From a virus: a stretch of DNA of 41,560 nt. The notes below the pieces were generated by a model that was not told the DNA's origin, searched no databases, and saw only the letters and a list, made by a program, of their open reading frames with translations. Every line of letters starts with the position of its first letter. The first letter of the stretch is position 1. Below are positions 1-41,560 of the stretch, piece after piece. The stretch covers positions 1-41,560 of the IMG/VR virus record IMGVR_UViG_3300025151_000093; one strand, written 5' to 3'. A program made the translations under genes and the position numbers.

Positions 1-44
1 GTTGTAATAGTATCTTCGGTTAATACTTTTTTCCAATTTGCCAT
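1..44 (-). CDS. Tail or fibre protein, N-terminal fragment (partial)
   Basis: Only the first codons lie in the window, reading MANWKKVLTEDTIT and running off the left edge. An AGGAG ribosome binding site sits six bases before the ATG. The opening resembles N termini of tail-fibre-like structural proteins I know from environmental phages, and it follows three small fibre/connector-type genes in the same direction. Function is inferred from position and this short match. Confidence 0.6.
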   Translation of the reverse strand, partial: MANWKKVLTEDTIT

Positions 45-53
45 GATTTTCTC

Positions 54-317
54 CTATTGTTTGGCTATATATAATTCATCGTTTATAAAAGCCAAATCTC
101 CAACTGTGGGACTACTTGGTGCTGATGAATATTCTTTTAAGTTTAAAATTCCGTCTACTTGTAGCATATTAGTACTCATCCACAAAGGGCTTCCTGTACC
201 TTCCCCATCAAAAATTCTTTTTACAGAACTTGTAATGCCTTCATTTGAAGTAGAGCCTGATACTGTTAATAAATCTTTATAAGTGTTTGATATGTTCTTA
301 CTAGTTAAAGTAGCCAT
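54..317 (-). CDS. Small structural protein, fibre-like (hypothetical)
   Basis: An 87-residue protein, rich in Ser, Thr, Gly and Asn. It ends with a stretch (SPTVGDLAFINDELYIAKQ) of the kind seen in repeat units of phage fibre proteins, where a short 'GDLAxxNxxLYxxxG'-like strand pattern is common. The ATG overlaps the stop of the upstream gene by one base (TAATG), which implies translational coupling in the structural operon. No catalytic motif is visible. I infer a minor virion or fibre-attachment protein. Confidence 0.6.
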   Translation of the reverse strand: MATLTSKNISNTYKDLLTVSGSTSNEGITSSVKRIFDGEGTGSPLWMSTNMLQVDGILNLKEYSSAPSSPTVGDLAFINDELYIAKQ

Positions 318-559
318 TATAATATACCTTTTATTGTTGAGGCTTGATTATTTAAAGGCTTTAATCCTGACGCTACTGGATTTATAGACTGTAATGTATT
401 AGCAGATATTGTCAAGCTTTTTAAGGATGTTGATGGGGCTAATAAGTTTTTAAGAATCTCATCAGTTGACCAACCAGTTGCTAACTCCCATTTTATATTT
501 TTATTTTCCCAGACTGTATCTGCATTCTGTACACTATTCGGAATAAATCTTAAATCCAT
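317..559 (-). CDS. Hypothetical structural-operon protein
   Basis: An 80-residue protein that I do not recognise. It begins MDLRFIPNSVQNADTVW and has a Ser/Leu/Asn-rich second half. Start and stop both overlap neighbours by one base, as for most genes in this operon, so it is very probably translated. Its position between connector-type genes and fibre-type genes suggests a small virion or assembly protein. Confidence 0.55.
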   Translation of the reverse strand: MDLRFIPNSVQNADTVWENKNIKWELATGWSTDEILKNLLAPSTSLKSLTISANTLQSINPVASGLKPLNNQASTIKGIL

Positions 560-948
560 TAAAATTCCCTACCTTGAATAATAATAGAATTTTCTTCAGT
601 TTTATGAGAATTGGCCTCTTGTTTTCCTTCTGCACAAGCTAATGCGAATTTATTATGGAAATATTCAGCCTGTTTTAATTCACCTTTTTTCTCGTACCCA
701 TGAGCAATAGCTTTATAAGTAAGAGCTTCGTGATATTCGACTGGTATAACAGAAGATTCTTTCATCCCTGTAGTAACACGCACACTATCTGTATTAGTAG
801 AGCCAGTCTCTGCCGATATAAATGGACTATCATGCCTTGAACAATGAAGGCTTACTGTACCAGCAGTTGGTCCAGAAAGTGTTTTATTATCTGCACTTAA
901 ATCAGAAACTGCTAATGCGTCTTTATCTACCCACCATACTTTTGCCAT
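559..948 (-). CDS. Hypothetical structural-operon protein with helical second half
   Basis: A 129-residue protein. The first half is Ser/Thr-rich and strand-like. The second half (about residues 70-115) looks helical, with alternating Ala, Glu, Lys and aromatic residues (EALTYKAIAHGYEKKGELKQ), rather like a TPR-type helical hairpin in which cells of residues repeat. One-base overlaps with both neighbours mark it as part of the coupled head-tail gene set. I do not recognise a family. A head-tail joining or completion role is a positional guess. Confidence 0.55.
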   Translation of the reverse strand: MAKVWWVDKDALAVSDLSADNKTLSGPTAGTVSLHCSRHDSPFISAETGSTNTDSVRVTTGMKESSVIPVEYHEALTYKAIAHGYEKKGELKQAEYFHNKFALACAEGKQEANSHKTEENSIIIQGREF

Positions 949-1268
949 TATGCTGTATCCAAATCTTCAGTATCTGGAGTGCTTATCAATCTATCAATAA
1001 GTTCGCCATCAAAATAAACAGCATTGATAGAAACTATTTCATCGTCAATTTGATACCAACGAACTCCATCAGTAATAGTCTTTTGAAATACGCCTCTTAA
1101 GATTTTTGTTTTCTTAGTAAACTCTCTTAATGCCTGATTTAAGTAGACCCTGGTTTCGGCCTCTAACATATCTGGATGATGTACTCTTACCAAGTCTACT
1201 AACTGTTCTTGAGTTAAGCCAAATCCATGAGAAGGCGAACCAGATATTGTAAAATTAATTTGTGCCAT
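948..1268 (-). CDS. Head-tail connector-associated protein (putative)
   Basis: A 106-residue protein. The segment LTQEQLVDLVRVHHPDMLEAETRVYLNQALREFTKKT (positions about 17-54; shown here only to describe its helices) has the look of N-terminal helices from podovirus head-completion/connector proteins, in which a 'hhp-m-e-e-r-ylnqAl' pattern recurs. A strand-rich second half follows. It lies just downstream of a larger connector-like gene, with no gap. Assignment rests on context and a remembered pattern, not on a search. Confidence 0.5.
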   Translation of the reverse strand: MAQINFTISGSPSHGFGLTQEQLVDLVRVHHPDMLEAETRVYLNQALREFTKKTKILRGVFQKTITDGVRWYQIDDEIVSINAVYFDGELIDRLISTPDTEDLDTA

Positions 1269-1952
1269 CTATTCTCCTCTTGGTGCTGGTTGAGCCATTG
1301 TACCTATCTGTCCATTTAATCTTGAAATTTCATCTTGGTACATAGCTTGAATTATTCCCATTTCTTGTTGGGCTACAGAAGAGAGCTCGATATCTTCTTC
1401 TTCGTGAATCATTTTATTAACCTTATGCTGAAGTACTCTCATAGAAGCACCTATTACAACTGCATACTCTGCTAAATCTGGAAAATTAGTAATACTGCTA
1501 TCAGACCATAACGGAGAAGGAAATAAATTGTAGTAAACATATCCTTTTGTTGAAGCACTTGTATTTTCAGGATTAGGCTTAATAAATAATTTCCCACCAC
1601 TACTAGTTTGACCTTCTATGTAATAAACTGGAGTTCGTAAAGCTGGCTCCATAAGGCTACCAGAACTAGCTTGAACTTGTGCTTTTAACTCTAAAGGAAT
1701 TTCAATTGCACCATAATCCCCTCTTAACACTTTTACAATTTTTTTATCCGTAATATCTAATCCTGTACCATCAGTTATAGTTGACTTAATAGAGTCTCTA
1801 ATTAATACCTCATCTGGCAACACATCTAATACAGCCCTAGCTGATTGTTTTAAAAAATTATCAAGCATTGAATTGTAACTAGCAATAGCTGTACTACTAG
1901 TTACTGATTTTTTGCCAGTTAAATTTTCTATTTGTGTTTTAAAGTTTGCCAT
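1269..1952 (-). CDS. Head-tail connector / adaptor protein (putative)
   Basis: A 227-residue protein with a helical N terminus (FLKQSARAVLDVLPDEVL). A strand-rich middle follows, containing proline-bearing phrases (PVYYIEGQTSSGGKLFIKPNP). The C terminus is helical, ending in an acidic 'HEEEDIELSSVAQQEMGI' segment. This helix-strand-helix layout, the length and the position two genes after the capsid set fit phage head-to-tail adaptor proteins of the gp6/gp11 kind. The ATG overlaps the stop of the upstream 76-residue gene. The family is inferred, not shown by a diagnostic motif. Confidence 0.5.
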   Translation of the reverse strand: MANFKTQIENLTGKKSVTSSTAIASYNSMLDNFLKQSARAVLDVLPDEVLIRDSIKSTITDGTGLDITDKKIVKVLRGDYGAIEIPLELKAQVQASSGSLMEPALRTPVYYIEGQTSSGGKLFIKPNPENTSASTKGYVYYNLFPSPLWSDSSITNFPDLAEYAVVIGASMRVLQHKVNKMIHEEEDIELSSVAQQEMGIIQAMYQDEISRLNGQIGTMAQPAPRGE

Positions 1953-2182
1953 TAATACAACAAGACAACATTAGCACTACTAGATTTTGTTATAGCCAAA
2001 GGGTAAATACGCCCTACTAATAAACCAGTAAAGACAACATCTGCTCCATTTATTGTTAAAGTATAATCACCTCCTACCTTTACATAAATAGCTCTACACT
2101 CATCTTGAGCATTTGTAGTAGCCACTACAGCTTTTTGATAAGGGGCTACACTTTCTTTTGTATCATAATCTTGTAATCCCAT
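1952..2182 (-). CDS. Small beta-rich capsid-associated protein
   Basis: A 76-residue, strand-rich protein. The core ECRAIYVKVGGDYTLTINGA followed by a 'hydrophobic-G-x-hydrophobic-P' end matches a recurring type of small phage head/spike-base protein. In these, a 'aiyvGvgGdytvt' strand is followed by a 'llPvrv' strand. It directly follows the hairpin at 2199-2224 and precedes the connector gene. A decoration or spike-base role is likely. The evidence is the strand pattern and position only. Confidence 0.55.
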   Translation of the reverse strand: MGLQDYDTKESVAPYQKAVVATTNAQDECRAIYVKVGGDYTLTINGADVVFTGLLVGRIYPLAITKSSSANVVLLY

Positions 2183-2198
2183 AATTTCCTTTACTTAA

Positions 2199-2224
2199 AA
2201 TGGGGGAGCCGAAACTCCCCCATT
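2199..2224 (-). terminator. Strong intercistronic hairpin, probable terminator or mRNA stabiliser
   Basis: A perfect 10-bp inverted repeat (AATGGGGGAG / CTCCCCCATT) with a 6-base loop lies in the only sizeable gap of the capsid operon. On the minus strand it is followed by TTAAG. It sits right after the decoration gene and before lower-dose connector genes. That fits a leaky terminator that lowers downstream expression, or a 3'-end stabiliser for capsid mRNA. Confidence 0.7.
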
Positions 2225-2233
2225 GTTATTTGT

Positions 2234-2680
2234 TTATGTTGTTACTAGGATTCCTCCATCAACACTACTTTGTGCGTTACAATACCACGTTGTTCCATCT
2301 GTAAAGAGCTCAATCCAGTCACCCTTTTTAGCAGTATGGTCAAAGCCTACAGTATCTGCTTCTGTATCACCTACAACAGAAACAACACCAGCATCACCTG
2401 CGTCAATGTAATGAACAACCATAAGGTCATTTGTACCGTCATTTATAACAACATCTTCGCCAGCTTCATCAGCAATAGTTGCAGAACTAACTATAAATTT
2501 GCAACTAAATCCAATACCAGCATTTGCTGGAGTTGGTATAGTAATTTGATAAGAACCTAAATCACTACCTGCTGGGTAAGATACCATAAACACTTTACCA
2601 TGGTCTGCACTAACAACAGTAGTTGCTGATGTAATTGACTCAACACTTGCACTTGTACCACCTATATAAGGTCTAGCCAT
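2234..2680 (-). CDS. Capsid decoration / head fibre-like protein
   Basis: A 148-residue protein made almost wholly of short alternating strands rich in Ala, Gly, Val, Asp and Thr, beginning MARPYIGGTSASVESI. It ends in a 'W-Y-C-N-A' strand (GTTWYCNAQSSVDGG), typical of beta-sandwich phage surface domains. It follows the major capsid gene immediately. It has no cysteine pairs or catalytic motif. A decoration or head-fibre role is known for many phage genes in this slot. Here it is inferred from fold character and place. Confidence 0.55.
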   Translation of the reverse strand: MARPYIGGTSASVESITSATTVVSADHGKVFMVSYPAGSDLGSYQITIPTPANAGIGFSCKFIVSSATIADEAGEDVVINDGTNDLMVVHYIDAGDAGVVSVVGDTEADTVGFDHTAKKGDWIELFTDGTTWYCNAQSSVDGGILVTT

Positions 2681-2691
2681 AGTAAGCCTCC

Positions 2692-4041
2692 TTATGCGGT
2701 GATTTTGAACAGTTTATGACTCTCAATCAAAGAAACTCCAATACCTTCATCTGACATATACTGGTCTTTGACACCATCATAATCATTCGCTTGAATCGAA
2801 GCCTGAAACTGAGGGGCACGATACTGAGCATGGAATAGATTTTTATCGTCAACTACCAACATATACTTATTGTAAGGACCACGTAGAGCAGGAGTTGGAA
2901 TCAACTGCAATGCACCATGAGGGGTTTCTAGTACTCTATAATTAAAACCTAAAGCATCACGTTTCATGTCGCCAAGATTTACTGTCCAACCAGAATTTCC
3001 AGCAAAACCAGAAGCACCAGCCATTTTAGACCAGTACCCTAGAGCACCAGCACCTACGAAAGCACGCTTCATTCCAGCATCAGGAACATAATGGAATACT
3101 TTTTCCATATCATCTACAAAGTCGCTATACTTATAGGTTGCTTCAGATATTGTAAAGTTGTTAGCTCCATCGCCTGTTACTGCATTGTTTTCTATTGCTG
3201 GAATAATTCCCATTGTAGTTCTAATGGCATTACCACTAGCATCTACAATAGACTCAAGTGCTGAAAAACCACCAGAAATATTCCAAGGATGCATACCAAA
3301 AAGAAAAGCACGCTCTTTTTGAATTTTATGCTCCTGTGCTTTTTGGTCACGTAGCCTTGATAGCTCTTTAGATTCACCACGAAGTGATGCTTCTAAAAGA
3401 GTACCAGTAATCTCAAGAGGTGTCTTAAAAATCTGACATTGATTGTAGACAACTTCTAGCTCGTCTGCCCATGCGGAAGGAGAATTGCTTCCCTCAGCGT
3501 GTGCGTTACCAACTACGACTGCAACATCGCCAGTTGCTATTGTAACGTTCAGGTTTTCGTTATTAGCAGTACCATCGTCACCAATTCCTCCAACTTTATC
3601 TGCTTTAGAAAGCATTCTCATGTTGACAGAACCTGTACCATAAGCACCAGCAGTAACAGCAGTAATCATTGCAACAGCTTTTTTAGTTGTTTTAGCTGAG
3701 TTCCATATTTCGACTTCTAGTCCGACATAAGAATCATCAACTGCTGTATGAAGACCTTCACCAGCAGATATTACAAATGCTTCTGATTGTGAGTTATCAT
3801 CATCCAAAACTGAATCTGATGCGTGAGCAGTTAAAGTTAATTCTTGTTTCTGCCATGGGTTTCTGTGTTCAAACATTTTGAAAGTAGGGTCAGCCATACC
3901 AGTAATTGTGCCTTGATTGGCAACAACAGTAGTAAAAGGCGTAACATCTGTCCAAAGCTCTTTAACGACATTTGGACGAATGTAAAAATCCCTTCTATCA
4001 GTATAAAGAACACCACTTGAGCCTAAATTCTTTGCACTCAT
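2692..4041 (-). CDS. Major capsid protein, DUF5309/SU10-like
   Basis: A 449-residue protein, the expected size for an HK97-fold capsid subunit. The N-terminal part holds 'TPFTTVVANQG' and 'FKMFEHRNPWQKQ', resembling the 'PFttvl...f.W.e' opening of SU10-type (DUF5309) capsid proteins. A long helix (ASLRGESKELSRLRDQKAQE) lies near residues 225-250, where the HK97 spine helix is expected. A beta-rich P/A-domain-like half follows. The gene sits between a scaffold-like gene and a decoration-like gene and has an AGGAG site. I see no N-terminal prodomain, in keeping with a separate scaffold. Confidence 0.8.
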   Translation of the reverse strand: MSAKNLGSSGVLYTDRRDFYIRPNVVKELWTDVTPFTTVVANQGTITGMADPTFKMFEHRNPWQKQELTLTAHASDSVLDDDNSQSEAFVISAGEGLHTAVDDSYVGLEVEIWNSAKTTKKAVAMITAVTAGAYGTGSVNMRMLSKADKVGGIGDDGTANNENLNVTIATGDVAVVVGNAHAEGSNSPSAWADELEVVYNQCQIFKTPLEITGTLLEASLRGESKELSRLRDQKAQEHKIQKERAFLFGMHPWNISGGFSALESIVDASGNAIRTTMGIIPAIENNAVTGDGANNFTISEATYKYSDFVDDMEKVFHYVPDAGMKRAFVGAGALGYWSKMAGASGFAGNSGWTVNLGDMKRDALGFNYRVLETPHGALQLIPTPALRGPYNKYMLVVDDKNLFHAQYRAPQFQASIQANDYDGVKDQYMSDEGIGVSLIESHKLFKITA

Positions 4042-4066
4042 TTAGTTTTCCTCCTTATAGGAATTA

Positions 4067-5014
4067 TTATTTTTTATTCGCCATCAAGCCCAAGTTAAAC
4101 AAATCATCATCAGAAAATTGAGGCTCTGGATTGCCTGTCTGGATAGCAGTAGGCGTTGGAACCTGCATTCTTTGTTTTTGATTTTGCATTGCTTGAACTT
4201 TCTGTTTTGTCGCAACCTCTTGCTGGCTAGGAGAATTTTTCAATCTATCAAGTTGAACAAGATTATCTAATGTAATCGACTCTGGTGAACTATAAAACTG
4301 TAAGAACTCATCTGCTTTGTCTACATTATATCCAAACTCATTAATTAAGCGATTTTTCATACCATTGACAGCTTGTGCCTGCTGATACTCTTCTTGTCTT
4401 TGTTGAATTTGCATTTCCTGTTGACGTAACGATTCAATTCTTGCGTTTTCCATAGTCTCCTGATAATCAATCATCTCATCTCGATAATTATCTAATTCAA
4501 CTCTGTATTTGAAAGAATTACTATCCTGGTCCATATATGCTTCGGTTGCATCGTAATTAGTCGGTTTGGTTGGACGTTGAGGTTTCTTTGGCAATTCCGC
4601 AGATTTCTCTTGAGAGGGAACCTGAGGGTTATCACCAGAAAGTGACCTTGCTACATTTTGAAGAACTGCTGGGTTCTTTTCAATGTATTCTGCTATTGGA
4701 GCAACCTTTTCATATTGAGCAATTTTCTCACTCATAGCATCAAATTCACTTGCCTTTTGGTCATACCGTGATTGCCAATACTGATAACGAGATTGTTCGT
4801 TTCCAGTATTCTCTGGCGTTTCCTGTACTTGTTGCTGATTTGCAATTTCATGCTCAAAAGCATCTAGCTCAGGTGCTTGAGACTGCTCTACAGGAGCCTC
4901 ATCCTGTGGGGTTGACTCAACATTTGTCTCACCTCCCCAATAATCTGTAGAAACATTATCTACACTTGGGTCTGGTGATTCAGCAATGTTAGGGTCATTC
5001 ATTAATTCAGTCAT
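4067..5014 (-). CDS. Scaffolding protein (putative)
   Basis: A 315-residue, highly charged, Gln/Glu-rich protein. A disordered acidic N terminus (about residues 1-75) is followed by long coiled coils (about 75-125 and 175-235, with repeated Q, E and R). It ends with a 'DDDLFNLGLMANKK' tail; short C-terminal helices in scaffolds bind the capsid. It lies between portal and capsid genes, the usual scaffold slot. No protease motif is visible. The assignment rests on composition and gene order. Confidence 0.75.
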   Translation of the reverse strand: MTELMNDPNIAESPDPSVDNVSTDYWGGETNVESTPQDEAPVEQSQAPELDAFEHEIANQQQVQETPENTGNEQSRYQYWQSRYDQKASEFDAMSEKIAQYEKVAPIAEYIEKNPAVLQNVARSLSGDNPQVPSQEKSAELPKKPQRPTKPTNYDATEAYMDQDSNSFKYRVELDNYRDEMIDYQETMENARIESLRQQEMQIQQRQEEYQQAQAVNGMKNRLINEFGYNVDKADEFLQFYSSPESITLDNLVQLDRLKNSPSQQEVATKQKVQAMQNQKQRMQVPTPTAIQTGNPEPQFSDDDLFNLGLMANKK

Positions 5015-5035
5015 TATATCTCCTTCCCAATTTGT

Positions 5036-7249
5036 CTAATTGACAGCAACTGGGTTTATTTGTTGTGACTTTATTTCCCTATTTTCTTCTTTGACCTTAC
5101 TAAGCTCATCGTTCAACCTCGCCTCGTACAATTGAGACGCTTTCTGTGTTTTGTTTGCAGAATCTGTTAGCTTGGTCTTGAATTTTTCTATCTCTACACG
5201 TTTCCTATCAGATACAGACTCTCTTTGAGCTGTTTGTAGGTCGCCTTGTAATTCTTTTATCTTCTCTTCTTGAGCTTCTACTTGTTGCTGTAGTTGCTGT
5301 ATCATACTGGTTCTATTTAGAACACCTTCTGTATCTGCAACTTCAGTTTGTTCTAATACTTCTTGCTGGTCAATAATACCTTTCTCATAAAGACTCATAT
5401 AATAATCAAATCTTGCCCATCTATTAGACGGAAGAGTACTTCCACTAACTACAATTAAATCATATTGTCCAATAGTTACATCATTCATACGACCTAATAC
5501 TTCACCAGTTAAATCGTCAAATATTGGCTGATTCATAGTTGCTTCTGAAACCATGCCATCTGGCTTCATTAAGCGAATAGTTTTTTCATCTGTGTAAGTC
5601 TGTTGTATTAAACTAACAATAACTTTACCCATTTGATTGAGCATTGCGTCAATGTCATCTAATTTTGACTTAATTCTACGCTGTGCATATTCATCAATTG
5701 CCACAGTACCTTTGTAGGTATTAGGTGCAGATGAAGGGTCTCCGCCCTGTAACGGATGAATACCTAAAATATGATATATACTAGTTTTTGCGTCTTCTCT
5801 ATTTTTATACAATTCATTTGGCAGAGGGACTGGTCCAGCAACAATTGGCTGTCCTAGTTCAGGGTCGTACTCAATTACTCCAGTTCCTGCTCTTGACCAC
5901 TCTTCTTCTAATTGCTTTCTATTCATTGAACCTCTAGGTATCAATAGTTTCGTATTCGTAGAAGAGCTGGCATGAGCTATTATAAGAGAAGTAATCTTAT
6001 TTATATATTCCTGAATTGGTTTTATGAAACGCACATCACTCATTGGATATGGGTTTCTATTATGCCTATTCATAAGGGTCACTATTGGATACTCTTCGAT
6101 ATCCATTATTTGTACTGCCAGCATAACTCTACCAATAGAAAGCACACGCTTTATTCTGTTTACCAATACTTTATTGCAAGCAACAATTCCCTCTGCCTCC
6201 AATTCAGCTATGGTAACAATTGTAATTCTTGTAGTAGAGCCAGGTACCGCACCTTCGTGTTCTTCGCCAGGCATTGGCATTGGTTGACCTGTCTGTTGGT
6301 CAATCATCATATGGAACACTTCGCCTATTTGCTCAACCATATTTATCAATTCTTGAACTTTATATTTGTCAGTAACGTGCTCTATGCCTTGTGAATTTTC
6401 AACAATGCAAGCTGGCGACTGTAAGAACTCTTGATATTCTGCATCTGCGTGTATGAATTCATTGCCATTCGTAGTATCTATACAATGCCAGAATGGTAAT
6501 TGCACTTTTTCATATCTATCAATTACCTGAAAAGTTTTGCTATCTGTTAAGTTAGTATCATTAATTGGACCAACTTTTTGGTCTAACTCAGAAGAATCTC
6601 TACTATTAGATGGATAGTACTCATTTGTACTTTCTACCATCTGAGATAAAAGAGTCCCTCCGCCTTCTCCATTAGTTTTAGTTACTTGAGGATAAGCGTT
6701 CCGTACCTGCTCTCCTGTAAGTATTTTAGAAATAATAATATTACTAGCATCTCTACAAAATGTATCCCTAGACGAAGGGTCAATAAATAAATCAAAAGGG
6801 TCAATAGACTTAAAACATACTTCACCCCTACCAAAATCCATCATTGGGTCTACGTATGCAATTAATGCTCCCATACCTTTTACATAATAATCATCAATAA
6901 CCTGTTTTAATTCTGTATTGCCATTTGATATGTCCCAGATATAAGACATAATATCAGAAAAGATTCGCCCTACTTTAGTATCGCTATCTTCTCTACCTGT
7001 AGATTGAAATTTTGGTTTGTTTGCTGTAAGAAGTGCCTTTGCCTGTTCAACTGCTGGATGAACAACGTTGTCAATAATAGGACTTTGTGCTCTACCTTTT
7101 AGAATCTTTACTTGGTCAGATGTCCATTGAGAGCTATTTCTAAACTCATCATCTTCCATAGCCTGAGAAGCCCAGTCTGAACGCTGTGCTTGGTAGTCTG
7201 ATATAAGGTCTTCCGACCTTTGAACTTCTGGATGAACGTTAATAGGCAT
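5036..7249 (-). CDS. Portal protein, P22-type
   Basis: A 737-residue protein. The N-terminal region reads 'NVVHPAVEQAKALLTANKPKF' and then 'VKGMGALIAYVDP' and 'IDPFDLFIDPSS'. These are hallmarks of P22-like podovirus portals, where the same 'G.g...v..d......g......ip..dv..Dp.s' order occurs. A C-terminal coiled coil (about residues 645-725, rich in Q, E and K) matches the barrel or tail helices of this group. The length fits the P22 portal, which is about 725 residues. It sits between large terminase and scaffold. The portal forms the dodecameric DNA channel at one capsid vertex. Confidence 0.87.
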   Translation of the reverse strand: MPINVHPEVQRSEDLISDYQAQRSDWASQAMEDDEFRNSSQWTSDQVKILKGRAQSPIIDNVVHPAVEQAKALLTANKPKFQSTGREDSDTKVGRIFSDIMSYIWDISNGNTELKQVIDDYYVKGMGALIAYVDPMMDFGRGEVCFKSIDPFDLFIDPSSRDTFCRDASNIIISKILTGEQVRNAYPQVTKTNGEGGGTLLSQMVESTNEYYPSNSRDSSELDQKVGPINDTNLTDSKTFQVIDRYEKVQLPFWHCIDTTNGNEFIHADAEYQEFLQSPACIVENSQGIEHVTDKYKVQELINMVEQIGEVFHMMIDQQTGQPMPMPGEEHEGAVPGSTTRITIVTIAELEAEGIVACNKVLVNRIKRVLSIGRVMLAVQIMDIEEYPIVTLMNRHNRNPYPMSDVRFIKPIQEYINKITSLIIAHASSSTNTKLLIPRGSMNRKQLEEEWSRAGTGVIEYDPELGQPIVAGPVPLPNELYKNREDAKTSIYHILGIHPLQGGDPSSAPNTYKGTVAIDEYAQRRIKSKLDDIDAMLNQMGKVIVSLIQQTYTDEKTIRLMKPDGMVSEATMNQPIFDDLTGEVLGRMNDVTIGQYDLIVVSGSTLPSNRWARFDYYMSLYEKGIIDQQEVLEQTEVADTEGVLNRTSMIQQLQQQVEAQEEKIKELQGDLQTAQRESVSDRKRVEIEKFKTKLTDSANKTQKASQLYEARLNDELSKVKEENREIKSQQINPVAVN

Positions 7250-7301
7250 TAAACTGCACGAAAACTATCTCAGCAGATACACCAAGCCACAAGTGTTTTA
7301 T

Positions 7302-8786
7302 TTAAACAGTCATCCAATCCACTACTTTTCTAATAGGGGAGCCTAATACTTGAGTTTGATTCTCTTTAGTTTCGTGATGAGGAGTATATGAACCTTTATT
7401 TGCATAGTACATTCCGTCTAAAAGGTCATCATGCTTTCCTCTAGGGAATAACAACAGTTCATTTATAAAATCTTGCATATTTCTATCCATATGAACCTGA
7501 CCTCTTGCAAATATAGGCTGAAGGCTTTCTAATCTTCTGCTTTTTGAATTTCGTGGGTTTTCTTTTACGTTTAGGCCAGGAATGAACAAATTTTCATCTT
7601 CACATCTTTTTATGACATATTCTCTCAACATCTCCTGATACCCAACACTTTCAATTCTTGTCTTCTGTGAACGATATTTTCTGAAATTATCTACTATCGC
7701 CTCAGCCAAGTTTAACGGAGTAGCTCTTTTTCGGTAATATGGTAAAACATATCTATTGCCATCGCTGTCTACACCAATATTAAATATTACGCTATAGTCT
7801 GCGGTTTGCTTTGTACTTGAGGCTGGGTCTACTCCTGTGAAGATATTTATAGGAATTTGCTTTTTTTCAGGTTCTGTCATTTCAATATAGGCGTTTTTAT
7901 CGTTATCCAACCAAACCTCACCTTTAAAATATCTAAAATCATCAGCTTTAAAGAGCTGGTCCTCATCTCCTACTATTTCACACATATACTCACGATAGAA
8001 AACAGATAGACGATTAATAGACTCTAATTCTTCTTTTTTCTGTAATAATTTTTTTATAGACCACCAATCTTCCCATAATGCCTTATTATTCTCAATATCA
8101 GGCTTATACGAAAGATTTCTCCAGCCTTTCATCTCTTTTAATGTCTCAACCATACATCTTTCATGTTGAGGAGTCCCAATAACAATGATTCTACCTTTTC
8201 TGGGGTCTACTGAAGGGACAGCCGATTGTAGCAACCATCTAAGGTTTGACTCCATAGCCTCGGCTGTCTTTGTATTATTCTCATCTTCAGGGTCATCTAC
8301 AATGATGAGCGTAGGTCTCTGGTTTCCTATCTTAATACCTCGTAACTGCTGTCCTGTACCTTTACATAGTACCATGGACCCATCCTTCAGCTCAATTTCT
8401 GTTTTAGCCCAACTCTTTGCCGAATGAGAACCCCAATATCCAAATAATTGCCTACATTGCTCACTATAGTCAAGTGTATCCTTTATTAACCCTAATAACT
8501 TGACTGCGTGGTCCTGCGTCCTAGAACATAAAACAATTAATTTTTTGCCCTCCCCAAAAAACAAATGATGCATAGGCAAGATACCACCTACAATAGATGA
8601 CTTAGCATGACCTCTAGGTGCAATAATATTTATTTGCTTATTATCATGATTCATGATGTTCTTTGTGAGGTCGTAATGGAAATCAGGAGATTTTGCAGAA
8701 AACATATTAGGGATACACACTTTGCCAAATAGCATCATATCATCCTTTAATTTCTGTAAAATCTGCTTATGCTTTGCCTTTTCCAT
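7302..8786 (-). CDS. terL: Terminase large subunit (ATPase-nuclease)
   Basis: A 494-residue DNA-packaging motor from the ATG at 8786, which overlaps the upstream stop (TGATG). A TTG three bases earlier is possible. The ATPase has a Walker A-like APRGHAKSS (about residues 56-64) and a Walker B LIIVDDPEDE with D164 and D165. A coupling motif 'VIGTPQH' follows. The RNase H-like nuclease shows 'TGVDPASSTKQTADYS' (first Asp) and a late 'KHDDLLDGMYYA' Asp pair. Order and length are typical. It acts at the portal to cut and pump DNA. Confidence 0.93.
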   Translation of the reverse strand: MEKAKHKQILQKLKDDMMLFGKVCIPNMFSAKSPDFHYDLTKNIMNHDNKQINIIAPRGHAKSSIVGGILPMHHLFFGEGKKLIVLCSRTQDHAVKLLGLIKDTLDYSEQCRQLFGYWGSHSAKSWAKTEIELKDGSMVLCKGTGQQLRGIKIGNQRPTLIIVDDPEDENNTKTAEAMESNLRWLLQSAVPSVDPRKGRIIVIGTPQHERCMVETLKEMKGWRNLSYKPDIENNKALWEDWWSIKKLLQKKEELESINRLSVFYREYMCEIVGDEDQLFKADDFRYFKGEVWLDNDKNAYIEMTEPEKKQIPINIFTGVDPASSTKQTADYSVIFNIGVDSDGNRYVLPYYRKRATPLNLAEAIVDNFRKYRSQKTRIESVGYQEMLREYVIKRCEDENLFIPGLNVKENPRNSKSRRLESLQPIFARGQVHMDRNMQDFINELLLFPRGKHDDLLDGMYYANKGSYTPHHETKENQTQVLGSPIRKVVDWMTV

Positions 8787-8977
8787 CAATAATCTTTACC
8801 TATCAAATAATCTGTAGTATCTAAGTATGCTTTTAATCCCATATCCTCAGCTACATCATGCATTACTATCATAAAAGAATTTAATTTTTTAATATCCTTT
8901 GCGTTTGCTTCTACTACTACGTGTCTTTTTTCTTTTAGTACTGGTCTTTCTTTTTCGCTTACGATTTCTATTTTCAT
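8786..8977 (-). CDS. Small hypothetical protein between terminase genes
   Basis: A 63-residue protein that I do not recognise. A basic N-terminal strand region (VSEKERPVLKEKRHVVVEAN) is followed by a helix (KDIKKLNSFMIVMHDVAEDM). It overlaps the upstream gene by one base and the large terminase by one base, so translation of the three genes is likely coupled. A packaging-accessory role is only positional. Confidence 0.6.
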   Translation of the reverse strand: MKIEIVSEKERPVLKEKRHVVVEANAKDIKKLNSFMIVMHDVAEDMGLKAYLDTTDYLIGKDY

Positions 8978-9732
8978 TATGCATCCTGTTTCCTTTCTAT
9001 CTTAAGTTGGCGAGATTCTTCGGTCTCTATTTCGTCTAAAATCTTTTTAGTTACGTCAATCTGGACTGTATCCGTTACTTGATTCTTATTTGGCAACATA
9101 TCCATAATTCTTATATACTGCTCTGCACCACGAAGCATATTACTAGGGTCTCCGTTCTGTTTAGCTAATTCTATAGCCTCTGAGATGATATCAAGGACAT
9201 CTCCCTGATTCATATCTCTATCATCTAGATAATTTTGTATTTTTTTATCAACCATTCTCTTAATAGTCTCCGTTTTAAATAATCTCTTTGCTGTAAGCTC
9301 AGGTTTAGCCTGGTCTTTTCTGTAAATCTCACCCAATTTGTACCAATCTATTTTTCCTGATGTCATCATCATCTGTACATAGGCACTAACAGCGTTTTTT
9401 GTACGTGTCTGGCGACTTTCTCTCTCTTCCCATGATAGAGTTCCACATTGACTATATTCGCCTGTATCTCGGTGATTTTCATAGGTAAGCTTTGCTCGGT
9501 CACTAATCCACATTCTGGCATAAGGCGTAACAATTTGCTCAGCGTCTTTATATTTGTTCCTTTGGATGCATTCTGATACGTATCCATCGTCAGAAATGCA
9601 TAATTCACCCTGTTTTGCATCTTTCCAGTAGGTGTATTCTAATTCTCGCTCTATCGCCTCGCTCTCAGTATGAATAAAGTAGGTAACATCATTCCAATTA
9701 TTGACCTTTAAGCGTCTAGTTATCAGGTCCAT
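8977..9732 (-). CDS. Terminase small subunit (putative)
   Basis: A 251-residue protein. The central part (about residues 125-175) reads like a helix-turn-helix region with 'KLGEIYRKDQAKPELTAKRLFKTETIKRMVDKKI'-type helices, described here by its ends only. The C-terminal part 'DIISEAIELAKQNGDPSNML' followed by 'EQYIRIMDMLP' is typical of small terminases that work with this kind of large subunit. The N-terminal third is less familiar. It is the first gene of the packaging set. No clear ribosome binding site precedes the ATG. Confidence 0.65.
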   Translation of the reverse strand: MDLITRRLKVNNWNDVTYFIHTESEAIERELEYTYWKDAKQGELCISDDGYVSECIQRNKYKDAEQIVTPYARMWISDRAKLTYENHRDTGEYSQCGTLSWEERESRQTRTKNAVSAYVQMMMTSGKIDWYKLGEIYRKDQAKPELTAKRLFKTETIKRMVDKKIQNYLDDRDMNQGDVLDIISEAIELAKQNGDPSNMLRGAEQYIRIMDMLPNKNQVTDTVQIDVTKKILDEIETEESRQLKIERKQDA

Positions 9733-9778
9733 AGCTTAAATGTTACTTTATGGGACATTAACTTCCCATTTTTCCATT

Positions 9779-9862
9779 ATGTATACATGACTGTATGTAT
9801 ACATTACTGTAGTGTATAAATATATACAGTAGTGTTAATACTGTATTGTATACATTACTGTA
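9779..9862. repeat. Iteron-like repeats in the divergent control region
   Basis: Three copies of GTATACAT(T/G)ACTGTA lie at 9781-9795, 9797-9811 and 9848-9862. The last two are identical over 16 bases (TGTATACATTACTGTA). Degenerate copies and a partial inverted copy (TATACAGTAGTG) lie between them. The core GTATAC is itself palindromic. The cluster is extremely AT-rich and sits just upstream of the packaging genes. It could be an operator for a dimeric regulator, or an origin-type iteron set. No regulator gene is identified beside it. Confidence 0.7.
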
Positions 9863-9899
9863 AAAAAACAACCAAAAGGCATTAGTACGCAAGTGTTTT

Positions 9900-10094
9900 T
9901 TAATCATATTTGCATTTTTCTCCAATTTCTTTAAGAATTCCTTTGTCAAATGATTTCAAAAGCTGAATTCTGTCCTCGATTTCAACTTCTGCCTCCATAA
10001 TTGCAAAACCTTTAAGAAGTTCTTCAAATTCGTCAGATGTCATCTTCACCAGCTCAAATTCATTAGTTTTTTTGTTCCATCGTTCAAATTTCAT
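9900..10094 (-). CDS. Small hypothetical protein, acidic/helical
   Basis: A 64-residue protein (MKFERWNKKTNEFELVKMTS at its start), acidic and helical with many Glu/Lys. I chose the ATG at 10094. One 15 bases upstream would add MYYCH. It is the first leftward gene after the control region, with a 167-base gap holding the iterons before the small terminase. No family is recognised. The small size and position next to iterons make a regulatory protein conceivable, but no DNA-binding motif is evident. Confidence 0.5.
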   Translation of the reverse strand: MKFERWNKKTNEFELVKMTSDEFEELLKGFAIMEAEVEIEDRIQLLKSFDKGILKEIGEKCKYD

Positions 10095-10114
10095 ATGGCA
10101 ATAATACATTTCCA

Positions 10115-10290
10115 GATGGGGGAGCCCTCAAGTCAATTTTCAAAACTGGTTTTAGAATGGGAGTGGGAGATATATGGTAAACCCACCTCCCCACGTAATG
10201 TTGTCTAGGGGGGGACTTCAGGTTGAAACTTTTCGTTTCAACAGACTGTAGCCTCCCCAGCTCAGCCAACATTAGTGGCTCCCTTGCCAT
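10115..10290 (+). promoter_or_regulatory. Hairpin-rich leader of the rightward early operon
   Basis: This stretch is more G/C-rich than its surroundings and has no convincing gene. It contains a perfect 8-bp hairpin GTTGAAAC-TTTTC-GTTTCAAC (10222-10242). A 9-bp stem with one bulge pairs GGGAGTGGG (10159-10167) with CCCACCTCCC (10182-10191). A long-range GGGAGCC/GGCTCCC pair (10120-10126 with 10277-10283) could close the whole structure. A structured 5' leader, operator site or separate RNA are all possible. I could not identify a consensus promoter with confidence. Confidence 0.5.
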
Positions 10291-10324
10291 AGGTGGACAT
10301 AATAAATAATAAAGGAGAATAATT

Positions 10325-10648
10325 ATGGACATTAGAATTAGTGGTAAGGGTCGTAATGGTATTGAGGTACAGAATCAGAATACAAAGGGAGATATTATTC
10401 CTCTTTCTGATTATAGCTCGGATGAATTAGAGGCCATGATTGATAGCTCTACTCACGTGACTATTTATCTTAAGGATGATACTCGTGTAGATGATGCTAA
10501 GGGCATATTGACTGAATTCTTTAGCCATTACAAAGGCAGAATGGAGTCTTTTGCTACGGAGTATGGTTGGTATGTAGGTCAGAGTTTGGTTGCTCCAAAG
10601 GATGATTCGACTGCCTTTGATAAGCTCCGTCAATCCAAGGCTGTTTAG
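10325..10648 (+). CDS. Hypothetical early protein
   Basis: A 107-residue protein, first gene of the rightward operon, with a strong AAAGGAG site before the ATG. Predicted make-up: two short strands (MDIRISGKGRNGIEVQ), a 'SDYSSDELEAMIDSSTHVTIYL' helix-strand unit, then a helical second half. No cysteine or nuclease motif is present. The immediate-early position is where phages often place host-takeover or anti-defence proteins, but nothing in the sequence proves that here. Confidence 0.7.
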   Translation: MDIRISGKGRNGIEVQNQNTKGDIIPLSDYSSDELEAMIDSSTHVTIYLKDDTRVDDAKGILTEFFSHYKGRMESFATEYGWYVGQSLVAPKDDSTAFDKLRQSKAV

Positions 10649-10658
10649 TCTGTTTAAT

Positions 10659-10708
10659 AATGCTTGTGTGTCCTACATAAGCATTTAATCCTTGCACTAA
10701 AAAAGTGC
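10659..10708 (+). other. Two hairpins between early genes
   Basis: AATGCTT (10659-10665) pairs with AAGCATT (10679-10685). GCACT (10694-10698) pairs with AGTGC (10704-10708) around a five-A loop. They fill the gap between the first two early genes. No U-run follows the second hairpin, so a simple terminator is not obvious. RNA processing or a small structured RNA is possible. Confidence 0.45.
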
Positions 10709-10736
10709 CGAACATTAAATAAGAAGGGAGTCAATC

Positions 10737-10874
10737 ATGAGATTGCAAGCTGTAACTGAGAGGTATTGGATATTTGAAAACTTCTTTGGTGGATTTGTTG
10801 AAGTTAAACGTTCTAAGCATCCTGAGCTTTTTCAAGCTAAGATAGAGGCTAGACGTATTACCACAGGTGGATAA
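10737..10874 (+). CDS. Small hypothetical early protein (45 aa)
   Basis: The reading frame gives MRLQAVTERYWIFENFFGGF and ends ARRITTGG. A good AAGGGAG site lies about seven bases upstream of the ATG. The protein is basic with several aromatic residues. It is too short for domain assignment and I do not recognise it. It directly precedes the long RNA-like region. Confidence 0.6.
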   Translation: MRLQAVTERYWIFENFFGGFVEVKRSKHPELFQAKIEARRITTGG

Positions 10875-10965
10875 GTTCTTTGGGTTTTTAGAGAACGTTT
10901 TACTTGCTGGTGTTTGCCTTTATGGGCTTTATATTGTGGTACGATTGTATATGATGATGATATGA
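10867..10965 (+). CDS. Possible 32-aa membrane peptide (GTG start)
   Basis: A GTG-started frame overlaps the end of the 45-residue gene. It encodes MDKFFGFLENVLLAGVCLYG followed by LYIVVRLYMMMI, a single clear hydrophobic segment. The overlap, charged start and hydrophobic core suggest a real mini-membrane protein, but the ribosome binding site is weak and nothing else supports it. Confidence 0.35.
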   Translation: MDKFFGFLENVLLAGVCLYGLYIVVRLYMMMI

Positions 10966-10973
10966 TTTATATC

Positions 10974-11053
10974 TTAAGGCCTGGCTAGTGATAGTGCGTT
11001 GCACTTGTTTAAATATGGAGAGAGAGACCATAGCTATCACAGCCTTGCCTTAA
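10974..11053 (+). ncRNA. Three-way-junction unit 1 of the RNA region
   Basis: Perfect stem TTAAGGC (10974-10980) with GCCTTAA (11047-11053). A 2x2 internal loop follows, then GGCT/AGCC, a bulged A, and GTGATAG (10988-10994) with CTATCAC (11034-11040). Inside are a TGC-GTT-GCA-type hairpin (10994-11004) and TATGG (11014-11018) with CCATA (11028-11032) around a purine loop AGAGAGAGA. Eighteen closing base pairs with only small interruptions are very unlikely by chance. Confidence 0.65.
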
Positions 11054-11071
11054 AAACGTTTGTTACTAACC

Positions 11072-11200
11072 TTTACCCTGTCTATAGACTGATAAGTATT
11101 ATTTCACAAGAACTCCTTGTTAAGATATGTGGTATGTCATATGTAAGAATATAATACTTGTCTGGCTTCTATACTGTCTTGATGTCAGACGCAGGGTAAA
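11072..11200 (+). ncRNA. Multibranched RNA unit 2 (family A, copy 1)
   Basis: Closing stem TTTACCCTG (11072-11080) with CAGGGTAAA (11192-11200), nine perfect pairs. A second nine-pair stem AAGTATTAT (11094-11102) with ATAATACTT (11151-11159) encloses two hairpins: ACAAG-AACTC-CTTGT (11106-11120) and ATATG...CATAT (11125-11142). A third hairpin, GTCTG (11160-11164) with CAGAC (11186-11190), abuts the 3' closing strand. The same plan recurs at 12672-12807. Confidence 0.65.
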
Positions 11201-11409
11201 TATTTGTATACAAGTGCTGTGAATTAGACAATATGGTTCGCTACCTAATGAAACGTGGATATTATAAGTGATAAACTTCATTGTCACCACGAACATGGCA
11301 CATAAAAGATTTATCATAAGAGATTTAAAAGGGAGAGTAAATGATTTACGAGTATTAAGAGGGATTACGCACGCTGGCCCCTATAGAGCCAATATGTAAT
11401 AATGTCTAA

Positions 11410-11497
11410 CAGTATTTATAACTTTTTCCAGATAGGAGTATCTGTAATAGTTATTTGCAGATGGTCGATTTGTAGATAGCGTAAAGTTATAGTATTG
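11410..11497 (+). ncRNA. Long stem unit 4 of the RNA region
   Basis: CAGTAT plus TATAACTTT (11410-11425, one bulged T) pairs with AAAGTTATA plus GTATTG (11483-11497). That is 15 pairs including two wobbles. It encloses the hairpin CAGATA-GGAG-TATCTG (11429-11444) and a second, weaker one, CAGAT-GGTCG-ATTTG (11458-11472). An alternative outer pairing TTACGC (11365-11370) with GCGTAA (11479-11484) competes with it. Confidence 0.55.
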
Positions 11498-11684
11498 CAA
11501 CCAAAAGACTCACATCAAGGGTATGATTGATGTTTTGGGTTATTATATAGCGTGTCGAAATAATTTGTAAGAAAATGATAATTAGCGAGTAAATAAAGAA
11601 TTGAACAACTTAAGAAGCCAGACTAGGTCGTAGATAATAGAACAATTATCGAAAGCTGGGGTTGAAGGCTATGTACACACAAGT

Positions 11685-11754
11685 CCTATGTTATGTTAGC
11701 AACATACACAATTGTCTTCGCTAAACAGTTGTGGGAGAGAATTCTCAACATAGG
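11685..11754 (+). ncRNA. Cloverleaf-like four-way-junction RNA unit
   Basis: P1 is CCTATGTT (11685-11692) with AACATAGG (11747-11754). P2 is ATGTT-AGC-AACAT (11693-11705). P3 is CACAATTGT (11707-11715) with ACAGTTGTG (11725-11733) around a nine-base loop. P4 is GAGA-GAAT-TCTC (11735-11746). Linkers are zero or one base, giving a compact four-way junction. It is not a tRNA: there is no TTC-type T-loop, no D-loop GG and no seven-base anticodon loop. Confidence 0.6.
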
Positions 11755-11802
11755 CAATAACTTAAAACCTGTTAATAATTATATAATAAAAAGGAAAATT
11801 AA

Positions 11803-12204
11803 ATGAGTAAATATGTTTGGTATGAACATATAGTATGTATGGATGGCTATACTTTATCTGTACAAGCTGGTGAAGGATTTTATTGTGAACCTAAAGAAAG
11901 CCCTTACGATGAAAAAGGAAGATGGAGAAAAGATTTTGGTTATAAATCTGTTGAAATAATGATTAAAAGCAAGTATTGGGATGAGCCTTTATTTGATAAA
12001 TATACTAGTAAAGGTTGTCATAACTGCGGTAGTGATAGACAAGGATATGCTGAATTGAATGACCCATTAGAATACGTTCCTGTTGAGGTACTTGCAAGAG
12101 TAATTAAAAAACACGGAGGTGTCATACAAGGTGCGATACCTCCATTTCATAAAGAATGGAAAAAAAAATTCTATCAAAACTTAAAAAAGGAAGACAATGA
12201 TTAA
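11803..12204 (+). CDS. Hypothetical protein with one CxxC pair
   Basis: A 133-residue protein with an AAAAGGAAAA site upstream, first coding gene after the RNA region. It contains one 'GCHNCGSDRQGY' cysteine pair (about residues 67-75) and a basic C-terminal tail (HKEWKKKFYQNLKKED). The N-terminal half is rich in aromatic residues and could be a small beta fold. The single CxxC might bind zinc with His or Cys from elsewhere in the chain. I do not recognise the family. Confidence 0.7.
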   Translation: MSKYVWYEHIVCMDGYTLSVQAGEGFYCEPKESPYDEKGRWRKDFGYKSVEIMIKSKYWDEPLFDKYTSKGCHNCGSDRQGYAELNDPLEYVPVEVLARVIKKHGGVIQGAIPPFHKEWKKKFYQNLKKEDND

Positions 12205-12424
12205 ATACCATATGATAAAATTAAGTGACCTTATCAACGCTTGCGATGATATTAAAAATGATATAGGTGTAGATAAAAACGATAAACCTATTGTGGGTAA
12301 AGGCTTTAACTATGGTGTCATTGACACTTGTAACAGAATAGTTAAACATTTTAATGAATTAAAAACTGACATAGATGATTTGCCTTTCAAACCTCATCCA
12401 GTTCCTAACACAGAGGGTAAATAA
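12197..12424 (+). CDS. Small hypothetical protein
   Basis: A 75-residue protein overlapping the preceding gene by eight bases and the next by one (TAATG-type), hence part of a coupled trio. It is mostly helical (KLSDLINACDDIKNDIGV; DTCNRIVKHFNELKTDIDD), mildly acidic, and has a proline-rich end. I do not recognise it. Confidence 0.6.
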   Translation: MIKYHMIKLSDLINACDDIKNDIGVDKNDKPIVGKGFNYGVIDTCNRIVKHFNELKTDIDDLPFKPHPVPNTEGK

Positions 12425-12657
12425 TGAATAATAATTACACTAATACATTTACTGTAGATACGAGAAAAGCAGGATGTGAAATTTTTGTATCAAATGGAAA
12501 TAGAAGTTACTTCATAGGAGAATGCTATCCAGATACACCAGAAAAGTCTGTAGCTCTAACTATGAAACACGCTAATACTATATGCAATGCTTTAAATATT
12601 CAACAGATACAGACAGAAGAAGATTGGCTTGTTAGTAAAGCCACAACGGAATGGTAA
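12424..12657 (+). CDS. Small hypothetical protein
   Basis: A 77-residue protein whose ATG overlaps the upstream stop. It has an alternating-strand N-terminal half (FTVDTRKAGCEIFVSNGNRS) and a helix with 'ALTMKHANTICNALNIQQIQ'. It is the third member of the coupled trio. No known motif is visible. The gene is followed by an RNA-like region rather than by another gene. Confidence 0.6.
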   Translation: MNNNYTNTFTVDTRKAGCEIFVSNGNRSYFIGECYPDTPEKSVALTMKHANTICNALNIQQIQTEEDWLVSKATTEW

Positions 12658-12671
12658 TAAAAATATAATTA

Positions 12672-12807
12672 TTTCCCCTCCTACCATATATCCCTGTAAA
12701 ACTAAAACTAGACTTCAGGTTATACTTAGTAATCTATGTATTCCAAGAGTTTATAATGGATTAGTATGGGACGTTGGTACAGTCTGTGACAGTCAGACGA
12801 GGGGAAA
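12672..12807 (+). ncRNA. Multibranched RNA, family A copy 2
   Basis: Closing stem TTTCCCCTC (12672-12680) with GAGGGGAAA (12799-12807), nine perfect pairs. Inside are CCATA (12684-12688) with TATGG (12765-12769), sub-hairpins CCTG/CAGG (12693-12719) and TAATC/GATTA (12730-12763), and a final GTCTG-TGACAGT-CAGAC hairpin (12782-12798) abutting the 3' strand. Relative to 11072-11200, the closing stem differs at two pairs, both compensatory (A-T to C-G, G-C to C-G), and the 3' hairpin is the same. The region is followed by TTTAAATAAAAT. Confidence 0.65.
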
Positions 12808-12915
12808 ATTTTTAAATAAAATGAGAAAGTCAAGTCAGTCTAATATCTCCTGCGACTAATACACCTTATGGTATAACCAATCGGTCACTATTAGCGTATA
12901 CAGTTAAGATATAAA
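12808..12915. other. Gap with weak structure between RNA and gene
   Basis: No convincing gene. It holds an AT-rich TTTAAATAAAAT (12811-12822). A possible small stem pairs CTAATA (12840-12845) with TATTAG (12889-12894) around an ACC-TTAT-GGT hairpin. It may carry a promoter or a small RNA, or may simply be leader for the following gene. Confidence 0.35.
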
Positions 12916-13161
12916 ATGACTGGCTTGGCAATATTTATGAGTATAATAACAGAAAACGATATAATAGTAGATGGTATGGCTGAAAATGCTTTCCCATTTC
13001 TAGATTGTATTTTTGAGGATATTGGTTGGTCTTTACAAGTAGTTGGTGTTCGGCTATTAATGGAAGAACTTAATTGTCCTCGTAACATAGCTAAGCGTTT
13101 ATTAGACGCTTGGTGTATTAAAAAGGATATTGAATGGCGGAAACAGGACTTATTCTGCTAA
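12916..13161 (+). CDS. Small hypothetical protein
   Basis: An 81-residue protein, or 74 residues if the second ATG at 12937 is used. Neither start has a strong ribosome binding site. It is rich in Ile, Asp and Glu with a central 'IFEDIGWSLQVVGVRLLMEEL' helix-like stretch and 'CPRNIAKRLLDAW', which could be a short helix-turn-helix-like unit. Family unknown. It overlaps the following mini-gene. Confidence 0.5.
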   Translation: MTGLAIFMSIITENDIIVDGMAENAFPFLDCIFEDIGWSLQVVGVRLLMEELNCPRNIAKRLLDAWCIKKDIEWRKQDLFC

Positions 13162-13208
13162 TAATTTGCATAGGTTTGTTTTATTTAATAGTAATTAAGG
13201 AGGTATAA
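13134..13208 (+). CDS. Possible 24-aa membrane peptide
   Basis: The frame encodes MAETGLILLIICIGLFYLIV plus IKEV, a single transmembrane segment. An AAGG site lies seven bases before the ATG. The end of the gene overlaps the AAGGAGG site of the next gene, so translation could be coupled. It overlaps the upstream gene in another frame. Very short, but the combination of site and hydrophobic core is persuasive. Confidence 0.45.
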   Translation: MAETGLILLIICIGLFYLIVIKEV

Positions 13209-13694
13209 ATGGGTTTAGATATGTATTTAGACAGTCATCATTATTATGGTGGTAAGTATAAAACTCACAACAATAAAGATGAATATTTTAGACATTCTTT
13301 AGAAGTTAAGGGAAAGTTTGCAGAAGAAAATGGTCTTAGTGAAAATAATATTAGTGAGATTGTTCGTAATGTTGCTTACTGGCGTAAAGCAAACGCTATT
13401 CATGGCTGGTTTGTGCAGAATGTACAAGATGGTGTGGATAATTGTCAGAGACACTACGTGACTGTTGAGCAATTAACTTCTTTGGTGAATCTTTGTAAAG
13501 AATCCTTAGAATGCCTTAAAAATAAGGACTTCGATGGTGTCTATACATTATTGCCACCTACTGAAGGTTTCTTCTTTGGCGAATACAACGTGGAAAGCGA
13601 ATGGTATCGTCAAGAATTGGAAGAAACTATTTCTCAATTAGAAAAAGCTTTAAAGGTGCCTGGAGACTCGTACTACTATACATCAAGTTGGTAG
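13209..13694 (+). CDS. Conserved phage protein of unknown function
   Basis: A 161-residue protein with an AAGGAGG site. It starts MGLDMYLDSHH and contains 'VAYWRKANAIHGWFVQNVQDG', 'YVTVEQLTSLVNLCKESL', 'LLPPTEGFFFG' and ends 'YYYTSSW'. I recognise this set of motifs from a family common in phages and some bacteria, always of unknown function. It is mostly helical with a conserved aromatic core. The conserved W, H, D and N residues could form a ligand site, but no reaction is known to me. Confidence 0.8.
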   Translation: MGLDMYLDSHHYYGGKYKTHNNKDEYFRHSLEVKGKFAEENGLSENNISEIVRNVAYWRKANAIHGWFVQNVQDGVDNCQRHYVTVEQLTSLVNLCKESLECLKNKDFDGVYTLLPPTEGFFFGEYNVESEWYRQELEETISQLEKALKVPGDSYYYTSSW

Positions 13695-13710
13695 AGCTAG
13701 TAGGTAAATT

Positions 13711-13776
13711 AAAACAGGGAACAGTAGAGTGTAGAGGGCTAGTGCACAAGCATACCACCTCGACCTTCCCTGTTTT
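13711..13776 (+). ncRNA. Structured RNA or large hairpin upstream of the HNH gene
   Basis: A perfect 11-bp inverted repeat, AAAACAGGGAA (13711-13721) with TTCCCTGTTTT (13766-13776), encloses an inner stem GAGG/CCTC and a GTGC-ACAA-GCAT hairpin. It is followed by the perfect palindrome TTTTTAATATTAAAAA (13773-13788). It ends 25 bases before the HNH gene. It could be a terminator for the upstream gene, or a distinct small RNA tied to the HNH gene. Confidence 0.55.
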
Positions 13777-13801
13777 TAATATTAAAAACTTAGGAGAAAA
13801 T

Positions 13802-14221
13802 ATGGTTTGTAAAAATTGCCATAAATCAAAAGCTTTGCAAGAGTTTCCAAGGCACAAGAAAAAAAAAGATGGTACTTGGTACAGAAGGAAGATGTGCAAC
13901 CCTTGTTATAGTTTAACCAAAACGCTATATCGAAAGAAAAAAAGAAATTGGTTTATAAAATTTAAAGAATCTTTATCTTGTGCTTGTTGTGGTTACTCAA
14001 AAAAGACTCATAAGGCATTCTCAACTTGGGCATTAGAGTTTCATCATAAAGATGAAAATAAATCTAATAATGTAGGGAATATGGTTGGTAGAGGAGGCTT
14101 TTCAATTGATAAAATTAAAAAAGAAATTGATAAATGTGTTATTCTTTGTTGCAGATGCCATAGAGAAGAACACGGAATAAGCAATACGATTCAATATATA
14201 GAGCAAAATATAGCTTGTTAA
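13802..14221 (+). CDS. HNH endonuclease (free-standing)
   Basis: A 139-residue protein from the ATG at 13802, with a TAGGAGA site. An N-terminal zinc ribbon (CKNCHKSK...CNPCY, about residues 3-38) and a 'CACCGYSK' pair precede the nuclease core. The core is 'LEFHHKDENKSNNVGNM', where HH supplies the first His and the metal/base role, and 'CVILCCRCHREEHG', the closing N/H part with its zinc Cys pair. Basic linkers favour DNA binding. Such genes often act as homing-type mobile nickases in phages. It lies alone between unrelated genes, which fits insertion. Confidence 0.87.
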   Translation: MVCKNCHKSKALQEFPRHKKKKDGTWYRRKMCNPCYSLTKTLYRKKKRNWFIKFKESLSCACCGYSKKTHKAFSTWALEFHHKDENKSNNVGNMVGRGGFSIDKIKKEIDKCVILCCRCHREEHGISNTIQYIEQNIAC

Positions 14222-14257
14222 ATATATAAGTAATAATTAACTTACAGGACAATTAAT

Positions 14258-14581
14258 ATGAGATTAGACACACTAATTACCACAGAAACAAAGAATAGCT
14301 TATTAGACTTTTCACTATCTCTTAAACGCAGTAATATAGACAGACAAAGAGCATTGGTTAAGGGAAAAGATTATGCTAATGAAATAATTAAAATACGTCA
14401 TCTGAGCAAAAAAGAACTTGTTAACTTTATTGAGCAGAAACGTAATAAACCAAGTGTTAAACTTGGTATTAAGATTGCCCACTCGAGCTCTACAAAAATG
14501 TATAGAATGTTAGATAGTAAAATACATCAAGATATTGAATTGATGAATTATGCTAGAAATCGTTTATATGCTACCGTTTGA
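14258..14581 (+). CDS. Hypothetical basic helical protein
   Basis: A 107-residue, Lys/Arg-rich and mainly helical protein. Segments 'KNSLLDFSLSLKRSNIDRQR' and 'LSKKELVNFIEQKRNK' are followed by 'IHQDIELMNYARNRLYA'. The positive charge suggests nucleic-acid contact, but I recognise no domain. It is followed by a compact hairpin. Confidence 0.6.
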   Translation: MRLDTLITTETKNSLLDFSLSLKRSNIDRQRALVKGKDYANEIIKIRHLSKKELVNFIEQKRNKPSVKLGIKIAHSSSTKMYRMLDSKIHQDIELMNYARNRLYATV

Positions 14582-14592
14582 AGAGCATCCCC

Positions 14593-14643
14593 TGGTACGC
14601 CTCCTTCTCCCTTTACCCTTACAGCTTTACAGGGGGCGTACCA
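14593..14643 (+). terminator. Hairpin with T-tract, terminator-like or small RNA
   Basis: TGGTACGCC (14593-14601) pairs perfectly with GGCGTACCA (14635-14643), followed by TTTT. The 33-base loop is pyrimidine-rich and can form minor inner pairs. The large loop is unusual for a simple terminator. The downstream TTTAAATAAAAT (14645-14656) is the same 12-mer that follows the RNA at 12672-12807. Confidence 0.55.
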
Positions 14644-14658
14644 TTTTAAATAAAATTT

Positions 14659-15117
14659 ATGAGTAATAAACAGATTGTCAACCTAATTGAAGAACGATTA
14701 GAAAAAGGCAAACGAGAATACAGCGAGCAGTTGGATGTACATGATGGTCGTGATTGGACTCAAGAATCTCTTGAAGAAGCTTTAGACCTTGCGATTTATT
14801 TAACTGCTGAAATACTAAAAAGAAAAACAATCATTACTAAAAAATATAAATATCTATGTACTGCGAGAGAAATAGATAGAGAAAATGATAGTTATGAGAT
14901 TGAGTCTGTACAAAGACTTAATTGGGGACAAGTTCAAAACCAAGTAGCTAGAAAAATAATAGATAAAAATACAGAACAAACTGATGTTTATATAGATACT
15001 TGTTTTGAATTGTATGGAGAAAGAGTAATAGGTAGATACTCAAATGGACATTGTTCAATAAATAAGGAAGAAAACGGATACATAAGATTTAACACTATGT
15101 ATTTTAAAAATGACTAG
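14659..15117 (+). CDS. MazG-like N-terminal domain protein
   Basis: A 152-residue protein. The first 55 residues, 'RLEKGKREYSEQLDVHDGRD' then 'ESLEEALDLAIYLTAEILK', match the helical EExxD-type layout of phage MazG-like/dUTPase-like all-alpha nucleotide pyrophosphatase fragments: E77-like acidic pairs on one helix and E-x-x-D on the next. The C-terminal 95 residues are strand-rich and unfamiliar. No clear ribosome binding site is visible before the ATG. A nucleotide-pool or regulatory role is known for the family. Activity here is unproven. Confidence 0.55.
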   Translation: MSNKQIVNLIEERLEKGKREYSEQLDVHDGRDWTQESLEEALDLAIYLTAEILKRKTIITKKYKYLCTAREIDRENDSYEIESVQRLNWGQVQNQVARKIIDKNTEQTDVYIDTCFELYGERVIGRYSNGHCSINKEENGYIRFNTMYFKND

Positions 15118-15316
15118 ACCTACAATAACAAACATAAAAAAGATATTTAGTGAAGCTGGTGTGCAATTAGGCACTCAGTCTATAAATATGATAGAAAAAG
15201 AAATGGTATTCCTTGCCCAAAGAATGGCTAAACGCTGTGTGGAAGGAAACCTTAAACGATTAACTCCAGAATTATTCTGGGTAGCAATGGGAAGACAAAA
15301 TGGGTCATCTGATTGA
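15110..15316 (+). CDS. Small protein with possible histone fold
   Basis: A 68-residue protein overlapping both neighbours. It can be laid along the archaeal histone pattern. A first helix 'TITNIKKIFSEAG' compares with the 'I-x-R-I-I-K-x-A-G' helix of HMfB. A long central helix (about residues 24-46) follows. Then a loop with R50-L51-T52 compares with the R-x-T pair in histone loop 2. The last helix is 'PELFWVAMGRQ'. The central helix is about three residues short and the C-terminal Asp of the R-T-D clamp is missing. Size is right for a singlet histone. Other small helical folds remain possible. Confidence 0.4.
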   Translation: MTRPTITNIKKIFSEAGVQLGTQSINMIEKEMVFLAQRMAKRCVEGNLKRLTPELFWVAMGRQNGSSD

Positions 15317-16310
15317 AAATATGTTTTACCTAGGGGAAACCCCTTGGCATGGCTTAGGAACGCCATTAAAGCAAGTTCCTACGATAGAAGAAGCGTTAGA
15401 ATTGTCTGGTATGAACTTTGAAGTAAAGAAAGTACCTACTTATTTTGAAACTATTCAGAAAAATCCAGGTGGTGGAACAAGTTGTAGAGAAGTAGAAACT
15501 GGACATTTTGTAACAGTTCGTTCTGATACAGGTAAACCAATAGGTAACGTTGGTAAAAAATACGAAGTCTTACAGAACCGTGATGCTTTTGCACCATTTG
15601 AGGTTATACAAGACTATGGATATAAGTTAGAAACTGCTGGTGTGATTGATGAAGGAAAGAAAGTATGGATTCTTGCAAAGACTCCTGACACTTTTCAAGT
15701 AGGTGATGATGCAATACAAGGTTTTGTGTTGCTGTACACATCTCATGATGGGTCATCTGGTAGTTGTTTTCGTGATACGTCTGTTCGTGTTGTGTGTAAT
15801 AACACATTAACGTGGGCATTAGGAAAGAAAGGTGGCTATGAGTACAAACTTAGACATACCTCTTCTATTAATTCACGAATGAAGGAATTAACAGGTAAGC
15901 TAGATGAGCATAAAGGCAATGTAAGACTTGCTATGGACCATATGAATAGATTCGTTGATGTTGCAATGACTCCAGATTCATTAAAGCTTTATATCGAAGC
16001 TGTAATGCCTTGGTTAAAGAATAGACATAAAGAATCTGTTCCAGAGCTAGGAATATTTGTTCGTAACAGAGCAAAGCCTGTATATGATAAAATTACTGAC
16101 CTATTCTATAATGGGAAAGGTAATAAAGGTAAGACATTATGGGATGCCTATAATGCAATTACTGAATTTCACGACCATGAGAAAAACCATAAAGACTGGG
16201 TAAAAGGCACTCAGTTTGGAGCCTCTTATCGTGATAAAATGAATGCTTATAGAGTAGCATCTGCAATGGCAGAACATAGTAGTAATAGTTCAATAATAAG
16301 TTATAACTAA
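15300..16310 (+). CDS. DUF932 family phage/plasmid protein
   Basis: A 336-residue protein. The opening 'MFYLGETPWHGLGTPLKQVPTIEEAL' and the later 'RVVCNNTLTWALG' and 'TSSINSRMKELTGKL' are signatures of the DUF932/TIGR03299 family found on phages and plasmids near recombination genes. The length matches. I chose the ATG at 15300 because it keeps the family's usual start, which means a 17-base overlap with the upstream gene. The biochemical role of the family is not settled. Its place here, next to annealing and SSB genes, supports a DNA-metabolism role. Confidence 0.87.
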   Translation: MGHLIENMFYLGETPWHGLGTPLKQVPTIEEALELSGMNFEVKKVPTYFETIQKNPGGGTSCREVETGHFVTVRSDTGKPIGNVGKKYEVLQNRDAFAPFEVIQDYGYKLETAGVIDEGKKVWILAKTPDTFQVGDDAIQGFVLLYTSHDGSSGSCFRDTSVRVVCNNTLTWALGKKGGYEYKLRHTSSINSRMKELTGKLDEHKGNVRLAMDHMNRFVDVAMTPDSLKLYIEAVMPWLKNRHKESVPELGIFVRNRAKPVYDKITDLFYNGKGNKGKTLWDAYNAITEFHDHEKNHKDWVKGTQFGASYRDKMNAYRVASAMAEHSSNSSIISYN

Positions 16311-16318
16311 GGAGTTAT

Positions 16319-17137
16319 ATGGAAGAAAAAAGAAATCTGTACGCTTATAGTCTAAGAGATGCAGATTATAAACCTTTCGTAGAAACCATTGGGGGAGGAA
16401 GCTTTGAGGCTTCCTACCTCTCATGGTCTGTATGCTGGGATAATTTGAAAGAATTATATCCCTTAGCTAGACACGAATGGATAATGTACACATATGGAGA
16501 TAAACCATTTGCTGGTGTTATGCAACCAGATGGTTCTGTAATTGTACATTGCAAAATAACATACGAAACAGAAGATGGTGACAAGTTTGTACACAATGAA
16601 TATCTTGCTGTTCGTGATAATAGAAATAATGCAGTTACAAATCCAAATTCTGCTGAAATGGAAAACACTTATCGCAGAGCATTAGCAAAAGGTGTATCTA
16701 CCTTAACTGGGTTTGGTATTGAGCTGTGGATGAATGAAGATATTAAAGAAATTCAACGGCCTCCACAAACTTTACTTAATGGGAAAAAACCAACTCCTGG
16801 TGGAGTTACTGTAGACCAGAATGTAAAGCTTGATGCTTTAATGCGTGATAAACTAGCCAATGATGAAGACAAGAAAAGGCTTAAGAAAATGAAAGACGCA
16901 GGCTGGGAAGGTGTTACTGAAGAAGTAGCTACTGTTTTAATAGCTGATGTAAAAGAAGGTATTAGACAGAATAGAAAAATAACTATGTCAACAAGAAATA
17001 AAGCTATAAAAGCTATAGAAGATTCAAAATTATCAGCAGATGAAATGAATAAAGCTTTAAAGTGGATATCTATTGACGATAGAACAAATATAGAAGTTGA
17101 AACATTTCTAAACACACATAAACTACAGGAGAATTAA
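16319..17137 (+). CDS. DUF1071-like single-strand annealing protein
   Basis: A 272-residue protein, TAAGGAG site. The N-terminal half holds 'SYLSWSVCWDNLKELYPLAR', then 'NAVTNPNSAEMENTYRRALAKGVSTLTGFGIELW'-type residues (quoted by position about 95-145). These are characteristic of DUF1071 annealing proteins of the Sak/Rad52-like group. The C-terminal half is charged and helical and probably holds a separate small domain or partner-binding tail. It should anneal complementary single strands in phage recombination, working with the adjacent SSB-like protein and the resolvase downstream. Confidence 0.8.
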   Translation: MEEKRNLYAYSLRDADYKPFVETIGGGSFEASYLSWSVCWDNLKELYPLARHEWIMYTYGDKPFAGVMQPDGSVIVHCKITYETEDGDKFVHNEYLAVRDNRNNAVTNPNSAEMENTYRRALAKGVSTLTGFGIELWMNEDIKEIQRPPQTLLNGKKPTPGGVTVDQNVKLDALMRDKLANDEDKKRLKKMKDAGWEGVTEEVATVLIADVKEGIRQNRKITMSTRNKAIKAIEDSKLSADEMNKALKWISIDDRTNIEVETFLNTHKLQEN

Positions 17138-17731
17138 ATGCAATTCACTAATAGTAAAAGTGGTAGCAGTAATGGTAATTCCTCAAAATACCCAAAAGGG
17201 GTTTACGTTGATTTAATTACTATTATAAAAGCAGAAAATGCAGATTCAGATTATAACGATTGTAATATTTTCGTTGAAGGTGAATCTACTCATTCAAAAT
17301 ATACTAAGAAATTCTACTTAGGTGGCAATCACCATAAGGATGGTAAGAGTATGTTGGATTGGGGAAGTAGTAAGAATGATACAAAAAGTGGAAGCTGGAA
17401 GGTATGTGCTTTTATCGAAGCGGTAACTGGTAAACAACCTAACCAAATCGAATTAAATGACGATGGTACTATAGCTCAAACTGAACTTGCTGACCTTTTA
17501 GGTCGCCAAGTGTATATCTTGCAATATGAATCTAATGGAAAACGCTCTAGAGAAACTTGGTTTTACTTTGGAGAAAAAGAAGGTGGTCAAGAATTCCTTC
17601 TTGATAAATGGAAAAGTATGAAGTCTCTCCCTACAAGTTATAAACACCAATCATCAAATGGTGCTTTAGAAAACTTTTGGAACGAGGGTAAAGAAAAAGA
17701 GAAAAAGAAAGAAGTCTCACTTCCATTTTAA
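17138..17731 (+). CDS. Single-stranded DNA-binding protein-like (DUF669-type)
   Basis: A 197-residue protein directly abutting the annealing gene. The core is strand-rich with Gly/Asn/Trp positions (FYLGGNHHKDGKSMLDWGSS; WFYFGEKEGG), in keeping with an OB-like fold. A charged linker (EGKEKEKKKEV) leads to the C-terminal tip 'SLPF'. A terminal 'PF' resembles the 'DIPF' tip by which bacterial SSB recruits partners. The tip here lacks the usual acid cluster. Its place between annealing protein and helicase supports an ssDNA-binding role. Confidence 0.65.
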   Translation: MQFTNSKSGSSNGNSSKYPKGVYVDLITIIKAENADSDYNDCNIFVEGESTHSKYTKKFYLGGNHHKDGKSMLDWGSSKNDTKSGSWKVCAFIEAVTGKQPNQIELNDDGTIAQTELADLLGRQVYILQYESNGKRSRETWFYFGEKEGGQEFLLDKWKSMKSLPTSYKHQSSNGALENFWNEGKEKEKKKEVSLPF

Positions 17732-18045
17732 TGGCATTTTCTTTTGATAAAGTTATGGGTGTCAAGGGGCGTAGCAACGAAGCTATGCTCCTTGAATGGC
17801 TAAAGAGCAGAAAAGACACCTTGATTGGTGCTCATGAAGTTCAATTAACTGCTGTTGAATATATCCGTACTATGTTCCAAAAACCAGTCACACCAGATAC
17901 TATATCTAGGTTGTGGAGAAAAATGAGAGAAGACTTTCGTACAGATAAAGAAAATTCAATTCTTTATCGTAGTGGTCTTAAATACGAAGAACAACTTACT
18001 AATCGTGGAAAGCAAAAATATTATAAGGTGACAGATGCGAACTGA
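17731..18045 (+). CDS. Hypothetical protein, winged-helix-like
   Basis: A 104-residue basic protein whose ATG overlaps the upstream stop (TAATG). 'SNEAMLLEWLKSRKDTLIGA' followed by 'VTPDTISRLWRKMREDFR' and a C-terminal hairpin ending 'GKQKYYKV' is the helix-helix-recognition helix-wing order of small winged-helix DNA-binding proteins. It sits between SSB-like and helicase genes, so it may be a loader or origin-binding factor. That is inference. Confidence 0.55.
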   Translation: MAFSFDKVMGVKGRSNEAMLLEWLKSRKDTLIGAHEVQLTAVEYIRTMFQKPVTPDTISRLWRKMREDFRTDKENSILYRSGLKYEEQLTNRGKQKYYKVTDAN

Positions 18046-18280
18046 TGAAAATATTGAAAATAGATGGAATAAAAGAGCTAATGATTGGTTGTTAAATAGA
18101 AAAATTGTTCATGTTTCATATATGACAGATGATGAAAGAAAACAACACTACTGGTATAAACGACCTGTAATGTTTCAACTAGATAACGGTCTTTGGTGTT
18201 ATCCCTCACAAGATGACGAAGGGAACGATGGCGGTGCTTTATTTCTTACTAATGAAGAAGGTTGTCTTCCTGTTTTATGA
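18035..18280 (+). CDS. Small hypothetical protein
   Basis: An 81-residue protein overlapping the genes on both sides, with AAGGTGA before the ATG. It is rich in Trp, Asn and Tyr ('RWNKRANDWLLNRKIVHVSY', 'YWYKRPVMFQLDNGLWCYPS') and looks strand-rich in the middle. Not recognised. The tight overlaps suggest it is made in step with the helicase-primase. Confidence 0.6.
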   Translation: MRTDENIENRWNKRANDWLLNRKIVHVSYMTDDERKQHYWYKRPVMFQLDNGLWCYPSQDDEGNDGGALFLTNEEGCLPVL

Positions 18281-20091
18281 GTGATATACGTATGGTTGAA
18301 ATTGCCACAGGTCACGTTTCTAATAGAAGCCAAATAGCTGAATTAAGTAACATTGACTCTTATATCTTTGATGCGAATATGAAAACAGAAACTTATCATA
18401 GCTGGTATTGTTTTGATGAGCAATTAAAACAGCATATTGATTCAACAGGTTCAATTCAAGGATTTAACGGAGCATACTATATTAATAGTATTATTTTAGA
18501 CTTTGATAGAAAAGAGTTAGACGATAAGACATTGTATGATTCTGTTCATTGGCTAGTAAACTTTGAAATGGTTAATGACTTAGGCATTAATAAAAAACAT
18601 ATTATCGTATGGTACTCTGGGACTGGATTTCATATTGAAATTCCAAACCTTTTTGGTTTTACTGCTTCTACTACATTACCTAGTACTGTTAAAGAAACAT
18701 TAAAGTCTGTTTTTCCAGTTTGTGATAATATCTACGATGGGGCACGATTAATACGTGCTCCATTTAGTTATAATTCAAAGAAAGGCAACTTTAAAATTCC
18801 TTTTTCAGTTGACGAATTTAATAAAACAGAAATAGATAATATTAAAGAACGTAGCTCAAAAGGGTTTAGAGTTGAAGATAAACTTCCTATAAATGCCTTA
18901 AAAAGCAAATGGGAAAATGTTGAACCATATCTTAAGTCTTACATTGAACATCCTGTGATAGATATTTCTATAAAAAATACAGTTAGAAGTCAGTTTAGAA
19001 ATAATCCTAATTCTGTAGTTACGTGTATGCAGAATGTAATAGGCAAAGCTCCAGTTGTTGGTGAACGTAATGAAACTATGATGAGAGTTGGCTCTTGGAT
19101 GAGACGTAATGGAATGCCTTTAGATATTGTAAAGTACACATTAAGAACTTGGTCTGGATTAGGCGAAGAAGCAAATAATTGTGCTGATAAAATATTTGCA
19201 ACTGGGTATGAATATGGTTGTAGCGATTACATAATGGCTAAAAACTGTAAACCTGAATGTATTTATTTCAAACAGAAAGACTATTCATTGGAGCTTAAAA
19301 GTATGAATGATATAGCTGATGAATATGCTGAGTTTCTTGAAAAAGACTTTACTGAAAGTTCATTTAACTTTGCAGATATTTACGATATGAATAGTGATTT
19401 CTGGGTAATGCCTGGTGAATTAGTTGTTGTTTCAGGTAATACTGGTATGGGTAAGTCTACATGGGTAATGAATCTTGTAACAAAGATACCTCACTTGTCT
19501 GTGATGTTTCTATCTTTAGAAAACAATCAGCATATGACAGGAAGAAGGTTTGTACAAATGTGCCATAATCTTACAAAAGATGAGGCAAATAAAGTATATG
19601 CAGACCCTGTTACAAGAAGAAAACATATGGAGGCTTTTAGTCATATTCAAGTAACTACTGTACCACCTGAGTTATCAAGATTAACTGAAGGTATTGCTAG
19701 GAATAAACCAAAAGTTGTTGTGGTAGATACAAGTGATATGATATGGGTAAAAGGTATCCACGATGAGATTACTAAAATGAATCATATTATTAATAGCCTT
19801 AAAGCTGTTGCACAAAAACAAAATTGTATTGTGATAATCGTACATCACGTAAATAAAGATGCTCAAAATACTGGAATAGTACGAATGGGTAGCTTAAAAG
19901 GTACAAGTAATGTTTCTCAAAAAGCTGATAAGGTATTGGTAATTAATGGTGAGATGAACGAACTAAGGAGAAGTGTATCAAGTGAAAAAGCTAGAGACGA
20001 AGGATATATGCAATTAATGTTTGATTTTATATCAAAAACTTTTACATTTAAACAAGTTTCAGGACAAGGTGGATTTAATGTTCAGAATTAG
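18277..20091 (+). CDS. AEP primase - DnaB/RecA-type helicase fusion
   Basis: A 604-residue protein from the ATG at 18277, which overlaps the previous stop. A TTG 15 bases earlier is less likely. The N-terminal archaeo-eukaryotic primase domain shows the metal motif LDFD (D75, D77), 'SGTGFH' (S114-H119) and 'GARLIRAPFS' (R157, R160). After a linker, the helicase has Walker A GNTGMGKST (387-395) and Walker B 'VVVVDTSD' (D484). A 'HHVNKDAQ' motif and a 'GSLKGTSNVSQKADKVL' arginine-finger region follow, as in DnaB/Twinkle proteins. It should unwind and prime the phage DNA. Confidence 0.88.
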   Translation: MSDIRMVEIATGHVSNRSQIAELSNIDSYIFDANMKTETYHSWYCFDEQLKQHIDSTGSIQGFNGAYYINSIILDFDRKELDDKTLYDSVHWLVNFEMVNDLGINKKHIIVWYSGTGFHIEIPNLFGFTASTTLPSTVKETLKSVFPVCDNIYDGARLIRAPFSYNSKKGNFKIPFSVDEFNKTEIDNIKERSSKGFRVEDKLPINALKSKWENVEPYLKSYIEHPVIDISIKNTVRSQFRNNPNSVVTCMQNVIGKAPVVGERNETMMRVGSWMRRNGMPLDIVKYTLRTWSGLGEEANNCADKIFATGYEYGCSDYIMAKNCKPECIYFKQKDYSLELKSMNDIADEYAEFLEKDFTESSFNFADIYDMNSDFWVMPGELVVVSGNTGMGKSTWVMNLVTKIPHLSVMFLSLENNQHMTGRRFVQMCHNLTKDEANKVYADPVTRRKHMEAFSHIQVTTVPPELSRLTEGIARNKPKVVVVDTSDMIWVKGIHDEITKMNHIINSLKAVAQKQNCIVIIVHHVNKDAQNTGIVRMGSLKGTSNVSQKADKVLVINGEMNELRRSVSSEKARDEGYMQLMFDFISKTFTFKQVSGQGGFNVQN

Positions 20092-20254
20092 AAAACATTC
20101 TAGTGAAAAAGGGAAATCAATAAGACTAATTCTACTGTCTTTATTTTCTATTGAACTAGGTCTACATGATGTAAATGGAATGCATTTAAGTGCTGGTTTA
20201 GGATTTGGCCCTGTTGAAGTGTCTATGTCGTTTCATACATGGGATAAGTGGTAA
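20078..20254 (+). CDS. Small hypothetical protein (58 aa)
   Basis: I take the ATG at 20078 (MFRIRKHSSEKGKSIRLILL), preceded by GGTGGA, rather than an earlier start deep inside the helicase gene. The protein has one hydrophobic stretch and a Gly-rich, strand-like end ('GLGFGPVEVSMSFHTWDKW'). The stop overlaps the next ATG. Unknown function. Confidence 0.55.
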   Translation: MFRIRKHSSEKGKSIRLILLSLFSIELGLHDVNGMHLSAGLGFGPVEVSMSFHTWDKW

Positions 20255-20505
20255 TGAAAGAAGTCTTTTCAAAAGAATGTATTTCTAACCCTACTTATAT
20301 GATTGTATGGTGTGATAATGATGAACACTTAAATCACGTTGAGGTTTTTATAGAATCTAAAAATAACAGAAATGAAGCTCATTTGAGATTTGAGGAATTA
20401 TTAACTAAGGATAATGTGAGCGATGCTCATTGCTGTATGGTTGAAAGAACAACAGAGCATTATCCAGAACTAAAAAAAGGAATTCAAAATGACCCAGAAT
20501 GCTAA
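20254..20505 (+). CDS. Small hypothetical protein (83 aa)
   Basis: Starts at the ATG overlapping the upstream stop (TAATG). The sequence 'SNPTYMIVWCDNDEHLNHVE' then 'RNEAHLRFEELLTKDNVSDA' suggests a small alpha/beta fold with two Cys near the C-terminal third. It has a repeated Glu/His character but no known motif. Not recognised. Confidence 0.55.
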   Translation: MKEVFSKECISNPTYMIVWCDNDEHLNHVEVFIESKNNRNEAHLRFEELLTKDNVSDAHCCMVERTTEHYPELKKGIQNDPEC

Positions 20506-20514
20506 GGATAAAAT

Positions 20515-20709
20515 ATGCTAGTCAACACAACGTTTGATGAAATATGCTATTCAGTAGATAATCTTTGGGATGTATTAAATAATATAATTTATGAAAAAAC
20601 CCATATTGAAAAAGACTGGAGCGATATAGTAGATGCTATGAAACTTCTTGAAGATATGTTGGAAATATCTAAAGATGAAAATGGCGAATACTATTGTACT
20701 GCGGTATGA
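20515..20709 (+). CDS. Small acidic hypothetical protein (64 aa)
   Basis: A 64-residue acidic, helical protein ('YSVDNLWDVLNNIIYEKTHI' and 'DIVDAMKLLEDMLEISKDEN'). AAGGAT lies before the ATG, and the stop overlaps the next gene's ATG (ATGA). Acidity and size would suit a DNA-mimic or inhibitor, but nothing specific supports this. Function unknown. Confidence 0.55.
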   Translation: MLVNTTFDEICYSVDNLWDVLNNIIYEKTHIEKDWSDIVDAMKLLEDMLEISKDENGEYYCTAV

Positions 20710-21008
20710 GTAGTCCTAGTAAACGTAAAGGAAATGCATTTGAACGTGAATTAGTACAAAACGCTAAGGGCTGGGGGTTCTCAGCCCAAAGGGCGTGGGG
20801 GTCTAATGGGCGGTCTTTGGGTATGCATGATGAAGTAGATTGTGTAATCGAAGATATAACTGTCCAAGCTAAAAGAAGAAAAACATTACCTAAGTATCTC
20901 AAGTGTGAGCATACTGATATAGTGGCATTTAGAGAAGACAGAGGTACTACCTATGCTTTAATGCCAATGGAATATTTTATGGATTTAATAAAAAAACTAA
21001 AAGGTTGA
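20706..21008 (+). CDS. Holliday junction resolvase-like PD-(D/E)xK nuclease
   Basis: A 100-residue protein from the ATG at 20706. It shows the resolvase order: 'KGNAFERELVQNA' (E13), 'GFSAQRAWGSNGRS', 'DEVDCVI' (D45), then 'ITVQAKRRK' (Q54, K56). This is the G-x-x-x-E...R-x-x-G-S...D...x-x-K plan of Hjc-type enzymes, with Gln in place of the usual Glu of ExK, as also seen in some phage relatives. It would process recombination or replication junctions before packaging, in keeping with the annealing/SSB neighbours. Confidence 0.82.
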   Translation: MSSPSKRKGNAFERELVQNAKGWGFSAQRAWGSNGRSLGMHDEVDCVIEDITVQAKRRKTLPKYLKCEHTDIVAFREDRGTTYALMPMEYFMDLIKKLKG

Positions 21009-21009
21009 T

Positions 21010-21219
21010 ATGGCTTGGTATTTAGAACCTATAAGAGATTATGTAAGAAGTGATGATAAAGTTAAGTATAAAACAGATTCAAGAAGACTAAAGTACTGTG
21101 AAGAATGCAAAATGGTATGGGAATTTGTACATCATACTGCAACTTGTCATAGATATCAAAACTTTCCTAGTTACAAACTAGTTAGAAAGTCATGTCATTA
21201 TTGTAATAAGGAGTCTTAA
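21010..21219 (+). CDS. Small zinc-finger-like protein
   Basis: A 69-residue protein with two spaced cysteine pairs, 'YCEECKMVW' (about residues 29-33) and 'SCHYCNKES' (about 62-65). 'HHTATCH' lies between them, so a zinc-binding site is likely. Basic and aromatic residues surround it. It may bind nucleic acid or a host protein. Family not recognised. Confidence 0.6.
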   Translation: MAWYLEPIRDYVRSDDKVKYKTDSRRLKYCEECKMVWEFVHHTATCHRYQNFPSYKLVRKSCHYCNKES

Positions 21220-21456
21220 TTGAAGAAGGTTGAATTTGTAAAGCCTGTTTTGCACATAAGTAAATTTTTTAAAATAGCAGACCATTTACTAAGGTCTGAT
21301 GATTTAGAATTAATGCAATTAGGTAGAGCTATGCGAAATACGTATGAAGCTCAAATGCTAGAAATTGAAGAAAAATATGAAGAACATGGTCGTAATCCAG
21401 ATAAAGACATAGAAAGTTACAATTATGATGATTGTAAATCTGGTATGTGTGATTAA
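21220..21456 (+). CDS. Hypothetical protein with TTG start
   Basis: A 78-residue protein. The first codon is TTG at 21220, immediately after the previous stop, with AAGGAG about seven bases upstream. No ATG gives a comparable start. The N-terminal half is basic/hydrophobic, then 'LRSDDLELMQLGRAMRNTYE' and 'MLEIEEKYEEHGRNPDKDIE' helices, with an acidic Cys-containing end. Unknown. Confidence 0.55.
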   Translation: MKKVEFVKPVLHISKFFKIADHLLRSDDLELMQLGRAMRNTYEAQMLEIEEKYEEHGRNPDKDIESYNYDDCKSGMCD

Positions 21457-21477
21457 GTTTCCCAGCGTCATGTTTTT

Positions 21478-21556
21478 GGAGGGTAAAGTTGCTATGAAAA
21501 AAAACCTAATGCGATGGGTTTTCATACAGCGAATTAACGCCTACGCTTTATCCTCC
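21478..21556 (+). ncRNA. Three-way-junction RNA
   Basis: GGAGGGTAAAG (21478-21488) pairs with CTTTATCCTCC (21546-21556), 11 pairs with one G-T. Inside, TATGAAAA...AACC pairs with GGTTTTCATA (about 21493-21526) with an A-rich bulge, and GCG-AATTAA-CGC (21529-21540) makes a third arm. No gene covers it. The A/G-rich 5' strand could also act as a decoy ribosome-binding sequence (TTGGAGGG). Confidence 0.55.
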
Positions 21557-21565
21557 TTTAAAATT

Positions 21566-21713
21566 AGGGAGTTTCCATTCAGGTTATCCAAAAAAATTTG
21601 AAAGAACTGTTTTCTTTTGAAGCACTTATAATCGAAGACCTCATAATGAGTGAGCTTATAAGTGGAAGAAAAATTGGATGGCAAATGAACAAGGTTGGCA
21701 CCTGAAGCTCCCT
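21566..21713 (+). ncRNA. Long nested hairpin RNA
   Basis: Six helices are nested in order, with small internal loops. AGGGAG (21566-21571) pairs with CTCCCT (21708-21713). TTCAGGT (21578-21584) pairs with ACCTGAA (21700-21706). ATCC (21586-21589) pairs with GGAT (21676-21679). TTTTCTT (21610-21616) pairs with AAGAAAA (21666-21672). CACTTATAA (21623-21631) pairs with TTATAAGTG (21656-21664). CTCA/TGAG closes the tip. Perfect nesting in order over 148 bases is strong evidence for a folded RNA. Confidence 0.65.
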
Positions 21714-21741
21714 ATAAACTTTAAAAAAAAAGGAATAAAAA

Positions 21742-21897
21742 ATGAGATATTATTGGGAAGCAATATTTAGCACAGAGTATTTCCCTTATTGGGAGTTTAC
21801 TATGTTAATGATGCTTGTTTTAAACATTAGTCAATTGTGGAGATTGCATAGAATTGAATTGCGTCTTTTTAAAACTAATGATGAGGAGGAAGAATGA
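21742..21897 (+). CDS. Small membrane-associated protein (51 aa)
   Basis: The frame gives MRYYWEAIFSTEYFPYWEFT, a hydrophobic 'MLMMLVLNISQLW' segment and a charged end 'KTNDEEEE'. AAGGAA lies before the ATG. One transmembrane or amphipathic segment is likely. The stop overlaps the next gene's ATGATG start, so the two small membrane genes form a pair. Confidence 0.6.
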   Translation: MRYYWEAIFSTEYFPYWEFTMLMMLVLNISQLWRLHRIELRLFKTNDEEEE

Positions 21898-22025
21898 TGT
21901 TATTAGCACCAGACTGGTTAATGTATTTACAAATAATAGGCAGTAATACGTTGTATATAGGCTTAGGATTTGGAGCATTTACATTAGCTACTTTTAAATG
22001 GATAGAATTTATTTCTAACAAATAA
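21894..22025 (+). CDS. Small membrane protein (43 aa)
   Basis: Begins MMLLAPDWLMYLQIIGSNTL and continues 'YIGLGFGAFTLATFKW', a clear transmembrane helix with small residues, ending 'ISNK'. A GAGGAGGAAG site lies inside the end of the upstream gene. A paired two-gene membrane unit could be holin/antiholin-like or affect the host envelope. The lysis genes, however, appear to lie in the other operon near 41 kb. Confidence 0.6.
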   Translation: MMLLAPDWLMYLQIIGSNTLYIGLGFGAFTLATFKWIEFISNK

Positions 22026-22034
22026 GGAGATAGT

Positions 22035-22346
22035 ATGTCGCCCTTTAAGCGGAAAGGGGCGAGTGGCAAAAAACAAAACAGAAAAGATGAACAAACTAAA
22101 ACAAGGATAAAAGATTTAGAATACTACTTAGGTAAAGAATGGGTTGATTTTAAACCTACTACAGCAGACTCTATGGTTAATTACTATAGGAATTTGTCTA
22201 CTTCCTCATACCAGCCTAAAAAATGCCCAGTTTGTAAAAAGTACTGGGTAAATACCATAACTGAAAGAGGAAAACTTATTCCAAGAGAGCTTGATAGACA
22301 TTATTACAATATCCCAACTGAAAAACAAAAATGTTGGGAATGTTAA
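22035..22346 (+). CDS. Zinc-ribbon-like hypothetical protein
   Basis: A 103-residue protein with an AAGGAGA site. A very basic N terminus (SPFKRKGASGKKQNRKDEQT), a helical middle and a C-terminal pair of CxxC units ('KCPVCKKYW' and 'KCWEC') are the plan of a small zinc ribbon. It resembles phage proteins that bind DNA or tune transcription, but the family is not identified. It is the last rightward gene and meets the leftward operon tail to tail with only four bases between. Confidence 0.65.
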   Translation: MSPFKRKGASGKKQNRKDEQTKTRIKDLEYYLGKEWVDFKPTTADSMVNYYRNLSTSSYQPKKCPVCKKYWVNTITERGKLIPRELDRHYYNIPTEKQKCWEC

Positions 22347-22350
22347 TCTA

Positions 22351-24087
22351 TTACTTTTCTTCCCTTTCTGGCAATACTGTTGCAGGAACTATGCCTAGTT
22401 GCCAATTTTTTCTTAGTTTTTGTTGCCATTTAGGTGATAATGACTTCATTGTGTAATCTAAATACTTAGAATCTAAAACGCCTAATCCCATATTCTCTCT
22501 AATTGGGTCTATCAAACCCCTAGCTCTTCTTAATCTATTCATCATATCTACATTAGTCTTATAATTCATCCATGCTGAAGCACCTGCTTTATGTATTCCA
22601 GGCCCCATACTGAACATTTCTTGATACCCCATAGGAGGGCCAGAATCGAAATTAGGGTCATTGTAACCTAGCGTTCTTATTGGTTTCTCATCTAATCTAA
22701 CATCGCTGTGTAATCCAGCACCCCTATCCCAAGCTTTTGCAACAGCTTCATTTTTAATTCCATATTTTCTTATTTCATTTTGTGGTGGAACAGGATAACC
22801 AAGAGTTCTATGCAACTCCCTTATTCTTTCAATGTTATTACCAATAGTCATATTTTTATAATAAGTATCATTACCCATTGCTTCCATATCTTTCAATCTT
22901 TCTGGTATTGCTCTTGCTCCATGTGTTTTACTGGGATTTCCTGTTAAATCCCAAATTCTAAGTCCCCCTCCTGTTTGTCCTATTTTATAATACCTATCTG
23001 GGTTCTCTCTTGAAACTCTCTCAATAGCATCTATTGCTTCACCTGGGCTATTATATTTTATCTGCATAGCGTCAGAAAAATGTTCTCCTTTAAATCCACT
23101 TGGAGTACCTAAATCTATATCATGCATTAATCCTTTTTGAGAAAGGTATTGCAATTGATTTTTAGTATTTTTTTTATCTACTACATTTCTAAAACCACCC
23201 ATTCCTCTTATTTGACCTAAGTGATAATCCATTGGTATGTTGTCACCTAGTTTATCTACAAACCAAGGATAGTCATCACCTTGACTTTCTAAGCGTTTTA
23301 AAAAATCACTATGGTCAATAACTTCAGGTGTTTTTGTAAGTGGATTATAAACGACCTGCTTATCAAACCCTGCTAAATTACGAGCTTTCATTTGTGCATC
23401 ATCTAAAGCTTTTTTGGATACTAATTGCTTAGGAGTTAAAGTTAATTTTTTCTTAGTATCTTTTATTGTTCCTTTAAATAAGTCAAAATTACGTGGAGTA
23501 CTTGAAACTACTGTATGTCTAGGTATATTTACATTTCGAGGCTTTACAGAAACGTTATTATAATATTCATATTCTTTTGGAACATATGCTAATGATGCAT
23601 TTTCTGCTGGCATAACTTTTTTAGGTGTACTTAAAACTGCTCCACCTAATAACCCAAGTATTGGATTATTCATAGCCACAGCATCTGTAGCAACACTTGC
23701 TACTGCACCACTAGGCGAAGGATATACTTCTGTGGGAATTAACCCTTCTTGCAATGGAACAAGATTACCATATTCGTCAAAGGCAGTACTTCTGCCTGTG
23801 GTATTGTTAGATATATAATTTTTAGGTTCTTGCGGTGAGTCATATAAGGGATTGTGGTCAATACGTTTACCTTTCGACTTAAATTTCACACCAATACTTT
23901 TAAGTAAATCTCTGTAGTATTTTGCTTCTTTAAGATTCATTGGTCCAGTATCTATTAAAGCACTTTCCAGTTTGTCAATGAAACTAGGCTTATATTGCTT
24001 TGTGCTAGAGCTATTGTCAGTATGTGTTGGGAGATTTTGCACTACTTTAGTAGAGCTTGGCGTTACTGTATTAAATTGATTCTTCAT
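22351..24087 (-). CDS. Large protein of unknown function downstream of the giant gene (putative virion protein)
   Basis: A 578-residue protein overlapping the giant gene by 17 bases, so the two are probably made together. The N-terminal 200 residues are low in structure, with a Gly/Ala/Val-rich hydrophobic patch 'AVAMNNPILGLLGGAVLSTP' (about residues 135-155). The C-terminal two thirds mix charged helices with motifs such as 'GGGLRIWDLTGNPSKTHGAR' and 'SMGPGIHKAGASAWMNYKTN'. I do not recognise it. Position and make-up suggest an internal or ejected partner of the giant protein. Confidence 0.6.
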   Translation of the reverse strand: MKNQFNTVTPSSTKVVQNLPTHTDNSSSTKQYKPSFIDKLESALIDTGPMNLKEAKYYRDLLKSIGVKFKSKGKRIDHNPLYDSPQEPKNYISNNTTGRSTAFDEYGNLVPLQEGLIPTEVYPSPSGAVASVATDAVAMNNPILGLLGGAVLSTPKKVMPAENASLAYVPKEYEYYNNVSVKPRNVNIPRHTVVSSTPRNFDLFKGTIKDTKKKLTLTPKQLVSKKALDDAQMKARNLAGFDKQVVYNPLTKTPEVIDHSDFLKRLESQGDDYPWFVDKLGDNIPMDYHLGQIRGMGGFRNVVDKKNTKNQLQYLSQKGLMHDIDLGTPSGFKGEHFSDAMQIKYNSPGEAIDAIERVSRENPDRYYKIGQTGGGLRIWDLTGNPSKTHGARAIPERLKDMEAMGNDTYYKNMTIGNNIERIRELHRTLGYPVPPQNEIRKYGIKNEAVAKAWDRGAGLHSDVRLDEKPIRTLGYNDPNFDSGPPMGYQEMFSMGPGIHKAGASAWMNYKTNVDMMNRLRRARGLIDPIRENMGLGVLDSKYLDYTMKSLSPKWQQKLRKNWQLGIVPATVLPEREEK

Positions 24088-27000
24088 CGTTTTTCTTCCT
24101 TATCATAGTTCCTAGTTTATGGACAGGAATTCCAAACATAAATTCAGCAGTCATTTCTGGCCTTTCTAATGTCATTATGGTACTTCGTGCTAATCTACCA
24201 AATGGTAGCATTGTCCAAGTATAGTAGTTTGCCCATCGTTCCCATTCTCCGTTTATCATTGCAGTCATTAATGGCATCCAATATCTATGTATAGGAGCAG
24301 TTGCTACTTGCAATGGTGCTAATATTGGAGAAGGATAAGCACTAAAAAACGCTCTTTCTCTTTCAGTTTTATCTCCAAATATCCAATCAGCAGTATCTTG
24401 TACATAAGACATTGGAGGAGGAAGAATGCTATCAAATAAAGAGCCAACAAAAACTTGAGCCAATGCAAAGGTAGATAAATCCATAATAGTTAATCTTTTT
24501 AGCCTATCCATAGATTTCTTATCATTAAAGCCATATATTTTTGCTTGTTTATAAATATCTCTTCTAAAACGAATTGAATTCCACATAAAAGGCTGGAATC
24601 TTGTAAACACTTTTCCCATTGTAGAGCGAGAAACTGCTGGTCTATTAACGTTGTGATATAAAAACTGAGTAGCTTCTACCCCTTTTAATGCCATTCCTGT
24701 TAAATAAGGATGGTCAAAAGGCATATTAGGTATTATTTGACCTAGTGCTTCTCTTGCGTTTAAATAATGTGCTAAAAAAGCATCTGTACGCAAAGTTCTT
24801 TCTGACGCTCTCATAAACCAACCACCAGCAGATAATATAGAATCTGTTACTTGATATTTCTTAGCTAACTCCATTACTGTAGCATCAGTAACATCTCTTT
24901 TAGAAAAAACTTCTTTAAAGAATGGCTTTAGCTTTTTCACATCTAATCTTTTGTCCATCATAGCTTCATTGATATAGAAAGATTCTAATGCACCAATTTC
25001 AGCCACCCATCTATGTATGGTATTTCTATCAGTAATAGGCGTTCCGTCTTTTAACTTTGCTCCAGAAAATACATTACTAACTAACCATTTTACATCTCTT
25101 GCTCTTTTAAATTTGTTAATACCCATATTAGTGATAGTATTAGAACTACCACCTACTACGTTTCCTAAATATGTTTTAGGGTGAGCAAGTAGAGATATAA
25201 GAGATAATTTTGACTCATAAGCACCTATGTTATTTAGTATCTGATACAAGACTTGTTGTCTTGCTTTTTCAGACGTAGGTAACTCCATTCCAAATAACTT
25301 TGGAGCTTTAGGTGTTCCATGAAATTTCTTACTGACTCCTGGGATTGCCCATTTGTTTAATTGCTGTGATTTAGCATCTAGGTACTCTACCATATTTTGG
25401 TCAGATAATCGATATTCTAAATTTTGCAATGGATTAAATAAAGAGGTTCTAGTGCCATAATGTTTTTTTATTTTATTGTCTCTTTCAATTTTTCTTTTAT
25501 CCCATTCTTTTTGTATACCTTCTGGGGATTGTTTTATTTTTTGTTTAAGCTTTGCTCTTTCTGCAATAGTTAGGCCAGTATACTTTGTAGGTAATGCATT
25601 AGGTTTACCCATTAAACTACTAGCATACCTCCTCATTTCTTTAGCCCACATTTCTCCCATTTCAGGATTTTCTTTAACAAAAACATTATTTTGTTCGTAA
25701 TTATTAATAACCTTACGAAATGTCAACGCATTCATATTTTTAAATAAAGCACTTACCCATTGATTTGTATAAGATTCTAAGACTTCAAATCCATAACTAA
25801 AGTAAGGTACATGAGTATCGCCTCTTTGTCTTCCAGTCCCAGGTCTATATTCAGCGTTAATATCTTGCCATTGTTCTTTTCCCTTACGGAATTCAGCGTT
25901 TAGAAAATTTACAAGATAGTCAGATTGACCTGTGGCGTTTTCTACTCTCTGTCCAAGGTATAATTGATAGTCAGCATTTTGGCTTGCTAATTTAAGGTTT
26001 ATTAGATGTTCTTTTATTTTATTCCCAGATACACCCCATATACTTTGCTGTTGTTTAATAGGCATTTTGCCTGTAATTGCTTCTAGTTCTAGTTCTTTAA
26101 ATTGATAACGTCTAGGTATTTTATAAGCAGAGTCTTCTTTAACAGTTTTACCACCTTGAGTAAGGTCATTTACATAGTTTTCTAACTTAGCCTTAAGCCT
26201 TAATTGTTGTTCCTGCACCCAAGGTCTTAATTTTTTAGTATCGTGATGCATCTGAGGAAAGTATTCTGTATTAAACCCTTCTTTTCCTTCATTTCCTATT
26301 CTTCCTATACCAAAAAATTTATTAGCCTTTCTCCATTCTACTCTAATATTTTTAGCTTCTTCAGAATTAGATTTAATTTTTTTACTAAGTATATGTTCTT
26401 CTAATCCAATTTCATATTGTACTCTATTTAGTAATTCAGTACCCATAGGATTATTGCGATTTCCTAGCATTTTATGTAATGCATTAACACCGAATGTTTC
26501 AGCATTATCCATTACTTTTTTCTGGAAATTTTCTAAATCAAATCGCCCATTCTTATTGTAACGTATAAAATCATGTATAAGTAATCCATTTTTAGCCCAT
26601 TCTATATTTTCATCAATTCGTTTCCAGTCTATGCGTTCCCATTCACCATATTTATCTACAACTCCAGCACCTAAATAGCTTTCAAAAAAATTCTTTAAAA
26701 ACTCTCCTTGCTGTTCTTGTATATCTTTAATTATTTCTTCAGATGTTTTTTCAACAACTTTACCATTTCTAGTAATTTTAAACTTTTTTCCTTTATATTT
26801 ACTTTCCCATAATTTCAATGTTGAAGACCATTCTTGTTCATAAAAAGAAACATCTTCAGGTTTCCAAGCTCTATCACGATTCATTTTTTTTTGAGCAAAC
26901 ATAAATAAATCAGTAAATGTTTGAATACCATTTGGTATGGCCTCAAGTTCAGATTTAACACTTATCCCATTAAATAAAGACTCTACCATACTATTTTTAA

Positions 27001-30000
27001 TAGAGTCTTCCAGCTCTCTCATTTGTCCACCAACTTTTTGTATAAATGACATAGAAGATAATGGCACTTTTATAGTCGCTAAACCCATGTCTTTGGCATT
27101 ACGTACAGGAGTTTTCATTTTAAACAACAAATCAAGGTCATGCCCAGCTTGTTTTTTACCTACTGTATCTGGAAATAAAAAATCATATATCTTTTTTACT
27201 TTGCCAGTTGGATTAGTAGAATTAACCATTTCTTTTAAAAATCGGTTAAAATTTCTAACATCTTCCCATGTTGCCATTTTGATACTTGTTGGACCATCAC
27301 CTTGTACTGACTTCATATAAGTATATAAATCTTCAAATCTTAAAGTAGCACCATCAGGTAATGTTTTTAAACTCTGAGTAATACTTCGCAATACTTGAGG
27401 TATATCACTAGGTATGTCTCCAAAATGAGCTAGATATAAGTTATCAACTTCTCCTTCTGCTTTTTTTGCAATTTCAAGACCACCTAACTTATCTGGTTTA
27501 AATAATCTGTCTATTTCAACGTCAGCAATTCTTTCTGCGTCAATATTGCTTTCAATTTCTCCTAGCTTAGTGTCTTTTTTTGACTTTAATAAATAATTTG
27601 TAACTTCTCCAGTTATTTTATCTGTAGTAACAGAATTAAGTAAATCAAAAGTATCAGCATACCCTTTCATAAATTGAGCTTTTACTCTGTCAGGTATCGC
27701 ATCCATTGACCAGATAAATCGAGGTGTGCTGGTATTTTCGTATTGACTCCTAATACGCTCTTTTTCTGCTTTTAGTATTTCTACTGTATCTGTTTGACCT
27801 CTTTTTTCTGCTGTTGCTATTCTACCATTAAGGTTTCTAATTATTCCTTCTAGTCGAACTGGCTGTGGGCGTAAACTGCTCAATAAGTAATTGTAATAAT
27901 AATCAATTGCAACTTCAGGCTTTATTTTTAATTCTTTAGCTATTTTACTTATTTCAACTACGTCTTTTCTAATAAGCTTATTGGCTTCTTGCTCATTTTC
28001 AAACACTCTTTGGTTTTCATTTCTAAAAGTGTGGTTAAATTGTATTTTTACAGCCTCCGCTTGCCTTGCTATTATATCCCTTAGAATTAGAAATTTGCTT
28101 TCAGAAGCTGTCTTCGGTTGCTTGCCAGCTTGTATATCGTCTACTGCTTTTTGAATCTGTTTTGACCATTTTTCATTTTCCAGTATTTCAATATTATTAC
28201 CAGTAATTTGTTCGCCATTAACTATTCGATTAGCAATTTCATTTATACGTTCATAAGGTACTTGACCTTTTTTCTCAGTATACCCTGCATTTATTAATGC
28301 TTTATCTAATAACCTTCCTTTAGAATTAAGTTGTAAGGCACTCCATATGTCATAAGAATCATTTATTTTATATTCTTTTTCAACTCTAGCACTATATCTA
28401 GAAATAGGTTTTGTTGTAACCCCTGGCTCCATTCTTTCGTTGGTAAATAAATTGTTGAATGTTTTTTGTACGCTACTGCCAAATTCTCCTAACCTTTCTT
28501 CCAAAGGAGTTTTACCTTCTTTGTTTGGAGGCTCTAAAGCTTCCCATAAAAACTCCCTATATGGTTCCTTATCTTTTTTAGTAGCTCCTTTATCTGGTAC
28601 TTCGCTTAGCTTTTTTCCACTTTTAGTAGTGAAATCAGAGTGTTTTAACATTGCCTTGTATACCGCTTTATAGTCAATATGATAATACAAAGGCATTATT
28701 CTGAGGTTTTTTCTAGTAATATAATTAAGTACGTCTTTATCTCTTAATAACTCCCTACTTAATAGTCGTATAGATTCTCTGTATGTTTCGTAATTAAAAT
28801 GCCTTAATGGGTCAATGTTCATTTCGTTTTGTGATATTTTATGGGCAATATCAACGATAGAACTCATTGTTTTTGGTTCACCTTGAAATGGCCTTGTTGC
28901 TTCTTGTATTTCGGATATGCTAAATGCTCTGTTGTTTTCATAATCATATCCATAAAGCTTTCTATTCAATTCGTGAAGGTGTTTATATTCTAAAGTATTT
29001 TTAAGGTCCTGTAATGTGCCTTCCCTTGGCTTAGCTCTTGTATCTTTAGGAATAAACGTAAGTTTTTCAAAAGCAGATTGAGTAACAATTTGTATTAATT
29101 CTTGAGGGTTAGCCATATTATAATAATTAGCACTATCTGCTGTTCTACTATGTGCTTCTGTGGCTACTACATAATACCCATCGTCTTTATATAATTGCTT
29201 TTCACTAGTTTTTCCTACAAGCGTACCTATTATTTTTGTTTTTCCTTCTTTATTCTCCCTATAAACATCAATGCTTAATTTGCCTTCTTTATTAGTAATA
29301 ACATCTGCTAAAACATTTTGTAGAAATGATTTTGCATTAACAATTCTTTCTAAGCCTTTTTTTCCTTCATAGGCACTCATTCCTGTCTTACGTAAAGAAC
29401 CTGGAGACCATTGCCCTAAAGGATTGTTATTTACAAAATCCGAATCTTCTTTAGAGACTTCACTTTTAAACAGCTTATTCATCTTTTCTGCCTTATTCTC
29501 AAAGAAAATACTTTTACTTTTATTTCCTACTTTTTTTGCTCTTTCTAAAAAATCGTCATTTTTGACTAAATCATTTATGTATTTTTCAGGTAAACCCTGA
29601 TAAAAGAACACTTTATCACCATCTACGTCTGCACCGTCTATGTAAAAGTGGTCTCTACCCCTCATGTAAACACCCCAATCAGCTAAATCAACATCGTTTT
29701 TTACAAAGCCATCAAATAATAGGCCTCTTGTACCTGAAATAGCATTAGCTGGAACTCTCATAACTGCAAACATCAGTTTTCCTCTCATCCTTGCTTTTAC
29801 GTGAGGGTCTTTTTCAGCCTTAAATTCTTTCCAAGCGTCTTCTAATTTTATTTCGTTATCTGTTCCTAACCATTTTACTTTCATTTTCCTATGGCTATTC
29901 CCAATTTTAAAATGCCCAACTTTTCTTTTTATAAGCTTACCATCTTCAAAAAATTCATATGTTGTATTCTTTTTAATACCGCCAGTTATAGATTCCATTA

Positions 30001-33000
30001 CTGGGTCTACCCCAGCTACCCAACCACTTCCAGAGTTTTTCCACTCAGGGTTGGTAAATTTATTCATACGATAAATATGAACTGATTTTTCATATAGACT
30101 ATTATTTATTACAGCAGATACAGCATTATAACCAGTACTTCGGTACCATCGTTCAAAATTATTAGCATATTCTCTTAGCTCCTCATATACAGTACCTTCA
30201 AATTCTTCTGTCTTTTCCATATCTTTAATCTTTTTAAAGATTTCGAGGTTTAATTCTTTATGTAATTTGTGATTTGTATCATTTATAACTGTAATAAAGT
30301 CTTTATCTCCAAGCTCTGATACTTTAAAACCTTTAGGTGGTAATGCATCAGGATTATCCTTTAAAGATTTCATATAGTTACTTGCAACTTCAGAGCCATT
30401 AATTACATCATAATGAATTGCATCCATAAAATCTCGATAACCTTGATTGCTCATTGTTAGCTTATCGAAAAAAGAATGCATTTGTTTTTTTATAGTAGTA
30501 GGCTTTGCTGAGTGTTTGTCTCCGTATACACCAAAGCTTATCCTAAAATCTTCAATATTCATCTCTAAAGAAGGTTTATCGTAGCCTTTTATTTCGTATT
30601 TACCATTCTTCTTAGCCTGACCTTTATAAACCTTTGTCCCTTTTGGCATAGCTTTAATTGCAGAAGTCACTACTATCATTGAATTTTTACTAGGCATTGC
30701 ATCGTTGTACGCTTTAGCCCCAGGATGAACTCCTCCTTTTATTAAGAACAGACTCCCATCTGGCATTGTAACTGCTACTGCTGGCTTCATATGGGACATT
30801 TCAGTCCCCTTAAATCCATTTGCTTCCATAAATCTTTTATATAAATCAGAATGCATAACTAACCAACCATCAATCTTACTTTCCCACGCTTGCTCAATTA
30901 CTTTTCCATTTTTATCTACTGTCCAAAATGTTTCAGGCTTTTTGCCTTCTACGTTTAGCCATTGCCCAATCCTTTTACCAGTACTACTGAGTTTACCTAA
31001 TAAATTTGCCTCAGCTTCTATAGCTATAATGTTTATTTTATCAGTACCACCAGTTAAGTCTTTGAAAAACTTTCTATCTTGTTCGTAAAATGACTTAGAT
31101 GACAATAATGCTTCACGCTTAACTCGAGCTATTGCACTTTTAAAATTCCAGTTTTTTTCGTATAAATAATTAGACTTAAATGCTTTATTGTATAGATTAC
31201 GTAATCCTTGACTTTTAATAAGATTTGCATCTTTTTTTAGATTATAACCCATGGTTTCAAGCCATATATTAAAATCTTTTTCTATGTATTTATTAAGTAG
31301 GTCTTTAGTAATAACCTTAAGGTCGGCATTATCTACAACTTCTTTGACAATAGTTTTTAATTCAATTTTATTCGTTTCAGGATGATATTCATAGATTCTT
31401 TCTACGCCATTATCTTTTTTAGGTATTTTAAGGTATTGATTTTTTTTGTTTAAATTTTCAGTAATACGAAACCAGTCTCCTTTCGACATAACCATTTCGT
31501 ATTCTTTTGTACTACTATTCCAAACTTTTTCGTATGGCTTTAACGTAACGTATGAATTACCACGTTGGTCAACAACTTCTGAGAATTCTCTTACAGTAAC
31601 CTCATCCCCCCAAATTTTTTCATGTATTTTTTCATCAGAAGACCTTGGTTCACGACCTGTTATCTTTTTCTTTATAGCATTAAAACCCCATATCATTTTT
31701 GTTTTCTTATCCGTTTTGTTAAAACTAATAACAGGTCTTATAATGCCTTGCGATAACCTTGTAAACATTTGAGTTAAACTGTTTTCCATTTCAGAAGTAA
31801 TTCTAATGCCAGGGAACTTATCTTGAACAATTTTTATATACTCCTGCACCATACCTTTTACAGGGATAAATCGTGTATCTTGCTTACCAGCTTCAGTTCT
31901 AGGTATTAATTCATTATATGTTTTAACTGCGTGTTCTAATACATCGTTTTTGTCGTAAATATCTGTTTGTTTTTGTAGCTGATTAAGAAAACGCTTTATA
32001 ACTGGTTCAACTACAAGTTCAGGTTGGTCTGATATTATAGTTTCCTCTGCTTTTAGTATATCTTGTGCAGTTGTTTCTATTTTTTCTTGAGGTATATTTT
32101 CAAAATATTCTATAATTCTTTTTTCTAATGGCTCTACATAGCCTTCTTTAACTTCAGAAAGTTCTTCAGGAGTAAGTTTATCTACTATTTTCTGCTGACT
32201 ATCTTCTAGTTTTTCTTTAGGGTCACGTATTTTTTTCAATAAACCTTCAGTTATAATCCTAAGATTTAAGTCTTTTGCATATTGTTTAGGCACTACTTCC
32301 ATTAGCTCAGCTTGTACTTGAGCAATCTCAAAAGGCTCTAAATCTTCGGTCTTTTTATTAACCTCCTGTGCTTTTCTTTCTAATGCTTCATTGTATGGCT
32401 TTAATATTTCTCTTGATAGTATAACACTAGGCAAAGAATCATCTGTTTGAAGAGCTTCTCCTTTAAATCTATCCCAAAAGTCTCCAATGTAATTCGTGTA
32501 CTTTTCTCTTACCATTTCTTGAGATTCTAAAGGAAGTTCCTTGAATTCTTTTGACTCAAGCATATTCCTTCTTTCTGTAAAATCTTTTTGGAACCCACCT
32601 TCTTCATTTCTTTTTTCGTAACTATTAAAAAACTCAGATGCTTTCTTTTCTCTTACTCCATGAGCACCATACCCAAAAAAAGCACCTAAGGAATATTCAT
32701 AAATTTGAGTAGCAGTTGGTGCACCTTGCATAGTAGCCATTCCGCCTTGAAAAATAGAGCCTAATGCACCTCTAAATATTTGACCTCTGTTATTATATAA
32801 CGTTTCTGAAAATTGCTTTGAATGCTCCCAAAGCTTACGTTTCCCAACTTCTCTTACAACCTTATTAGGATGTTGTACCATGTTACCAACACGTACAAAG
32901 TTTCCTAAACCTCCAAAAAATCCTCCAGCTACAGCACCAAATATTAAATTATCTACTTCATTATCCTCACCATCCCACATCCCACTTACAGCACTTGCTA

Positions 33001-33595
33001 CGGATAAATGCTGTGCTTGATATGCGACATCAACCATCTTTGCTTTAAACCCAATTTTTGAACCTGCTTCAAGATATTTACCAGCTTCAAATCCAGCATT
33101 TGCTAAAATCTTTTTTGTAGCGTCTACAGCTTTATCACCTACAAATAAAGGTACAGATTTACCTTTTTTTGCAAATTCACCAAAACCACGTATCGTTTTG
33201 CCTGTAGTTTGGAACGCTCTAGAAACTTTTCCAGCTCCACCAAGCCCAAGCTTTGCTATACCAGTACCAGTAATTGAAACAAGTCCACCAAACATAGGCA
33301 AAGCAAAACCTAATAAATGCCCTGCACTATGGGCAAGAGATTGAAATTCGTCTTGAGGGTCTTCAGACCAGCCCCCCATAGCAATAGGGCCAAGTAAACC
33401 TTCTGTAAATCCAGAACTAAACTGAGATAATATATTGCTTTGTTTAGAATCTGAGGTTTCTTCTATTGGTTGGTCTTCTTGAACAAGACCATACAACTTT
33501 GAAAATCGCTCTAATTCCCTTGCTTCTTCTTGGGTGAAGTTTTCAGGTCTAAAGCGGTATCTTTTTAGTTTTTCCCTAGTTTGGAATGGGTTCAT
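24071..33595 (-). CDS. Giant polyvalent protein with putative DPBB RNA polymerase core
   Basis: A 3,174-residue protein. Residues about 50-310 are Gly/Ala-rich and hydrophobic (ejection or pore-like). Residues about 905-1045 hold 'KIDGWLVM' (D909) and Lys-rich strands ending 'NIEDFRISF...KKQMH', comparable to the first barrel of single-chain RNA polymerases. Residues 1279-1330 hold 'MRVPANAISGTRG' then 'YIDGADVDGDKVFFY', with D1323, D1325 and D1327 as the DxDGD metal triad of the second barrel. Long coiled regions follow. Residues about 2760-3174 form a helix-rich domain with hydrophobic stretches ('LSTFALAQVFVGSLFDSILP'), like the C-terminal domains of phage polyvalent proteins. No T7-type polymerase motif is seen. 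I infer a virion-carried RNA polymerase. Confidence 0.7.
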   Translation of the reverse strand: MNPFQTREKLKRYRFRPENFTQEEARELERFSKLYGLVQEDQPIEETSDSKQSNILSQFSSGFTEGLLGPIAMGGWSEDPQDEFQSLAHSAGHLLGFALPMFGGLVSITGTGIAKLGLGGAGKVSRAFQTTGKTIRGFGEFAKKGKSVPLFVGDKAVDATKKILANAGFEAGKYLEAGSKIGFKAKMVDVAYQAQHLSVASAVSGMWDGEDNEVDNLIFGAVAGGFFGGLGNFVRVGNMVQHPNKVVREVGKRKLWEHSKQFSETLYNNRGQIFRGALGSIFQGGMATMQGAPTATQIYEYSLGAFFGYGAHGVREKKASEFFNSYEKRNEEGGFQKDFTERRNMLESKEFKELPLESQEMVREKYTNYIGDFWDRFKGEALQTDDSLPSVILSREILKPYNEALERKAQEVNKKTEDLEPFEIAQVQAELMEVVPKQYAKDLNLRIITEGLLKKIRDPKEKLEDSQQKIVDKLTPEELSEVKEGYVEPLEKRIIEYFENIPQEKIETTAQDILKAEETIISDQPELVVEPVIKRFLNQLQKQTDIYDKNDVLEHAVKTYNELIPRTEAGKQDTRFIPVKGMVQEYIKIVQDKFPGIRITSEMENSLTQMFTRLSQGIIRPVISFNKTDKKTKMIWGFNAIKKKITGREPRSSDEKIHEKIWGDEVTVREFSEVVDQRGNSYVTLKPYEKVWNSSTKEYEMVMSKGDWFRITENLNKKNQYLKIPKKDNGVERIYEYHPETNKIELKTIVKEVVDNADLKVITKDLLNKYIEKDFNIWLETMGYNLKKDANLIKSQGLRNLYNKAFKSNYLYEKNWNFKSAIARVKREALLSSKSFYEQDRKFFKDLTGGTDKINIIAIEAEANLLGKLSSTGKRIGQWLNVEGKKPETFWTVDKNGKVIEQAWESKIDGWLVMHSDLYKRFMEANGFKGTEMSHMKPAVAVTMPDGSLFLIKGGVHPGAKAYNDAMPSKNSMIVVTSAIKAMPKGTKVYKGQAKKNGKYEIKGYDKPSLEMNIEDFRISFGVYGDKHSAKPTTIKKQMHSFFDKLTMSNQGYRDFMDAIHYDVINGSEVASNYMKSLKDNPDALPPKGFKVSELGDKDFITVINDTNHKLHKELNLEIFKKIKDMEKTEEFEGTVYEELREYANNFERWYRSTGYNAVSAVINNSLYEKSVHIYRMNKFTNPEWKNSGSGWVAGVDPVMESITGGIKKNTTYEFFEDGKLIKRKVGHFKIGNSHRKMKVKWLGTDNEIKLEDAWKEFKAEKDPHVKARMRGKLMFAVMRVPANAISGTRGLLFDGFVKNDVDLADWGVYMRGRDHFYIDGADVDGDKVFFYQGLPEKYINDLVKNDDFLERAKKVGNKSKSIFFENKAEKMNKLFKSEVSKEDSDFVNNNPLGQWSPGSLRKTGMSAYEGKKGLERIVNAKSFLQNVLADVITNKEGKLSIDVYRENKEGKTKIIGTLVGKTSEKQLYKDDGYYVVATEAHSRTADSANYYNMANPQELIQIVTQSAFEKLTFIPKDTRAKPREGTLQDLKNTLEYKHLHELNRKLYGYDYENNRAFSISEIQEATRPFQGEPKTMSSIVDIAHKISQNEMNIDPLRHFNYETYRESIRLLSRELLRDKDVLNYITRKNLRIMPLYYHIDYKAVYKAMLKHSDFTTKSGKKLSEVPDKGATKKDKEPYREFLWEALEPPNKEGKTPLEERLGEFGSSVQKTFNNLFTNERMEPGVTTKPISRYSARVEKEYKINDSYDIWSALQLNSKGRLLDKALINAGYTEKKGQVPYERINEIANRIVNGEQITGNNIEILENEKWSKQIQKAVDDIQAGKQPKTASESKFLILRDIIARQAEAVKIQFNHTFRNENQRVFENEQEANKLIRKDVVEISKIAKELKIKPEVAIDYYYNYLLSSLRPQPVRLEGIIRNLNGRIATAEKRGQTDTVEILKAEKERIRSQYENTSTPRFIWSMDAIPDRVKAQFMKGYADTFDLLNSVTTDKITGEVTNYLLKSKKDTKLGEIESNIDAERIADVEIDRLFKPDKLGGLEIAKKAEGEVDNLYLAHFGDIPSDIPQVLRSITQSLKTLPDGATLRFEDLYTYMKSVQGDGPTSIKMATWEDVRNFNRFLKEMVNSTNPTGKVKKIYDFLFPDTVGKKQAGHDLDLLFKMKTPVRNAKDMGLATIKVPLSSMSFIQKVGGQMRELEDSIKNSMVESLFNGISVKSELEAIPNGIQTFTDLFMFAQKKMNRDRAWKPEDVSFYEQEWSSTLKLWESKYKGKKFKITRNGKVVEKTSEEIIKDIQEQQGEFLKNFFESYLGAGVVDKYGEWERIDWKRIDENIEWAKNGLLIHDFIRYNKNGRFDLENFQKKVMDNAETFGVNALHKMLGNRNNPMGTELLNRVQYEIGLEEHILSKKIKSNSEEAKNIRVEWRKANKFFGIGRIGNEGKEGFNTEYFPQMHHDTKKLRPWVQEQQLRLKAKLENYVNDLTQGGKTVKEDSAYKIPRRYQFKELELEAITGKMPIKQQQSIWGVSGNKIKEHLINLKLASQNADYQLYLGQRVENATGQSDYLVNFLNAEFRKGKEQWQDINAEYRPGTGRQRGDTHVPYFSYGFEVLESYTNQWVSALFKNMNALTFRKVINNYEQNNVFVKENPEMGEMWAKEMRRYASSLMGKPNALPTKYTGLTIAERAKLKQKIKQSPEGIQKEWDKRKIERDNKIKKHYGTRTSLFNPLQNLEYRLSDQNMVEYLDAKSQQLNKWAIPGVSKKFHGTPKAPKLFGMELPTSEKARQQVLYQILNNIGAYESKLSLISLLAHPKTYLGNVVGGSSNTITNMGINKFKRARDVKWLVSNVFSGAKLKDGTPITDRNTIHRWVAEIGALESFYINEAMMDKRLDVKKLKPFFKEVFSKRDVTDATVMELAKKYQVTDSILSAGGWFMRASERTLRTDAFLAHYLNAREALGQIIPNMPFDHPYLTGMALKGVEATQFLYHNVNRPAVSRSTMGKVFTRFQPFMWNSIRFRRDIYKQAKIYGFNDKKSMDRLKRLTIMDLSTFALAQVFVGSLFDSILPPPMSYVQDTADWIFGDKTERERAFFSAYPSPILAPLQVATAPIHRYWMPLMTAMINGEWERWANYYTWTMLPFGRLARSTIMTLERPEMTAEFMFGIPVHKLGTMIRKKNDEESI

Positions 33596-34599
33596 TTATT
33601 AGGTTTGGATTGTTCAATTAAAACTCTTAGCATACTCTTCAAGTCAGCTTGTTCGGCATCAACGTTTGATATTTTTTTACTAGAAATTGCACTTCTTTGC
33701 CCTCTCCAGTCTTGATAAAACTTTCTTTCTTCTGGAGAAATGTTATACATATCGTCTAAAAGTGTATTGCTACTTTCTTCATCCTTTAATAATGCTTGCC
33801 ACGTTTCTAATTCATCTTTAATCGCTTGTGCTTGTCCCCCATCTGGGTCAACGCCTCCAAATATACCCCAATCTCCGTCTAAGAAATCTGTATGCCCAGC
33901 TCTTTTTACCATCTTGTTAACAAATTTTAAAACTCCTCTCCTTTTTGGGTTATTGGGTGATAGTAACAAAGTCTCCCTAACCGTCTGTTCTAAATCGTCT
34001 CTTACTTCTGTATAATCATCTAGCATATCTTTTTCACTAAATGGAAAAGGTTTTTCAGTTCTAAACTGCAATGTTCGTCTGTTTAAATTGCTTAAATTAG
34101 GAGTCCATCCTCTAGCATCTCTTTTTGCATCTTCTAATGCTTTCACTTTCACCCTAATATCATCATATCGAAAATCACCTTCATTCACTTGACGGTTTAA
34201 CTCTTGGTTTTTTGTATCTGTCATTGATGAACCCAAAGCAGTAAAAAGATTTAATGCTTGATTTCCTTTTTGAAAACTTTGAGTATTTTCTAGTCTAGCC
34301 CTATCCAAGCTATCTTGAAGCATAACATTATCTACTTCTCTGTTGTAATTGACGCTATCTCTAGCTACATCTCTGTTGTAATTGACGTTATCTCTAGATG
34401 TTGCTAGGCTATCCTCAAGTAAGGCATTATCTTGATTATATTCATTAGTTACGTTTAACCTATTCATACCTAAAGAATCAGTTAATAGAGCCATGTCTTT
34501 TTGTTGCTGATTTGCTTTATCCATTTGATTGCTTTGATTGTAACCTTTCATAGCACCACCTGTTAGAGCACCTAGTATTCTTAATATTTCATCTGACAT
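33592..34599 (-). CDS. Internal virion-type coiled-coil protein (putative)
   Basis: A 335-residue protein. A Gly/Ala helix near the start (ILGALTGGAMKGYNQ) leads into long Gln/Asn/Asp-rich coiled coil. It includes two tandem 11-residue repeats (RDNVNYNRDVA, RDSVNYNREVD; DNA period 33 bases near 34337-34402). A charged helical C-terminal half follows. Its stop overlaps the start of the giant gene. The composition is like podovirus inner-core and ejection proteins. The role is inferred from that and from position. Confidence 0.6.
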   Translation of the reverse strand: MSDEILRILGALTGGAMKGYNQSNQMDKANQQQKDMALLTDSLGMNRLNVTNEYNQDNALLEDSLATSRDNVNYNRDVARDSVNYNREVDNVMLQDSLDRARLENTQSFQKGNQALNLFTALGSSMTDTKNQELNRQVNEGDFRYDDIRVKVKALEDAKRDARGWTPNLSNLNRRTLQFRTEKPFPFSEKDMLDDYTEVRDDLEQTVRETLLLSPNNPKRRGVLKFVNKMVKRAGHTDFLDGDWGIFGGVDPDGGQAQAIKDELETWQALLKDEESSNTLLDDMYNISPEERKFYQDWRGQRSAISSKKISNVDAEQADLKSMLRVLIEQSKPNK

Positions 34600-34611
34600 C
34601 TTATCAACTCC

Positions 34612-35136
34612 TTAACTATTTCGTATTGATTGTTCTTCAGCCCTTAGATTTGCTATTTGGTCTTCTTGACTCCAAAGTCTGTTTTGTGCGTCATTAATTG
34701 ATTTTGTTAATGAGGCGTTTGTGTTATTAATTGAACTATTAATTCTATTTTGAAAATTTGTGTTTTTACCTGTATCAGTAGCCAATGTTATTGGTGAACC
34801 GCTATTTCTGCCAAATAAGGTATTCCAATCGCTTCTAGTAGCTTGATTAAATTTTTGCATCTCATCAGGAAAGATACGTTCTTTTCTTCCTTCAACTCCT
34901 GCTATTTCTTTTTGTATAGAGCTAAGAGCCTTTTTCTTTCTTTGTGCTTTGCCACCAAATAACTTGCTTTCAACACCAAGAGTTTTATCCCAAAGAGTAC
35001 CAAGTGAAGAATTTCTCATTCTACCACTTCCTAAATCCCAATTTCCAGGATTTAAAGCTTCCCAACCTCCTCTATCAGATGTAAAAGGAGCGTATATTGG
35101 ATTCATTCTAAGTGCTATTTGTTTAATAAAATCCAT
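34612..35136 (-). CDS. Putative internal virion protein (174 aa)
   Basis: A 174-residue protein. After 'MDFIKQIALRMNPIYAPFTS' it has a Gly/Asn-rich linker, a basic patch (GGKAQRKKKALSSIQKEIAG) and a long C-terminal coiled coil ('SINNTNASLTKSINDAQNRL', 'QEDQIANLRAEEQSIRNS'). It lies between two similar internal-type genes. No enzyme motif is seen. Likely a structural or ejection component. Confidence 0.55.
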   Translation of the reverse strand: MDFIKQIALRMNPIYAPFTSDRGGWEALNPGNWDLGSGRMRNSSLGTLWDKTLGVESKLFGGKAQRKKKALSSIQKEIAGVEGRKERIFPDEMQKFNQATRSDWNTLFGRNSGSPITLATDTGKNTNFQNRINSSINNTNASLTKSINDAQNRLWSQEDQIANLRAEEQSIRNS

Positions 35137-35138
35137 GT

Positions 35139-35699
35139 TTATACTCCGTACCTATTTGTTGATTTATTTTTATTTAAAAGATAACTACCACCTGTAAGTA
35201 AAGCACCGCCAAGCAAAGCCCATCCTACTGGACCCATTCCAGCTAATGCTCCTGAGGCCCACGCATTTGCTCCAGCCACCTTAGCTCCAGCCCCAGTTAA
35301 TAACCCTCCAGTTTTTGCCATCCCAGCTTTTGTAGCAAGGTTGCCAGCCCCACTTAAACCTTTACTAGCAATATCAAGTAACCCACCTTTTTCTAATCCT
35401 CCCATTGCATTTGGAGAAGGCGTGCTTTGTGCAATACCTGAAGCTTGACTTGGTAAAAAATTATCAACTTTATATTTAGGATTGCTCCATACTTCTTTTC
35501 CGCTAATAGACGGAGTAAAGCTTCCAACAGGTGGTTTTGTTTTAGGTAATCCCCCTGAGTATTTGTTAAATAAATATTCACCTACTGGCTCACCTAATGA
35601 ATTGTATACAAAATCCATATTGGCTCTTCTTTTATTTTCATATGCCCAGTAATCTGAAACATCTGCTCTGCTACTATCTTTTGAATAATAATTATCCAT
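35139..35699 (-). CDS. Gly/Ala-rich membrane-active virion protein (putative)
   Basis: A 186-residue protein. The first 100 residues are polar and proline-containing. Residues about 100-175 are a Gly/Ala/Leu stretch ('GLSGAGNLATKAGMAKTGGL', 'GPVGWALLGGALLTGGSYLL') ending in 'NKNKSTNRYGV'. Such glycine-zipper segments insert into membranes and are typical of ejected podovirus proteins that help DNA cross the envelope. It forms a cassette with the three following genes. Confidence 0.6.
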   Translation of the reverse strand: MDNYYSKDSSRADVSDYWAYENKRRANMDFVYNSLGEPVGEYLFNKYSGGLPKTKPPVGSFTPSISGKEVWSNPKYKVDNFLPSQASGIAQSTPSPNAMGGLEKGGLLDIASKGLSGAGNLATKAGMAKTGGLLTGAGAKVAGANAWASGALAGMGPVGWALLGGALLTGGSYLLNKNKSTNRYGV

Positions 35700-35700
35700 G

Positions 35701-36141
35701 TTAATTCCTATTTATTGGTCTGTAAGTGAATGTAATGTCTGAAAGTTCAAAGCCATCTATGGCACTACTTGTGTTATAAGATAAACCAGATGTGTCGTAT
35801 TGTATTTGAATCTGAACTACTTTTCCAAATTTACTTTTTGTAATAAAATCAAACTCAGCAGTTTTAATTTTCCCATTTGTCCTGCATAATCTTGCACCAT
35901 TATCGTCAGCAGAATATGGATTATTTTCAGTTGCTGTAAAATTTTTAAAAGAACCACGTTCATCTAGTTTATAAGAAATTTTTAAAGGGCTAATCCCAGT
36001 ATTATCCATCTTGTAAGCAACACTACATCTGTTGAATTTCTTATTAATACTAATATCGCCCATATCATAATGCTTAGTTATTATTCTACCAGAAGTAATA
36101 TTCTTCCTATCTGATGTTGTTGCTTTTAGTAATATTGCCAT
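35701..36141 (-). CDS. Small beta-rich tail-associated protein (putative)
   Basis: A 146-residue protein, almost all strands ('KHYDMGDISINKKFNRCSVAY', shown in part; 'KFGKVVQIQIQYDTSGLSYN'; ending 'ITFTYRPINRN'). It has the look of a jelly-roll or immunoglobulin-like domain used in tail knobs. Its ATG overlaps the stop of the 1,248-residue tail protein gene, so it is likely an assembly partner of that protein. The family is not identified. Confidence 0.55.
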   Translation of the reverse strand: MAILLKATTSDRKNITSGRIITKHYDMGDISINKKFNRCSVAYKMDNTGISPLKISYKLDERGSFKNFTATENNPYSADDNGARLCRTNGKIKTAEFDFITKSKFGKVVQIQIQYDTSGLSYNTSSAIDGFELSDITFTYRPINRN

Positions 36142-39100
36142 TAATCGCCTGATGCTGGAGGTGGTTGAGTTTGAATTGAACTTGCTTTTTCTGTAATTTT
36201 ATTTAATTTGCTAGGTGCTACAGCAGTACCTTTTGTTCCTTGGGCAACTTGTTCACCCCAAAGTAAATGCCCTTCTCTATCTGTTACAAAACCAGTTTTT
36301 CTTATACCATTATACATCCCTACTGCATCTGTAAAAGCACCAGTATTAAAACTGTATATAATAGTCTCTGTATTAGAAATATTATCTTTACATATATGGA
36401 CTTGATTCCAATATGCATCGTATCCAATATGAGTTCTTTTTCCGTAAAAATTCTCCCATTGGCTTTTTTCAATAATGCTTCCTTGTGGGCTTGATGTTAA
36501 TGACTTTAATTCTTTTCCATTGTATGTATATACACCACTTCGACTTACCCAAAGTAAACCATAAGGAGTGTCGCAAATCTGGTTATCATTCTCTAGGCCA
36601 ACATGATGTAGGGTTTCTTCGATTTCCTCACGATTTTGCCCATTTTCAAGCGTTTTAATACCCATTATAGTTAGCGAGTACTTCTTAAATTGGCATAATT
36701 TATTACCTACAACTCGCAATGCTACAATATCATCTCCATCATTGATAGTTGCCTCTATTAAATTGCTTTCTCCAACTGTTGAATACATACCTGTAGCAGA
36801 CTTTAAAATACCATCAGGGTAATACTTTAACTGGTTGTCTTTTCCTTTTATTCTCACATTCCCATAATAAGCTCTCCTGTTAAAAATACAGGCTGTTTTC
36901 CATCCAGTTCCATCGCTTTCAAACCCAATAGGTTCATCCCATGCTAATTGATATTTATCAAAAAAACTTTGGAAAGCTGGTACTGTTTTATATATAAGGT
37001 GGTCTGTTACTGGTCCTCCTGAAGTATTAGTATAACTAGTTCCATAATGAGATACATTTCCAAAAGTTGTTAAGTCTTGCCATTTTCCTGTAGCAAAAGA
37101 TTTCCATCCTTTATTTAAGTCAATTTCACAAATTAAATAAATATTGTTTGGGTCTGTATTTATAAACCTTCCATAAATCTCTACCCCTTTTAAGCGAGTA
37201 TTTAAAACACCATCTTTTTCTGATAATCCTGACCAGGTAGGGTTATTACCTTTGCCACTAATTAACTGAGGACCAATACCTATATGCAATCCTAAAGCAC
37301 AAGAATCAGCTTTGGGGGCAGTAGAAAACGGAACATTAGTTGAGTCAGCTCCATCATTTCCTCCATCAAAAGTATGTTGATAAAATTGCTGTGGTTGACT
37401 TACATAACCGCCTTCGTATATATAGCTGAAGTAAAATTCAGTTAATTCCTTCTTCAAAAAAGAACCTGACATCAATGAGCCAGCTTCACTTTCTTGACCA
37501 TCTATCCAATCGTACTGAATCTTTATACCTAGAGGATGGCTAGCCCAAGCACTAGAGCTATTAGGATTGCTTTTTATTAAGGTTTCATCTGTTGTTCCAT
37601 CTAAGAAAGTAAACAATCCGTTTACTTTAGTAGCTATATGAGTATCTTGCCCTTTTAATGCTGTAGCTGGGCTATTTGTTATTTTAACTCTATAGGGATG
37701 AGGGCATAAAGCATCTGTACTAAAACCTAAGGCCATTTCAACCTGAGGACTATTGCTGTTATAATTATTACTAGCACTATCAAATTGAGTTTTTAAATAA
37801 GTATGGTTTAAATCTAAATATCCAAACCATTGAGGTCTGTTGGTAGCTTTAAAAGTTGTATCACTAGCAAACAAATGCCCTTCTGCGTCTATATAAGAAA
37901 CATCTACGTTTGTAGAAGAATCCCAATAACGAACATTTAAGTTTGATAAAGCAGAGGTAACTGCTGTACTTAAAGTAAATGTAGCTGGAGATGCAGAAGA
38001 ATCTTGAGCAGTAATTGTAGTACCAGGAACAATGCCAGTTCCTCGAACTTGTTGGCCCACTAAAGAAGGGTGTGAACCAGCAGAAAATGAAGTATAGGTT
38101 CCATTTGTGCTACCATTTGATATATTAACACCGCCTATATATTCAGTTTCATTAAATTTGAAATCCATTTGCCAGTCTATCCAAGAGTCGTTTTCTAATG
38201 AATATACAGTTGACATAGAATTTTGATTTGTGATTGCAACTAAGTGCTGATATCTCTGCCCATCTGATATTTTTTCGCTATGATTTACAATATTTGTTTT
38301 TGATACAGTAACCTCTTTTATTCCATAAGCTTGCAAAGTGTCACTATCTTGAAATATCCTCACTTTATCATCTAGTATTTCAAATTTAACTTGGTGTTCT
38401 GTATCTATACCTGCAATAACTCCATCAGCGTCATAGAACAATCCAGATTTTACATCCATAGCATTTTGACCCAGTTCCACATCGTATGTTCTTGTGTACG
38501 AAGTTTGAGCAGATTGTTCAACATTTGTATAGTATGTTATAGTTACGCCATATGTCGCAGTTTCAAAACTTGAAATATTAGCAAGATTATATGACCATTC
38601 GCTAAACTGACCAAAACTTGGAGCTTCATTCATCATATAGAAGAATGCTCCACTTTTTTGGCATAAGTTACTACCATCTTTAGTTACAATAGGTTCAAAC
38701 CAATGTCCGTGAGAAGGAGGTGCTAATTGGTCGTAAGTATATTCAACTCCATCTATAGTTTTCTTTGGAGAGGCAGTACTTGAATCTCCGTATGGAAAAA
38801 ATCCAAATCCGTGTGCATAATTACTAACCCCATCTGGATGCTCAGAAGGGAAACTTATATTCATCTTACCCCAATAATCCCATTCTATTACCATTCGATA
38901 TGCATAAGCATCATTTTGAGTAGCACTAGCATTGAATGGAGTTGCACCAAATTCAATTGTATTAGTAGAACTATTAGCAGACCCACCATTAGGCACAGCT
39001 TCTATTTTAAACGCACCTCCATTTCTATTAGTAGTGGGATAGACTTTTGAGCCTTCTGAATTTGTATAATGAAAATTTCTGCCTCTCGCATTTTGGGATG

Positions 39101-39887
39101 GCGTATCTGTATAAACAGTAGTATTACTTTCAAATGTCTTGGATGCATCAAGCCAATTAGAGTTAGTAGCAGAAATCATACCTATAGCTTCACTACTACT
39201 TTCAGTAAATCCATGAATTCCATTTGAGTCTATTGGACCAAAAGAAGCTTTTACTGTATCTGAACCATTTATTCTAGTGTCGCCACCAGCTAACGTTTTA
39301 AAATGCCATGGAATAACAGGGTCTGTATAATCCGAACCTTCCTCTGTGGAACTTAAATAATGTTTATGACTCATCTTTTCTAATTGATTAAGAGTGAGGC
39401 CTTGAATAGAGTTTTTTGGAACAGTAGCCTCAAAATTTTCCGCAAAAGGATTATATACTATCGTATTGACAATATACTCTTCTCTATCAACATCTTTAAT
39501 AATTAAAGCTCTATCTGTCCAGTCTACTGATGTATTATACCCAGTAATTGGCGATTGGAATGGAGTAAAATACAATTCCATATTTGCTCTTTTAGAAACC
39601 GCTACAACTGTAGCAGTAGGGGCAGTTAAGTTAGTAGTCTGACTAGAACTATCTAGATTGAAATCAGCAGACCACGCATGAATATTTTTTGAATAACCAT
39701 CAGATAGTTCTGTATTTAATTCGTTATTATTAGCAATTGCCTCATCTGGAATAATTTTAAGCTTACCAACATTATCTGCTATAAAGTTAACACAATCTGC
39801 CATTTGATTATCTTTTAACGATAAAGCATCTACTCCTTTGGCAACACCGCCACTAAAATCCCTTATTGATTTTGACTCTTTAGGCAC
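36141..39887 (-). CDS. Large tail nozzle / stabilisation-type protein (putative)
   Basis: A 1,248-residue protein. The start 'IRDFSGGVAKGVDALSLKDN' then 'DCVNFIADNVGKL' is the characteristic 'FsgGlN...d...l.dnq...c.N......G.l' opening of podovirus nozzle and stabilisation proteins (T7 gp12 or P22 gp10 kind). The C terminus 'CDTPYGLLWVSRSGVYTYNG' is the propeller-like blade seen in the same proteins. The middle is expanded with strand-rich insertions including 'GTGIVPGTTITAQDSSASPA'. It would form the distal tail tube. Slightly overlaps the phosphoesterase gene. Confidence 0.7.
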   Translation of the reverse strand: MPKESKSIRDFSGGVAKGVDALSLKDNQMADCVNFIADNVGKLKIIPDEAIANNNELNTELSDGYSKNIHAWSADFNLDSSSQTTNLTAPTATVVAVSKRANMELYFTPFQSPITGYNTSVDWTDRALIIKDVDREEYIVNTIVYNPFAENFEATVPKNSIQGLTLNQLEKMSHKHYLSSTEEGSDYTDPVIPWHFKTLAGGDTRINGSDTVKASFGPIDSNGIHGFTESSSEAIGMISATNSNWLDASKTFESNTTVYTDTPSQNARGRNFHYTNSEGSKVYPTTNRNGGAFKIEAVPNGGSANSSTNTIEFGATPFNASATQNDAYAYRMVIEWDYWGKMNISFPSEHPDGVSNYAHGFGFFPYGDSSTASPKKTIDGVEYTYDQLAPPSHGHWFEPIVTKDGSNLCQKSGAFFYMMNEAPSFGQFSEWSYNLANISSFETATYGVTITYYTNVEQSAQTSYTRTYDVELGQNAMDVKSGLFYDADGVIAGIDTEHQVKFEILDDKVRIFQDSDTLQAYGIKEVTVSKTNIVNHSEKISDGQRYQHLVAITNQNSMSTVYSLENDSWIDWQMDFKFNETEYIGGVNISNGSTNGTYTSFSAGSHPSLVGQQVRGTGIVPGTTITAQDSSASPATFTLSTAVTSALSNLNVRYWDSSTNVDVSYIDAEGHLFASDTTFKATNRPQWFGYLDLNHTYLKTQFDSASNNYNSNSPQVEMALGFSTDALCPHPYRVKITNSPATALKGQDTHIATKVNGLFTFLDGTTDETLIKSNPNSSSAWASHPLGIKIQYDWIDGQESEAGSLMSGSFLKKELTEFYFSYIYEGGYVSQPQQFYQHTFDGGNDGADSTNVPFSTAPKADSCALGLHIGIGPQLISGKGNNPTWSGLSEKDGVLNTRLKGVEIYGRFINTDPNNIYLICEIDLNKGWKSFATGKWQDLTTFGNVSHYGTSYTNTSGGPVTDHLIYKTVPAFQSFFDKYQLAWDEPIGFESDGTGWKTACIFNRRAYYGNVRIKGKDNQLKYYPDGILKSATGMYSTVGESNLIEATINDGDDIVALRVVGNKLCQFKKYSLTIMGIKTLENGQNREEIEETLHHVGLENDNQICDTPYGLLWVSRSGVYTYNGKELKSLTSSPQGSIIEKSQWENFYGKRTHIGYDAYWNQVHICKDNISNTETIIYSFNTGAFTDAVGMYNGIRKTGFVTDREGHLLWGEQVAQGTKGTAVAPSKLNKITEKASSIQTQPPPASGD

Positions 39888-40641
39888 TTATTATTTTCCC
39901 TCCATAAGAAGTAATACCATTCACAATATCAAGCACTACTAAATTGAAGTTGTTATTTGAATATATATCTACAATAGCAACATTATGAGTCCAATTTGTA
40001 GGACGACCACTAAGATAATCTTTTGTCATATCAGTTAAACATCCCATTGAATACGCCATGTGTGGTCCTGAGATGTGTGTGATGACTGCTTTTTGGGAGT
40101 CGTGTGTATGCCCATAGATGATGTTACATCCCATTTGTAAGGCGTGAGTTCTTGCATGGGCAATTCCCATGTAGTGTCCTCCGTGGTAAGCGTATAATTT
40201 GCTTCCAAACACTTTAATGACTTTACCATAGGGTGCCCATTTATATCCACGTTCATCGAATTTAAAAGCTCTTCTGGAATGGTAATGTTTAAGGTATGGG
40301 TTTTCTTCGACAAAGTGGTCAAACCATTTTTCGTGATTCCCTTGAGTGAACTGCTTTTTTTTGCAGTTAATCTTATCCAAAACCTCATCAATTCTATCAA
40401 GTCCTTTATTGCCCTCTTTGATTTCCTTTTCAATAAACGGAAGTTGATATTCAAGAGGTGGGCGTTTCTTTTTACGCCATTGCCAATGACTGACTGATTC
40501 TCCATCAACTGTATCTCCTAATAGTAAAAAAGCAGAAGGCTTTACTGTTTCTAATACGTTTAAAGCACATCGAAAAGCCTTTTCATCATGATTGGGGAAG
40601 TGGATGTCTGGAAAGACAACAACTCTTTCTTTTATTTTCAT
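39880..40641 (-). CDS. Calcineurin-like metallophosphoesterase
   Basis: A 253-residue protein with all core motifs in order: D12-x-H14 ('FPDIHFP'), G42-D43 ('LLLGDTVDG'), G101-N102-H103-E104, H153 ('AYHGGHY') and G177-H178-T179-H180. It is therefore expected to bind two metal ions and cleave phosphoester bonds. The substrate cannot be read from the sequence. Nucleic acids, cyclic nucleotides and phosphoproteins are all possible. It overlaps the tail gene by eight bases and follows the lysis enzyme, so it is expressed late and may counter host signals or trim DNA. Confidence 0.87.
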   Translation of the reverse strand: MKIKERVVVFPDIHFPNHDEKAFRCALNVLETVKPSAFLLLGDTVDGESVSHWQWRKKKRPPLEYQLPFIEKEIKEGNKGLDRIDEVLDKINCKKKQFTQGNHEKWFDHFVEENPYLKHYHSRRAFKFDERGYKWAPYGKVIKVFGSKLYAYHGGHYMGIAHARTHALQMGCNIIYGHTHDSQKAVITHISGPHMAYSMGCLTDMTKDYLSGRPTNWTHNVAIVDIYSNNNFNLVVLDIVNGITSYGGKIISA

Positions 40642-40651
40642 AGTTCCTCAT

Positions 40652-41050
40652 TTAGTCAAGTATCTCAAAATGAACTAAGTCATCGAAACGATTATCCTTA
40701 GTAGTTCTTTTGCCCTTAAACTGAGATGATGCATTCCAGTCGCCTCCCCAGCGAATTTTATACCCAAGTTGATTTGCAGTAGCTAACATCCACCCTCCTA
40801 AGTAATGAAAATCATCTCTAGCATCCCAATCTATAGGATATGGCGAAATATCAACTGCTTTGCCTTGTACGTGTTTACCAAACTTAGTTTTACTTAAACC
40901 TTTAGCCACCAATTCGTCTTGTCTTTCCTGGCTCCTAATACCTTCTATAACAGTAATATCAAAATATTCAACAACTTCATTTAGGAGGTGAACTAATCTT
41001 TCGTCCACCCCCTCTAATCTTTTCTTACTTCTTTTACCTAGCTTAGGCAT
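40652..41050 (-). CDS. M15-type peptidase endolysin
   Basis: A 132-residue single-domain enzyme. 'GKHVQGKAVDISP' gives zinc ligands H60 and D67. 'DDLVHFEI' gives H127, with D124 nearby for catalysis. 'RWGGDW' (D104) completes the VanY/L-Ala-D-Glu or D-Ala-D-Ala peptidase pattern. It has no signal peptide or cell-wall binding domain, so export must depend on a holin, for which the TM gene two steps upstream is a candidate. The ATG overlaps the previous stop. Confidence 0.88.
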   Translation of the reverse strand: MPKLGKRSKKRLEGVDERLVHLLNEVVEYFDITVIEGIRSQERQDELVAKGLSKTKFGKHVQGKAVDISPYPIDWDARDDFHYLGGWMLATANQLGYKIRWGGDWNASSQFKGKRTTKDNRFDDLVHFEILD

Positions 41051-41226
41051 TACATACCAATTTTTTTAAGTAACACTACTTTAATTACTTTCCATAAAGC
41101 CTGAAGAACTGCTTCTTCTGTTTTTTCATTAATGATAGGGATATCTACAGCTTTGTTTATTTCTGCAATTATCTCTTTACCATTCTCATCTGACAATAAG
41201 TCGTCTGCTATTAACTTTGCTAACAT
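41050..41226 (-). CDS. Small hypothetical protein in the lysis cassette (58 aa)
   Basis: The frame reads MLAKLIADDLLSDENGKEII and ends 'ALWKVIKVVLLKKIGM'. Both ends overlap neighbours as TAATG, which strongly supports translation. The amphipathic, Lys-rich C-terminal helix could bind membranes. It sits between the holin candidate and the endolysin, so it may be a lysis accessory. Confidence 0.65.
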   Translation of the reverse strand: MLAKLIADDLLSDENGKEIIAEINKAVDIPIINEKTEEAVLQALWKVIKVVLLKKIGM

Positions 41227-41438
41227 TATATCAACCTCATTAGTACGTTTATTATTATTGGCAAGCTGACCACAGCCATAGTACCTAAGACTTGCATCTT
41301 AGCGATTGACCTTTCATGGTTCTCAACTTTGCCATTTAATTTTTCTAAATGCTTTTCTACTCTATTTAATACAGAGTAAATATTTTTAAGTCTTTCATCG
41401 TGCTTTACAAGCAATGCGTATATATCTTTAGTATCCAT
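41226..41438 (-). CDS. Holin-like protein with coiled coil and C-terminal TM
   Basis: A 70-residue protein. The first 45 residues form a charged coiled coil ('HDERLKNIYSVLNRVEKHLE'). The last 25 form one hydrophobic segment ('VLGTMAVVSLPIIINVLMRL'). This is the XhlA-like/hemolysin-type accessory-holin layout. Next to an M15 endolysin, a lysis role is reasonable. A tail-anchored scaffold is the alternative. Confidence 0.65.
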   Translation of the reverse strand: MDTKDIYALLVKHDERLKNIYSVLNRVEKHLEKLNGKVENHERSIAKMQVLGTMAVVSLPIIINVLMRLI

Positions 41439-41441
41439 TAA

Positions 41442-41560
41442 TTAATTGGTGTTTCTAATTCTATCTAATTCTTTTTCTAAATAATCAATTCTTTGATTTT
41501 GTTTAATATCGGCTGGTATTTCTGCATTTTGATTTGCTTTAGCATCTTCTTCCATTCTAC
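41442..41560 (-). CDS. Coiled-coil protein at the window edge (possibly partial)
   Basis: The frame is open to the right edge. If the ATG at 41555 is the start, it encodes MEEDAKANQNAEIPADIKQN followed by 'QRIDYLEKELDRIRNTN', a short charged coiled coil of 37 residues. It ends two bases before the next gene's TAATG-like junction. It may be the C-terminal part of a longer protein. Confidence 0.45.
   Translation of the reverse strand, partial: RMEEDAKANQNAEIPADIKQNQRIDYLEKELDRIRNTN

Follow-up and report, generated by a model that had tools for sequence, protein, structure and literature searches.

Coding content and folding energy of the region

The window analyzed here is the whole stretch of 41,560 nt (IMG/VR record IMGVR_UViG_3300025151_000093, positions 1 to 41,560). 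Codon-usage scoring, with long ORFs from the same phage group as the training set, placed its longest non-coding stretch at 10825-11870. Within 10974-11754 the only ORFs were of 51 aa on the plus strand and 65 aa on the minus strand, which agrees with an earlier sequence-only reading that had found no gene there, and in homologues the reading frames were broken by compensatory changes and indels. The same reading had described a non-coding, structured, phage-encoded element in an early-gene region, and this description was supported. Structured RNA was indeed located between the limits that it had set, 10974 and 11754, but a second cluster lay outside them, at 12672-12926. Elsewhere in the window, 24071-33595 on the minus strand encodes a protein of 3174 aa, for which no Pfam family scored above the curated cut-off. 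The units discussed below were as follows.

E1, 10974-11053, plus strand: three-way-junction-like unit with the closing stem TTAAGGC/GCCTTAA
E2, 11072-11200, plus strand: conserved class, with compensated pairs and model matches
E2 stem P1, 11072-11080/11192-11200, plus strand
E2 base of P2, 11083-11088/11168-11173, plus strand: carries the variable P2 extension
E2 stem P3, 11176-11179/11187-11190, plus strand
E3, 11204-11301, plus strand: conserved class
E3 palindrome, 11204-11213, plus strand
E3 closing stem P1, 11214-11221/11294-11301, plus strand: six of eight pairs compensated
E3 conserved core, GAAACGTGGATATT..GTCACCACGAA, plus strand
E4, 11305-11404, no strand assigned: unstructured spacer (z +1.8)
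E5, 11410-11497, plus strand: closing stem around two hairpins
E6, 11501-11538, plus strand: one hairpin (z -1.4, not significant)
E7 5' segment, 11564-11593, plus strand: TTTGTAAGAAAATGATAATTAGCGAGTAAA, conserved and in the same order in contigs L002 and L099
E8, 11616-11670, plus strand: insertion that splits E7 in two
E7 core, 11685-11754, plus strand: four-way junction with the loop CTTCGCTAA
E2', about 12672-12807, plus strand: diverged second copy of E2 (model match 37.9 bits, E 4e-7)
E10, 12832-12926, plus strand: immediately 3' of E2', with the core ATCTCCTGCGACT..AGCGTATACAGTTAAGAT

The folding energy of the whole region was moderately better than that of shuffles (z -2.5 to -3.1). 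Of 53 blocks of this size (781 nt) from the same window, 8 had values of -3.0 or lower, and the mean z of fixed 130-nt windows was -0.33 in the region and -0.46 in the entire window. The claim that inverted repeats were far denser here than in AT-rich spacer DNA was therefore not upheld, and folding energy, ordinary in fixed windows and unexceptional among 781-nt blocks, was discarded as proof of structure. Folded in register, E1 (z -4.0), E2 (-3.7), E5 (-5.2), and the E7 core (-3.3) were significant against shuffles and E3 (-2.1) was borderline; these scores are optimistic because the unit boundaries were picked on stems. The z-scores of 11499-11540 and of the undivided segment 11558-11760 were not significant. 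The earlier observation was therefore correct in part, on grounds weaker than had been supposed. The argument from folding energy is weak and the evolutionary evidence is strong: what decided the matter was covariation, which is invisible in the single sequence.

Covariation in E2, E3, and other modules

A pattern scan of IMG/VR detected seven stretches with E2, and RNAalifold found nine compensated pairs among seven sequences. A core alignment of 11 sequences, ten of them distinct, was also made, from which the variable P2 extension was removed by hand. Double changes were present in 11 of its 17 pairs, a count biased towards this structure because the sequences were cut by hand and joined along the fold, and 92.9% of cells were paired; the RNAalifold result is independent of this alignment. 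The covariation score of the core alignment was 0.573, while that of slid controls did not exceed 0.224. The variants of P2 were UAUGGA/UCCAUA, UAUAGA/UCUAUA, UACCA/UGGUA, UACAAA/UUUGUA, and UACCCU/AGGGUA. Model R3 matched a diverged E2 immediately after E3 in L085 as well as E2' in the window, at 12665-12824. E2' had homologues in L005 and L007, and sequence comparison brought in L077, L049, and L002 as well.

The scan for E3 yielded 15 stretches. In all, E3 was present in 17 contigs, the window included. Among 14 aligned sequences, six pairs of the 8-bp closing stem were altered on both sides with all cells paired, and compensatory changes were present in 6 of 17 core pairs. The covariation score was 0.331, compared with 0.084 or less in slid controls. 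Stem P3 never varied, and support for P2 was weak. The G-U pairs of E3 fit only the plus strand and so fix its orientation. The core GAAACGUGGAUAUU..GUCACCACGAA was invariant across the 14 sequences, which is partly an artefact of selection because the scan pattern included part of it; the pattern did not include the covarying stem, and in L067 the model detected a divergent member whose core is not an exact match (45.7 bits). The segment 5' of P1 was palindromic despite turnover of its sequence (TTGTATACAA, TTGGTACCAA, TGGTACCA, and TGTTATAACA); the palindrome was lost in L093 and L096. The 39 E3 pattern matches in GTDB genomes were rejected as chance, with a top model score of 23 bits, as were the new matches from a relaxed viral scan, none of which received a model score; E3 therefore appears to be confined to these phages.

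Both E2 and E3 are structured RNA classes, with covariation beyond relatedness and occurrence in several contexts. The ordinary folding energy in fixed windows, and the unconvincing E4, E6, and undivided 11558-11760, would fit inverted repeats that arose by chance in AT-rich spacer DNA and give no RNA. That reading is extremely unlikely: it is contradicted for E2 and E3, whose covariation was far beyond that of shuffled and slid controls, and G-U pairs were restricted to one strand. For E1, E5, and E6 it may hold. Since the shapes of the modules are conserved in evolution, the modules are real and probably of use to the phage.

The covariation in homologues that the sequence-only reading had called for was present in E2 and E3, and the E7 core was weakly supported by it, with four compensated pairs and 26 of 26 pairs kept in three close sequences. 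The sequence TTAGCGAG, at 11582-11589 in the E7 5' segment, may pair with the E7 loop CTTCGCTAA in a pseudoknot, as suggested by complementarity rather than by covariation. Pattern matches to E7 in L098 and L100-L102 were judged to be chance. E8 was missing from E7 in L002 and L099. Its homologue in L105 (12339-12429) stood alone and was internally duplicated, and inspection showed one compensatory change. The motif GACUAGG..GAAA is common to E8 and E3, but the covariance model gave no support for E8 as a member of E3.

Homologues of E1, E5, and E6 were not found among the related loci compared, while E10 recurred in six contigs (L048, L038, L035, L061, L077, and L091). In the E4 spacer, a mini-ORF ATGATTTACGAGTATTAA follows AGGGAGAG at 11330-11355 and may be due to chance. 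Relatives of the phage contained further elements. The element M_d was present in eight contigs, with four compensated pairs; its hammerhead-like core CUGAUGA..GAAA in L067 was dismissed, as it was not conserved among the other members. The GACCGAAGTATGA element was present in five contigs and had 10 pairs with double changes, yet its covariation term was zero. In L085, a tandem element was duplicated at 71%. In the related phage L023 (about 7080-7010, minus strand), a sequence resembling a tRNA, with the anticodon CAT, was recognized by eye beside structured elements.

Shuffling of modules among related phages

The comparison set consisted of about 100 IMG/VR phage contigs. A search with the terminase gene gave 80 related contigs from an uncultured phage group, and deposited relatives were remote, all below 60% identity and at 23-27% among the matches listed. 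Judging by some of the closest phages in culture and by IMG sample numbers, the phage is probably marine. Many of the terminase relatives had a non-coding stretch of 600-1400 nt, located about equally far from the terminase. The search for related loci with a 133-aa neighbor protein gave one contig, L148, without these modules, and that with a 107-aa neighbor protein gave no match. No DNA similar to the region or its modules was found by blastn in 50,697 deposited phage genomes.

In sensitive blastn and motif scans, parts of the region turned up again, and never the whole: E7 in L002 and L099, E3 in L059 and L035, and E2 in L099. The region splits into modules of about 55-150 nt, which were found elsewhere with other neighbors in the following orders.

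Window: E1-E2-E3-(E4)-E5-E6-E7[E8], genes, E2'-E10
L085: two tandem elements, E3, E2
L105: E8, gene, E2
L099: E7, gene, E2
L093: E9, E3, gene
L048: E10, M_d

A lone E2 was located 5' of differing genes in L099 and L103-L108, and the gene that separates two elements in L002 was absent from L099. By inspection, what lay after E2 or E3 varied among L099, L103, L105, L085, L093, and L087, so control of one particular gene seems unlikely. The locus is an array of independent cassettes and not one molecule. About 800 nt of non-coding DNA in L067 (6600-7460, minus strand), parts of which recurred separately in at least 10 other contigs, is a second clear mosaic case.

Known RNA families and possible modes of action

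The whole window was compared with the 4227 families of Rfam release 15, and no match was obtained at the gathering score; 10600-12000 gave no credible match at E up to 10, and eight related loci gave none at the gathering score. The window contained no tRNA genes, as had been stated earlier, and the Rfam results support the earlier suggestion of a new class. In the titles and abstracts listed by searches of the open-access literature, no array like this was described, and the nearest ideas seen there were GOLLD/ROOL/OLE, the put RNA, and a phiKZ non-coding RNA. The last is an abundant RNA of about 100 nt, intergenic between PHIKZ298 and PHIKZ297 (PMC8545117). It is likened here by description only, and it differs in coming from a jumbo Pseudomonas phage with no array reported.

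The region had been read as a 780-nt ornate RNA region resembling GOLLD and ROOL. Like GOLLD, it is phage-encoded, non-coding, structured, and about 800 nt in size, and it shares the first three properties with ROOL; its size and phage origin would therefore suit a large multidomain ornate RNA that forms a multimeric assembly. The E3 palindrome kept through sequence change, as for a dimer contact, would suit it too, and so would complementarity between the E2 apical loop ACUCCU (11098-11150) and the E5 hairpin loop AGGAGU (11425-11440), which is exact. These loops may kiss or may match by chance, the match being a single observation. However, neither the GOLLD nor the ROOL covariance model matched, and no tRNA is near, whereas GOLLD is often near tRNA genes. 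GOLLD is one RNA whose 3' domain is conserved and which forms a multimeric RNA-only nanocage, and ROOL, about 660 nt in length, is a single molecule that assembles into a nanocage (PMC12286853) and has a conserved overall secondary structure; here the modules are separate and reordered, and some occur alone. The unstructured gap E4, the insertion of E8 within E7, and the loss of the palindrome in L093 and L096 also argue against a single molecule, which we regard as very unlikely. The region 10974-11754 is thus real structured RNA, though not a single GOLLD- or ROOL-like one. The sequence ACUCC was present in several E2 apical loops; a general anti-Shine-Dalgarno role for such loops was rejected, since ACTCC was seen 20 times against 18.75 expected in 60 array strands.

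Self-cleaving ribozymes or other catalytic RNAs were also considered. The compact junctions, invariant cores, and variable stems of E2 and E3 are what such RNAs would have, and cleavage within the operon would release the modules. None of the Rfam ribozyme families matched, either in the window at the gathering score or in 10600-12000 at E up to 10, and the hammerhead-like sequence of M_d was not conserved, so we consider catalysis quite unlikely.

The main rival, because E2 is often just 5' of a start codon, is that the modules are cis-acting intercistronic elements of an early polycistronic mRNA, such as antiterminators, processing or stability elements, or translation controls. Precedents are the HK022 put RNA, which binds RNA polymerase and thereby suppresses pausing and termination, and the RNase III sites of T7 early mRNA. 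The modules are on the same strand as the genes. In L099, L103, L105, and L085, a ribosome-binding site and an ATG came immediately after E2, and in L093 immediately after E3. On the other hand, up to seven different elements stood in tandem with no gene between them, the neighboring genes were not conserved, a scan for terminator-like sites found none inside the array to act upon, and the invariant cores are more complex than simple processing hairpins. At about 70 nt, the HK022 put RNAs are located downstream of early promoters in a phage early operon (PMC9378689). By description only, E2 and E3 resemble them as compact structured RNAs of an early operon, and a mode of action may be shared; the put RNA consists of two stem-loops near promoters, whereas E2 and E3 are junction RNAs, and several classes occur in tandem. 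Taken together, a cis-acting role is possible but somewhat unlikely.

The explanation that we favor, tentatively and with a little less than even confidence, is an array of separate trans-acting structured RNAs for host takeover or counter-defence in an early accessory locus. The locus would be hypervariable and hold a series of compact structured RNAs that belong to several unrelated classes, share the orientation of the adjacent early genes, and behave as cassettes that can be gained, lost, duplicated, or reordered. Each module would be a small structured RNA that acts alone and has a conserved core for binding (or catalysis), and recognition would not be via the variable peripheral stems. 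Working in trans early in infection, the modules might serve as decoys or regulators that bind host factors, and counter-defence may be their purpose; both the action in trans and the involvement of host factors are conjectural. The tandem runs without intervening genes, which mRNA control would not need, favor independent RNAs, while the frequent position of E2 just 5' of a start codon is that expected of cis elements and, together with the lack of homologue support for E1, E5, and E6, speaks against them. A more specific form, in which RNAs take the place of protein genes and the cassettes are an exchangeable repertoire of many unrelated small RNAs, like the anti-defence genes of other phages, each RNA blocks or hijacks a host factor of its own, and some form homodimers through palindromic ends, seems unlikely to us.

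Few structured RNAs of phages have a known role. Two well-supported new classes, E2 and E3, are described here, with E7, E8, E10, M_d, the GACCGAAGTATGA element, and the L085 tandem element as further candidates in mosaic cassettes. Orphan phage RNAs are already known; to our knowledge, an array in which several unrelated classes are shuffled is new. Should the modules act in trans, then RNAs, like small proteins, would be exchanged among phages as tools for taking over the host early in infection or for countering its defences. With folds based on covariation, this idea can be tested one module at a time.

We infer that the modules are transcribed together with the early operon, from an upstream region conserved in about 50 loci. 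The intergenic DNA with the widest conservation in the group (family 0, 51 members) is at 10130-10200 of the window, sits between divergent gene blocks, and contains TTTTCAAAA and TAGAATG; it is probably the promoter/operator of the early operon. Conserved DNA at 10130-10295 was rejected as an additional RNA because it had no consensus structure. A recurring 30-nt promoter-like motif, TTGTAAGAAAAT..ACAGTATAT, was observed upstream of elements or genes in L059 (7540), L023 (about 7480), and L033 (about 5850, minus strand). The copy in the window, at 11564-11593, is a variant, and TTAGCGAG within it resembles the motif.
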